A DNA stretch of 64,000 bases from Cliona cf. orientalis (taxonomy: Eukaryota; Porifera; Demospongiae; Clionaida; Clionaidae), in NCBI GenBank assembly GCA_963930775.1, contig OZ005703.1:6076001-6140000 (forward strand), given 5' to 3'. Below the pieces are notes generated by a model. The model saw only the letters and a list, made by a program, of their open reading frames with translations. It ran no database searches and was not told the DNA's origin. Within the stretch, counting starts at the first letter, position 1. Every line of letters starts with the position of its first letter. A program made the position numbers and the translations under genes. This document shows positions 1 through 64,000 of the stretch, in pieces.

Positions 1-196
1 CTGTTAGCTCAGAGATGCGAGCATCTTTTTCTGAAGTAGTTTCTTTGAGTCTTTCTTGAAGTTCTAGGTTGGTTTTTCTCAGCTCTTCAGCCAGAGTGGA
101 CTGCGTCTGGACTTGGTTCTCCAGCTCCACGACTCTTTGGTGTAACTGCTTCAAGTGTTTGTTGGCCTCCTCGATATTTACGCGACTATAGCTCAT
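1..196 (-). CDS. Coiled-coil protein, N-terminal exon (VMAC-like?), runs off window
   Basis: Read on the minus strand, an ATG at 196-194 opens a frame that stays open to the window edge. It encodes a heptad-rich, highly charged chain starting MSYSRVNIEEANKHLKQLHQ and continuing with repeated L/E/K/Q positions, as expected for a parallel coiled coil. The first 20 or so residues (EANKHL, LHQR, VELE) resemble the start of vimentin-type intermediate-filament-associated coiled-coil protein (VMAC). That resemblance is from memory of the family and is weak, because coiled coils look alike. The gene is head-to-head with PSME3IP1, 104 bp apart. The rest of the gene lies outside the window. Confidence 0.6.
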   Translation of the reverse strand, partial: MSYSRVNIEEANKHLKQLHQRVVELENQVQTQSTLAEELRKTNLELQERLKETTSEKDARISELT

Positions 197-300
197 CTTC
201 ACAGCTGCACAGGGGTAAGAAGTTGGTAAGGGTCGTTACACTTACAGGTTTATGACGACCACTACCAATTGAAGGCTGTAAACAGATAGACGGTGACAAA
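197..300. promoter_or_regulatory. Shared bidirectional promoter interval
   Basis: Only 104 bp separate the start codons of the minus-strand coiled-coil gene and plus-strand PSME3IP1. Both 5' UTRs and both core promoters must fit here or overlap the first exons, so a shared divergent promoter is inferred. No TATA box is evident. Confidence 0.5.
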
Positions 301-1893
301 ATGCAGGGTATTTTCAAGTCGTTTGTCTCGGAAAAGGAGATCGATGAGATCAAACAAAAGCGTCAGGAAGAATGGGAGAAAGTGCGGAAGCCAGATCAAC
401 CTCTGCGTGAGTAAAATCTTAACAATTAGATCTATCTGGCTTAAGCTTGTACATGGATGTATCGTGCAATCTCTTCTAATGTCTCTTGATAATTTCTTAT
501 ACAGAACGCCCAGAGGAGGCTATTGATCACAGGACACTGTATGAGCGACTGAAGGAACAGAAGGATAGGAAGCAAGAGGAATTTATGGAACAGTTGAAGT
601 TTAGTAAGTCAATCTAAATGATTGTCAGTGTTAATCTGGGATACCAGCCCCTTCACAACATTCTACTAGACTAATGTAACCAGACCCTTTCTCTCTTGTG
701 AAGGGGCTGGTATCCCACAAACTAGTCTGGTATTAGAATATACTATGCATACGACTTTCGTTTCAATCGTGTACTACATTTCAATTATCTGTGTATGTAA
801 CTAGCTTGTGATGATAATACTGTAAATTTCTAAACTACTAGAGAACATGATCTATAAGGGATTGGATGACGAAGAAGCAAGCTTCCTCACGTTTATTGCT
901 CAGCGACAGGCTGATCAAGAGACAGAGATGATCAAGAGAGAAATCGAAGAAGTACATTTATTCAGAGTAAGACGATTTAAAAACAGTGGCACAAACATGC
1001 GATCTCAATCTCTCTCCCTCTTTCTGTCTCTCTCTCCTCTCTCTCTCCCTCCCTCCCTCTCTCCCTTTCTCTCTCTCTCTTTCCCTTCGTCTCTCTCCCT
1101 CCCTTCATCTCCCTCGGATCCACCCCTCCTCCTCAGGATGCTGTAGCTAAATTGCAAGATGAAGAGGGCCTTGCTACCATCCAGCAAAGCAGTTCGAGTA
1201 GCAGCCAAGCTCAAAGTGATCCACTAACCAGTAGTAGCAGTAGTAGTGGCAGCAAACCAAAGCAGAAATCAAAGCAACTGGCGCTCATTGCTGGATCCAT
1301 CAAAACAAAGAGAAAAAGGTACAGAGTCTTGTACAATATCATGCAAATTTGGCTTATAGTGTAGAATAGCTGAGGAAGTATCCTAACTAGATTTCAAGAC
1401 TGAGACTAGACTAGCGAATTAATGTAGTTATTCCACAACCATAGGAGCCAGTCATCCGGTGATGTCGATGGAGACAAAGATGGCAACACATCATCGAGGG
1501 ACAAGGAGACAGCATCACCTGTAGCTACCAGTCCGGAAAAGAAACAGAAACTCGATCCAGAGTCACTGTCAAATACTACCACTCAGAAACCACCAGGTAT
1601 AATAATATTATACTGGTACGTCAGCTATTGTAACAATAATATTATAGCAGGAAATTTTATTCTCAAGTAAGAGCATCCTAGGCATGACATTACAACCATT
1701 GAAATGATTGAAAACTCATAGGTGTCTAACTATAGGTCTATAATGTCATGTACTTCCATATTTTGTAATCTCTTGCGCAGACCCAGCATCATCTGTTGAG
1801 CAAGCTGGGAGGAGCCGGCAGCCGTCAACATCCCAAGCACTATCAGGACTCATGGCATATTCCTCCAGCAGTGAAGAGGAGGACGACTCTTAA
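301..1893 (+). CDS. PSME3IP1: PSME3-interacting protein (FAM192A/NIP30), complete, 6 exons
   Basis: Exons 301-406, 505-603, 842-966, 1137-1318, 1445-1596 and 1781-1893 join in phase to give 258 aa. The N-terminal FAM192A/NIP30 domain is clear: [39 protein letters not shown], then the [10 protein letters not shown] block. The middle is Ser-rich (residues about 125-150) with a basic KTKRKR stretch, and the tail ends in an acidic serine cluster ([10 protein letters not shown]). In vertebrates the protein is nuclear and binds the proteasome activator PA28gamma (PSME3) through its C-terminal region; that role is transferred by family. The last two exons are duplicated downstream (5848-6485). Intron 3 is a pyrimidine-rich (CT) tract. 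Start chosen at the first ATG followed by the conserved domain. Confidence 0.88.
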
Positions 1894-2275
1894 TAATATT
1901 ATAGTCTATGCAGTCTACTATCTATATATGACGCATTTTTGTGCTGGCATAATCTTGTGCATGACAATCATGTATCTAGACTAGTAGATTTTCAGTATGG
2001 CCTCCAGTTTTCAGTAATTACGTTATGCGCATGCTCAAACGCCACGTGTTGGTTCGTATCTGGTAATGGTCGTCATCATCGCACCGTTCAGCCCCACCCC
2101 CACATACTTTAAATTTACTTTCCGGGTATCCAATTTTTCATGGGCTATATAATAATACATCTATATCTGAAGTAAACGTAGGATGCTCTTATAAAAGTTT
2201 GTCTGATATATTATTATTAAAATAATCAGGTGGTGTACACTATCAGTATCGCAGAGAATACAGTACAGCTAAACT

Positions 2276-4729
2276 ATGGCTAAGTCTATTGTGCAGTGGG
2301 CATGTCTGTGTGGTGCAATAATATTAATGATCACAAACAAAGCAAATGCTCAAGGTAAGCTGCATGTTTGTTAACTCCCTGCAAGAACTCAGTAGCTGTT
2401 GAGAGAGTATCATAATTATCTTTGATTCGATATCCATCTTGTTTCATTTCAGCTGGAACACTTGGTTTTTACCTGAATGGAGTAGCCTATCGCAATGGTT
2501 CCACTGTTCTAAGGAGTATTATTGGAGAGGAAGGAAATGCTCTACAGTGTACCACTGACAGCACCACTTGCTGTAGCAATATTCGTTTCGAAATGCGTGC
2601 TGGAGAGTTCCATTTTCCTGATGGTAGTGAGGTACCAATTATGGCGGAAAGTAGAAATGGGTATTACAGAACCAGAGCGTCTGGGTACATTTCCCTCAAC
2701 CGCCAATCAAATGGTACCATCACTGGACAGTTTCGATGCAAAATCCCAGCTGCTAGTCAGACTGATGTTCACTTGCTTATAAATATCGGTAAGCGATGGC
2801 TTCAATAATTCTTATTATAGTGGGATACACTGAGGGGCAATGATTGACTAAAATTAATGTACTCTCCTTTACTGGATGAGCACCAGCCTGCATGTCCTTC
2901 ACTGAATTTTTCATATAGTTGACATCAACATTGGTATAATTCCATATGGTGCTAACATTGCTGGAGAGACCTACCGTCTGGAGTGCTCCACCATGATTGG
3001 GTCAAACGATCAGCCTGTCTTCACCTGGCTGGATTCAACGGGTAACCCAGTTCCCTCTGAGATGATCAACACAGCAGGTGGTGTGAGCACTCTGATGTTC
3101 AGTCCACTGGCAGCCTCTCATGCTGGGAACTACACCTGTCTAGTCTCATTGGAGGGTATGTCATTCAACAAAACTGTGATGATCACTGTAAATGGTATGT
3201 ATTTGAGATAATATTGATAATAATATTATTGTGCGTGTATGCACGCATGTACTGTAAGAAAGATATAATTTCAACCATAACATATAGCTAGCTACACGAT
3301 TCTAGAGGCCAGGTGGATAGCATAATAACGCTTCAACTACAAAATGGCCACTAGATTTTGGCATAACCATGCACTAGTGTCAACTGCATGCTCAGTGACA
3401 AACAAGACACGGAAACTATTGTCAGTCTCACCTGGGAACACCCTCAATCAGTGAGCTATTATAAACTATTATATACATCAGCAAATTTCACTGACAAACA
3501 AAAATCACATAATACAGCTATATAGTAGTGGAGCATAATAGTTATGTTTTGTGTCAGTCTCACCTGGGAACAGCCTCGTGATGTAAACTATCATAATAAT
3601 ACACCAGTGATGAACAAAGCAGTTATCTTCAGTATGCACAGCTAGTATGAACAATATCTTGCCTGCATGGGAATACTGATGAACTATGACTAATATTTCA
3701 CTGACAAACAATGATAGCTATAGTGAACATTGGTGTCACCTAGAGTAAGTGACAGAGTAAATTGTTATTTACTCTTGTTTTCACCTAGCTGGGAATAGCC
3801 TCATGATAATCTGATGGACTATCAATGATTTCACTGACATTGTCAACAGTTATACATAAGTACAATCGATGTACTACAGCTAGTAGTGATATTATACGTA
3901 GCATAAAATATTATGAACATCATTATTTTTACCAGTCTCAATTCAACCCACCCACTATTTTGAATACCATATTATTATATAAATGGTGTAAGCCGCAGAC
4001 TATTGTTATTCCACCCTCTGCTTTATAAACTCATGTCTAATAAACATAATAATTTTCTGTCCATTAAATTTTTAATATTACCCTTACTGCAGCACCAGTG
4101 ACAATGATTACCTCATCACCAACAACTCTTGATACAGCTGCCATCCTGGGTCTTCTGGTAGCTGTGACAATCATACTCATCGTCGGAACAGCAGCTGTCA
4201 TCGTTCTAATAATTATTGTCTTCATTGTTAGAAATTGCAAATCAGCTGAATTCAACCCAAATCAAGTGTTGTAAGTCTTTGATAATTTGTGATCAATAGC
4301 TGAAATTAGTTTACATACAAGTAGTGGTTTGCTGGAACCTATTCTATGTATAAAGGTCCTCAAAGTTATTTTAATGAGCCTGTACTGCTGTACATCTACC
4401 TTTACCGTTCATTGCCTAATCCTTAATGCAACAGATCAAGAGTGGAAAATGAGACAAAAGGCAGTGGTTTAGGAGCTGATAGTGCTGGGTATGAAATACT
4501 GGACAGGTATAATCCAGTGTATGAAGAAATTAAAGAGATGCAACCTCTAAGCCTACCGGATCAGCAAGGACTACCCCCATCATCAGCGCTAGCTGGCCCT
4601 GATTATGACATCAAACAGTGTCCCGCCTACGGCACTGCCCAGGAGAGCCAGCAGGCTGAAATCTCATTAATTCATCCAGCTGGTACAACTGCCACATGCA
4701 AGAGACTCGTCAGAGATGAGCGGCAATAA
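2276..4729 (+). CDS. Ig-domain transmembrane receptor with ITAM-like tail (paralogue A)
   Basis: Exons 2276-2354, 2453-2788, 2919-3194, 4093-4270 and 4435-4729 keep phase and give 387 aa. Order: signal peptide (about residues 1-25); a first Ig-like domain with a CTTDSTTCC motif and GQFRC near its end; a second Ig domain with the usual C, W and YTC pattern (HAGNYTCLV); a transmembrane helix around residues 247-272; and a cytoplasmic tail. The tail has GYEILDRYNPVYEEI (residues 308-322): YxxL, six residues, YxxI, the ITAM spacing. NPVY and YEEI also match PTB and Src-family SH2 ligand motifs. Compared with paralogue B, a 4-bp insertion (TGCA, near 4696) shifts the frame and replaces the last 20 or so residues by a short basic end. 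Ligand and function are unknown. Confidence 0.8.
3195..4092. other. Intron 3 of Ig receptor A
   Basis: This 898-bp intron contains short repeated phrases (CAGTCTCACCTGGGAA recurs near 3422 and 3555) and no convincing ORF. The matching intron in paralogue B is about 2.0 kb because of transposon insertions. Confidence 0.6.
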
Positions 4730-5049
4730 TCAAGATGGAAATTTAGACAATGCTGAAGATAATGAAACTGCAATGTAGCTATGCCCAAGTACGACTGACA
4801 GTATTAAAAATTTTATATCATGTATGTATCAGCGTAGATATCAGTTAAAGATTAGCTAGTCCAATGATAGCATAATTAAATTTTGACATGTCTCTAATGA
4901 GCTTCATGTATATTATTATTGCGAAGTCATTTGTAGAGTGATCATGTATGGATGACTACAAACTGCACGTGCATCATGTACATGTAATAAAATTTTTCGA
5001 AGGCCCAATATGCCTGCCATTTAAATTATATTCTCTCATCTGCTCATAG

Positions 5050-5729
5050 CTGAGTTGTTGGTTGACAAGGCGATGGACCTGGACCATGTGGGCGGAATCT
5101 TTAGTGGGAACATCAAGCCGACCCCTTTCCTGTGCCTGATACTCAAAATGCTCCAGATCCAGACGAGCAAGGATATCATCATCGAGTTCATCAAAAATCC
5201 AGACTACAAGTGAGGACAAAATTTTAAGTATCGTATAAGTTCTAATTACAGCGCCAAAAAAATAATTCAGAATCGTACTTGGCACTTCTATTAAAAATTA
5301 CTTCAGGTACCAGTTTTCATATCTCTGATCGACTGTACTTTGCGTTATAATTAGAGCAATAATAATATTATCCAATGCCAAGTGGCACTAACATTTGAGC
5401 GGCACTGTATTAGACTTTTTATGTTACAGTATGTACAATGTTTGCTGACTCAGTAAGACTGGTGACTGAATTTTTACTGACTCAGCAATGCTCGCACAGG
5501 TAACAGACTCCTTGAGATGAATATTTCCAAACTAATGCATTCAACTACTCATAGCTACTGGGAGGAAAGAGAGAGAGAGAAGGAGAGAATGAGAATCTTC
5601 TACTCCTGCAGGTATGTACGGTGCTTGGGTGCTGTGTATCTTCACCTAGTTGGTGAGACGTTGGAAGTGTATAATTATCTAGAGCCACTCTACAACGACT
5701 ACAGGAAGATCAAGAGAAAGAACAGAAAC
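5050..5729 (+). pseudogene. PRPF38A: PRPF38A fragment: exons 2 and 3 only
   Basis: Exon 2 (5050-5209) and exon 3 (5612 to about 5729) are near-identical to exons of the complete gene downstream. The peptides include ELLVDKAMDLDHVGG, FIKNPDYK and YNDYRKIKRKNRN. Exon 1 with the start codon is deleted: sequence matching the DNA before exon 1 (around 4915) runs straight into sequence that follows exon 1 in the other copy (from about 10910). Everything after exon 3 is cut by the duplication breakpoint. It cannot make PRPF38A; whether it is transcribed cannot be seen. Confidence 0.85.
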
Positions 5730-5826
5730 AGAGTATTGGCGGGAATTAAATTTGGCGGTTGAGCCCCCAATCACTATTGCAAGAATATTAGCAGATTTAA
5801 ATTTGGCGGTTCGGTACGGGATCGCC
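5730..5826. other. Duplication junction with repeat filler
   Basis: Between PRPF38A exon 3 (copy A) and PSME3IP1 intron 4 (copy B) lie about 97 bp found at neither original site. They contain two related phrases, ATTAAATTTGGCGGTT and TTTAAATTTGGCGGTTCGG. Related sequence occurs at 41770-41930, so the filler is a dispersed repeat sitting exactly at the junction. Confidence 0.6.
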
Positions 5827-5847
5827 ATTAATGCAGTTATTCCATAG

Positions 5848-6485
5848 GAGCCAGTCGTCCGGCGATGTCGATGGAGATAAAGATGGCGACACATCATCGA
5901 GGGACAAGGAGACAGCATCACTTATAGCTACCACTCCGGAAAAGAAGCAGAAACGTAATCCAGAGTCACTAGCTGTCAAATACTACCACTCAGAAACCAC
6001 CAGGTCTATAATATACTGGCACGTCAGCTATTGTAACAATAATAATAATATTATAGCAGGAAATTTTATTCTCAAGTAAGAGCATCCTAGGCATGACATT
6101 ATACCGTATAGCAGGAAACTTTCGAGGGAGAAAACTTTCACGAATTTCGCGATTTTTCAGCCATCCGCGAAAGTTTTCTCCACAAAATTCTAGGCATGCC
6201 ACACCCATTAACATTCCGCGAAATTTTTCTCCACGAAATGCTTCTTTCCTACCGATCCGCGAAAGTTTTCTCCCTCGAAAATTTCCCGCTATATGATAGC
6301 ATTGAAAACTCATAGTCATCTAACTATAGGTCTACAGTGTCATGTACTTCCATATTGTAATCTCTTTCACAGATGCAGCATCATCTATCGAGCAAGCTGG
6401 GAGGAGCCGGCAGCCGTCAACATCCCAAGCACTTTCAGAACTCATGGCATATTCCTCCAGCAGTGAAGAGGAGGATGACTCTTAA
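5848..6485 (+). pseudogene. PSME3IP1: PSME3IP1 3' exons 5-6, duplicated fragment
   Basis: Exon 5' (5848-6003) and exon 6' (6373-6485) copy the last two exons of the complete gene. Exon 5' carries an extra AGCT near 5971 that breaks the frame, and no upstream exons are present. Exon 6' still reads the acidic-serine C-terminus to its TAA. Non-functional as a PSME3IP1 gene. Confidence 0.8.
6102..6296. mobile_element. Palindromic MITE with about 30-bp inverted ends
   Basis: The ends are inverted repeats: TAGCAGGAAACTTTCGAGGG at 6109 and its near-complement ending in CCCGCTA at 6291. GAAAGTTTTCTCC phrases recur inside. It sits in the intron between PSME3IP1 exons 5' and 6'. The equivalent site in copy A (about 1690) is empty, so the insertion came after the duplication. 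A degraded relative lies at about 34147-34240. Confidence 0.75.
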
Positions 6486-6842
6486 TAATATTATTATAAT
6501 CTATGTAGTCTACTGTCTATATATATAATATGGTGCACCTTTTTGTTCTGGTATAATCTTGTGCATGACAATCATGTATCTAGAGCTCACTCGATTTCAG
6601 TGTGGCCTCCAATTTTCAGTAATTGCGTTATGCGCATGCTCAAACGCCACGTGTTGGTTCGTAACTGGTAATGGTCGTCGTCATCGTAGCGTGCAGCCCC
6701 ACCCCGCGTACTTCTTTCCGGATATGATGCAGCGCAATTTCCATGGGCTATACATCCGAAGTAAACGTAGGATGCTCTTATCTGGTATATTAAAATAATC
6801 AGGTGGTGTACACTATCACAGAGAATACCGTATAGCTAAACT

Positions 6843-9800
6843 ATGGCTAAGTTTATTGTGCAGTGGGCATGCCTGCACATGTGTGGTGCAATAATATTAA
6901 TGATCACAAGCAAAGCAGCTGCTCAAGGTAAGCTGCATGCCTGCTGAACTCCTCAATAGGTGTTGAGAGAGTATCATGATTTTATATCGTCGATTCGATG
7001 TCCATCTTCTTGTTTCATTTCAGCTGGAACACTTGGTTTTTACCTGAATGGAGTAGCCTATCGCAATGGTTCCACTGTTCTAAGGAGTGCTATTGAAGAG
7101 GAAAATAATGCTCTACAGTGTACCACTGATAGTACCACCTGCTGCAGCAATGTTCCTCCCGAAATGCGTGCTGGAAAGTTTTACTTTCCTGATGGTAGTG
7201 AGGTACCAATTATGGCGGAAAGTAGAAATGGGTATTACAGAACCAGAGCGTCTGGGTACATTTCCCTCAACCGCCAATCAAATGGTACCATCACTGGACA
7301 GTTTCGATGCAAAATCCCAGCTGCTAGTCAGATTGATGTTCACTTGCTTATAAATATCGGTAAGCGATGGCTTCAATAATTTTTATATAGTGGGATACAC
7401 TGAGGGGCAATGATTGACTAAAATTAATGTACTCTCCTTTACTGGGTGAGCACTAGCCTGCATGTCCTTCATTGAATTTTTCATATAGTTGACATCAACA
7501 TTGGTATAATTCCACTTGGTGCTAACATTGCTGGAGAGACCTACCGTCTGGAGTGCTCCACCAGGATCGGGTCAAATGATCAGCCTGTCTTCACCTGGCT
7601 GGATTCAACGGGTAACCCAGTTCCCTCTGAGATGATCAACACAGCAGGTAGTGTGAGCACACTGGTGTTCAGTCCACTGGCAGCCTCTCATGCTGGGAAC
7701 TACACCTGTCTAGTCTCATTGGAGGGTATATCATTCAACAAAACTGTGATGATCACTGTGAACGGTATGTATTTGAGATAATAATTATCGATAATAATAT
7801 TATTGTACGTGTATGCACGCATGTACTGTAAGAAAGATATCTGCTCATTATTTTTAACCATAACATTGTGGTTAATATACACGATTCTAGAGGCCAGGTG
7901 GACAGCATAACACTTCATCTACAAAATGGCTACTAGATCTTGGCATAGCCACGTATACTCAGTCACATTAATAGTTAGTGTCAACTGCGTGCTCAGTGAT
8001 AAACAAGACAGGGGCGGATACAGGGGGAGGGCTAAGGGGGCTGTAGCCCTCCCCCTCAACCCCAAATGTAGGGCGTATTTAATATAAAACTGAACTGTAG
8101 CCCCCCTCTAGCCCCCCAACCTTAGACTTACCATGAAACTGACAATGAAAATACTCCAAAAACGTTGAAAACTAGCCTTACTGCAGCCGTTTGTGTTCGT
8201 TTACGGCCGTTTAGTGGGCGTGGTCATTGAAAGTGGGTGTGGCCTAATTTTTTCCGCGCGCTTTGCGCGCGATTCTAGCCCCCTCCCTCACAAATGCTTG
8301 TATCCGCCCCTGCAAGACACGAACACTATTATCAGGAACACCTTCAATCAGTTATAAACATTATTATTACAAGCAGGGGGCCTCGCTTTGCTCGCCCCCC
8401 TGCTGCACCTGATTGTTTAATAATTTTGCTCGTGCACCAGCCCGGGCCCTCGTTTGTGTAAGGGGATAATCATTGAAGTGCTGCACAATGGCCTAGCTAC
8501 CTGTGATGAGGACAGTACTATGGCCACAGGCCAGAGTGCTAATTGAATCATGTGAATTGTATATATCTGGGGAGATTTTACATGAGATCAGAGGTCATAC
8601 ATAAATCACCCCCTGATTATATTTATTGTATTGGTAAGTCAGTATTACATGGGAAGATTTTACGTAAGAACTTTGACCTTACATAAAATCTTCCCATATA
8701 AAGTAACAAAATTAATGTAAGCACTGCATGGAAATATTTTACATGTGACGTAAAATTCTTCCATGATTAGATCATGGTAGAAGTCACGTAAAGTCTCCCC
8801 ATGATTAACCCAAGGGAGAAGTCACATAAAATCCCCCCATGATTAACCTAAGGGAGAAATCATGTAAAATCTTCCTATGATAGAATCATGGCAATTTTCC
8901 TACTTTTACATAAACATCTAAATGACCCAGAAATAGAGCTAATCATTGTTGGAGTTGCCGTTTCCATAGTTGCCAACAGTCCCGATTTGAGCGGGACAGT
9001 CACGATTTTGAGGCTATTTTCACTGTCCCGCCCGACAGACACTTTCATCAAAGGAATGTCCCGACAAAGCCGAAAAGTACCACAATAACATTTGATAAAC
9101 AAGATTATCATTACAAACTTGCAGAATAACACTCAGTTTTGACATTTTCTAGCCTGTAAAAGTCCCAAACAGCCAAAATCTTTCATGATCTTCAGCTCAG
9201 TGCTGCTAAACTGACGATCCAAATTTCGACCACACCCATAATTTTCGTTTTATTAGAGAATTTTGAGGTGGGCGTAGGCCGTGATGTGGGTGTGGCACAT
9301 GCATAGAGCAGCATGTCCCGACCAGTAAACTCAGGAGGTTGGCAACTATGCGTTTCAGCTTGTTAGCAATTAATGGGGGTGTGGTATCAAATATCAAAAT
9401 CATCCGTGTCCCTTATGTACTTTGTAGGACAAGAAACAGATCATTAAATTTTAATTTGCGTGGCCTAACCTGATGGACTATCGATGATTTCCCTTACATT
9501 GTCAACAGTTACATAAGTACAATCGATGTACTACAGCTAGTAGTGATAGCTATCATACGTAGCATAATATTATTATTATTATTATGAACATCATTATTTT
9601 GGTCAGTCTCAATTCAACCCACCCACTATTTTGAATAATTATCGTATACTGGTATATTCAAGGTGTAAGCCGCAGACTATTGTTATTCCACCCTCTGCTT
9701 TATAAACTCATGTCTAATAAACATTAATTATGTATCCATTAAAATTAATATTATCCTTATTGCAGCACCAGTGACAATGATTACTTCATCACCAACAACT

Positions 9801-10419
9801 CCTAATTATAATACAGCAGCCATCCTAGGTCTCCTGGTAGCTGTGACAATCATGCTCATCGTTGGAACAGCAGCTGTCATCATTCTAATAATTATTGTCT
9901 TCAGTGTTAGAAATTGCAAATCAGCTGAAATCAACCGAAATCAAGTGTTGTAAGTCTTTGATAATAATTATCAATTTATATATGTATACAAGTAGTGATT
10001 TACTGGGTGCAGTGGAACCTGTTCTATGATCCTCAAGTTACTTTAATGAGCCTGCACTGCTGTACACCTACCATTAATGTTCATTGCCTAATACTAATTA
10101 ATGCAACAGATCAAGAGTGGAAAATGAGACAAAAAGCAGTGGTTTAGAAGCTGATAGTGCTAATCCAGTGTATGAAGACATTAAAGAGATGCAACTTCTA
10201 AGCCTACCTGATCAGCAAGGACTACCCCCATCATCAGCTGGCCTTTATGACATCAAACAGTGTCCCGCCTACGTCACTGTTGCCCAGGAGAGCCAGCAGG
10301 CTGAAATCTCATCAATTCATCCAGCTGGTACGACAGCCACAAGAGACTCGTCAGAGATGAGCAACAATAATCAAGATGGAAATTTAGACGAAGTCGAAGA
10401 CATTGAAACTGGAATGTAG
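6843..10419 (+). CDS. Ig-domain transmembrane receptor (paralogue B), single-tyrosine tail
   Basis: Exons 6843-6927, 7024-7359, 7489-7764, 9766-9949 and 10110-10419 join in phase, giving 396 aa. The architecture equals paralogue A: signal peptide, CC-containing first Ig-like domain, second Ig domain, transmembrane helix (AAILGLLVAVTIMLIVG and onward), cytoplasmic tail. A 24-bp in-frame deletion relative to A, near 10163, removes GYEILDRY. Only NPVYEDI remains of the ITAM-like pair. Other tail tyrosines are in LYDIK and PAYVTV. The reading frame continues 20 or so residues past the homologous frameshift in A, ending VEDIETGM. Identity with A is very high in the Ig exons, so ligand-binding surfaces may be shared while signalling differs. 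Confidence 0.8.
8009..8312. mobile_element. hAT-like MITE (CAGGGGCGGAT ends), 5-bp target duplication
   Basis: The ends are CAGGGGCGGATACA and its complement TGTATCCGCCCCTG. The flanks CAAGA (8004-8008 and 8313-8317) are an exact 5-bp duplication. Copy A has the unoccupied CAAGA once (about 3402). The interior contains GCGCGCTTTGCGCGC. It is in intron 3 of Ig receptor B; the same family occurs at 27713 and 48670. Confidence 0.85.
8370..9465. repeat. Repeat-filled part of Ig-B intron 3
   Basis: This DNA is absent from intron 3 of paralogue A. At 8640-8895 there are four or five imperfect units of about 45 bp containing GTAAAATCTTCCCATGATTA-like phrases, the first arranged as a hairpin (8651-8695). 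From 8980 there is a GTCCCG/GGGAC-rich stretch without recognisable coding content. No gene is supported here. Confidence 0.55.
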
Positions 10420-10639
10420 CTGCACCCAAGTACGACTGACAGTAATAAAATTTTTTTATCATATTAAATATCATGTAGCATAGATATCTATGGTATCAGT
10501 CAGAGATTAGCTACCAGGCCAATGATAGCATAATTAAATTTTGACATGTCTCTAGTGTGCATATTATTGCGCACGCCATAAATTTCCGCGCGAACATTAT
10601 TATAAGATTTTGCCCTTTGACCTTTAACACTTGGCCAAC

Positions 10640-12861
10640 ATGGCGAACAGAACTGCTAAGGATGCCAAGTCGATCAAGGGCACAAACCCTCAGTACCTCG
10701 TCGAGAAGATCATCAGAACGAGAATCTACGACAGCAAGTACTGGAAGGAGGAATGCTTCGGACTCACGGGTGAGAGAAGTTCTCTAGGAACAAGCAGCCG
10801 GAGTGAAATTTTGAGGGTTTTCCTTTATTAAATTTATCAAATTTAATGAAGCTAAGGTCTTTAACTTAAGGGAGGGTAGAGTCAGTGGCAGGACTGAAAA
10901 TTATAAGACATTTGTAGAGTGATCATGTATGGATGACTACAAACTCGTGTGCATCAATTAATAAAATTTTTCGAAGGCACAGTATGCCTGCCATTTAAAT
11001 TATATTCTCTCATCTGCTCATAGCTGAGTTGTTGGTTGACAAGGCGATGGACCTGGACCATGTGGGCGGAGTCTTTAGCGGGAACATCAAGCCGACACCT
11101 TTCCTGTGCCTGATACTCAAAATGCTCCAGATTCAGCCGAGTAAGGACATTATCATCGAGTTCATCAAAAATCCAGACTACAAGTGAGGACAGATGACTA
11201 AAGCAAACCACGTGTATATCCTATAATTCTTGCCAATTCAGCAAGAAATGGGTTCCCTTTTATGCTGACTCAGCAAATGCAATTGCATACTTTTGCTGAC
11301 TCAGCAATGGACACAGGGTGATACAATAGTGATGATAAATTTGTACTAGCGGGAGGGAGAGAGAGAATCTCTAATGTCTTCTCCTGCAGGTATGTACGAT
11401 GCTTGGGTGCTGTGTATCTCCGTCTAGTTGGTGAGACATTGGAAGTGTACAATTATCTAGAGCCACTCTACAACGACTACAGGAAGATCAAGAGAAAGAA
11501 CAGAAACGGAGGTATAATATTGTTACATAAACTGCAACATACTCTGCTCTAGTATAGTAAATAAAATATCCTCTTCTCTCTTTTTTTCACTCTTTGCCCC
11601 GCTCCCCTCCCCCTGTCTCTCTTCCCATCACTCTCTCTCTCTCTCTTTCTATCTCTCTCTCCCTCTCCTCTCTCTATCCTTCCTCTCTTTCTCTTACCCA
11701 GAGTTTGAGCTACTCCATGTTGATGAGTTCATAGACGAGCTTCTGCGTGACGACCGAGTGTGTGACATCATCCTTCCTCGCATACAGAAGCGGTACCTTC
11801 TTGAACAGAATGAACAGTTGGAACCTCGCATCAGTGCCCTGGATGACGACCTCTCGGATGAGGAATCGGAAGAGGAAGAGGAACCGGAATCGGACCACGA
11901 GAGGGAGAGGGAGAGGGAGAGGAGACGATCGCCAAGCCCCGCCCATCGCCACCACAACAGGGAGAGGGATAGAAAAAGGAGCAGATCTCGCTCTCCTGTA
12001 CACAGAAGGTCAGTTGAGCAGGGCACCTCTTCTCTAGCAAATACGAGCATAATTACTACACGTAAACTCCTGGGGCCAACGCATTGACCTCATATACCCA
12101 GACATAATTATTTAAAGTAGCCAGTAGCCTTGTGCTCCAGGCTCTCAGTTTCCTGTGTATGAGAACAGCTTGTACACAGACGGTCAGTTGAGCAGGGCAC
12201 CTCTTCTCTATTAATTTCTATGGGAATCCAAATACAAGCATACATGACATAATGACTACTCATAAACTCCCCATCTGGGGTCAACACATCGACCTCATAA
12301 ACCCAGACATAATTGATTAATTTATTTGAAGTAGCCTTGTGCTCCAGGCTTTCAGTTTCCTGTGTATGAGAACAGCCTGGGTTTTTTTGTTCTTCTTGGC
12401 AGAAAATCTGATTGTTGTTAACCTGATTATATTATTTTTGTACATTGCATTGATCTCTCCCACACAGACGGAGTCGTAGTAGGTCTCCCAAAGACCGTGA
12501 CAGAGACCGGCATCGACGAAGGAGTCGTTCTCGGTCCCGTTCCCATTCCCCACGACGCCACGACTCACACCGACACTCGCACCGCAAGCGGAGCAGGAGT
12601 CGTTCACGAAGCCACTCCCCCAAACACTCGTCAGGAAAGGACAGAGACAGAGAGAAGAGTAAACGATCAGAGAAGTCATCTTCTTCAAAATCTGACAAAG
12701 AGAAGATAAAGTCATCGTCCAAGTCGAGCAAAGAGAAGAAGAAGAAGGGTGGCTCTGGAGAGGGAGGGGGAGGGGAGAAAAAGCTGACTGCAGAGGAAGA
12801 GGAGATCAGACAGGCAAATGAACTGCGAGCCAAACTAGGACTTAAACCACTTAGAGTATGA
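10640..12861 (+). CDS. PRPF38A: Pre-mRNA-splicing factor 38A, complete, 5 exons
   Basis: Exons 10640-10769, 11024-11183, 11390-11511, 11702-12008 and 12468-12861 are in phase and give 370 aa. The PRP38 domain fills residues 1 to about 180: MANRTAKDAKSIKGTNPQYL, EKIIRTRIYDSKYWKEECFG, the GNIKPTPFLCLILKMLQIQP block, then VCDIILPRIQKRY. An acidic stretch (SDEESEEEEEPESD) follows, then an RS/SR-rich and Lys-rich tail ending NELRAKLGLKPLRV. PRPF38A is a subunit of the precatalytic (B complex) spliceosome. The RS tail is longer than in the human protein (312 aa). Start is the ATG in CCAACATGGCG. Exons 2-3 are duplicated as a fragment at 5050-5729. Confidence 0.92.
12001..12380. repeat. Two-unit tandem duplication in PRPF38A intron 4
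   Basis: The block from the end of exon 4 (ACACAGAAGGTCAGTTGAGC) through about 12160 is repeated from about 12172. The second unit carries a copy of the exon 4 end and its GT donor (TGTACACAGACGGTCAGTTG). TTGTGCTCCAGGCT occurs in both units. A decoy donor follows from this arrangement. Confidence 0.7.
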
Positions 12862-13882
12862 CGCCATTTCTCTTTTTCTATATGCCCCTCTTATTGCACA
12901 CATGTACATGCTCGTATTGATGTATATAATAATTATACAATGTCATGTGCGGCAATTTTGGCAGCAGCTGGCTATATACAGCGAGAGTAGATGTAGATTG
13001 ACTCGAGGGTGGCTGGATTGGTACAAATTAATTACCGAGCGAAGCGAGGTTTATACTCGGGTCGATCGAGTTTTTGTACGGTTTCTTTGCGAGCTTCTAA
13101 AACTTCGTTCTTGCCTGCTAGAGGGAATCCAGCTCCATCGCCGGCTCCAAGGATGTCAAACAAAGTGACCTACTTTCACGAAGATTGAGGGCAGCCACAA
13201 GTCCACGGTCGTCCCGGACTCCATGACCCACAAAGTAAATTTTTGCGTCAACCTGAAATACTCGCTCTTCTTGGTGAACATCGACGCTGAATTCTTTTCC
13301 GTGGCAGCAGGCGTCAAACATGGTCTTCTATCTTCTGGATCTTTCACAGCTGCCACATGGCTGTAGTATCGCCGAAGTCCAGTCGCCCGATGAACAAATT
13401 TTCGCGACGCCTAAAAGTTTCGCCCATTCTGGGCTTGAGCCTGCCTGGTCCTTTGCTTTGACCAGCTGTGGCAAAAGTTGATCGCTATGCACTAGCTAAC
13501 TCTTAGTCTTAACTCTATCGCCAGTGTCTGTCAATCAAAACATTTGTAGAACCTATACCTGCAATAGATTCTGTACTGACTCGACTCGCATGGTCAATGG
13601 CAAGGGAAAGTCCCGTTTGGTCACGTGGTCTAATTGCGCATGCGCACAGAGCTGAGCGAGGAACCCTACACTTCAGTGTATCGCTAGTTAAACGAGGAGG
13701 CGGGGTATACTCCATGCTAATTATTACTTCCTGTTATATACCGGATATGTGCACATGTTGCCCACGTGGCATGTCAGTACAACAATGTAAAAGGTGGGCA
13801 CCAAAATGAAATCAGATCAGAAAGGTGGAGTTACTCTGGGTGTACTATCCAAGATATTAAAGAAGCTAAAAAGCTTTCCGAT
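12862..13882. repeat. Intergenic; dispersed repeat and SLC35E1 5' region
   Basis: From about 13033 to 13640 the sequence matches 32738-33330: a GAGCGAAGCGAGG start, then GCGAGCTTCTAAAA, CAAGGATGT.AAACAAAGTGA, the TGCAATAG phrase and ATTGCGCATGCGCA. The last motif (13634) is a palindrome matching the NRF1 site consensus. In both places the repeat lies directly upstream of a gene. No coding gene is supported. Confidence 0.6.
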
Positions 13883-16508
13883 ATGGCGGGAGAGAAGACT
13901 CTCTTCCGACAAGCGCTGAAGATCGTGATCCTGTGCGTGTGCTGGTACTCGATCAGCGCCGCCAACAATGTCCTCATCAAGCAGATATTTCAAGTGTTCC
14001 CCCATCCCATGACCGTCACCATGGTCCATCTACTAGCCGTGTGCGCCTTCCTCGGGCCGACGCTGACCGTCTTGAACGTAGAGCCGACCCCCTACGTCTC
14101 TCGGAGGTTCTTTCTTCGCATCATGGTGCCCCTGGCTATCGGGAAGCTGTTTGCCTCGCTCTCAGGGCATGTCAGTATTCTCAAGGTACCACTCTCCTAT
14201 GCTCACACAGGTATGGATAGCTTATGGTCCGTTCAATGTTTATTTATTATGATTATTGCTTTATCTCAATATTCTATGTGCTTGGAAATATCATGCGATT
14301 ATTGTGATGTGAAACAATAGTAAAGGTACGTTGTCTTTTTATCGGATACACACACATACGCTGCTACTGTATGTGCATGTATGGAACAATTAATTCACTA
14401 CAAATCCAATCATCTGAAATTCCTTCTATAAGAGGAGGGATTTATTGGCGTCATCTCTTGGCCTAGTCACACATTGAAGGATACTATAGAAGGGTCAATG
14501 ATTTGGCCCACGTTGGCTATTGGTGGTGACCAGGCCACTTGATATAACTTTGGTCCATAGCTATATATATACAGTTCTCCCAAGTTCATTTAGTTGTGGA
14601 AGACTGGGAGTATTTTCATTCCCCCTTTCATTCTTTCTTTCTAGGCGTGTATGCCTGTCTTCACTATGCTTCTATCCTGGCTGATATTGAAGGAGAGATT
14701 TCCTTATAAGGTAAATAAGAATCTTGAGTATGATTGAGTTTATGGATGAACCACTATGCCTATCTGCAGGTGTACCTGTCACTGATCCCCATTGTGTTGG
14801 GTGTATTCATTGCCACGGTAACGGAGCTTAGTTTTGACGCTGTTGGACTGGTGGCTGCTCTCATCGCCACACTCTGCTTCGCTCTCCAGAACATCTACTC
14901 AAAAAAGGTTAATCAACTACAATCATTACAAGACGGTAGAGATTTGTTGCTAGAAACATTCTGGGGAAATCTTTGTTTGCTAGGTTGGAGTCTAAGCATA
15001 CACTCTATGGCTTATTGTTTACATTGCCATTGACTAGGGAGCTGATGCACTGTTGGTTTGACCAGTACGGGGAAGACATACATAGTAGTAGTCATGGTGG
15101 TGGTATACTTTTTTGTAGCTTTAGTTCCAGTTTAGATTAGATAGCTGTGTGCATGAAGTGTTTCTTTTGTCTATCTCATGCTTAGTATCGTGAGTTGTGG
15201 GTGTATGATGTCATGCATATATAACAGAAGATGACAAAACATAAACAATATTATATACTACTACAATAATAATTTTCACAATCCAATCTAGAGTAATTCT
15301 CCACACATCACTGGTCGTAAATTTTTTCCCCCATCTTTTCCCTAAGTAACACTTGAGTGTGGTCTCCAGAATAGGGGATGCCAAAACGGAAGCCAAGTGG
15401 CATCTATTACAGCACAATAATAATAATTAATTTTATTCTATCAACATACCATCATTGTGGGATTGTAAGCTATTTCAAGGTTTTGTGGCTCTGTTCCCAT
15501 CAAAAGTGATCAAGTGGTCGGTGACTGATTTTAAGGATTATTCTCATTTTCAGTGTCTTCGTGATGTTCGCATCCACCACCTGAGACTGCTGCTGGTGCT
15601 CTGTCAGATAGCCACTGTTATCCTGTTCCCAGTCTGGATGTACACGGATGTATGGTACATCATCACACAACTGCACAAGGTAAGCTAGAGGTATGAATAT
15701 AAAAGGTGGAGCTCCTTTTAATTTCTTCCACATGAGGTCCCCTCCGTGATTTCAGTAACTTTCCCTCCCTTCCCCTTTCTTCTCTCATTTCTCAAAAAAA
15801 AAGCCTCCTATATAATATTATATACAAGCATTCCACCGTTCACTGATTTCATCGCTTAAAGTACACTGCACATATTGACTTACAGCTCAAAGTATTCTGC
15901 TTAATAATCAAAAATTGATACTTATTTTCTTACGTATTACAGGTCCAATCTTTAGGTTGGTTGCTGTTCGTTCTTCCCATAAATGGTCTTTTGAACTTTG
16001 GCCAAAACGTGGTCGCCTTCAGTATGATCTCAGCCGTGTCCCCAGTCAGCTATGCCGTGGCCAACAGCACTAAGAGGATAGTGGTGATCAGCGTCTCACT
16101 GCTACTCCTCCGTAATCCCGTCACCGTCTACAACGTGTGTGGAATGGTCATGGCCATTGGTGGAGTGGCTCTCTATAACAAGGTAGGGATGTGTGTGTGT
16201 GTGTGTCGGTATGCATGGGTGCAGACATGAGGGAGAGAGAGCAGCGAGAGAGGGAGGGAGAGAGAGAGTGCACTAATGGTTCATACAAATCACATTAATT
16301 TGTGGTACAGTGAAAATGTAATCCGCGTCCTCATTTTCTCTCTCTACAGCTCAAGTATGATTCGAATAAAGCCAAGAAGAGAGCTGAGTCTCTCTTGCCA
16401 ACCACCAAGCCAGATGCACCTCACTTTGATGTCTCTGACATGCACTTGAACTCAGAGGTCTACAGCATGGACCAACATACTTCACATTTACCACTCAGAA
16501 TCATCTAG
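13883..16508 (+). CDS. SLC35E1: Solute carrier family 35 member E1, complete, 7 exons with 5-nt microexon
   Basis: Exons 13883-14210, 14321-14325, 14645-14710, 14770-14907, 15554-15679, 15943-16182 and 16350-16508 give 353 aa. Family blocks: [100 protein letters not shown] and [11 protein letters not shown]. This is a ten-helix triose-phosphate/nucleotide-sugar transporter fold of Golgi/ER membranes; the substrate of SLC35E1 is not established. The tail is short compared with the human 410 aa. Start ATGGCGGGAG was preferred over an in-frame ATG at 13766 because homologous sequence begins just after it. The last exon is copied at 21096, 44928 and 45439. Confidence 0.9.
14321..14325 (+). other. 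SLC35E1: 5-nt microexon of SLC35E1
   Basis: TAAAG lies between AG and GT (CAATAG-TAAAG-GTACG). Exon 1 ends CACACAG at 14210 and exon 3 starts GCGTGTATG at 14645. Joining them directly shifts the frame, whereas adding TAAAG restores AHT-V-K-ACMP, the conserved HTVKA(T/C)MP motif of the family. Confidence 0.85.
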
Positions 16509-17233
16509 CATCGTTATTCACATTAATCTGGTCTTTTTTTTAATTCTTGTGATCACACCTTTGCTATAATGATAATAATGTGATATCATCAAAGATTAAA
16601 TAGTAAAATCTTTAAAAGAATCAATTCTATGTGATTTCAGTGATTTATAGGGGTGTTTAATTTTACAGAATCTGATGATTTTCAGAAATATAAGGGAGGT
16701 ATCTAAATTTTTCATGACAGTCCATGGCCATGGATCACATCAGCAATTATTGAATTTATTCCGAGCAAAGCGAGTTTTCTACCTGGGCTCGATCGATGTT
16801 TGTACGGCTTCTTTGCGAGCTTCTAAAAGTTCGTTCTTGCTTGCTACAGTGAGTCGAGCTCCATCGCCGACTCCAAGGATGTTAAACATATACACCCCGC
16901 ACACTGCAGCGTCGATGTCAAAGAGATCCATGCCGGCAGCCTGATGATGACCTTTACCATAGCTTATATTATATTCTCTTACATAGTTCATAACATAATA
17001 TTATAGGGGAATATAATATTATTATTATGGTGAATGACCTATACCGTATGACGGCTTTTAATTGCGTAGTTTAATGATTGCGAACTTTTAGCGGGCCAAA
17101 TTGCGAATCCAATAATTGCGATGGACGACCCCGTACCGTACTGTAGCACGTTTATATTTGCGAATCTATTAATAATTACGAAACGTAGAAAAATCGCATA
17201 CACTGTATAGCTACTATAACTAGTCATAACCTA
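16509..17233. repeat. SLC35E1 3' flank and repeats
   Basis: At 16588-16670 is a sequence also found at 21476, 32040-32100 (inverted) and 45178: AAAGATTAAATAGTAAAATC and AATCAATTCT. At 16755-16990 is a truncated copy of the promoter-proximal repeat (GAGCAAAGCGAG, GCGAGCTTCTAAAAG). At 17040-17220 is an AT-rich element with repeated ATTGCGAA/TTGCGAAT phrases. No gene seen. Confidence 0.55.
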
Positions 17234-17804
17234 GGCTAAGGCCAAACAAACTTAATTACTAGTTTCTCAGGCTTTCAAATTTCAAAACCCATGCGGGAGG
17301 CGGCTTTTTATTTTATTTTTTAATGAAAAGTGGGCGTGACGATAATGGCCACGCCCATTTTCGCTAGTGCTGCACGTGGTTGATACACAAACTAGTGCTG
17401 AAAATACAAGTATTGAAGTCTATCCAGAGAGAATATCTAGCCTAACAATCAAGTTTAGCTTTCTATATAGTAGAGAAAAGTTTCATCAGTCGTACTAACC
17501 TTGCAAGATGACAAGATTTAGCCTGCACCAGATGACGTCATCGTCTTTGAAGAAAATGGCTAGCTAGCTGCTGGCTAAATACCACTTTCACGGAGACTTA
17601 AGTTGTGAGATGTCAACTAAACTGTCTCGAGATGCCGGAAAACAGTTAGTTTCATGAACTCTTTACCGTGTATATTCCAATTTTTGTCCGTTAATTAAAT
17701 TAATTAGCACGTGATTGCTCACGTGAAAAATAAATAAAAAAGTCTTGCTTTCTCAAAATTTGATGCGGGCGGGCCTGAGAAACTATTAATTAATTTTGCT
17801 TGGC
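17234..17804. mobile_element. TTAGGCC-family DNA element
   Basis: The left end AAGGCCAAACAAACTTAATT, followed by ACTAGTTTCTCAGG, mirrors a right end reading CCTGAGAAACTATTAATTAA and then TTGGCCTAA. The inside has GCATGCGGG and GTGGGCGTG-like phrases shared with copies at 34867-35336 and 47393-47813. No transposase frame, so non-autonomous. Confidence 0.6.
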
Positions 17805-17823
17805 CTAATATCAGTATATGTAA

Positions 17824-18638
17824 TTACGGTGGCCGAGAAGGACACTGCCGCGGCGGCCCAAGCCGCGTTGGGGCCGCCCGAAAGCCGCCGCTGGCCGCCA
17901 AAGGGCCGCTCATCGGCTGCGGCTGGCCGCCGCGGCTCAGCCGCGCCCGCCAAAACTTTAAAATCGATATTCAGTTCACGAATGGTTAACTGGACAACGC
18001 TAGGTGTGATCTAGATCATTGCGTTTACTCGGGAATTCAACCCTCCGCGTGTTTGTCAGAAAAATAATTATTAGCTAATAACTAAACGCTGCAGTGGGGG
18101 TAATCGAGAGGGAAAGGTTTATGTAACGTATACCGCCCTTTCTTTATCAGTGGTGATCGTTCTCGTGCTTAGCAGATATCGAGCGTGCGCTTAAACGCTT
18201 CGGTGGGCGTGGTCTGGTAATTTAGTACTGCGTGCGCATGGGCAGAAAGCACGCGGTTGATAGAGTGACCAACAAACATTTTAGCCCCTTTACCCAGTAT
18301 CGATCGAATCCAGACGAGGTCGAGTCCGTTTCTTTGTTGTATTTGATCGCCGTTATAACCCACTGTGTCCAGATGCCCGTATGCATATCGTTGGGACGAT
18401 GATAAAGACAGACTGACAAATTGACCGCTTGCGCATGCGTGCTGGATAATAGTCTAATTAACCAGTTGTAAGCTAGAGAATCGATTTTCAAACAGATTGG
18501 CGGGCGCGGCTGAGCCGCGGCGGCCAGCCGCAGCCGATGGGCGGCCCTTTGGCGGCCATTGGCGGCCATTGGCGGCTTTTGGGCGGCCCACGGCGGCTTG
18601 GGCCGCCGCGGCAGTGTCCTTCTCGGCCACCGTAGTAT
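17824..18638. mobile_element. GC-rich fold-back element with about 165-bp inverted arms
   Basis: The arm at 17824-17990 (TACGGTGGCCGAGAAGGACA, then GCGGC-rich) is repeated inverted at 18470-18638 (ending GTCCTTCTCGGCCACCGTA). About 480 bp of normal composition lie between. The arms are far more GC-rich than any neighbouring DNA. CTAATATCAGTATATGTA occurs outside both ends (17803 and 18667). The element ends about 90 bp upstream of the membrane protein start, so it may supply promoter sequence. Confidence 0.7.
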
Positions 18639-18729
18639 AGCTACTATAACTAGTCATAACCTAGGCTAATATCAGTATATGTATAGCTACAATAAATAAG
18701 TTAACTACGAGTGAGTCTGTGCATTCACA

Positions 18730-20496
18730 ATGCTCAAAGTGAATAATTCAAGAATCCTATGTGCTCTTTTCCTACTACTTAGCCTTAGCATCACAGTCAG
18801 TCTCTGTAGTGACACTGAGGTGAATGGATTTTTCTTCGATGATGCAGCTGCTGACTCAGACAGTGTGGACACCAATGACTTATCTTTATCACGGTGCCCA
18901 CCTTGGATGTATAAAAAGAGTCCTGATTCTAGTTGCGAGTGTGGCAGTAGCATAGGTCAAGTTGTACAGTGTACAAATCAGTCGGTGTACATCTTTACTT
19001 GCCATTGTATGTCCTATAGTGAAGAGTTAGGAATGGATATCATGGGGTCATGTCCATTTCTTTGCGAAAATGTTTATTTCATTAAAGTCCACCCTGGCAA
19101 TTTGGACTACCTTTGTAACCAGATCAACAGGACTGGTCAGTTGTGTGGTAAATGCTCAGAGGGATATGCCCCAGCTGTCTACTCGTATGGTAGTCTATGT
19201 GTACAGTGTACTCACTACAAGCACAATTGGATTAAGTATGTTATGGTTGCCTATCTTCCTGTCACTATATTCTATATAGTTGTGATTTTATTTCGATTTA
19301 ACGCAATGTCACCCTTTGTGGTTGCATACATTTTTGTCTCTCAGATAGTCTCTTCCCCTGCTTTTGCCAGTATCTATGCCACCTTTGTGTATTTTTCAGA
19401 AAAGCAACCAGTCGTGAGTGCAAATCTTAGGCTTATTGGTGATTTAGTGTCTAGCATTTATGGTGTGTGGAATTTAGACTTCTTTCGCTATATCTATCAG
19501 CCATTTTGTCTTCATCCCAATATGACTACTCTTCAAATGATTTCATTAGACTACGCCATTGCTATGTATCCCTTGCTGCTTATTTTCTTGACATATGCTT
19601 TTGTTAAAGTTCACGATCGATTCACAATATTCCAGCTGGTTTGGAAGCCGGTGGCATGGCTAATGCTAAAGGTTAATGATCATAACTTTGGAATCAAACC
19701 AACGCTGATTAAAGCATTTGGTGCTTTCATCCTTTTGTCATATGTGAAGATACTCAACACTTCAGTTAATATTCTCATGCCTGTTCAAGTGTATAATGCC
19801 TCAGGTTTAGTTGTTGGAGCGTATACATACTATAATGGATCGGTGGAATATTTTGGACAAGATCACCTTCCTTATGCTTTTCTTGCTATCTTCATGTTTG
19901 CTACATTCAATCTTGCACCCTTTTTGTTGCTTTGTCTCTATCCCTGTCGATGCTTTCAGTCCTGTCTTAACTGCTGTCAACTCAACAGTCAGGTGTTGCA
20001 TACCTTCATGGATGCTTTTCAAGGTTGCTACAAGTTCGAGCCCTATGATTGTAGAAGTTTCTCAGGCTTCTATTTGTTTCTAAGGATAGCAATTCTAATT
20101 ATCTTTCTGATAACAGAGAGTGTACAATATGTTACTATTATCAGTGCTATGTCCCTTATACCAGCAATAGCCTTCTTTTTGATCATTAAACCTTATGCAC
20201 AGAGTATCTTTAATACTATTGATGCCATCATTCTTATGTCATTGGTTCTCTATTACGTTGGTACATCAGCAATTTCTTTATCTAACTTCAATGTTAAATA
20301 TCGCCCTTTCTCTTGTGCTATGACTGGAATTGGGTTACTCTATCCTGCCATGTATGCATCTGTGTTAGTCACCTACAAAATTCTACCCCAGTGTGTTAAA
20401 CTAAGCTTGAAGAGGTGTTTAAGAAAGTTCACATCAGTGAATCGTGACCAGTGTGAGGATACCTTGTTGGAGGATGGAGTAGCTAGAGAACAATGA
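18730..20496 (+). CDS. Intronless multi-pass membrane protein with Cys-rich ectodomain
   Basis: A single 588-aa frame. Residues 1-28 are a signal peptide. Residues 57-170 form a Cys-rich ectodomain with CECGSSIG, CHCMS, CGKCSEGYAP and CVQCTH, similar to the GCC-type cysteine repeats that precede membrane domains in sponge and protist receptors. From about residue 175 there are eight or nine hydrophobic spans. Between them is a Cys-rich loop (CLYPCRCFQSCLNCC) and the segment DAFQGCYK with DCRSFSGFYLFLR, then a short cytoplasmic tail. I recall proteins of this shape as a large intronless family in sponges, but I know of no assigned function. The lack of introns in an intron-rich genome suggests retroposition or family-typical structure. 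Confidence 0.75.
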   Translation: MLKVNNSRILCALFLLLSLSITVSLCSDTEVNGFFFDDAAADSDSVDTNDLSLSRCPPWMYKKSPDSSCECGSSIGQVVQCTNQSVYIFTCHCMSYSEELGMDIMGSCPFLCENVYFIKVHPGNLDYLCNQINRTGQLCGKCSEGYAPAVYSYGSLCVQCTHYKHNWIKYVMVAYLPVTIFYIVVILFRFNAMSPFVVAYIFVSQIVSSPAFASIYATFVYFSEKQPVVSANLRLIGDLVSSIYGVWNLDFFRYIYQPFCLHPNMTTLQMISLDYAIAMYPLLLIFLTYAFVKVHDRFTIFQLVWKPVAWLMLKVNDHNFGIKPTLIKAFGAFILLSYVKILNTSVNILMPVQVYNASGLVVGAYTYYNGSVEYFGQDHLPYAFLAIFMFATFNLAPFLLLCLYPCRCFQSCLNCCQLNSQVLHTFMDAFQGCYKFEPYDCRSFSGFYLFLRIAILIIFLITESVQYVTIISAMSLIPAIAFFLIIKPYAQSIFNTIDAIILMSLVLYYVGTSAISLSNFNVKYRPFSCAMTGIGLLYPAMYASVLVTYKILPQCVKLSLKRCLRKFTSVNRDQCEDTLLEDGVAREQ

Positions 20497-21095
20497 TACT
20501 TCTTTGTTGGACAAACATTAGTAGTGTAGTTAGCTACAATGTTTACAATAGGTAATAACAGTTTAGTTACTTTTGGGAAGTACACATTCAATTTGAATAG
20601 TTTATTATTGTTTTTATACCCTAACCAGTTTCCATAATGCAGTGGATGCATGTAACAGTTAACAAATAAACTGCCAACAAGTTTCGACTACTATACTGCA
20701 GTCATTGTCAGGGCAAAACATGACAAAAACTAGAGCTCTGTAGAGCACATTCCCCGCGCACTCTGTATAGCACTCTACAGCAGAGCTGTTTTATGACTCG
20801 ACGACCCTTTCCAACACTGAGCTTGAGCATGCGCAGTCGCATCAGCACATGTGGGTACGGGTGTGGTCAATAAACCACAGGCAGTCTGAACAGATAATGC
20901 ACAATAATTTATTATTATTTATAGTGCTAGTAAGCCTTTTTGAGCGTGTTCATGGGTGCCAGATATGAGGGAGAGAGAGCAGCAAGAGAGGGAGGGGGAG
21001 AGAGAGAGAGTGCACTAATGGTTTGTGGTACAGTGAAAATACTTTTTGTTCATCTTCCAAAGTATAATCCGTGTCCTCATTTTCTCTCTCTACAG
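20497..21095. repeat. Intergenic, dispersed repeat
   Basis: From 20734 (CTAGAGCTCTGTAGAGCACA) to about 20880 the sequence matches 62250-62430, including ACGACCCTTTCCAACACTGA and GAGCATGCGCAGTCGCATCA. From 20935 on it is SLC35E1 intron 6-like DNA leading into a copied last exon. No gene seen. Confidence 0.6.
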
Positions 21096-21485
21096 CTCAA
21101 GTATGATTCAAATAAAGCCAAAAGGAGAGCTGAGTCTCTGTTGCCGACTACCAAGCCAGCTGCACCTCACTTCAACGTATCTGCCATGCACTTGAACTCA
21201 GAGGTCTACAGCAAGGACCAACATACTTCACATTTACCGCTCAGAATCATCGTTATTACATTCATCTTGATATACAATTTTCACATACCTATTCACTGGC
21301 ATGCACTGCTCGCCCTTGCTCCATTTTTGAGCAGAACTTTAGCCATGGTCAGTCCAATTGATCCCTTGCTCTGCGCCAGTGATCAGGTCAATTGCAATGA
21401 ACTTAGAAGCACTATTGTCTCGGAATGCACAGCAAAGAGACTAACAAAATCAATGCACTACATTAAAAAATCAATCAAAGATTGA
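21096..21485 (+). pseudogene. SLC35E1: SLC35E1 last-exon copy 2
   Basis: After a matching polypyrimidine tract and CTACAG, the sequence repeats SLC35E1 exon 7 ([20 protein letters not shown] through HTSHLPLRI). The usual TAG is missing, so the frame reads on to 21485. No upstream transporter exons accompany it. It could act as an alternative terminal exon only by splicing over about 5 kb and the intronless gene. Confidence 0.7.
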
Positions 21486-21975
21486 ATAGCAAAATCTTTA
21501 CGAGAATCAATTCTTCTATGTGAATTCAGTAATTTTATAGAGGCGTTTGATTTTACTATTCAATCACAGAAGTGATTATAACACGACTTTGGACCTTTTC
21601 CTGTGATTAAATGGATCCTGTCAAGTGAAGCTCGCTGGTACTGTAGACTGTAGTAGCGTCGTCCCCAAGCCTTTTAATGGAGGGGGCTCGAGGGGACCAG
21701 GCTAGTACTGTGGATACAGCCTAGCTTTTATTCTTGGCTATACATTCTTCAGGCATTCACATAATATTATTATAATATAATGAGTCTAAGAACCGTGACA
21801 GGTGCCATCGGGATGGTCTGCTGATTCAAGAATCAGTTATAAAGTCAGACCCATACCTTTCTTCATGATCACGCACAAGACTTAGAGCCCCAACATCATC
21901 GACCATGGCTGAATAATAATGTTCTCTTCATGTGCTCCTGGTTCAATAATAGATGTTCTCTTCGTTCGTCTTAAC

Positions 21976-22194
21976 TCAGTGCAGAAATCTCAACTTCCTG
22001 ATCGTACATAGTGAATGGATGGAGTTCCACCTGAGTACTAAACAGGCAACTTCGTTGGAGTATGCATACATCTGCGGGATTCTCTTCGCTATATCCCCTT
22101 GAAAGCATTCCAGCTTCTTGATGGATTCATAGGACACTATCCAGTTTTCCACTCCATATAGGAGTATGGGGAGAACACAACACTGCATAATCAA
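21976..22194 (-). pseudogene. Non-LTR retrotransposon RT 3' remnant
   Basis: The minus-strand frame includes VLPILLYGVENWIVS and KKLECFQGDIAKRI. This is the pattern that follows the reverse-transcriptase core in Jockey/CR1/RTE-like elements (VLPxLLYGxExW, then LExFQxxxxRRI). Upstream sequence on the same strand (to about 22300) continues the homology with stops. It is a dead fragment lying in the interruption of the left satellite arm. Confidence 0.65.
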
Positions 22195-22459
22195 GCAAGA
22201 TATGACATAGGAGGGCTCAGGTTACCTTGGAAGGCATACACACATCCAAATTGGAAGAAGGCTTTTCTGGATTCGGTCTTCAATCGATATCATTGGTAGT
22301 GTGTTTCCAGAACACAGCGAAATTTGGGCTAATACTTCATGTAAGAGTCACAATTAATGAATATCATTAAATTTTTCTTATAATAACTATAGTATTGTAA
22401 TACTCATCTTCTACTACTACTACACATGTTATATTATTATTATCGCAATTATGTTACAA

Positions 22460-25400
22460 CAAGAACTACAGTCCAATCAGTAACTACAGTCTCAATAGTC
22501 ACTACTGTCAACTACAGTCCCACCAGTCTCCACTGTCACATCAGTAACTACAGTCCCATTGGTCACTACTGTCATATTAGTAACTACAGTCCCATCAGTC
22601 ACTATTGTCGCATCAGTAACTACAGTCTCAATAGTCACTACTGTCAACTACAGTCCCACCAGTCTCCACTGTCACATCAGTAACTACAGTCCCATTGGTC
22701 ACTACTAGCACATTAGTAACTACAGTCCCATCAGTCACTATTGTCGCATCAGTAACTACAGTCTCAATAGTCACTACTGTCTACTACAGTCCCACCATGC
22801 AGTGTCCACTGTCACATTAGTAACTACAGTCCCATCAGTCACTATTGTCACATCAGTAACTATAGTCTCAATAGTCACTACTGTCAACTACAGTCCCACC
22901 ATGGTGGGACTGTAGTTGACAGTAGTGACTATTGAGACTATATATAGTTACTGATGTGACAATAGTGACTGATGGGACTGTAGTTACTAATGTGACAGTG
23001 GAAACTGCAGTGTCCACTGTCACATTAGTAACTACAGTCTCATCAGTCACTATTGTCACATCAGTAACTACAGTCTCAATAGTCACTACTGTCAACTACA
23101 GTCCCACCAGTCTCCACTGTCACATCAGTAACTACAGTCACATTGGTCACTACCGTCAAATTAGTAACTACAGTCCCATCAGTCGCTACTGTCAACTACA
23201 GTCCCACCAGTCTCCACTGTCACATCAGTAACTACAGTCCCATTGGTCACTATACTGTCACATTAGTATCTACAGTCCCATCAGTCGCTATTGTCACATC
23301 AGTAACTACTGCAGTCCTATCAGTCGCTACTGTCAACTACAGTCCCACCAGTCTCCACTGTCACATCAGTAACTACAGTCCCATTGGTCACTACTGTCAC
23401 ATTAGTAACTTCAGTCGCTATTGTCGCATCAGTAACTACAATCTCAATAGTCACTACTGTCAACTACAGTCCCACCAGTCTCCACTGTCACATCAGTAAC
23501 TACAGTTCCATTGGTCACTACTATCACATTAGTAACTACAGTCCCATCAGTTGCTATTGTCTCATCAGTAACTACAGTCTCAATAGTCACTACTGTCAAC
23601 TACAGTCCCACCAGTGTCCACTGTCACATTAATAACTACAGTCCCATCAGTCACTATTGTCACATCAGTAACTACAGTCTCAATAATCACTACTGTCAAC
23701 TACAGTCCCACCAGTCTCCACTGTCACATCAGTAACTACAGTCCCATTGGTCACTACCGTCAAATTAGTAACTACAGTCCCATCAGTCGCTATTGTCACA
23801 TCAGTAACTACAGTCCTATCAGTCGCTACTGTCAACTACAGTCCCACCAGTCTCCACTGTCACATCAGTAACTACAGTCCCATTGGTCACTACTGTCACA
23901 TTAGTAACTTCAGTCGCTATTGTCGCATCAGTAACTACAATCTCAATAGTCACTACTGTCAACTACAGTCCCACCAGTCTCCACTGTCACATCAGTAACT
24001 ACAGTTCCATTGGTCACTACTATCACATTAGTAACTACAGTCCCATCAGTTGCTATTGTCTCATCAGTAACTACAGTCTCAATAGTCACTACTGTCAACT
24101 ACAGTCCCACCAGTGTCCACTGTCACATTAGTAACTACAGTCCCATCAGTCACTATTGTCACATCAGTAACTACAGTCTCAATAATCACTACTGTCAACT
24201 ACAGTCCCACCAGTCTCCACTGTCACATCAGTAACTACAGTCCCATTGGTCACTACCGTCAAATTAGTAACTACAGTCTCATCAGTCGCTATTGTCACAT
24301 CAGTAACTACAGTCTCAATAGTCACTACTGTCAACTACAGTCCCACTAGTGTCCACTGTCACATCAGTAACTACAGTCCCATTGGTCACTACTGTCACAT
24401 TAGTAACTACAGTCCCATCAGTCACTATTGTCACATCAGTAACTACAGTCCCATCAGTTGCTACTGTCAACTACAGTCCCACCAGTCTCTACTGTCACAT
24501 CAGTAACTACAGTCCCATTGGTCACTACCGTCACATTAGTAACTTCAGTCGCTATTGTCGCATCAGTAACTACAATCTCAATAGTCACTACTGTCAACTA
24601 CAGTCCCACCAGTCTCCATTATCACATCAGTAACTATAGTCCCATTGGTCACTACTGTCACATTAGTAACTACAGTCACATCAGTCGCTATTGTCACATC
24701 AGTAACTACAGTCCCATCAGTCGCTACTGTCAACTACAGTCCCACCAGTCTCCACTGTCACATCAGTAACTACAGTCCCATTGGTCACTACCATCACATT
24801 AGTAACTACAGTACCATTGTCGCATCAGTAACTACAGTCTCAATAGTCACTACTGTCAACTACAGTCCCACCAGTGTCCACTGTCACATCAGTAACTACA
24901 GTCCCATTGGTCACTACTGTCACATTAGTATCTACAGTCCCATTAGTCGCTATTGTCACATCAGTACCTACAGTTCCATCAGTCGCTACTGTCAACTACA
25001 GCCCCACCAGTCTCCACTGTCACATCAGTAACTACAGTCCCATTGGTCACTACCGTCACATTAGTAACTTCAGTCGCTATTGTCGCATCAGTAACTACAA
25101 TCTCAATAGTCACTACTGTCAACTACAGTCCCACCAGTCTCCACTGTCACATCAGTAACTACAGTCCCATTGGTCACTACTATCACATTAGTAACTACAG
25201 TCCCATCAGTTGCTATTGTCTCATCAGTAACTACAGTCCCATCACTGTCGCTACTGTCAACTACAGTCCCACCAGTCTCCAATGTCACATCAGTAACTAC
25301 TGTCCCATCAGTCGCTACTGTTACATTAGTAACTACAGTCCGATCAGTAGCTATTGTCACATCAGTAACTACAGTTTCAATAGTCACTACTGTCAACTAC

Positions 25401-26905
25401 AGTCCCACCAGTCTCCACTGTCACATCAGTAACTACTGTCCCATCAGTCGCTACTGTTACCTTAGTAACTACAGTCCGATCAGTCGCTATTGTCACATCA
25501 GTAACTACAGTCTCAATAGTCACTACTGTCAACTACAGTCCCACCAGTGTCCACTGTCACATCAGTAACTACAGTCCTATTGGTCACTACTGTCACATTA
25601 GTAACTACAGTCCCATCAGTCGCTATTGTCACATCAGTAACTACAGTCCCATCAGTCGCTACTGTCAACTACAGTCCCACCAGTCTCCACTGTCACATCA
25701 GTAACTACAGTCCCATTGGTCACTACCATCACATTAGTAACTACAGTGCCATTGTCGCATCAGTAACTACAATCTCAATAGTCACTACTGTCAACTACAG
25801 TTCCACCAGTCTCCACTGTCACATCAGTAACTACAGTCCCATTGGTCACTACTATCACATTAGTAACTACAGTCCCATCAGTTGCTATTGTCTCATCAGT
25901 AACTACAGTCTCAATAGTCACTACTGTCAACTACAGTCCCACCAGTGTCCACTGTCACATCAGTAACTACAGTCCCATTGGTCACTACTGTCACATTAGT
26001 AACTACAGTCCCATCAGTCGCTATTGACACATCAGTAACTACAGTCCCATCAGTTGCTACTGTCAACTATAGTCCCACCAGTCTCCACTGTCACATCAGT
26101 AACTACAGTCCCATTGGTCACTACTGTCACATTAGTAACTTCAGTCCCTATTTGTCGCAGCAGTAACTACAGTCTCAATAGTCACTACTGTCAACTACAG
26201 TCCCACCAGTCTCCACTGTCACATCAGTAACTACAGTCCCATTGGTCACTACTGTCACATTAGTAACTACAGTCCCATCAGTCGCTATTGTCACATCAGT
26301 AACTACAGTCCCATCAGTCGCTACTGTCAACTACAGTCCCACCAGTCTCCAATGTTACATCAGTAACTACTGTCCCATCAGTCGCTACTGTTACATTAGT
26401 AACTACAGTCTCAATAGTCACTACTGTTAACTACAGTCCCACCAGTCTCCACTGTCACATCAGTAACTACAGTCCCATTGGTCACTACTGTCACATTAGT
26501 AACTACAGTCCCATCAGTCGCTATTATCACATTAGTAACTACAGTCCCATCAGTCGCTACTGTCAACTACAGTCCCACCAGTCTCCACTGTCACATCAGT
26601 AACTACAGTCCCATTGGTCACTACTGTCACATTAGTAACTACAGTCCCATCAGTCGCTATTGTCGCATCAGTAACTACAATCTCAATAGTCACTACTGTC
26701 AACTACAGTCCCGCCAGTCTCCACTGTCACATCAGTAACTACAGTCCCATTGGTGACTACTGTCACATCAGTACCTACAGTCCGATCAGTCACTATTGTC
26801 ACATCAGTAACTACAGTCACTAGCTACTGTCACATTCATATCTACAGTCCCACTAGTCTCCACCGTCACATCATTAACTATAGCCCCATCAGTCACTACT
26901 GAGGT
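22460..26905. repeat. 36-bp minisatellite, plus-oriented arm
   Basis: Variants of a 36-bp unit (GTAACTACAGTCCCATTGGT, then CACTACTGTCACATTA) repeat over about 4.4 kb. Units are grouped into higher-order repeats of 136 bp (36+36+30+34) or 100 bp (one 36-mer missing). All long reading frames here arise because the repeat lacks stops; they shift frame between units and are not genes. Confidence 0.9.
22795..23025. repeat. Short local palindrome inside the plus arm
   Basis: At CCCACCATGGTGGG (about 22905-22918) the satellite orientation flips for about 100 bp and flips back near 23010, at GCAGTGTCCACTGTC. This gives a compact inverted repeat of about 110 bp per arm with almost no spacer. Confidence 0.7.
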
Positions 26906-27589
26906 TTAAGATACACTGTTTGGGTTATATACCATTTGCAACAGAGGGAGCACGGGATCCCTTCCCTCCGGGCCCAATAATTAAACAGAGAACCTGCCCC
27001 CCCCCCCAACATAAGCCAGGCTTGCATGTATTTACGTTGACATTGTGCAGCCTACTGACATAAAGATTTACATGACTTTGCCATGCCATGTGGATGTGAC
27101 GTAAACTAGACACACAATTCTATTATCATTATAATCTGGCATACCCATGGCACTTCCTACGCAGGCCAGTATCCCCATTCCACCCCCAGATGCACAGTTA
27201 GTTCCTATACCATTGTGACATGTATCCTTAGCTAAAGTGCATTACCAGCCTCGGAGTGTGCAACACTCCGAGTAGTAGTACAATCATCTCTTTCCAGATT
27301 TGAATATCATTAACACACAACCACTAAAACCATGAAGCCATGAATATTGTGTCTGCACTGTCCTATCAGTAACTAGCTGCAGCTGCAGCTATACAGAATG
27401 TAACTCAGTGGTTGCAACTTCAGTACCTTTTAATGATATTCAGGCCCACGTACAAGGATCGATGGCTGTGATGTCGAATCTAGAAAGATATGTTTGTACT
27501 ACTACTGGTTGTGTTGCACACTCCTTGTAATGTACTTCTGGCAATACCGCTAGGGAATGATAAGACTATAGCTACAGACTGATGATATA
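26906..27589. other. Unique spacer between satellite arms
   Basis: About 690 bp without satellite units. It holds a C-run (26996-27009) and a perfect 10-bp stem hairpin CTCGGAGTGT/ACACTCCGAG around 27246-27268. No reading frame is supported. Confidence 0.6.
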
Positions 27590-30500
27590 CAATTGTAACA
27601 GATGTGACAGTAGGGACTAATGGGACTGTGTATCCTGATGTGACGATAGCAACTGATGGGACCGTAGTTACTGATGCGACAGTGGTGATTAGTGGGACTG
27701 TAGTTACTGATACAAGGGCGGAGAACAGGTAACAAAAGTGGGGGGGGGGGGGGGGGGCTCAGACCTTTGACTGTGACAACGGTTAGGCTGTGGGCATATG
27801 CCCACAGCCCACCTAGGGGGGTCTGGGGGCATGCTCCCCCAGAAAATTTTGGAAATTTCGACTCTCGGAGAGCTTTTCTGATGCATTCTGGCAGTAGTTT
27901 TTTGGATGATTTAGCTAGTAGCAATTTTTACTTGAGCGCTGTTGCAAGCATCAAGAATTATGACAGAACTATATGTTGCTATACTTTTGTAGTATGGGCT
28001 TGTGATAAAATGGGGGAGCTCAGCCCCCCTTGTTTCCCAAGTGGGGAGCCCCCCATTTCTCCGCCCCTGTGATATGACAATAGTGACTGGCACAGTGGGA
28101 TTATAGTGACAGTGGAGACTGGTGGGAGTGTAGTTACTGATGTGACAGTGGAGACTGGTGGGAACGTAACTACATATGTGTTAGTAGTGACTATTGAGAC
28201 TGGTAACTGATGTGATAGTAGCGACTGATGGGACAGTAGTTACTGTTGTGACAGTGAAGACTGGTGGGACTGTAGTTGACAGTAGTGACTATTGAGACTG
28301 TGGTTACTAATGTGGCAGTAATAACCAATGGGACTGTAGTTACTGATGTGACAGTGGAGACTGGTGGGACTGTAGTTGACAGTAGCGACTGATGGGACTG
28401 TAGTTACTGATGTGACAATAGCGACTGATGGGACTGTAGTTACTAATGTGATAGTAGTGACCAATGGAACTGTAGTTACTGATGTGACAGTGGAGACTGG
28501 TGGGACTGTAGTTGACAGTAGCGACTGATGGGACTGTAGTTACTAATGTGATAGTAGTGACCAATGGAACTGTAGTTACTGATGTGACAGTGGAGACTGG
28601 TGGGACTGTAGTTGACAGTAGTGACTATTGAGACTGTAGTTACTGATATGACAATAGCGACTGATGGGACTGTAGTTACTAATGTGACAGTAGTGACCAA
28701 TGGGACTGTAGTTACTGATGTGACAGTGGAGACTGGTGGGACTGTAGTTGACAGTAGTGACTATTGAGACTGTAGTTCCTGATGTGACAATAGTGACTGA
28801 TGGGACTATAGTTACTAATGTGACAGTAGTGACCAATGGGACTGTAGTTACTGATGTGACAGTGGAGACTGGTGGGACTGTAGTTGACAGTAGTGACTAT
28901 TGAGACTGTAGTTACTGATGCGACAATAGTGACTGATGGGACTGTAGTTACTAATGTGACAGTAGTGACCAATGGGACTGTAGTTACTGACGTGACAGTG
29001 GAGACTGGTGGGACTGTAGTTGACAGTAGCGACTGATGGGACTGTAGTTACTAATGTGACAGTAGTGACCAATGGGACTGTAGTTACTGATGTGACAGTG
29101 GAGACTGGTGGGACTGTAGTTGACAGTAGCGACTGATGGGACTGTAGTTACTAATGTGACAGTAGTGACCAATGGGACTGTAGTTACTGATGTGACAGTG
29201 GAGACTGGTGGGACTGTAGTTGACAGTAGTGACTATTGAGACTGTAGTTACTGATGCGACAATAGTGACTGATGGGACTGTAGTTACTAATGTGACAGTA
29301 GTGACCAATGGGACTGTAGTTACTGATGTGACAGTGGAGACTGGTGGGACTGTAGTTGACAGTAGTGACTATTGAGACTGTAGTTACTGATGCGACAATA
29401 GTGACTGATGGGACTGTAGTTACTAATGTGACAGTAGTGACCAATGGGACTGTAGTTACTGACGTGACAGTGGAGACTGGTGGGACTGTAGTTGACAGTA
29501 GCGACTGATGGGACTGTAGTTACTAATGTGACAGTAGTGACCAATGGGACTGTAGTTACTGATGTGACAGTGGAGACTGGTGGGACTGTAGTTGACAGTA
29601 GCGACTGATGGGACTGTAGTTACTAATGTGACAGTAGTGACCAATGGGACTGTAGTTACTGATGTGACAGTGGAGACTGGTGGGACTGTAGTTGACAGTA
29701 GTGACTATTGAGACTGTAGTTACTGATGCGACAATAGTGACTGATGGGACTGTAAATACTAATGTGACAGTAGTGACCAATGGGACTGTAGTTACTGATG
29801 TGACAGTGGAGACTGGTGGGACTGTAGTTGACAGTAGCGACTGATGGGACTGTAGTTACTAATGTGACAGTAATGACCAATGGGACTGTAGTTACTGATG
29901 TGACAGTGGACACTGGTGGGACTGTAGTTGACAGTAGTGACTATTGAGACTGTAGTTACTGATGCGACAATAGTGACTGATGGGACTGTAGTTACTAATG
30001 TGACAGTAGTGACCAATGGGACTGTAGTTAATGATGTGACAGTGGAGACTGGTGGGACTGTAGTTGACTATTGAGACTGTAGTTACTGATGTGACAATAG
30101 TGACTGATGGGACTGTAGTTACTAATGTGACAGTAGTGACCAATGGGACTGTAGTTACTGATGTGACAGTGGAGACTGGTGGGACTGTAGTTGACAGTAG
30201 TGACTATTGAGATTGTAGTTACTAATGCGACAGTAGCGACTGAAGTTACTAATGTGACGGTAGTGACCAATGGGACTGTAGTTACTGATGTGACAGTGGA
30301 GACTGGTGGGACTGTAGTTGACAGTAGCGACTGATGGGACTGTAGTTACTGATGTGACAGTAGTGACTGATGGGACTGTAGTTAATAATGTGACAGTAAT
30401 GACCAATGGGACTGTAGTTACTGATGTGACAGTGGACACTGGTGGGACTGTAGTTGACAGTAGTGACTATTGAGACTGTAGTTACTGATGCGACAATAGT

Positions 30501-31810
30501 GACTGATGGGACTGTAGTTACTAATGTGACAGTAGTGACCAATGGGACTGTAGTTAATGATGTGACAGTGGAGACTGGTGGGACTGTAGTTGACTATTGA
30601 GACTGTAGTTACTGATGTGACAATAGTGACTGATGGGACTGTAGTTACTAATGTGACAGTAGTGACCAATGGGACTGTAGTTACTGATGTGACAGTGGAG
30701 ACTGGTGGGACTGTAGTTGACAGTAGTGACTATTGAGATTGTAGTTACTAATGCGACAGTAGCGACTGAAGTTACTAATGTGACGGTAGTGACCAATGGG
30801 ACTGTAGTTACTGATGTGACAGTGGAGACTGGTGGGACTGTAGTTGACAGTAGCGACTGATGGGACTGTAGTTACTGATGTGACAGTAGTGACTGATGGG
30901 ACTGTAGTTAATAATGTGACAGTAGTGACCAATGGGACTGTAGTTACTGATGTGACAGTGGACACTGGTGGGACTGTAGTTGACAGTAGTGACTATTGAG
31001 ACTGTAGTTACTGATGCGACAATAGTGACTGATGGGACTGTAGTTACTAATGTGACAGTAGTGACCAATGGGACTGTAGTTACTGATGTGACAGTGGAGA
31101 CTGGTGGGACTGTAGTTGACAGTAGCGACTGATGGGACTGTAGGTTACTGATGTGATAATAGTGACTGATGGGACTGTAGTTACTAATGTGACAGTAGTG
31201 ACCAATGGGACTATAGTTACTGATGTGACAGTGGACACTGGTGGGACTGTAGTTGACAGTAGTGACTATTGAGACTGTAGTTACTGATGCGACAATAGTG
31301 ACCAATGGGACTGTAGTTACTGATGTGACAGTGGACACTGGTGGGACTGTAGTTGACAGTAGTGACTATTGAGACTGTAGTTACTGATGCGACAATAGTG
31401 ACTGATGGGACTGTAGTTACTAATGTGCTAGTAGTGACCAATGGGACTGTAGTTACTGATGTGACAGTGGAGACTGGTGGGACTGTAGTTGACAGTAGTG
31501 ACTATTGAGACTGTAGTTACTGATGCGACAATAGTGACTGATGGGACTGTAGTTACTAATATGACAGTAGTGACCAATGGGACTGTAGTTACTGATGTGA
31601 CAGTGGAGACTGGTGGGACTGTAGTTGACAGTAGTGACTATTGAGACTGTAGTTACTGATGCGACAATAGTGACTGATGGGACTGTAGTTACTAATATGA
31701 CAGTAGTGACCAATGGGACTGTAGTTACTGATGTGACAGTGGAGACTGGTGGGACTGTAGTTGACAGTAGTGACTATTGAGACTGTAGTTACTGATTGGA
31801 CTGTAGTTCT
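27590..31810. repeat. 36-bp minisatellite, minus-oriented arm
   Basis: The same unit as the plus arm, reverse-complemented. The first stretch (27590-28330) is diverged and interrupted by a MITE. From 28340 the 100- and 136-bp higher-order units are very regular, and some consecutive pairs are almost identical (for example 30000-30520 against 30525-31050), indicating recent block duplication. Confidence 0.9.
27713..28069. mobile_element. hAT-like MITE with 5-bp target duplication, in the satellite
   Basis: The ends CAAGGGCGGAGAA and TTCTCCGCCCCTG are inverted. The flanks TGATA (27708-27712 and 28070-28074) are identical. It has an internal G-run at 27740-27757. Same family as 8009-8312 and 48670-49004. 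Confidence 0.8.
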
Positions 31811-31954
31811 TGTTGTAACATAATTGCGATAATAATAATATAACATGTGTAGTAGTAGTAGAAGATGAGTATTACAATACTATAGTTATTATAAGAAAAA
31901 TTTAATGATATTCATTAATTGTGACTCTTACATGAAGTATTAGCCGAAATTTGG

Positions 31955-33476
31955 TCCAAAATCATGTTGTAATCACTCTGTGATTGAATAGTAAAACTAT
32001 CTGTAAAATCAAACGCCTCTATAAAATCCCTGAAATCACATAAAAGAATTGATTCTTGTAAAGATTTTACTATTCAATCTTTGATGGATTTTTGAATGTA
32101 GTGCATTGATTTTGGTAGTCATTTTGCTGTGGAAGTAGCTGAGGCATTTCGCTTTTTCCTTCACTGGATAAGCTATTTCATCGTCCTGACCTTTGGTAAA
32201 GGACTTTTCAAACACCATGTCAAATAGCCTCTTCAGGAGCCTGTTTGACGTGGGAGTAAACAGGCTCATGAAGAGACGATTTAAATTTTGCGCATGCGCG
32301 TTAGGCCTAGGAAATGGCATGATGCGCGCGGGCCCGGGGGAACTAAACTAGAGCTCTGTAGAGCACATACCCCGCGCACACATTGTGCAATCTATAGATT
32401 TACTTTTGGTGCATGGCTATAATTTTGTAAACTTTAGAGAAATAGAAATGGCGGCTGCTTAGCCTACTGGGGGTTCCGGTGACACTTAAAAAGCGCTCTC
32501 TGCACCGATGGCCAACAAAAAGGCACTATTTGTGACGCTCGTGGACCGTATCCCTCGATTTGACGCACACTAAAAGCCAGTTTTTCGCCAAATTCGATTG
32601 ATTCGTTGTGATTACGAGTCGCTTAGACGCCTATATCTCGAGATATGGCGATTTTCGTGCTAACGACAACGACAACGACAACGACGACACGACCGATTAC
32701 TTTACCCCCTTGCGCATGCGCGCGGGGTAATTATGTTCCGAGCGAAGCGAGGTTTCTACTCGGGCTCGATCGAGTTTTGTACGGCTTCTTTGCGAGCTTC
32801 TAAAAGTTAGTTCTTGCTTGCTACAGTGAGTCCAGCGCCCGCTCCAAGGATGTTAAACAAAGTGAGCTGCTTTCACGAAGAAAGATGGCAACCATAAGTC
32901 TATGGTCGTCCCGGACTCCACGACCCACCAAGAAAATTTTTACGTCGACCTTAAATCGTCGCTCTTCTAGGTGAACATCGATGTTAGACTCTTTTTGACG
33001 GTAACAGGCATCAAACATAGTTTTCTATCTTTTGGAACTTTCACAGCTGCCATATCGCTGTAGTATCGCCGAATTTCATTCTCCCATTGTACTCATTTTC
33101 GCGACGTCTAAATCTTCGCTCGTCACAGTCTTGGCTTGAGCCTGCTCCGTCCTTTGCTTTCACCAGCTGTAGCAAAAGTTGATGGGTATGCACTCGCTAA
33201 CTATTAGCCCTAAGTCTATCACCAGTGTCAGTCAATCGAAACTTTTATAGAATCTGTGCCTGCAATAGTTTCTGACAGGAAGAGTCCCTCGTTGTCTAAT
33301 GTCACATGGCCTTTTAATTGCGCATGCGCACCAGCCGATTTCCGCTTATTTGAGCTTTTTTTGTCTATAAAAGGTTTATGCACGAAGTGTACCGTTAGTT
33401 TATGAGAGGCTCGACCCAATAAACGGAAAATCGCTTCGGCTCGGCTATAACTTAGACCTATTGAACAGGAGCTGAC
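31955..33476. repeat. Right flank of the inverted structure and P450-A upstream repeats
   Basis: 31955-32112 is the outer inverted arm. 32346-32735 is an element starting TAGAGCTCTGTAGAGCACAT and ending TTGCGCATGCGCGCGGGGTA, also present at 62250-62652 and inverted at 54889-55617; it contains ACGACAACGACAACGACAAC. 32738-33330 is the promoter-proximal repeat seen at 13033-13640, with GCGCATGCGCA at 33320. P450-A starts about 150 bp further on. Confidence 0.6.
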
Positions 33477-36400
33477 ATGATTGGATCCCTCTTGCAATCT
33501 GAAATTGGAGGACTAATGTATGCTTCCTCGTCCTCCATAGCACTCTATGCTGTAAGTGCTGTGGTTCTCTGTCTCGTTTTTGCCTTTCTGGCCGTCACTG
33601 CTTACTTTCACTACATCCACTGGAAATACTCACACATTCCTCAGCCGAAGAGACCAAGGTTAGTATATTATAGTACTGTACATTGTACCAGCTACCATCA
33701 CTATAATACTAGTATAGGTAATAGTGAGGTTGTATGTTGAATTTGGGTAAAATAGCACTCTGAAATAGGTATTTGTTTCAAAAATTGTACGAGCGATAGC
33801 GAGTACAATTTGATGAACCAAATGCCTATTTCAGAGTGCTATTTACATATGCAAATTCAACATACAACCTCACTATCACAGGCTAATAGTATACATACAC
33901 AAAGTCAGATACTAGGTATTTCAACTCAGAATGGTATTTCAAACTCAGGTGCCTATTTCACTTGTAATACTTGTAATTGGTATACAAGATTTGTTCACAT
34001 CAAAGTACATTGCAAGTATACTATTATTATCTTTATTATTATTAGCTAGCTATATAGATCTATGTGAATGCAGCTGAGATGGAGAAGATAATGTCAGGGA
34101 GAGATGCCTCCCGGACCATTAGCTTGCAAGCAAGCTAATCAAGCTAATACCGTATAGCGCGATACTTTGAAGGGAGAAAACCTTCATAAATTTTGCGATT
34201 TTACTGCCACCTGCAAAAGTTTTCTCCACAAAATTTTAATATGTCAATCAAGTAATACTGTAGAGCAACTTCAATCAGCCCTGGCTTGGGTTTGGGTTCT
34301 CTGTAAAGCCATGCAAATTAGGGGGCTTGTTAACATCATTATTACGTTAACATTTTACCCCTCCCCCCTTCTTAACGTCACAGCATTTCAGCATAGATTC
34401 TGATTCAGCTCCATTTAGCCTACACATTCGGGCCGTATATGCGTCATTCTTTTTAGCAAATTCTAAATTTGCTTTTACACGTACTGTGTGCGAAGGGGAA
34501 TAGAGTTCGTCGTTTATTACAGTCAGCTCAACAGCGCGAGGAGAGGCTAAGAAGGCGATAGAAGTGCTGCTCACTGAGATTGTAACAAAAGCAGCTATGC
34601 GGCTATCCCAACACACTAACTTGGCCACATCAGCATTATATACGTTGAGCCCACTGAGGGGGCAGCTACATGCTTGGTATGACTATCATGGTCTTGGATC
34701 TGTGTCAATGGTCTTCACTGTCTGACATGCTATGGGTTTTCGAGGCTCATCTACTCCAGCCCGACAGTAGGCTTCTCAGCTCAGGCTCGCCCCAAACAGG
34801 CCCTGCATGACACTAGTATATTAGTTTCTCGTCCAGCTTGTTTCAAAAAAGGATGAGCTCGAGGGAGCTAGGGCAGTTAGGCCACTCCAATGAGATTCAT
34901 TGTTTCTCATCACCCGCCCACATGCTGGAAGTGACTAACTACCAGTCCAGGAACTCATTATTTAGGTGCAAGGTTCATGCACAATTGAATTTATGATGTC
35001 ATTATGTAAACTTTCTGCATGGCCGCCACCTTGCATGACCTGCTGAAACCGGTTTGTGCTTATACGAAATTGAGTGGCCAAAAATTATCTTGTGGGTGAT
35101 GGTAATTAGGCCCCTCCAAATCAATTAGTAGTTTCTCATCCCCCTTAATTTCCGCCCGCATGCATTTTGTGATTAGGAGCACAATGCAAAAGTATACCGC
35201 CTCCTTTTATGCAAGCGATTTTGACAACCATTTCCATCAAAAATTATACATATTGACGACCATTACCACCGCCCGCCCGCATCAATTTTGAGCTCAGAGG
35301 GGATGAGAAACTACCAATTGATTTGGAGGGGCCTTACCGTATTTCCTCGAGTAGACGCCGCGGCGACTAATTTTTTCGTGTTTCGACCCATTCTGCGTGC
35401 CCATGTAAAAATTATGTCCCCAACTACTCCCAGTTCCCCCACGAATTATTTTCTTTTTTTTTTTCTACTTAGTGTTTAATTTCTACTTAGTGTATAATGT
35501 CTACAATATTTCTGATGCCACCATAATAGCAACAAGGTATACATGAGTAGCCATAGACTAATGCAAGCATGTAACCTGAATATAATACATAATATAAATT
35601 AATAATCTATGTTAATGAGCGTTTAAAAACTGTTAGTGATGTTGCTGCTCATCATAGAAGGTATCACACTGCTTGCAAGGTATTTGCTGGATATACGCGC
35701 AAGATACTCTGCATATTCACTGAATTTCAAGTCTCAGAAAGGTTCCAACGATCGATGCCCTGAATTTTCTCATAATTACCTCATAGATTACATCATGGGT
35801 TTCATCATAACTACTAATAATTAATATGTAATAATCACAAAAAAGTAAATTGCTACTGAGGACATAATTAATTTTCATTATTATGAACCCTTGACCACAT
35901 CCCCAGTGGCTGCATAGTTCTAATGGTGCATGTGGTAAAGGTCGTCAATACACACATCGATGCCGGGGCCTCAATCGCAGAGATGGAGTCTAAGATCAAC
36001 TTTCGACTTCGAGTTTCGATGCTTCAATCAAAGGAGATGAACTCGACAGCACAGTACAGCTTCCGAACTTCAGATCGGTCGTGGCATGACGCGTGCTATA
36101 AATAGCGCAAGGCTAGCTTTATTTATCCACAGGATTACGTCAGCCAAGAGAACGCGAGAAGTTCGGCTGGTATTACTTGTCGGAGAAAGTAGCACTCAGC
36201 TTTTAATGTATTCGCTGGATATGTATGTAAGTTAATATATGATTCTGTGGATTTTCAGGTCTCAGAAGTGTTCTGTAAAGGCTCTGAATTTTAGCGCTAT
36301 GACGACATAGGTTACATCATAATTACAACATAATTACCTAATAACCCCAAAAAAGTAAATTTATACTGGGGATGTAATGAACAACTTGGGAACTACGTCC

Positions 36401-39400
36401 AGAGTCCCTCATGAATAAGCCGCCATAAATTCGAACTAGGACACATTGACAAACCGCGCATGCTCCGTATACGAGTACAATATTGGGGCGCGCGGCTTGA
36501 GCCGGTTGACCTTCACGTGCCACGTGCTCGACTGAATAGGGAAATCCCCCTGCCCTGAAAGCGAGCTCGCTAGAGAAAGCGAACTGAGAGAAACGCCATA
36601 AGGATATCGTCGGATAGTCCACGATGTCTTCTACGCTCAGAGGAGGTTGGACAAGGTCTCATACATAATTGAGGAATTTTTGGAATTGGGGAATAAAATT
36701 TGGCCAGTTAGTCTATGTTTAGAAGAAATGTCTGTGCCCAACCTGTGCCCCGTGAGAAAATCAACCACGGGATACCTTTGAGCTCCTTTACATACATGGA
36801 ATGCGATAGAATATAATATTATTATTGTAAATATGCACCCCATCATACAAGTAACACTATTTTGATGATCACAATAGGCCAGGATGCGATGTTTCATCAT
36901 TATGGAGTCATTGACAAAGTATTATCCCACAATTCAAAAATTTTTGTCTTTATGTATTGCGCTATGCATGTCCAACCTCCTCTGTTCTACGCTAGGCTCG
37001 AATTCTGGGCCCCAACAAGCTTTCATGCGTGCTAAACATTTTGAAACAGTCTTAACCGCATTTTCGTCATATTTTACATCATATTTTACATCACAATTAC
37101 CTCATCGGTCGGCCGAATAGTTTTTTTCTAATTGGGACTCTGGACGTAATGAACAACTTGGAGACTACGTCCAGAGTCCCTCATGAATAAGCCGCCATAA
37201 ATTCGAACTAGGACACATTGACAAACCGCGCATGCTCCGTATACGAGTACAATATTGGGGCGCGCGGCTTGAGCCGGTTGACCTTCACCTGCCACGTGCT
37301 CGACTGAATAGGGAAACCCCCCTGCCCTGAAAGCGAGCTCGCTAGAGAAAGCGAACTGAGAGAAACGCCATAAGGATATCATCGGATAGTCCACGATGTC
37401 TTCTACGCTAGGCTCGAATTCTGGGCCCCAACAAGCTTTCATGCGTGCTAAACATTTTGAAACAGTCTTAACCGCATTTTCGTCATATTTTACATCATAT
37501 TTTACATCACAATTACCTCATCGGTCGGCCGAATAGTTTTTTTCTAATTGGGACTCTGGACGTAATGAACAACCTAGAGACTACGTCCAGAGTCCCTCAC
37601 GAATACGCTGCCATAAATTCGAACTAGGACACATCGACAAACTGCGCATGCTCCGTATACGCGTACAATATTGGGGCGCGCGGCTTGAGCCGGTTGACCT
37701 TCACCTGCCATGTGCTCGACTGAATAGGGAAATCCCCCCGAGTGCGAGCTCGCCAAAGAAAGCGAACCGAGAAAATCGCCATATCTCATCGATAGTCCAC
37801 GATGTCTTCTACGCTAGGTTCGAATTCTGGGTCCCAACAACCTTTCATGCGCGCTAAACATTTTGAAACAGTTTCACAGGAATTACATCATAAGTTTCAT
37901 CATAGATTTCATCATCATTTCATCATAATTTCATCATAGCGAGAGCCGAATTCTTTGTTTCTAATTGGGACTCTGGACGTAATGAACAACTTGGAGACTA
38001 CGTCCAGAGTCCCTCATGAATAAGCCGCCATAAATTCGAACTAGGACACATTAACAAACCGCGCATGCTCCGTATACGAGTACAATATTGGGGCGCGCGG
38101 CTTGAGCCGGTTGACCTTCACCTGCCACGTGCTCGACTGAATAGGGAAATCCCCCTGCCCTGAAAGCGAGCTCGCTAGAGAAAGCGAACTGAGAGAAACG
38201 CCATAAGGATATCATCGGATAGTCCACGATGTCTTCTACGCTAGGCTCGAATTCTGGGCCCCAACAAACTTTCATGCGTGCTAAACATTTTGAAACAGTC
38301 TTAACCGCATTTTCGTCATATTTTACATCATATTTTACATCACAATTACCTCATCGGTCGGCCGAATAGTTTTTTTCTAATTGGGACTCTGGACGTAATA
38401 ATAAACAACATATGGAATATTCTGATGTAAATTTATTATTAGCTAGCTACAATGCACTAGGTTGCACTGAACCAGCAATCACGAAACACGAGGTCGCATA
38501 CTAGTAGCTACTACAGTTGAGACTGTACATACATTGCAGTACTAATAGTACAGCTGCAGTATGCTTATATCTATAATATGCCATAATGGTGGGTGATTAT
38601 GATGTCATTGTACATCATGTGACTCGTTTAATACTCTAATAATGAAGGTAGATGTGGACTTCCAGAAGGTATCCGGGCAAGGACGAGAAACTAATGTACT
38701 AATTTGCAGTGTGCATGGCCTAATAAGGATACACCTCCACGCATGATTATTAATCTTCCTTTTAGCTTTTTTCTCGGGCATATACCTGATATTTGGCGTT
38801 CAATGAAGGATTCTGGGAATGATGAAGTTTCTTTAACTGAGGTTTTTCAAAAATGGTAAGTAAAACCTAGGCTACAGTCCACTGTATAATAATTGTCTTG
38901 TTTCACTGTTTCATAAAATTATGTATGCAGGTACAACCAAGTAGGTAGTCCAATTTTTGTGACCTTTCTCATTCATGAACCTACTGTGATCACCGTCGAT
39001 CCTGAAAATGTGAAGGTATAAGCTTAATAAGATTTTGTGTGACTCTACCAAGTGCATGCTATTCTTCTTGTAGGATATTGCTATGAAACCAGCTATTGGC
39101 AAGGATAAAGTGTTTATACAGAGGTTTATTTTTGTTATGGGACAAAGGTTAGATACTTCATTTGTCCATGCGTGAGTCTGTACGAGTGGGAGGTGTAGTC
39201 CATAAGTGCTTTCCAATTCCGATATTTTAAGCATCTTCTCTTGGGAGCCCTTGCGAGCAAAGCTGCAAAAGAACTAACAAATTTCTTTAGCTAGAAAGTC
39301 ACATGATCAGCCAGGATGTGCAGCTTGCCTTCTGCTCATGCACACAAATATGTAGGTAAAGGTCGTCGACTGCACATGCATATCATTATGCAGCATAGAC

Positions 39401-42400
39401 CTCGGAAGGGAGTGCATGAGCGAGCGAAGCGAGCTCACTCACTTGCATAATTAGTACATTTACTGTACCCTCGCGAAAGAGGGCCCATGGGCGGTGCACC
39501 TTACATCGGGCCAAGATTGGGGGATGGGCCGATATTCGAGGTATCAGTAGTGCGTTTATACTCGAAAGAGCGCCCAGGTAAGTTACCCACGCTAGCTTCA
39601 TAATTTGAGTAGTAGCAGCGGCTACTATTGATTTCAGCCTTATTCAAGCACGGTTACCAATCCAGAGCAAGGGCGGCCGTGATACTTCACTGTGTGTCGT
39701 TGAGTGCAGCCATATTCAGTGGGCGTGGCTACGATCGTTTATTTGTGCTGAAATGTGGCATAAAGTTAGCTAGGCTTAGTTTTACGGCTGTTTAGCACAT
39801 TACGTATTGATCTTACATAGATTATTCGAAGTACAGTCTAGCCATTCCATGCATTAAGCTGCGCTTTCAAGGGCAGCTACGCATGGGCGCATATTCGAGT
39901 AAACGCATGAACACTAGACCTTAGCAGGAAATTGAGCCCAAAGTGGGGGGTGGGCCGATATTCCGTAGTGGGCCCTCTTTCGCGAGGGTACGAAATAATA
40001 ATTTATAGGCTACAGTAATAATTGTTTAAATCTTTTATGCCACAGATTTCTGGGTAATGCACTATTTTCAATAATCAACTATGATACTTGGAAACCGAGA
40101 AGGCAGTTATATGATCCAGCATTTCGTAAAAGGTATGATCATTATTGAGTTTTGATATGAACCCATCACAGCTTGCCATATGCTCAATCATGTCCATGTC
40201 TTTATGGTTAGCTATCTGAAGACTTTGCTGATACCCTTCAATAAAAGGATCCAAAACTTTCTGGATCAGATGCAGCCCTTGGCAAATGGAAATACGATTG
40301 TTCCAATGAAGGTACACTTTCATGAATTCACCAAAGACGTCATTAGTGAGGTTCGTCAGCTTCAATCATTGTCATTATTATATCTTTTCTATGATTATGA
40401 AAAACTTGACCACATTCCCAGTAGCACATAGTTCTAATGATGCATAATATGGTAAAAGGTTGTCAATATAGTACACGCCACATCAATTCCGGTGCCTCAA
40501 TCACAGAGGTGGAGTCTGAAATCGCTCTCGACCTCGACAGGGACAAGTTTCGATGTTTCAATCACAGGAGATGAACTCGATAGCGTAGTAGCTATAGCTT
40601 CCAAACTTCAGATCGGTCATGGCATGATGAGTGCTATCATAGGTTTCATCATCATTTCATCATAACTACCTCATCGGTTGGCCGAATTATTTTTTGTTGA
40701 TTGGGACTTGGGATGTAATGAAGTAATTATGGTATAACGTATGGTGTAATTATTAGGTAATCTATAAGGTAATTATGAGAAAATTTAGGGCCTTGATGGA
40801 GTCTTTCTGAGACTTGAAAATCAGCAAGCATGTAGAGTATCTAAATGCCTGGAATACCTTATAAGGTGCGTGCTACTTTCTCTGACAAGTATGGCTGGTT
40901 GAACTTTTTGGCTTGCGTAATCTCTGCACTATACCTTAAGGACACTTTTGTTTGTGGGTACGAAATTAGCAATTAATTTTGCCCAATTTTCGCCTGCAAA
41001 TAATCGTAACCCTAAGGTATATAGCACATCGTCTACGACCTAACCGATCTGAACTTTGGAAGCTATACTGCACTGTCAAGTTGATCTCTGTGAATCTGTG
41101 ATTGAAGCATCGAGGTTCGTCACTTTCAAGTCAAGAGTCAGTCTCAGGCTCCATCTCTGCGATTGGGGCATCCAATGTACGCACTATGTTGATGACCGTT
41201 TACCACATGCACCTACTGGGGATATGGTATAGTGTTTCATTTGCTGTGTAGGTTGCATTTGGCATGGACTTCACCAAACAGTGGAACGACGAGAGTCTAG
41301 GATTGAAGAGAGTTGAAAGTGGTGGGACCCTATCATTCCTCACCAATCATGCTTTAAAGGGGTTGTACTTGCACCTTTTTTTTCCTTGGTTCCAGGTACA
41401 CACATGCACATACACATGGCCATCAGAGGTGGGGCGGGCGGCAATTTTTTGTGCCTTCCATTTAACCTTTGACTGGTCAACACCATAATATTATCATTAT
41501 GGCATATGCATGTACACGCGTGTGCAAGATTGGTATGCAAACCGCATGCAAAACAGCTCGTACTGATTCAGCAAGTTTGTCGATCTAGGTACGAGCGCAA
41601 GCCACAGTCCTGCGATAGGCGATAAGCCAATAGAGTTGCTCACGAATGCGGAACGGTGCAATTTTGGGCGTGGTTTAATTATTTTTGGGCGTGGCTTGAA
41701 ATTCTGCGCACTAAATTGTCACAAAGCTCTACATAGCTAGAGCCTCCCCAGTTGTAAAACCCTTCCTACGGCCAAGAATATTGGCGGATTTAAATTTGGC
41801 AGTTTGGTACGGGATCACCATACGTATATATGCGAGTAGGAAATTTTGGCGGATTTTAATTTGGTGGTTGTATAATATAGACCGTCAAACTGCCAAATTT
41901 AATTCCCCACCAAATTTTCCGGCTTTACGGTAGATAATATAGTGCTCTGAGACTCAGCATTCTTGACTTAACCGCGGTATTTATCTTGCAATTGACTACC
42001 CATACTTTCTGGGGGGAACACTGAATATGGTGTCTTCCTTTCAATTATCTTGTTAGTACCTCCATCCCCTTGAAGCCGAAGGCTACAGAGAAGCAATTAG
42101 AGCTCTGAGAATGATCGGCAGAGACTGCATCAAGAAGAGGATAGAGATGGTTGAAAGTGGCAAGCAAGTTCCAAACGATATCCTCACCCATATCCTTCAG
42201 ATGGCATGTGAGTGGCTATCAGCTACTCCTAACGTATAAGATTTTGACATGACTTGTATTCAAATTCACAGCCACAAAGGAGAGTGTAGAAATCGAAGTG
42301 CTGGTGGATGACTTTGTGGGATTCTTCGCAGGTGGACAAGAAACTACAGCCAACTTGCTATCATTTGCTCTGATTCTTACTCTCCAACATCCTGATGTAC

Positions 42401-43994
42401 TTGAAAGGTGCCAGACTCTGCCACCAATCCATGCAATCCCAACTCGTTGTATACCTTGCATGTGCATGCGCAGCAATGTCTGTATATAGTAAAACATTTG
42501 TTTTATTATGCTTGGAATAGTTATGATCCACCAGTGTCGTGTTTTTATTGGCCACACTTATCGACCCTCTACCCCCGCATTCTTTCTGCTCATGCACGTG
42601 CACAACCTTGCGTAATATGTAGGTAAAGGTCATCAACAGACACACACACACACATGTACAGCGCTCGTCTCTGTGCAGGTAGCTAGATGCAATGCATGTG
42701 GATACAGATGCAACATGCAGGGAATGGTGCTCTACAGAGCTCTAGCTTTTTTACATTCCTTTCTTTGTAGGCTTGAAGCTGAGGTCAGCGAAGTACTAGG
42801 AAACAAAACTTATGTTGGAGAAGAAGAGTTGGAAAAATTGCAATATACTGAACAGGTTTGTCTTGAAGATCTGGCTAGCTACCTATCAGATTGCAGCAAG
42901 AATTATTATTTTTTATAACAATATCATTGGTAGCTAGCTACGGGCTGATTATCAAGAGCAAACGTTAGCTTGTACACTCCCGTTCATTATTGACTCACAG
43001 TGTACTGTCTGATATGCAGGTTTTGAAAGAGACTCTGAGGATGTATGGACCACTGGTTGCAATCACAAAGTGCTCACCTCCAGGTGGCATTACGCTGAAT
43101 GGCTACCACATTCCTGGAGGGACTCGACTCACGGTCAGTAACTACATGTATCTATCTCATGATCACCCATGCGCGCATACACAGCTAGGGTAAAGTAATC
43201 AGTTGTGTCTGTTGTCCGTCGTCGTTGTCCGCACAAATTTAATATCACCAGATCTACCGGACTCTATGATATCATGACTGTTATGTTTACCAAATAATAT
43301 TATAGTTGCCATCACCTATGATGTGTCGTATGCCCCAATACTTTGATGATCCAGACACCTTTAAACCAAGCAGATTTGATCCAGAGAACGTAAAGTAAGT
43401 ATGACTCTATCACTCACAGCCTTCCTTATCTATGATGTATACATGCAGGCCAAGCTCTTTTATCTACTTTCCTTTTGGTCTTGGTCATCGTGCTTGCATT
43501 GGAAAACAATTTGCTATGGTAAGTCCGCATGCACACAATACATAATAATAATAGCTAATCGCGTATAGTCTCAAGTAATAATACTACCGTAAATCGCGAA
43601 TATTTCGATGTTAAAATATTTTTCGGACAGCATGGCTTGTGCGAAAATTAAACGCACGAAATACATGCGCAATATTTAACGACAATGCGGTACAGGGTCG
43701 TTTGTCCGAAAATTATTTAACGCGAAAAATTATCGCATGAAATATTTTAGACACGAAATATTCGCGATTTACGGTATAATGCTGAATGTGGGATGAGAAT
43801 CAAGTAACATATTAAATTCTATTTATGGCCTTGTAATACTCTGATATCAGATGGAGGCAAAGATGGCTTTTGCCAGACTCTTTCAGACATACAAGATTGA
43901 GCTACCCGAGAACTACAAGCTGGTTGCAGCACTGAGGGGCACAGTCCAACCCAAGGATGAAATACCCTGCAAGCTCAAACAACTGAATCCATAA
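33477..43994 (+). CDS. CYP46A1: Cytochrome P450, CYP46A1-like, paralogue A (14 exons)
   Basis: Exons: 33477-33658, 38766-38855, 38931-39015, 39074-39147, 40046-40132, 40212-40350, 41252-41395, 42057-42207, 42272-42407, 42771-42855, 43020-43133, 43306-43394, 43449-43518, 43851-43994. Phases are consistent; 529 aa. Residues 21-42 form the ER membrane anchor, then the basic/proline hinge IPQPKRPR and SFFLGHIPD, close to cholesterol 24-hydroxylase. Signatures: I-helix AGGQETT (337-343), ExxR in KETLR (395-398), and heme loop FGLGHRACIG with ligand Cys475. The family hydroxylates sterols with NADPH-P450 reductase; the sponge substrate is unknown. Introns 1, 4, 6 and 13 are inflated by repeats. A second complete copy lies at 46464-55862. 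Confidence 0.85.
33715..33888. mobile_element. Near-perfect hairpin (fold-back MITE) in P450-A intron 1
   Basis: The left arm (AATAGTGAGGTTGTATGTTG, CACTCTGAAATAGG) and right arm (CCTATTTCAGAGTG, CAACATACAACCTCACTAT) pair over about 75 bp around GAGCGATAGCGA. Such a stem could be a MITE or a small-RNA precursor. Nothing similar stands in paralogue B intron 1. Confidence 0.65.
34147..35336. mobile_element. P450-A intron 1: MITE remnant and TTAGGCC-family element
   Basis: 34147-34240 resembles the MITE at 6102-6296 (ACCGTATAGC, GGGAGAAAAC, AAGTTTTCTCCAC). 34867-35336 begins TTAGGCCACTCCAATGAGAT and ends with GATGAGAAACTACCAATTGA then GGAGGGGCCTTA, and has a related inverted end inside (35105-35150), so it is nested or rearranged. 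No coding frame. Confidence 0.5.
35337..36373. other. P450-A intron 1, middle
   Basis: AT-rich DNA with partial copies of a repeat also seen at 40430-41230 and 50280-52800. Shared phrases include GCAGAGATGGAGTCTAAGAT, TTCGATGCTTCAATCA and GGCATGA.G.GTGCTAT. No gene. Confidence 0.5.
36374..38397. repeat. Four-unit tandem array of a 416-bp element
   Basis: Units at 36394-37148, 37166-37564, 37582-37981 and 37999-38397 begin TACGTCCAGAGTCCC and end GGGACTCTGGACGTA, a 15-bp inverted pair. A constant 17-nt linker (ATGAACAACTTGGAGAC) stands between units. Without its insertion the first unit is also about 399 bp. A single diverged copy lies at 51402-51806 in P450-B. Confidence 0.85.
36638..36984. 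mobile_element. TIR element with 9-bp target duplication (Mutator-like size)
   Basis: The ends CAGAGGAGGTTGGACA and TGTCCAACCTCCTCTG are inverted. TTCTACGCT at 36629-36637 and 36985-36993 is an exact 9-bp direct repeat present once in the sibling array units. Length 347 bp with no transposase frame. A 9-bp duplication is typical of Mutator-like elements. Confidence 0.8.
39466..39991. mobile_element. Fold-back element in P450-A intron 4
   Basis: The ends TACCCTCGCGAAAGAGGGCC and GGCCCTCTTTCGCGAGGGTA are inverted. Further inverted phrases lie inside (GATATTCGAG, and ATATTCGAGTAAACGCAT). Paralogue B intron 4 lacks it. Confidence 0.7.
43585..43776. mobile_element. 192-bp MITE, 23-bp inverted ends, in P450-A intron 13
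   Basis: TACCGTAAATCGCGAATATT at the left is matched by AATATTCGCGATTTACGGTA at the right. Sequence either side is continuous in paralogue B, which lacks the element. Ends beginning and ending in TA suggest TA-targeted insertion. Confidence 0.75.
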
Positions 43995-44488
43995 AACCAA
44001 AAGAGATTAAACTTACTACTTTGCACATGTAGCTACATTATTTCAACTATGCATGCACTCTTGCATTAATTGCACCACATGCTCAAATTGAATGCACAAT
44101 GTTATGCATCACAATGCTAATTATGACTATTATGAAATTGTGTGCCCTATTAAGGGAGATGTCCGTCAATCAGCACCTGTGCAAAGCTTGGCAGTGGGGA
44201 TGGCCGAGGTTAACCATACAAATATACACGTATACATAACAACAAAAAAAATTATTACCGGTAATGGCAAACAATAAACGCAACACAAGGCAATAGCAAT
44301 AATATTAACATGCCCCTACTAAGTAGACCCTCAGGTACAAGCATTTCACCTTTCATCAATTTCATCCCTTAAAGTATAACAGTGATTCATCCTTCTGACT
44401 CGAATCATTCTGCTTAATGTTATTAAGAATCGATACTTATTATCACCTGTTTCTTACATTATATAGACGTCTATATAATAATATACAG

Positions 44489-45086
44489 GTCCAATCTTTA
44501 GGTTGGTTGCTATTTGCTCTTCCCATGCATAAACGATCCGATGAACTTTGGCCAGAACGTGGTTGCCTTCAGCATGATCTCAGCCGTGTCTCCGGTCAGC
44601 TACGCTGTGGCCAACAGCACTAATAAGAGGATAGTGGTGATCAGTGTCTCACTGCTGCTCCTCCGTAATCCTGTCACTGTGTACAATGTGTGTGGAATGG
44701 TCATGGCCATTGGTGGAGTGGCTCTCAATAACAAGGTAGGATGTATATATGTGTGTGGGTGTGCGTATGTGTGTACATGGGTGCAGACATGAGGGAGAGA
44801 GAGCAGCGAGAGAGGGAGGGGGAGAGAGAGAGTGCACTAATAATGGTTCGTACAAATCACGTTTGTGTATAGTCAAAATACCTTTTGTTCATCTTTCAAA
44901 GTGATTCTTCGTTTTCTCTCTCTACAGCTCAAGTATGATTCGAATAAAGCCAAGAAGAGAGCTGAGTCTCTTTTGCCGACCACCAAGCCAGCTGCACCTC
45001 ACTTTGATGTCTCTGACATGCACTTGAACTCAGAGGTCTACAGCATTGACCAACATACTTCACATTTACCTCTCAGAATCATCTAG
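44489..45086 (+). pseudogene. SLC35E1: SLC35E1 exons 6-7, copy 3, frameshifted
   Basis: Copied exon 6 (44489-44735) has a changed, frame-breaking stretch after GWLLFALP (44517-44540) and an extra AAT at NSTNKR. Copied exon 7 (44928-45086) is intact and ends at TAG like the parent. Introns and splice sites are conserved. No exons 1-5 are nearby. Confidence 0.8.
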
Positions 45087-45438
45087 CATTGTTATTCACA
45101 TTAATCTGGTCTTTTTTTATTCTTGTGATCACACCTTTGCTGTAATGATAATATTGTGATATAATATATTATATTATCATCAAAGATTAAAATTAATAGT
45201 AAAATCTTTACAAGAATCAATTCTTCTATGTGTTTTCAGTGATTTTTATAGAGGCAGTCTGAACAGATAATGCACAATAATATTATTATTAGCTCTAGTA
45301 AGCCTTTTTGAGCGTGTGCATGAGAGCAGCAAGAGAGGGAGGGGGAGAGAGAGAGTGCACTAATGGTTTGTGGTACAGTGAAAATACCTTTTATTCATCT
45401 TCCAAAGTAATCCGCGTCCTCATTTTCTCTCTCTACAG

Positions 45439-45564
45439 CTTAAGTATGATTCCAACAAAGCCAAGAAGAGAGCTGAGTCTCTCTTGCCGACTACCAAGCC
45501 ACCTGCACCTCACTTTGATGTCTCTGAGATGCACTTGAACTCAGAGGTCTACAGCATTGACTAA
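45439..45564 (+). pseudogene. SLC35E1: SLC35E1 last-exon copy 4
   Basis: Another exon 7 copy, preceded by the same intron end (CTCTCTCTACAG). It reads [20 protein letters not shown] and stops earlier, at TAA after VYSID, because one codon mutated. Confidence 0.75.
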
Positions 45565-46463
45565 CATACTTCACATTTACCACTCAGAATCATCTAGCAT
45601 CATTTAATCTGGTCATATATATATTTATGATCACACCAGGTCCTTTGCTGTAATGATAATAATGTGATATAGGATAGCAACCCAAGTCAAAGTGTTCCAT
45701 GTACCAGTATTCCTTTGTACCTTGGTGCAGGCTGCTTAGCCAGTCTTGGTCAACGTCCCGGCCCATTATTACAATATTATAACATACTATTGGAGAAATA
45801 CAAAATTCAATAATTTTCACATGCCTATTCTGATCACTGGTATGCACTGTTCACCCTCGCTCCATTTTTGAGCAGAGCTTTAGCCCGGCATGGCCAGTCC
45901 AATTGATCCCTTGTTCTGCGCCAGTGATAAGGGCGATTTTGATCAATCAAGCTTCCAGCAAAGAAGCACTATCGTCTCGGAATGCAATTGCATATTAAAT
46001 GGGTCCTGTCAAGTGATATTTGGACCCCCCATGCAGACCCTGAAGACTAACACTGCCATACAGACCCTGGAAACTAATCATTTATACCCAGAACCCAGCC
46101 CCTGACCCTTCTGAATCTCTGCAGCTATAGTTGATAACATGCATGGGGTCCATATTATATTTCAGAATATAAAGGGGGGAGGGGTCCAAATTATTCGAGA
46201 CAGGCCTATTCTTGGCTTCATTCCTTGTTCGCGCTCATGCTAAAAAATGCAATCAATCTGCACGAATATCAATATCAATCTCGAAGAGGAAATTCAATAC
46301 AGGATATTGCACAGTCACATTAGTGGTTGTAACTCCAGTTTAGTACCCACAAAGAAAGCTTAGTAAAGCCAAGAACTAAGCTAGGCTGGGTCTACAGGTC
46401 TCCTCCCCTGGAGACGAACAGTACCGGCAATTTCGTTCTCGCAATTAGCTACCGTTTAGGCCA
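45565..46463. repeat. Spacer before P450-B
   Basis: 45815-45990 matches 21255-21430 (GCTCCATTTTTGAGCAGA, CAGTCCAATTGATCCCTTG, GCACTAT.GTCTCGGAATGCA), so the copied SLC35E1 flank extends here. The rest is unremarkable until the P450-B start. Confidence 0.55.
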
Positions 46464-49400
46464 ATGATCATGATTGGAGGACTAACGTATTCCTCCATAG
46501 CACTCTATGCTGTAAGTGCTGTGGTTCTCTGTCTCGTTCTTGCCTTTCTGGCCGTCACTGCTTACTTTCACTACATCCACTGGAAATACTCACACATTCC
46601 TCAGCCGAAGAGACCAAGGTTAGCATACGGTACAGATATACCGTCGCTATAATATTATCTCTATTATCTATAGCTATACTGACTCGGTAGCTAGGTGTAT
46701 GTGAGTGGCATGACATTGTATCGATATTTTTATACTGTAGAGCAATTTCCGAATCAGCCCTGGTTTGGGCTCAGGTTGGGTTTTTTGAAATAAGACTACA
46801 TCTCCATGATTATATAAATCTTCCTTTCAGTTTTTTTCTCGGGCACATACCTGATATTTATCGTTCAATGAAGGAATCTGGGAATGATGAAGTTTCTTTA
46901 ACAGTGGTTTATCAAAAATGGTAAGTAAAAGCTAGGCTACCTGAATGCCACTATAATATAATAATTGTCTTATTTCACTGTTTCATAAAATTATGTATGC
47001 AGGTACAACCAAGTAGGTAGTCCAACTTTTGTGACCTTTTTCATTCATGAACCTACTGTGATCACCGTCGATTCTGAAAATGTGAAGGTATAAGCTTATA
47101 AGATTTTGTGTGACTCTACACAAGTGCGGCATGCTATTATTATTATTATTCTTGTAGGATATTGCTATGCAACCGGCTATTGGCAAGGATAAAGCGTTTA
47201 TGCAGAGGTTTATTTTTGTTATGGGACAAAGGTTAGATACTTCATCTGAACTTGTGAAGGATGTGTATATCATTATACTAAGGTTACATTTGTCTGTGCG
47301 TGCGTCCATACGAGTGAGAGGTGACCGGAAGTTATTCAACCTGAGCTAAAACTTACCTTTCTCACTGAGCATCCCTGGACTTGGGGTGTAGGTTAGGCCA
47401 TGGTAATAAAAATAACTGGTTTCTCAAACACATATAGCTAATATAGAAGCTTTCATAGCATGCGGGAGGGCGACGTATTGTTTTGTGCCATAGGATCAAT
47501 GAATATCATCAACTGCATGCACAAAAAAGGATCATGATCCTATCATAGCCTTACCAGACTGAATACCAATCAAAATTACTTTCTCTGGAGCCTTATGGAC
47601 ACTCCTTTTAGTCTGTCACCAGTACAAACATCGTAGCTAGCTTACAACAGGACTAGCAGCTAGCAATTTATTAGCTACTTCTTGCACACACGAGGTCAAA
47701 GGTGTGATCACATGATCAGTTTGACCTTTGACCTAAAAATAAAAAAGTGAGCTGAGCCAAAAAGAGGATGTGGGCGGGTCTGAGAAACCGGTAATTTTAT
47801 TACTATGGCCTAAAGGTTGTCGACCGCACATGCATATCATTATGTAGTCTCGTGACCCAGCCCCCTAAAACGCACGTGAAAAAGGGGTCTGGTAACATTG
47901 TGTACAACGGGTTGTCCCAAACTCTGGAATGTGGCGTGACCAATCAGATCGCTCCGTTTGCAATTAATGCGCAAAGCACACAATTTATCATGAAAATAAT
48001 TTTTACAAAGAATGCCGCTCAAGTGTGCCATATGGTGGCACTCGTGTCCAGAAGGGCTCTATGGCGACTTCGAGCGGGCAGAAGACATCGAGTCAGTCCA
48101 GCGATCACGTCTCCATGATATTAGAATGATACTGCGCCATCTGTTGGCTACAGCGAACAAAGAAGGGCTATAGAAGCCTTCTCTAGCCCTTGTTTGTTCG
48201 TTTTTAAGCTTCAAGCCTTTATTGGAGGTAAAGATATGTTGGTTAGCTTACCTACTGGCTATGGGAAGTCACTTTACTTTGCATTGTTACCACACAATGA
48301 CAAGAAGATTGGATAAAGGCAGGGGCAATGCATGCAGGCAAGTCTGTTGTGGTGACTATTAGATTGCGATTGGCCTCAAATCACGTGACTGCTGCATGCA
48401 GAACCTTTTGACTTCAGACCCTCTAAGAGCATTTTTGGCAGGCTCTGCTTGTTTGAATAATTGAGGTTGGCATGCAACATACAGGTATAGCTTGAGGGTA
48501 GAGTCCATGGTCAGGGAGTAGGGGATGTCTGAGGAGATGTATACTGCCAAGATTTAGTATTACTCAAAACAACAATCTTGCGAACATTTGTAAGGCAAGG
48601 GCCACACCCTGGCTACGCCACTGATAAAGCCATCAATAGTCTCTTGCACAAATTTTATGTGAACATTAACAGGGGCGGATCCAGGGGGGGGTCATGGGGG
48701 GCAGATGACCCCCCCTTCCAGGCCTGAATATCTTGTACCAGCTTGCTGTGCTTGGCTAAACAGCCAGCTTTACCACCCTCCCTTCAACTAATGAACCTTG
48801 ATCTGACACAAAATAAAGCTAAAAACCTGTTTGTACGATGAAAAAGTCGGGTTCCATTGACATCTCGGGCTATTTGTCTCGTTCGCGGCAACAATGTGGG
48901 CGTGGTCTTCACAAAAGTGAGCGTGGCCAAAAATTTCGCGCGCGCTTCGCGCGCGATTATTTAATTTATGACCCCCCCTACTTGATGTCCTGGATCCGCC
49001 CCTGATTAATTACATTTCAACGTGTCTACGTAGGCAATTATTGAATTCCGCTGCAACAACTCGTTGTACACAATGTTACCAGACCCCTTTTTCATGTGCG
49101 TTTTAGGGGGGCTGGGTCACAAGATTAATCATTATGCAGCACAGACCTTGGAAAGGAGTGAGCGAGCGAAGCGAGCTCACTCCTTGTATATTATATTACT
49201 AGGAGTACACATGGTGCAAATAGTGCCTCGCGCAAGCACATGAATGAGTGAGCATGCATGAGCTACTCTTCATGTATAGCTGGCACAGACTTTACAAGTA
49301 CTAAGCTATAGTCTGTGAAAGGCTGCAGCTAGTCTGTAATAATGGGACTTGGGTCCAGGTGAGACTGCTGCTACTACTACATAATACAGGCCCATGAGGG

Positions 49401-52400
49401 CCAGTGTCACTATGATTCTTCAGAAAGGTAGGCTATTTTTCAGACAGACTTTAAGGAGAAGAAAGAGCCTCAGTGGGGACGACCAGAAAAGACAGAGGCA
49501 AGGGGCTAAGTCTTATCTTAAATGACTGGACATCCTCAAATTATTCTTCCAAACTGCTTCAGAGTCTCTGGTTAACTTAGCTTTCTGGCTGCTGCTCTAG
49601 TACGAAAGTACGTCCTCCAAGTCTCCAAGTCCTCCCGCCTTTCTATGCTACATTTTTGAGTGCAACGTGGCACGTGTTTCTGAACTCCGAACTATCTTTA
49701 CCGGAAAGAAGAATGATCTTTACCAAAAATTAATTGCATTCCAAAAGCGTGACGGACATACATACAACGCTAGCTGCCAATCCCTGGCCCACTGTCCGCG
49801 ATCCAATGCCTCACGCTAATGCACTCGGCAATATAATACTATAGCCTGATCAGCTTTGTAAAAGATCTGATTCAGAAACAAGGCTATAGTAATAATTCAA
49901 GGACATATATGCCACAGATTTGTGGGCAATGGACTATTTTCAATAATCAACTATGATACTTGGAAACCGAGAAGGCAGTTATATGATCCAGCATTTCGTA
50001 AAAGGTATGATTATTATTGAGTTTTGATATGAACCCATCACAGCTTGCCATATGCTCAATCTATCTTTATGGTTAGCTATCTGAAGACTTTGCTGATACC
50101 CTTTAATGAAAGGGTCCAAAATTTTTTGGATCAGATGCAGCCCTTGGCAAATGGAAGTACGATTGTTCCAATGAAGATACACTTTGAAGAATTAACCAAA
50201 GACGTCATTAGTAAGGTTCGTCAGCTTTTCATTATTATATCCCATAGCAATTTATTTTTCTGTAATTTTGAAAAACTTGACCACATCCACAGTAGCTGCA
50301 TAGTTCTAATGGTGCATACGGTAAAAGGTTGTCAATATAGTACACGTCACATCAATGCCGGTGCTCTAGTCATGCTCTAGTCATCCATTTGCCCTGAGGA
50401 TGACTAGAGCATCTAGTCGAAACGTCGGCAAGTTTTACCGAACAGTTAAGTTGTCCGAAAAGAATCTTCGTTTATTGTTCATACCATAATTACCTCATTA
50501 CATCCCGAGTCCCAATCGACAAAAAGTAATTCGGCCAACCGATGAGGTAATTATAATGAAACCTATGATAGCACTCATCGTGCTATGACCGATCTGAAGT
50601 TTGGAAGCTGTACTACGTTATCGAGTTCATCTCCTGTGATTGAAGCATCGAAACTTGTCCCTGACAAGGTCGAGAGTTGATCTCAGACTCCATCTCTGCG
50701 ATTGAGGCACTAGTCGAAACATCGGCAAGTTTTATCGAACAGTTAAGTTGTCCGAAAAAGAATCTTCGTTTATTCATGCAGAACAACTGAGAACGATGTC
50801 ACTTCATGGTATGAACACTTGACCATCTCCTCAGCAGCTGCACAGTGTAATGGTGCGTGTGTTAAAAGGTCGTCAATAGAATGCGTACACATCGATCGAT
50901 GCTGGCCCCAGAAATCATGGAGATGGCATCTAAGATCGACTCTCAACCTTGATAGCGACAAGTTTCGATGCTTCAATTACAGAGACGAACTCGACTGCAC
51001 AGGATTCCTTCCGAATTTCAGGTTGGTCACGCTGCTGCAGTCGCCGCACGGGCCAGCCCCTTGTGACAGTGATGCGTGTTATATATAGCGCAAGGCTAGC
51101 TTTATTTATCCACCGCATTACGTAAGCCAAGGAAACACGTGAAGTTCAACCAACAGTACTTCTCAGAGAAAGTAGCGCTCAGCTTGTAATGTATTCGCTG
51201 GATACGCGCGTAAGATATTCTACATATTTACTGATTTTCAAGTCCCAGAAAGGCTCCAGCAAGGCTCTGGATTTTCTCATGATTACCTCATAGATTACCT
51301 AAGAGATTACACCATAGGTTTCATCATACATTACACCACAATTACCTCATAACCACAGAAAAGTAAATTTCTACCGGGGAGATAATGAACAACTTAGAGA
51401 CTACGTCCAGAGTCCCTCACGAATACGCCACCATAAATTCAAACTAGGACACATCGACAAACTGCGCATGCTCCGTATACGCGTACAATATTGGGGCGCG
51501 CGGCTTGAGCCGGTTGACCTTCACCTGCCATGTGCTCGACTGAATAGGGAAATCCCCCTGCCCTGAAAGCGAGCTCGCTAGAGAAAGCGAACTGAGAGAA
51601 ACGCCATAATGATATCATCGGATAGTCCACGGTCTCTTCTAAGCTAGGTTCGAATTCTGGGCACCAACAACCTTTCATGAGCGCTAAACATTTTGAAACA
51701 GTTTCACAGCAATTACATCATAATTTCATCATAGGTTTTATCATTATTCATCATAATTACCTCATCGCGAGGCCGAATCGATTTGTTAATTGGGACTCTG
51801 GACGTAATAACCTATGGTATAACCTATGGTGTAATTATTAGATAATCTATGAGGTAATTATGAGAAAATTTAGCGCTTTGATGGAGCCTTTCTGAGACTT
51901 GAAAATCAGCAAGCATAATATAGAGTATCTAATGCCTGGAATACCTTATAAGGTGCATGCTACTTTCTCTGACAAGTATGGCTGGTTGAACTTTTTGGCT
52001 TACGTAATCTCTGCACTATACCTTAAGGACACTTTTGTTTGTGGGTACGAAATTAGCAATTAATTTTGCCCAATTTTCGCCTGCAAATAATTGTAACCCT
52101 AAGGTATATAGCACGTTGTCTACGACCTAACCTAACCGCTTTAGAAGCTATACTGCACTGTCAAGTTGATCTCTGTGATTGAAGTACAGTAGACCCTCGC
52201 ATATCCGGGCTTCAATTATCCGGAGGCTCTGATTATCCGGATTGCTTACCTACTCATTCTAATTAAGTAACACCATTACATCATGACCACGTGCTGCATG
52301 CTGCATGCTCATATCTCTTACAGTGACTAACTAGCTAGCTAAGCGATCGAGTGAACAGTCAACTGCTCATATCCTACAGTACAGTGACTAGCTAAGCGAT

Positions 52401-55400
52401 CGAGTGAACGGTCAACTGAACGATAGAAGGAGTGGACTGTGTGATCGAGAACAGACATATCAACGACGGCACCTGCAAAATCCCAAACAAAGCCCAAGCG
52501 AAAGAAAGGTGCTCACTTTGGAAGATAAACTAGTGATTCTCGATCGTCTGTCTAAAAGAGAGCGTCAAATTGATCTAGCCTTGGAGTTCGGGCTTATTGC
52601 CGTCATGCATGTATTATGTAATCCTGATTTCACATATCTGAATATTTCACATATCCGTGAAGGGGTTGGTCCCATTTGATCCGGATGTGTGAGGGTCTAC
52701 TGTATCGAAGTTCGTCACTTTCAAAGTCGAGAGTCAGTCTCAGACTCCATCTCTGCGATTGGGGCATCCAATGTACGCACTATGTTGACAACCATTTACC
52801 GCATGCACCTACTGGGGATATGATATAGTGTTTCATTTGCTCTGTAGGTTGCATTTGGCATGGACTTCACCAAACAGTGGAACGACGAGAGTCTAGGATT
52901 GAAGAGAGTTAAAAGTGGTGGGACCCTATCATTCCTCACCAATCATGCTTTCAAGGGGTTGTACTTACACCTTTTTTTTCCTTGGTTCCAGGTACACACA
53001 CATACACACCACACACACACATGCAAATGGAAAAGGTATAACGACTGCCACTATATTAATGTGGTCATGCCCCCTAGTCTGAAAGGACTATATAGGACCC
53101 TCAGCTCAACGAGCAGGTGTATTTGGCATATTGTGTGGCACCTGAAGTCCAACGCCAGGTCATGGTACTTAATGGGGACATATTTTTTTTTGCTTTTTTG
53201 CCACCCCACCCAAAGCCAAGTTCTTACTACAGCTAGTTGTGCAGGGTATGTACTCCGGAGAGCTTTAGTCTTGGTGAGGTAGCTACATAAAATTAATAAC
53301 ATAGTGCTCTGAGACTCGGCAAGTTGACGTACTTAAACACGGTATTTGTCTTGCAATTGATTACCCACACTTTCAGGGGGAACACTGACAGTATCTTCCT
53401 TTCAATTATCTTTTTAGTACCTCCATCCCTTTGAAGCCGAAGGCTACAGAGAAGCAATTAGAGCTCTGAGAATGATCGGCAGAGACTGCATCAAGAAGAG
53501 GATAGAGATGGTTGAAAGTGGCAAGCAAGTTCCAAATGATATCCTCACCCATATCCTTCAGATGGCATGTGAGTGGCTGTCAGCTACTCCTAACGTATAA
53601 GATTTTGATATGACTTGTATTTCAAATTCACAGCCACAAAGGAGAGTGTAGAAATCGAAGTGCTGGTGGATGACTTTGTGGGATTTTTTGTGGGTGGACA
53701 AGAAACTACAGCCAACTTGCTATCATTTGCTCTGATTCTTACTCTCCAACATCCTCATGTGCTTGAAAGGTACCAGACTCTGGACTAGCTAATTGCCACC
53801 AATCCCAACTTGTTATATACCATGCATGTGCATACGCAGCAATGTCTGTAAATACTTGCTTCATTATGTTATGGCCCACCAGCGTCGCGTTTCTATTGGC
53901 CACGCTTATCAACCCTCTACTCCCGCATGCTTTCTGCTCATGCATGTGCACGATATGTAGGTAAAAGTCGTCAACAGGCACACACATGTGCAGCTCTCGT
54001 CTCTGTGCAGGTAGCTAGATGCAATGCAGATACAGATGCAGCTGCTCTATAGAGCTATAACTTTTTTTATATTCCTTTTCTTTGTAGGCTTGAAGCAGAA
54101 GTCAGCGAAGTACTAGGAAACAAAACTCATGTTGGAGAAGAAGAGTTGGAAAAACTGCAATATACTGAACAGGTTTGTCTCGAAGATCTGGCTGGCTACT
54201 TATTAGATTGCAGCAAGAGTTATAAATTTTGTAACAATATCATCGGGCTGATTAACAAGAGTAAATGTTTATTATATTAATAGCTTGTACGCTCAAGTGT
54301 ATAGTAATCATTATTGATTCATAGTGTATCATCTAATATGCAGGTTTTGAAAGAGACTCTGAGGATGTATGGACCACTGATTGCAATCACAAAGTGCTCA
54401 CCTCCAGGTGGCATTACGCTGAATGGCTACCACATTCCTGGAGGGACTCGACTCACGGTCAGTAGCTACGTGTGTCTATATTATCTCATGATCACCCATG
54501 CGCGCATACACAGCTAGGGGTAAAGTAATCAGTTGTGTCTGTTGTCCGCACAAATTTAATATCACCAGATCTACCGGACTCTATGATATCATGACTGTTA
54601 TGTTTACCAAATAATATTATTATAGTTGCCATCACCTATGATGTGTCGTATGCCCCAATACTTTGATGATCCAGACACCTTTCAACCAAGCAGATTTGAT
54701 CCAGAGAACGTAAAGTAAGTGTGACTCTGTCACTCACGACCTTCCTTATCTAGCTAATACGTATTCTTGTATCACTACATGCAGGCCAAGCCCATTTATC
54801 TACTTTCCTTTTGGTCTTGGTCATCGTCTTTGCATTGGAAAACAATTTGCTATGGTAAGTCCACCGTGATACACACAATACATAATTATTACCCCGCGTG
54901 CGCGCATGCGCAGCAGGGGGTAAAGCAATCGGTTTGTCTGTCGTCTGTTGTCTGTTGTCTGTTGTCTGTCCGCACAAAAATCGGCAAATCTCAACATTTA
55001 GGCAAAAGTAGAATCAACAAATGGGACAAAATGATGTAAGACAGCGAAAAAACACCTTCTGTCTCATTCTTAACACTAGGCAATACCCAAGGAAGCTACA
55101 AATCGTGCGAGTATGTCGGACACGCCTACTTCAGACACGCCCACCTAGTACCTCCTAAAGTCTATTGCGCATGCTCGAGCTGCTCTATTTCCAGGGAGTT
55201 TTTATACTGCGCATGCTCGAGCGGCTCTACAGCATACTTCTATATAGCTCAGAATTTGTGATCGTGGACCTCAGAAGGGAACGACAAAGTTCATGAGTAG
55301 CAAGCAAGAGATCCAGGGAAGCTACAAATCGTACGAGTATGTCGGACACGCCCACCTACTGGGGTAGTAGTACCTCGTGAAGTCTATTGCGCATGCTCAA

Positions 55401-55862
55401 GCTGCTCTAGGGAGTCTACTGTGCATGCTCGAGCTGCTCTACAGCATACTTCTAGCACAAAATTAATGTCATTTGTGATCATGGATCTCAGAAGGGAACG
55501 AAAAAGTTCATGAGTAGCAAGAGATTAAACTTCAAAGAATAGAGGTCTCTAACAAGAGGCATGGCCATGGGTGATATTGCCATGGCACGCGGGGTATGTG
55601 CTCTATGAGCTCTAGTTATAATATTAGCTAGCCACGTATAGTCTAAAGTATAATGCTGAATGTGGGATGAGAATCAAGTAACTTATTTATTTATGGCCTT
55701 GTAATACTCTGATATCAGATGGAGGCAAAGATGGCTTTTGCAAGACTCTTTCAGACATACAAGATTGAGCTACCTGAAAACTACAAGCTGGTTGCAGCAT
55801 TGAGGGGCACAGTCCAACCCAAGGATGAAATACCCTGCAAGCTCAAACAACTGAATCCATAA
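46464..55862 (+). CDS. CYP46A1: Cytochrome P450, CYP46A1-like, paralogue B (14 exons)
   Basis: Exons: 46464-46618, 46831-46920, 47003-47087, 47158-47231, 49918-50004, 50077-50215, 52848-52991, 53418-53568, 53634-53769, 54088-54172, 54344-54457, 54626-54714, 54785-54854, 55719-55862. Phases are consistent; 520 aa. Exon sizes equal those of paralogue A except exon 1, which starts MIMIGGLTYSS. Signatures are kept: ExxR in KETLR, and heme loop FGLGHRLCIG with Cys466. Two changes lie in conserved places: the residue before the I-helix GGQETT is Val instead of Ala, and the residue before the heme Cys is Leu instead of Ala. The frame is fully open, so both genes look functional and may differ in substrate. 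Introns 4, 6 and 13 carry their own transposons. Confidence 0.85.
47393..47813. mobile_element. TTAGGCC-family element in P450-B intron 4
   Basis: TTAGGCCATGGTAATAAAAA at the left and TTTTATTACTATGGCCTAA at the right are inverted. The flanks AGG (47390-47392 and 47814-47816) are a 3-bp direct repeat. Paralogue A lacks it. A 3-bp duplication fits Harbinger-like insertion, but this is an inference. Confidence 0.7.
48206..48316 (+). pseudogene. RecQ-like helicase N-terminal fragment
   Basis: The frame reads LQAFIGGKDMLVSLPTGYGK followed by SLYFALLP, then stops. SLPTGYGKS is a RecQ-type Walker A (motif I) and the preceding residues match the RecQ motif 0/I spacing. Only about 37 codons remain, so it is not a working helicase. 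Confidence 0.7.
48670..49004. mobile_element. hAT-like MITE nested in the RecQ element
   Basis: CAGGGGCGGATCCAGG at the left has a perfect complement at the right. The flanks ATTAA (48665-48669 and 49005-49009) duplicate 5 bp. The interior TTCGCGCGCGCTTCGCGCGC resembles the copy at 8009-8312. Confidence 0.85.
49140..49917. other. End of P450-B intron 4
   Basis: GAGCGAGCGAAGCGAGCTCA at about 49158 also occurs in paralogue A (39418). The remainder has no recognisable gene or element. Confidence 0.5.
50216..52186. repeat. P450-B intron 6 repeats
   Basis: Contains CTAGTCGAAACGTCGGCAAG twice (about 50412 and 50711), the 416-bp-type element (51402-51806), and a block at 51810-52140 shared with paralogue A intron 6 (40735-41030; GGTGTAATTATTAGGTAATC-like, TATGGCTGGTTGAACTTTTT). 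No gene supported. Confidence 0.6.
52187..52702. mobile_element. Tigger/pogo-like element, internally deleted
   Basis: The ends CAGTAGACCCTCGCATATCC and GGATGTGTGAGGGTCTACTG are inverted and flanked by TA on both sides. This is the classic Tigger/pogo end. A short frame inside reads KVLTLEDKLVILDRLSKRER then QIDLALEFGL, matching the CENP-B/pogo helix-turn-helix start. The catalytic DDE domain is missing. The site is empty in paralogue A. Confidence 0.85.
54889..55617. mobile_element. ACCCCGCG-ended element in P450-B intron 13
   Basis: It starts ACCCCGCGTGCGCGCATGCG and ends CACGCGGGGTATGTGCTCTA then TGAGCTCTAG. It is an inverted relative of 32346-32735 and 62250-62652. An internal duplication of about 190 bp repeats AAATCGT.CGAGTATGTCGG (55098 and 55325). 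Paralogue A lacks it. Confidence 0.65.
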
Positions 55863-56329
55863 AACCAAAAATAGAAGTTAAACTTACTGCTATGCACATG
55901 TAGCTACAGTATTTCAACTATGCATGCACTATTAATAGTACTCTTGCATTACTATTGCACCACATGCTCAGATAAGATGGAATGAATGCACAATGTTATG
56001 CATCACAATGCTAATTATGACTATTATGAAATTGTGTGCTCTATTAAGGGAGATGGCCATCAATCAGCACCTGTGCAAAGCTTGGCGATGGGGTGTGGCC
56101 GAGGTGCTCATGCTCCAACACCCACGCGCGTTTTGGGGGGTGGGGCTCCTTATCATGTGACTGCTTGCTTGCTGTCAGATCAACGACAGATCGTATCTTC
56201 CAGGTCCTTGAGAGAAATAGAGAAAGCTGTGAGTTTCAACTATCTACCGGTTATTTCATTTCAAATTGGTGGTAAATTAATCAATCAAGGCGCATAAAAC
56301 CCTGCCAGTGGGCGCAAACCGCTATCATA
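55863..56329. other. P450-B 3' flank and 2A-Death-ANK 5' flank
   Basis: The first 230 bp match the 3' flank of P450-A (43995-44210; TTATGCATCACAATGCTAAT), marking the shared end of the P450 duplication. From about 56100 the sequence is unique and must contain the promoter of the next gene. Confidence 0.55.
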
Positions 56330-59300
56330 ATGGCGTCCGTTGTTGCTTTGAATGTCCGCCAAGCTGTTATTCAGTGCTCTCCAGCGCGTAGACCAACTCT
56401 CAACCTACGAAAAATGGAACTGACAGTTGAAAGCCAGTCGCACTACAACAGTCTTAATTGGTGCACTGGAGAGATACTGGGCCAAAATGTCCACGGTATT
56501 GCGGTATCCTGTATGGGAGGACTGTTGCCGTTCCTCTTCATCATCCATGTCCTGTTTCACAAGTGGAGAAAGTATAAGGGCACCCACCCAGTTGCCTCGC
56601 GGGTTGCTGCCAGAGGAGCAGCTGCTTATCACAAGGTAGCACGTAGAGTGGATAGGGTTTACACCAGGAAAAAACGATTCGTCGCAAAGAAAGTGGCTCT
56701 GTTTAAACTCTGGTGCTTAGTGTACTACTATATAGCCTATGGCAAGACCATGAGAGCTTGGTTTCAGTGGAAAAAGAAGTATCTAAATCCACTAAAAAGG
56801 CACGTCGATCGAATAATACATACATACTGTCACGTGTGTAAAATCATTTATCGTTATGCGCCAACATCGGCTATGGTGATACTTATGCATCTTCTTCTAT
56901 CTGGTGATGTCGAGCAAAATCCTGGACCAAAGGATGGTAAGTAACTTTCTGTTACTAGCATACACAAAACAAGGGCCTCATATTAGTGCTTCTGGGCTGG
57001 GGGGGGGGGGGGGGGGGGGGGGGGGGAAAGACATAACTCAATAAAATAAATGTGTACCTCTGACTAGCTCCTATGTACTCGATCTCCCACAGGTCATTTA
57101 ACAATAAAGGATCTAGGAACTGTTCAATCGGCCTTATGGGAAGCACGTTCTCAGTGGTATAACTTAGGGCTCCAGCTAGGCGTAGCAGTTGATGACTTGG
57201 ATGTTATAAAACGAACAAATTTACAAAATGATGATGAATGTCTCACTGATCTCTTTCGCCAGTGGCTTCGACGAGCAGATCCTCAGCCTACTTGGGAAGC
57301 TATAGAGAAAGCTCTACAGTCACGAACGGTTAATTTATCTCAATTGGCCACTAAAATAGTAAATGAAAAAATTGACTCCACAAATGATTCAAAAACGGAG
57401 CCAATAAAGCATGAAAATTTTGAAGTTGAATGTAGCAATGCACAAGCTCAAGCAGTTGTGGTCAAATCTGATGCTTCGTTTCCACATATAAGAGAGTTTC
57501 AAGGATTGGATGAAGAAGAAAAAGAGTATTTAGAACAGAGATTGATTATGGAATCAGAAAATATACAATTGAGCTTTTCCACTCTGTGCAACAAATTCTT
57601 TGATTCATTAGAAGATATCCCATTGAAAAAACTGATACGTGTTCTCAAGGGATTACAGGCATTAAAAAGAGTGAATTCATCCAAATCTGCATCTGTAATT
57701 CAAAGCTATGAATATGTTTTAGAGAATATAACAGATATTGAAGAGGTAAAAGATCTTATTGAAGAATGTTCCACCTTTTTTGACTTTCGCCCAGTAGAGT
57801 ACATGATTCAAAACGTGGGTCTGGAAAGGCACAAACAACTGCTTGAAAAATATAAAGAGGATTTTGAACACTACATTAAACGCAGGATATTTGAATGTCC
57901 ATGTGAGGTTGGTCCTCCAGAAGCTCCTAATAGCACCAAGTTGTACGTCAAATTGGAGTCTGACTATGATAAACTGATAGATCTCAAACAGTTTCAGTGC
58001 CGCCTAAGCTTGATATTGGAGGTCTCCATTCATGTGTTGCGCCTCAGTTCTGTTAAAGATGGTTGCATCCAGCTCACTTTTCTCATTCCTTCTTTCATCC
58101 AAGAAGCCATTTTCCCACTCTCTGCTGACCAAGAAAGAGATATGAAAGAATTGGGCATAATTAAACTGTGGTGTGAGAACTACTACTTTCCAAATCAGGT
58201 ATCTTTAGCTAATTCTATGACTGTACAGTTGTGATCATGATCCCACTTTTATAATGCAGGAACAATCTGATGATGATGATGATGCCAATGATGATAAGTC
58301 AGACTTTAATGAGGCATCCATTGGAGCTGGTAAATTGATTTTTATATGTGCATTTTACAACATTGCTATATGATCCAATACTGTGTATAGAAAATACAAA
58401 GGGCAGTACTAGTGGAGTCGATCATGATTCAGGACTTGGAACAAGCAGATATAAATCTACAATGTCATATACAATGAGTGATGTACGTACATTATGGTTG
58501 CTTTTTTTGCCAAAAATGTTTATGTATACTATAATAGGAAACAATGGAAATGCCGGTGGCTTGTGATACTTTTGAAGACATTGATATGTCATCAGATAGT
58601 GACACCCTTTTAAAAGCCGCCCACAGGGGAAACTTAAAAGAAGTAACAAAACTTATTGAAGAAGATGGTCATAGTCCGTATGAGACAGGTAAATTTGGTA
58701 ACTGTTCTCTGCATTATGCTGCTGCTGGAGGTAGAGTCAATGTATTGCGATATTTAATCGAACATCATGGGTGTAGTCATTCACCGGAAGGTCATTTCAA
58801 ACAAATTCCACTTCACATTGCGGCACAATATGGACAATTAGAAGTGGTAAAGTATTTTACTGCTGAACAAAATGTTGACCCCAGTAATCAAGACAAGTTC
58901 CTAAGGACCCCGTTGCACTATGCATGTATTGGTGGGAACTTAGACTTGGTACAGTATCTTATTAATGAAATCTCCCGCTATCAGCCTATGGATCAATGTA
59001 AACTTGCTTACGATAAAACTAAAGCTGAAAGTACTCCATTGCAATTTGCCTCAGTGTATGGCCATCTAGATATTGTCCAGTACTTTATTATAGATTTGAA
59101 AAGTGATCCATGTACACGTGGTAAGCAGAAGAGGACTATTCTTCATGATGCAGCAGACAGTGGTCATAAGAACATAGTCAGCTATCTGATCGACGAACAA
59201 AAGTGCAATCCAATGCTTATTTGTGAGGATGGAAATACTCCTCTTCATCTGGCTGCAGCTAAGGGGCATCTGGAAGTAGTCAGATTATTAGCTCTAGATA

Positions 59301-61423
59301 AACGTTTTGATTTTACACGGTGTAGAAATTCACAGAATTTTACTCCACTCCATATTGCTGCTCTAAATGGTCACCTTAGTGTAGTACAATTGCTTACACA
59401 TGAGGCTAAGTGGGATCCTAACATCACTGGTTGGATGCGAAGGACCCCACTTCATCTAGCAGCAATGAAAGGACATTTTAGTATCGTTAAGCATTTCATG
59501 GAAGAGATGAACTGTAATCAATTTATTGAGGATAAAGACAGAAAAACTCCATCAGAGCTAGCAAAACAATGTGGTCATATGAACGTGGCTAGTTATCTTG
59601 ATCTCTTGTTTATGAGTGTCATAGTAACAAAAGGAAATCTAGATTCACTAAAATGGTTTTTTAATAAATTTACTGAATGTGATCATAGCTTGCTAAATAT
59701 TCTTTATGGTGCAGCTGCATATGGCCACCTGCACATTGTTAAATATTTGATAGAAGAAAGGAACTGGAGTTCATTAGCATGCAATCGTAATGGTGATACT
59801 CCTCTACATGTAGCAGCAGAGAATGGACATTTAAGTATCGTAAAGTATTTGACTATCATAAAGCAGTGCAGTCCAACAGTTCAAGGCAAGGACCATCAAA
59901 CTCCTGTTCACCTAGCTGCATTACAAGGACATTTAGAAGTCATTACTTTTTTTATCTCTGATTTAAATTGTGACCCAAATATTCCTGGTCATAGTGGGCA
60001 AACTCCTCTTCACTCAGCTGCTAGCCTAGATCAATTACATATTGTCAAGTACCTAATAGAGGAGCAGAACTGCAATCCTTTATGTCTAGATGATAATGAC
60101 GACACTCCACTTCATTATGCATCACAAAGTGGATCACTAGAAGTAGTAAAATATCTCTCCTCAAGAACAAAATATGACAATACTATTAAATATGTGACCG
60201 ATACTTCGCTTCATTTAGCGTCATATGAAGGACATTTGGAAGTGGTACGTTTCTTCATTATTGACTTAAAATGCAACCCGAACATTCCAGCTGGAATGTC
60301 CTCTATAATGCCTCTTCATGCAGCTGCTGGTAATGACCAGGTGCACATTATGGAGTACCTAATCAAAGAACACAAATGTAATCCATTATGTTTGGATAAA
60401 TATGGTAATACACCCCTTCATCATGCAGTAGTGACAGGATCACTTAAAGCAGTTGAGTACCTTACTTTGGAGATAAAATGTGATCCTACACTTCATAGAA
60501 AAAACGAGTGTATGCAAACCCCCTATCATGCAGCCGCCCTTGAAGGGCAGTTGGAAATTTTCAAATTCTTTCTCTTAAGACTAAATTGCAGTCCTAATAT
60601 TTATGCCACAGATGGCCACCTGCCTCTTCACTTAGCTGCTAGTAAAGGTCATTTACATATCATGAAATACCTAATTGAAGAACAAAACTGTGATCCATCA
60701 TGTCTGAATGAAACTGGAGGCACCCCTCTTCATTATGCGTCACGTAATGGATCACTATTAGCAGCGAAGTACCTAGTATTGAAGCATAACTGTGATCCTA
60801 CCCATTGTGATAGCGGGAATAGTTCAATTCACATTGCCGTATCACGGGGTCACTTGGAACTTGTGAAGTTTTTCATCTCAGACTTCAATTGTGATCCTAA
60901 TATTTTGGATGAATTCAAATGCACTCCACTTCATGCAGCTGCTTGTGAAGGTCATGTGCACATTATGAGATATCTGATTGAAGTATGTGGTTGTGACCCA
61001 CGATTGCATTTGGATATAGGTGGAAATACAGTACTTCATTATGCTTCACTAAATGGATCACTTGAGGCAGTGCGGTACCTTACTTTGGAAAGAATGTGTG
61101 ATCCAATACCAAAAAACAATGTTGGCATTGCTCCCATTCATATTGCTCTATTAAGGGGACAATTAGAAATAGTTAAATTTTATGTCACAATATTGAAATG
61201 TGACCCCAACATTCCCGGTGCAGGCAAGAATAACCTTCTTCACTTGGCTGCATTTGTAGGCCATACCCACATCGTTAAATACCTTCTCGATAAGCAGAAT
61301 TATGGTGTTCACTGGAGGAAAGATCAAATTCTAGAAGCTCTTATGGAAGCACAATCACAAGGTCCTGGACACATCTATATATACTTATGCCTTCTTGTAA
61401 GATACTTTTTTCAATGCAAGTAA
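56330..61423 (+). CDS. 2A-like motif / Death domain / ankyrin-repeat protein, 5 exons
   Basis: Exons 56330-56936, 57093-58198, 58260-58329, 58391-58482 and 58538-61423 keep one open frame of 1586 aa. Residues 1-199 are strongly basic with a hydrophobic helix at about 56-77 and a second hydrophobic run just before the 2A motif, GDVEQNPGP (residues 192-200). A Death domain starts immediately after (about 204-290: LGTVQSALWEARSQWYNLGL onward). A central region of unknown fold follows (about 310-585), then a short acidic linker, then about 25 ankyrin repeats (about 640-1560) with TPLHxA and SIVKYL cores and a frequent CDPNI signature. 2A motifs make ribosomes skip the Gly-Pro bond, so a 199-aa leader and a roughly 1387-aa Death-ANK protein are predicted. 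Death and ankyrin domains suggest an innate-immune or cell-death adaptor; this is inference. Confidence 0.85.
56906..56929 (+). other. 2A-like ribosome-skipping motif (DVEQNPGP)
   Basis: The codons spell D-V-E-Q-N-P-G-P, a full match to the D(V/I)ExNPG|P consensus, preceded by the usual hydrophobic/LLxxG context (HLLLSG). The skip point would fall between 56926 and 56927. The exon ends two codons later. Confidence 0.85.
56999..57026 (+). repeat. 28-nt guanine run in intron 1
   Basis: An uninterrupted G tract in a 156-bp intron, 62 nt after the 5' splice site. It can form a G-quadruplex in the pre-mRNA. Its exact length may be uncertain for sequencing reasons. Confidence 0.8.
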
Positions 61424-61671
61424 CTTTGGTTTACTACATGCATGGTACACACAGCTATAGCTAGCTATACAATAATTGGTGTTTCAGTGTATTTTATCCA
61501 GTCTTAGAACTTATTTGCTTTGGTGAGTCTTTCTCCCCACCCTCACTTCAGCCCAAAATAAACATTTCTCATTGTCAGAGTTATATAACTCTCATCATAA
61601 TAATAAATATATATATTATTTAGCCACTGTCACCCACCTGTGTCAACGCCTATGTGCTATAAATTTCTCAC
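61424..61671. other. Intergenic, 3' of the ankyrin gene
   Basis: AT-rich; contains an AATAAA at 61556-61561 that could serve the ankyrin gene. Nothing else recognised. Confidence 0.4.
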
Positions 61672-61958
61672 CTTCCTGGAGGAAAGTGCAAACCTTCTCA
61701 ATGGCAGGAGGAGTCTGCTCATGGCCGGAGTCTAGCATGGCGGCAGCAGCACCCACTTTGTTCCGCATCTGCTCATTGAGCTGGTGCTGTTTCCTGTGAC
61801 CATGCATGCTTCCTAAAAAATTAATTATGCTAATATCGGCTTGGTGTTCAATTGCATCTTCTTAACCTTGTTGCCAAGAGTTTATTGTTGATCTTTGATT
61901 TCACATCCCTGTTGGCCTGCAACACCTCCTCCATCGAAATACCTTTGCTAGTGGACAT
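61672..61958 (-). CDS. Possible minus-strand exon pair, unrecognised
   Basis: On the minus strand, 61958-61867 starts ATG and reads MSTSKGISMEEVLQANRDVK and on to a GT donor. 61812-61672 follows an AG acceptor and reads HRKQHQLNEQMRNKVGAAAA, MLDSGHEQ and IEKVCTFLQE to another GT donor. Each block looks coding (helical, charged), but their phases do not match if joined directly. This may be a decayed gene, or an intermediate boundary may be wrong. The product is not recognised. Confidence 0.25.
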
Positions 61959-62249
61959 TCCTACTGCTGGATAACTTTCACAGAAGACAGATATGGACAG
62001 ATAAGCAAATGAGGGGAAATTCCTGTAGCAGACATTGCTGTTCTTGCTCGAGAGGACTATACCAATATTATATTATTTTTATGCTCATTAAGTATAAATA
62101 TGAATTCCTAATTAAATTGCCCAACCACTTTGCATTTATTTTTCAATGATTGCTGTTATTATCATTATTTTTTGCACGCGTGTTTTCAGTATAGGTAAGT
62201 ACCTGGTATAAACTCTTCCAGAATGGAGTGCGCATGCGCACATGCATAA

Positions 62250-62652
62250 CTAGAGCTCTGTAGAGCACATACCCCGCGCGCTCTGTAGCCATTGTAGCGT
62301 AGTATTGCAACGCTCTGAGGCATAGCTGTTTTATGACTTGACGACCCTTTCCAACACTGAGCTTGAGCATGCGCAGTCGCATCAGCTTGCTATTATGCTA
62401 AAAGAGTGGGCGTGGTCGATAAACCACAGGCATGCTGAACAGAAAATACACGATTTGTAGCACTACTAAGCCTTTTTGAGCAATTCGAAGCGCATACAAA
62501 CCAGTTTTGCACCAATATCTACCGATCGGTTGTGCTTATAGCACACATAAATGCCTAGAACGCGAGATCTGGCGATTTTCGTGCCGACAACGACAACGAC
62601 AACAGACAGACAAACCGATTGCTTTACCCCTTGCGCATGCGCGCGGGGTAAT
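62250..62652. repeat. ACCCCGCG-ended dispersed element
   Basis: Begins TAGAGCTCTGTAGAGCACAT then ACCCCGCGCGC, and ends CTTGCGCATGCGCGCGGGGT. It includes the 20734-20880 repeat and the ACGACAACGACAACGACAAC phrase of 32346-32735. The element ends about 50 bp before the FUT11 upstream ORF. Confidence 0.65.
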
Positions 62653-62700
62653 AAGCGTGCACACGGTATGGAGGCGGGGCTACTACCTCCTTCAATAAAC

Positions 62701-62739
62701 ATGGCGGCTCCCGATAAACAATCTTCGAATTCCTCATGA
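62701..62739 (+). promoter_or_regulatory. Upstream ORF overlapping the FUT11-like start (ATGA)
   Basis: ATGGCGGCTCCC starts a 12-codon frame (MAAPDKQSSNSS) whose TGA (62737-62739) overlaps the main ATG (62736-62738). Its start has A at -3 and G at +4, a strong context, while the main start has C at -3. Main translation would need reinitiation or leaky scanning, unless transcription starts within it. Confidence 0.6.
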
Positions 62740-64000
62740 CTGCCGAGAGCAAGGCGTCCCCCCACTCATCTAGAAATTCTACCCCCGACATGTGCCCATC
62801 AACGAAGAAACTCTTCAAGATCGCTCTATTCCTCCTCTTTCTCTCTCTGGTCTCCGCCTTGCTCACCAGCTTCTACCTCTTCTCTGAAGAAGACGAACTC
62901 TTAGCCCTTCAAGACGACCGCGGTGGCGGACAGCAAGGCGACGAATACGTATTGGTAGACACATCACGCGAGAAGGATCCCATATTCCTACCTCCCGAGG
63001 GGACCACGGATCTCCCAATAATCGTATGGTGGACTGATTTCGTCCCAGAAATGAGAATTATCAGACAGTGCAAGGAAGGCTCTTGCTTGATCACAAAGAG
63101 CAGAACAGAACTCCAGAATCCGAACGTATCAGTGTTTATGTACTATGGGACAGACGTGGACTGGAATGACCTACCATTACCACGGAAACCTCAACACATG
63201 TGGGCACTGTTGCACGAAGAATCACCAAAAAATAACTGGGTCTTAGCCACCGAAAAAGGCATAGAACTATTCAACTTCACAGCTACTTGTAGCCGCTACT
63301 CGAGCTACCCACTACACCTTCACTTTTTTCACAACATTGAACACCTGATGCAACCAATTAGGTACCCCACTCAACTCAAAAGCAAAGGTAGCCTCGGGCA
63401 GGTTTTCTTTATGCAATCAGACTGTGACCCTCCGTCCGATAGAGACTCTTACATTGAAGAATTGATGAAATACATTGATGTTGACTCGTATGGTAGGTGC
63501 CTGCACAATAAGGACCTTCCAGAAGAGTTGCAAGATCCGTTAACATTCAATAGTGAAGGAGTAATGAATATTGTTGGCAAGTACAAGTTTGCCATAGCAT
63601 TTGAGAATGCATTATGCAATGATTACCTCACAGAGAAGTTCTGGCGTCCGCTATACGCAGGAGTAGTTCCAATTGTCAGGGGCTCCCCCACCATCAAAGA
63701 CTGGGCACCGAGCGAACAGAGTATAATAGTGGCTGAAGATTTTCCAACACCCAAAGATTTGGCGGAATATTTGAAATTTCTAGACGGAAATGATGCGGAG
63801 TACGAAAAATACCTTGCATGGAAGACTGAAGGTGTCACAAACAAACGACTCTTAGCAGACTACAACTCTCGGGAGTGGTTTATTGAAAACGAGGGCCTTA
63901 GTTTCATAGACGGCTTCCAGTGCTACGTCTGCGATCAGCTTCACTTGAGGAGAAGGCAAAATATCAAGACTCCACTCATCGCTGATAAGACACACTACGA
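62736..64000 (+). CDS. FUT11: Alpha-1,3-fucosyltransferase 11-like (GT10), 5' part, runs off window
   Basis: One open frame of 421 codons from ATG 62736 to the window end, without an intron. Residues 31-53 form a signal anchor of type II topology (KIALFLLFLSLVSALLTSFY), followed by an acidic stem. GT10 blocks match FUT10/FUT11: VWWTDF, YYGTDVDW, WALLHEESPKNNW, QSDCDPPSDRDSYIEELM, VDSYGRCLHNKDLP, AFENALCNDYLTEKFWRPLY, then GSPTIKDW and IDGFQCYVCDQLH. FUT10 and FUT11 are ER/Golgi GDP-fucose-dependent enzymes, recently described as protein O-fucosyltransferases for EMI domains. Human FUT11 is 492 aa, so about 70 residues are missing at the edge. An in-frame TAA at 62715 excludes an earlier start in this frame. 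Confidence 0.9.
   Translation, partial: MTAESKASPHSSRNSTPDMCPSTKKLFKIALFLLFLSLVSALLTSFYLFSEEDELLALQDDRGGGQQGDEYVLVDTSREKDPIFLPPEGTTDLPIIVWWTDFVPEMRIIRQCKEGSCLITKSRTELQNPNVSVFMYYGTDVDWNDLPLPRKPQHMWALLHEESPKNNWVLATEKGIELFNFTATCSRYSSYPLHLHFFHNIEHLMQPIRYPTQLKSKGSLGQVFFMQSDCDPPSDRDSYIEELMKYIDVDSYGRCLHNKDLPEELQDPLTFNSEGVMNIVGKYKFAIAFENALCNDYLTEKFWRPLYAGVVPIVRGSPTIKDWAPSEQSIIVAEDFPTPKDLAEYLKFLDGNDAEYEKYLAWKTEGVTNKRLLADYNSREWFIENEGLSFIDGFQCYVCDQLHLRRRQNIKTPLIADKTHY

Follow-up and report, generated by a model that had tools for sequence, protein, structure and literature searches.

The window analysed here, a stretch of 64 000 nucleotides, contains on its forward strand a gene whose reading frame carries a 2A/StopGo motif between two coding segments, and this raises the question of whether a single frame gives rise to two proteins. 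We consider it likely that it does, StopGo separating a membrane-type leader from a Death-ankyrin protein that starts with proline. The sequence LLLSGDVEQNPGP at the end of exon 1 is a full 2A/StopGo motif (DVEQNPGP, residues 193–200) that satisfies the core rule (D/G/C/N)(V/I)ExNPGP. The complete element lies at 56858–56929 (+ strand; residues 177–200, APTSAMVILMHLLLSGDVEQNPGP), and the predicted break lies between Gly199, whose last base is 56926, and Pro200. Upstream of DVEQ is HLLLSG, which matches the L-rich (A/S/C)G rule for Asp12 given by Li et al. (PMC12846837), a match judged by eye rather than with a motif-scoring program. In that study the L-rich motifs 2 and 6 have (A/S/C)G before the aspartate, and one example of the L-rich (S)G type, motif 6, was active when assayed. 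The four motifs tested there gave a separation of about 93 to nearly 100%, and because of this, near-complete separation is at least as likely for the window gene as a useful mixture of forms.

The gene is modelled as five exons (56330–56936, 57093–58198, 58260–58329, 58391–58482 and 58538–61423), with joins that are based on sequence rather than derived from RNA. Joined, they comprise 4761 nt, giving 1586 codons and a stop codon with no internal stops, and GT..AG is found at all junctions. Exon 1 encodes the 199-amino acid leader ending in the 2A peptide, continues with P-K-D and finishes with one base of the next codon. It is followed directly by a phase-1 donor, GTAAGT. Intron 1 (56937–57092) is thus of phase 1; it contains a long run of G near 57000, and if read through from the frame of exon 1 it terminates after KDGK. 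Exon 1 is kept as a coding exon in relatives. Exon 2 includes the Death domain and a TRADD-N-like region, exons 3 and 4 encode linkers (the former acidic) that are defined by the splice model only, and exon 5 carries ankyrin repeats, identified by Pfam Ank_2, up to the stop codon. A sequence-only reading of this DNA had proposed a five-exon gene of 1586 codons with agreeing phases, and this is confirmed; its complete 2A motif, in frame ahead of the Death exon, is likewise borne out in the open spliced model, from which a downstream product beginning with proline is also predicted.

The leader is markedly basic, as that reading had stated, with 32 lysine and arginine residues against 7 aspartate and glutamate in 199 residues; between residues 79 and 199 the numbers are 26 and 4. 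The hydrophobic helix that it had described is also predicted, in the form of a clear hydrophobic stretch at residues of about 54–79 (56489–56566, + strand) with a Kyte–Doolittle 19-residue window maximum of 2.24, followed by a strongly basic stretch. Weaker hydrophobic stretches lie at about 117–136 and 171–195 on the same scale. Membrane insertion of the leader is predicted from hydropathy. Comparison of the leader with Pfam and the PDB gave no match; a VTT match to one of five leaders (E = 0.18) was dismissed as chance. An AlphaFold model of the leader calculated without an alignment has a pLDDT of 45.1, too poor to be weighed on either side.

The order of elements in the downstream protein appears to be a Death domain, a sub-threshold TRADD-N-like region and ankyrin repeats. 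The Death domain (57095–57376, + strand) starts four residues after the predicted proline start. On its own the exon 2 domain is under the Pfam cut-off, reaching 20.4 of the required 22.6 bits when trimmed, and a profile built from ten Death sequences (the A2 alignment) finds FADD in the PDB with E = 3.9e-7. AlphaFold applied to the Death segment without an alignment gave a pLDDT of 56.7 and 19 structural matches with E = 1.7 or worse, none of which is a Death domain; the model is too poor to serve as evidence for or against. The TRADD-N-like region (57885–58190, + strand) has approximate bounds that are set by homologs (alignment A1). Pfam TRADD-like_N matches two of five members (best E = 8.1e-4) and a fragment at locus L075 (E = 1.9e-4), all under the cut-off, and finds no match in the window stretch or in the L083 and L084 exons. 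A profile search of the PDB with the region did not find TRADD; LEDGF-type matches (E = 0.055 or worse) were dismissed as chance. The ankyrin repeats of exon 5 are unambiguous (Ank_2, E = 1.6e-189), and are the sole Pfam matches above cut-off in exons 2 and 5, Death and other weak matches falling below it. There is no NACHT domain among the Pfam matches of these two exons, and neither an endonuclease nor a reverse transcriptase, even when weak matches are included.

The same arrangement recurs across the genome (216.8 Mb). Coding sites for DVExNPGP number 105, against none for the reversed pattern, and a wider 2A coding pattern gives 160 and none respectively; the 105 to 0 result places the motif beyond chance. 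The flanks of 67 distinct sites, a non-random sample of about 160, were read. A phase-1 splice donor lies within 20 nt in 63 of the 67, and in none is the first GTR donor of phase 0. A Death-type exon is found downstream in 51, and upstream or on the opposite strand in none. This reading of flanks was used in place of a genome-wide Pfam Death search, which scored only 150 of 1292 candidates and was too saturated for enrichment to be judged. At the 30 sites found by the octapeptide alone, the preceding residue is always glycine and the one before that always serine, alanine or cysteine; these residues lie outside the search pattern and fit the published active context, (A/S/C)G (PMC12846837). 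Among the 66 sites with full context, from 23 leader clusters, the glycine ahead of the octapeptide is invariant although outside any search pattern, while the constancy of E and PGP in this set follows from the construction of the search. At the exon 1 donor the paralogs keep the coding side and diverge sharply on the intron side (exon/intron identities over 60 nt, ungapped, of 0.92/0.38 and 0.97/0.43). A NACHT domain is found downstream of the 2A at L070, L072 and four of the eight C5 leader loci within the stretch examined. Shorter leaders occur in the DVEENPGP family, with 36 to 78 amino acids from the first methionine in four loci; one of these, L072, is read as Death-Death-NACHT. Some 2A copies, in mobile-looking units, lack the intron layout: in L050 the frame continues into a cysteine-rich stretch, and L082 has a helix-turn-helix. 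The sequence-only reading included neither the genome-wide occurrence of the device nor the TRADD-N-like region of exon 2.

The leader family of the window gene comprises 16 loci, with a Death exon following in all 16. Two C2 paralogs with open exons again have Death, TRADD-N-like and ankyrin sequences. Twelve aligned leader copies are 32–44% identical to that of the window, with synonymous sites near or at saturation relative to it. Purifying selection acts on the leader and is most intense towards its 2A end. The ratio pN/pS is 0.26 for the C2 copies and 0.42 for the C5 copies; in the last 22 columns of C2, pN is 0.020 compared with 0.065 overall, with pS of 0.238 and 0.247 respectively. A majority residue common to the window, C2 and C5 occurs in 11 of the 22 tail columns and in 30 of 187 elsewhere. 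The relatives make the case for the splice and for selection on the motif much firmer than a single gene would allow. The C2 leaders have a variant asparagine at position 12 (NIELNPGP), and the commonest variant of the C5 leaders is histidine at position 16; both are rare variants assayed at over 95% by Li et al. (PMC12846837). Two C5 leaders carry DVELDPGP, with aspartate at position 16, which Li et al. (PMC12846837) do not name as a permissible variant; the motif is thus not a requirement in every copy.

The sequence-only reading had drawn a parallel with sea-urchin NLRs, and it is supported by PMC4981915. The N-terminal 2As of Strongylocentrotus purpuratus NLRs, which are NACHT proteins, are 26 amino acids long, and 12 of 14 are predicted signal sequences. 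In both animals the 2A lies on the N-terminal side of Death-containing immune genes of the cellular genome, with hydrophobic sequence ahead of it, and two products are proposed. The window 2A differs in that it ends a leader of 199 amino acids, beginning about 177 residues in, whereas the sea-urchin peptide is at the extreme N-terminus; moreover the main helix of the window leader is its own, about 115 residues upstream of the 2A, and the protein has ankyrin repeats and lacks NACHT. Among sponges, Amphimedon has 357 TRADD-N proteins with ankyrin among the commonest variable C-termini (PMC8195603), resembling the window protein in the Death-superfamily unit and ankyrin C-terminus, and perhaps in TRADD-N, which is sub-threshold in the window protein. 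The main text of that paper has no mention of 2A-like sequences, NPGP or ribosome skipping. The '2A-like' of another sponge paper (PMC5890393) is a protein name and was rejected as a prior case. Viral StopGo motifs of the 2/6 class share the core octapeptide, (A/S/C)G before the aspartate and an L-rich hexapeptide (PMC12846837), but the window motif is the one site of a cellular gene and lies at the end of an exon, where NPGP is followed 7 nt later by a phase-1 intron.

Several other explanations bear upon the leader and its motif. The 2A motif also occurs in non-LTR retrotransposons of animal genomes. Such elements are named in PMC11512398 and PMC4981915. With mobile-looking units (L050 and L082) in this genome too, the window 2A might belong to such an element adjoining a Death gene. 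We regard this as extremely improbable: the window gene has the intron and the Death exon, the sequences downstream of its leader are exclusively Death, TRADD-N-like and ankyrin with no endonuclease or reverse transcriptase, and a Death exon follows each of the 16 leader-family loci. Exon 1 could alternatively be a small gene in its own right that is not spliced to the Death exon, as the stop just past the donor (KDGK) would allow an unspliced leader to be made. Yet a 2A peptide four residues ahead of a stop would be pointless, the donor is conserved on its coding side and not on the other, and the frequencies of the phase-1 donor (63/67) and downstream Death exon (51/67) argue against it, making this very doubtful. 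Somewhat less so, though still improbable, is a decaying 2A remnant, kept merely as a piece of the hydrophobic tail of an ordinary membrane-anchored Death-ankyrin receptor. The two C5 copies with Asp16 and two decayed copies point that way; against it stand the unsearched glycine at all 66 full-context sites, the 105 sites against none reversed, and the finding that constraint within the leader is greatest in its 2A tail.

A more serious contender is that skipping is deliberately partial, one mRNA providing both a membrane-tethered and a free cytosolic Death-ankyrin protein, which we consider a real if minority prospect. The sea-urchin NLRs offer a precedent, with about 80% recoding and the uncleaved part entering the exocytic pathway (PMC4981915), and sponge NLRs with annotated transmembrane domains have been reported (PMC12909245). 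The leader has a membrane-type helix by hydropathy, and the family variants Asn12, His16 and Asp16 could tune the ratio. However, the L-rich context resembles a type assayed as active, and separation at about 93 to nearly 100%, as for the four motifs tested (PMC12846837), would leave little of the tethered form.

The reading that we favour is separation of two proteins from one frame. Exon 1 would encode a basic, membrane-inserting leader ending in the StopGo/2A peptide, which the phase-1 splice would join to a Death/TRADD-N-like/ankyrin immune adaptor. In the ribosome exit tunnel the 2A peptide would cause the Gly199–Pro200 bond to be skipped, setting free the leader as a separate membrane-type protein of 199 amino acids, and the same ribosome would continue to make the cytosolic Death-ankyrin protein starting with proline. 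Most likely the majority of ribosomes skip, with perhaps a small fraction of the product left uncleaved and tethered to the membrane. The sequence provides the open model, the active-type motif context, purifying selection that peaks in the 2A tail, and the recurring order of 2A, phase-1 donor and Death exon; splicing in vivo, skipping, membrane insertion and Death-domain signalling we infer.

The sea-urchin NLR 2As are a precedent, and the window gene is a variation on a known device. StopGo is described as rare in cellular genes, with the sea-urchin NLRs the case named (PMC12846837), and NLRs are the cellular case named in a 2024 review (PMC11512398). A bolder and unlikely proposal is that StopGo is a standard exon-borne immune module, in which many unrelated membrane leaders, each with a 2A and a phase-1 intron, are joined to Death-fold receptors or adaptors, positions 12 and 16 set the degree of tethering, and a shift in the ratio senses the health of the ribosome. 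If so, dozens of immune genes would each give a leader protein and an effector, and infection or toxins that disturb translation could shift the proportion of effector that stays tethered. The finding also raises the question of whether the sponge and sea-urchin immune 2As have a common ancestry or were gained independently. Dozens of related immune genes bear this device at an equivalent position, which suggests a putative built-in route to two proteins per message. With 160 pattern matches, and with a phase-1 donor and then a Death exon following most of the 67 sites, StopGo would be routine in an animal immune repertoire. The natural variants Asn12, His16 and Asp16 would then serve tests of how separation efficiency is tuned, and some predicted sponge transmembrane NLRs may be two proteins.

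The Death-ankyrin gene comprises five exons on the + strand (56330-56936, 57093-58198, 58260-58329, 58391-58482 and 58538-61423). Spliced translation gives a joined length of 4761 nt in which the sole stop is the terminal one; the five-exon, 1586-codon model of the sequence-only reading is correct, and the 2A octapeptide DVEQNPGP lies where that reading had placed it, at residues 193-200, within the sequence APTSAMVILMHLLLSGDVEQNPGP. The exon 1 donor is GTAAGT in phase 1, located 7 nt past NPGP, and intron 1 includes a long G run (57000-57026). The 199-aa leader preceding the predicted Gly199-Pro200 break is basic with a predicted hydrophobic helix, as had been described, having 32 K/R against 7 D/E and a single strong hydrophobic stretch at approximately residues 54-79. 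It has no match at reportable level to Pfam families or solved structures. Beyond the gene, a long open frame (62718-63998) runs past the window edge, and by eye is like a type II membrane glycosyltransferase.

As judged from its sequence, exon 2 holds a Death domain. The single sequence scores 20.4 bits against Pfam, below the cut-off of 22.6, while a ten-sequence profile used in a PDB profile search matches FADD at 3.9e-7, followed by the Death domains of PIDD, RIPK1, ankyrin-1 and CRADD. The remainder of exon 2 aligns in common with its relatives and resembles TRADD-N in sequence. Pfam TRADD-like_N was matched by two of five exon 2 homologs (best 8.1e-4) and by a fragment of locus L075 (1.9e-4), all below cut-off; Pfam gave no TRADD match to the window's own segment or to the exons of loci L083 and L084, and TRADD was absent from the PDB profile-search matches for this region. 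Exon 5 comprises ankyrin repeats (Pfam). Two paralogs on contig C2 with open exons have the order Death, TRADD-N-like, ankyrin; the ankyrin frame measures 1397 aa in one and 923 aa in the other. A third C2 paralog (L069, C2:1382300-1390600) has a stop within the Death/TRADD-N exon, with leader and 2A open.

Relatives of the leader were found by similarity search at six loci on C2 and eight on C5. A weak relative on C13 (L024, E 0.018) was placed in the family by clustering, giving 16 loci including that of the window. All 16 are followed by a Death exon on the same strand (the window, C2 6/6, C5 8/8 and L024), where the C5 tally includes L022 and L023, which are decayed. The architecture beyond the Death exon varies. 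L070 on C5 is Death-NACHT (NACHT 1.3e-23), and NACHT was matched in four of the eight C5 leader loci (L016, L018, L019 and L023), the remaining four being scanned over ~1.5 kb. In a separate family, with DVEENPGP, the leaders of four loci measure 36 to 78 aa when counted from their first Met; one member, L072, is Death-Death-NACHT.

Twelve copies (L010-L021) were aligned with the window leader, to which they are 39-44% (C2) and 32-36% (C5) identical. In this alignment synonymous sites are close to or at saturation. The leader pN/pS is 0.26 among C2 copies and 0.42 among C5 copies, calculated from pairs that are mutually non-independent. Over the last 22 columns pN drops to 0.020 (C2) and 0.011 (C5), while pS holds at 0.238 and 0.108, and window, C2 and C5 share the majority residue in 11 of these 22 columns compared with 30 of the other 187. 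Passing across the donor from exon to intron, identity over 60 nt falls from 0.92 to 0.38 (C2) and from 0.97 to 0.43 (C5), in ungapped comparisons that exaggerate the intron divergence. The low pN/pS, the constrained 2A tail and the drop in identity past the donor together argue that the leader with its 2A end is coding sequence under selective retention, and the position of the exon 1 donor is well supported.

Chance does not account for the motif in this genome. DVExNPGP codons occur 105 times in 216.8 Mb (149 contigs) and the reversed pattern 0 times, where ~0.2 matches are expected by our own arithmetic assuming equal base frequencies. A wider pattern, in which position 12 (the first of the octapeptide) may also be Asn, Ser or part of the Gly codons and position 13 Ile or Met, gives 160 matches against 0 reversed, and DIExNPGP alone provides 47 of the codon matches. 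For each of these two patterns the listed positions cover the first 100 matches. The motif was tested independently on context lying outside the search pattern. In 30 loci found from octapeptide codons alone (L039-L068, four of them also leader-similarity matches) the octapeptide is preceded by G in 30/30, and that G by S, A or C in 30/30 (27 S, 2 A, 1 C); the position four residues before the G is L in 29 and I in one, and 29/30 have a Met in the upstream frame. The G is present at 66/66 sites with full context from the 67 whose flanks were read. Viral L-rich motifs 2 and 6 likewise finish with (A/S/C)G before Asp12, and a motif 6 example was active in reticulocyte lysate, according to Li et al. 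2026 (PMC12846837).

Those 67 distinct sites (the leader-similarity loci, the first 30 pattern loci by contig order and hand-picked extras) are a non-random sample of the 160 wider-pattern matches. The first GTA or GTG within 20 nt past the motif is in phase 1 at 63/67 and in phase 2 at one (L050), and there is no phase-0 GTR in that interval at any of the 67. Three (L071, L075 and L082) have no GTA/GTG there, L075 having a phase-1 GTT. A Death exon lies downstream within 3 kb at 51/67, upstream at 0/67 and on the opposite strand at 0/67; the two zero counts serve as a control for the home-made profile, built from nine sequences of these loci and one of the window (in the profile matching FADD, L083 replaces L075). 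Sixteen sites therefore gave no Death match. At L011 the Death exon lies 2.6 kb downstream (seen in L083), past the 1.5 kb scanned; three others (L050, L071 and L082) are without the intron layout, and the remaining 12 were scanned over ~1.5 kb each. The upstream sequences form 23 clusters. Unrelated leaders number at most this many, since short ones group poorly, and the mobile-looking sites are counted in as well.

Some sites may belong to mobile elements. L082 (C1:25839100-25842300) carries DIEVNPGP, dispersed on C1 as 12 further near-identical codon strings; its lack of intron layout and an in-frame helix-turn-helix sequence after the 2A resemble a mobile element using 2A. L050 (C1:21877439-21880461) has DVEVNPGP in a 601-aa frame entering a stretch that is by eye cysteine-rich and zinc-finger-like, and is presumably akin to a non-LTR retrotransposon. 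At L071 (C17:632000-640000) the 2A frame continues without a nearby donor, with a 704-aa frame downstream. L079 (C10:759500-763500) has two same-strand 2A sites 370 bp apart upstream of a Death-like frame array; alternative first exons are one possibility. Separately, three clustered cathepsin-like exons on C12 (near 3669638, 3671715 and 3674580), within Peptidase_C1 matches, read CGASYAF with Ser replacing the active-site Cys, which we take to be the silicatein mark of sponges.

Death exons far outnumber 2A sites, with 848 candidates resembling that of the window, of which 150 were scored. By eye ~50 of the 150 are on C8, where a single D(V/I)ExNPGP stands among the matches listed; 2A leaders thus mark a subset. 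The parallel drawn earlier with sea urchin is sound, cellular 2A ahead of immune receptors being established for sea-urchin NLRs (PMC4981915). Large expansions of Death/TRADD-N/ankyrin proteins are described for the sponge Amphimedon (PMC8195603), and term searches of the accessible text found no mention of 2A there. Searches of the accessible literature, with term searches inside PMC12909245, PMC12846837, PMC11512398 and PMC5972666, found no sponge 2A. An apparent 2A-like mention in one sponge paper turned out to be a protein name.

In this gene the ribosome would probably release the leader and then continue into the Death-ankyrin protein. That a membrane-tethered, uncleaved form would likewise be functional is a tentative proposal, and somewhat doubtful. 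The natural variants bear on the skipping step. Of the C2 copies, five read NIELNPGP and one DIELNPGP; on C5 four have DVELHPGP (as does L024) and two DVELDPGP, and the motif is broken in L022 and L023. Li et al. (PMC12846837) include Asn12 and His16 among the rare variants that they found in viruses and measured at >95% activity in their own contexts; the sections of that study consulted do not mention Asp at 16 as permissible. Skipping may thus be lost in the two C5 genes with Asp at 16, which speaks against every copy needing the motif and provides a natural comparison.
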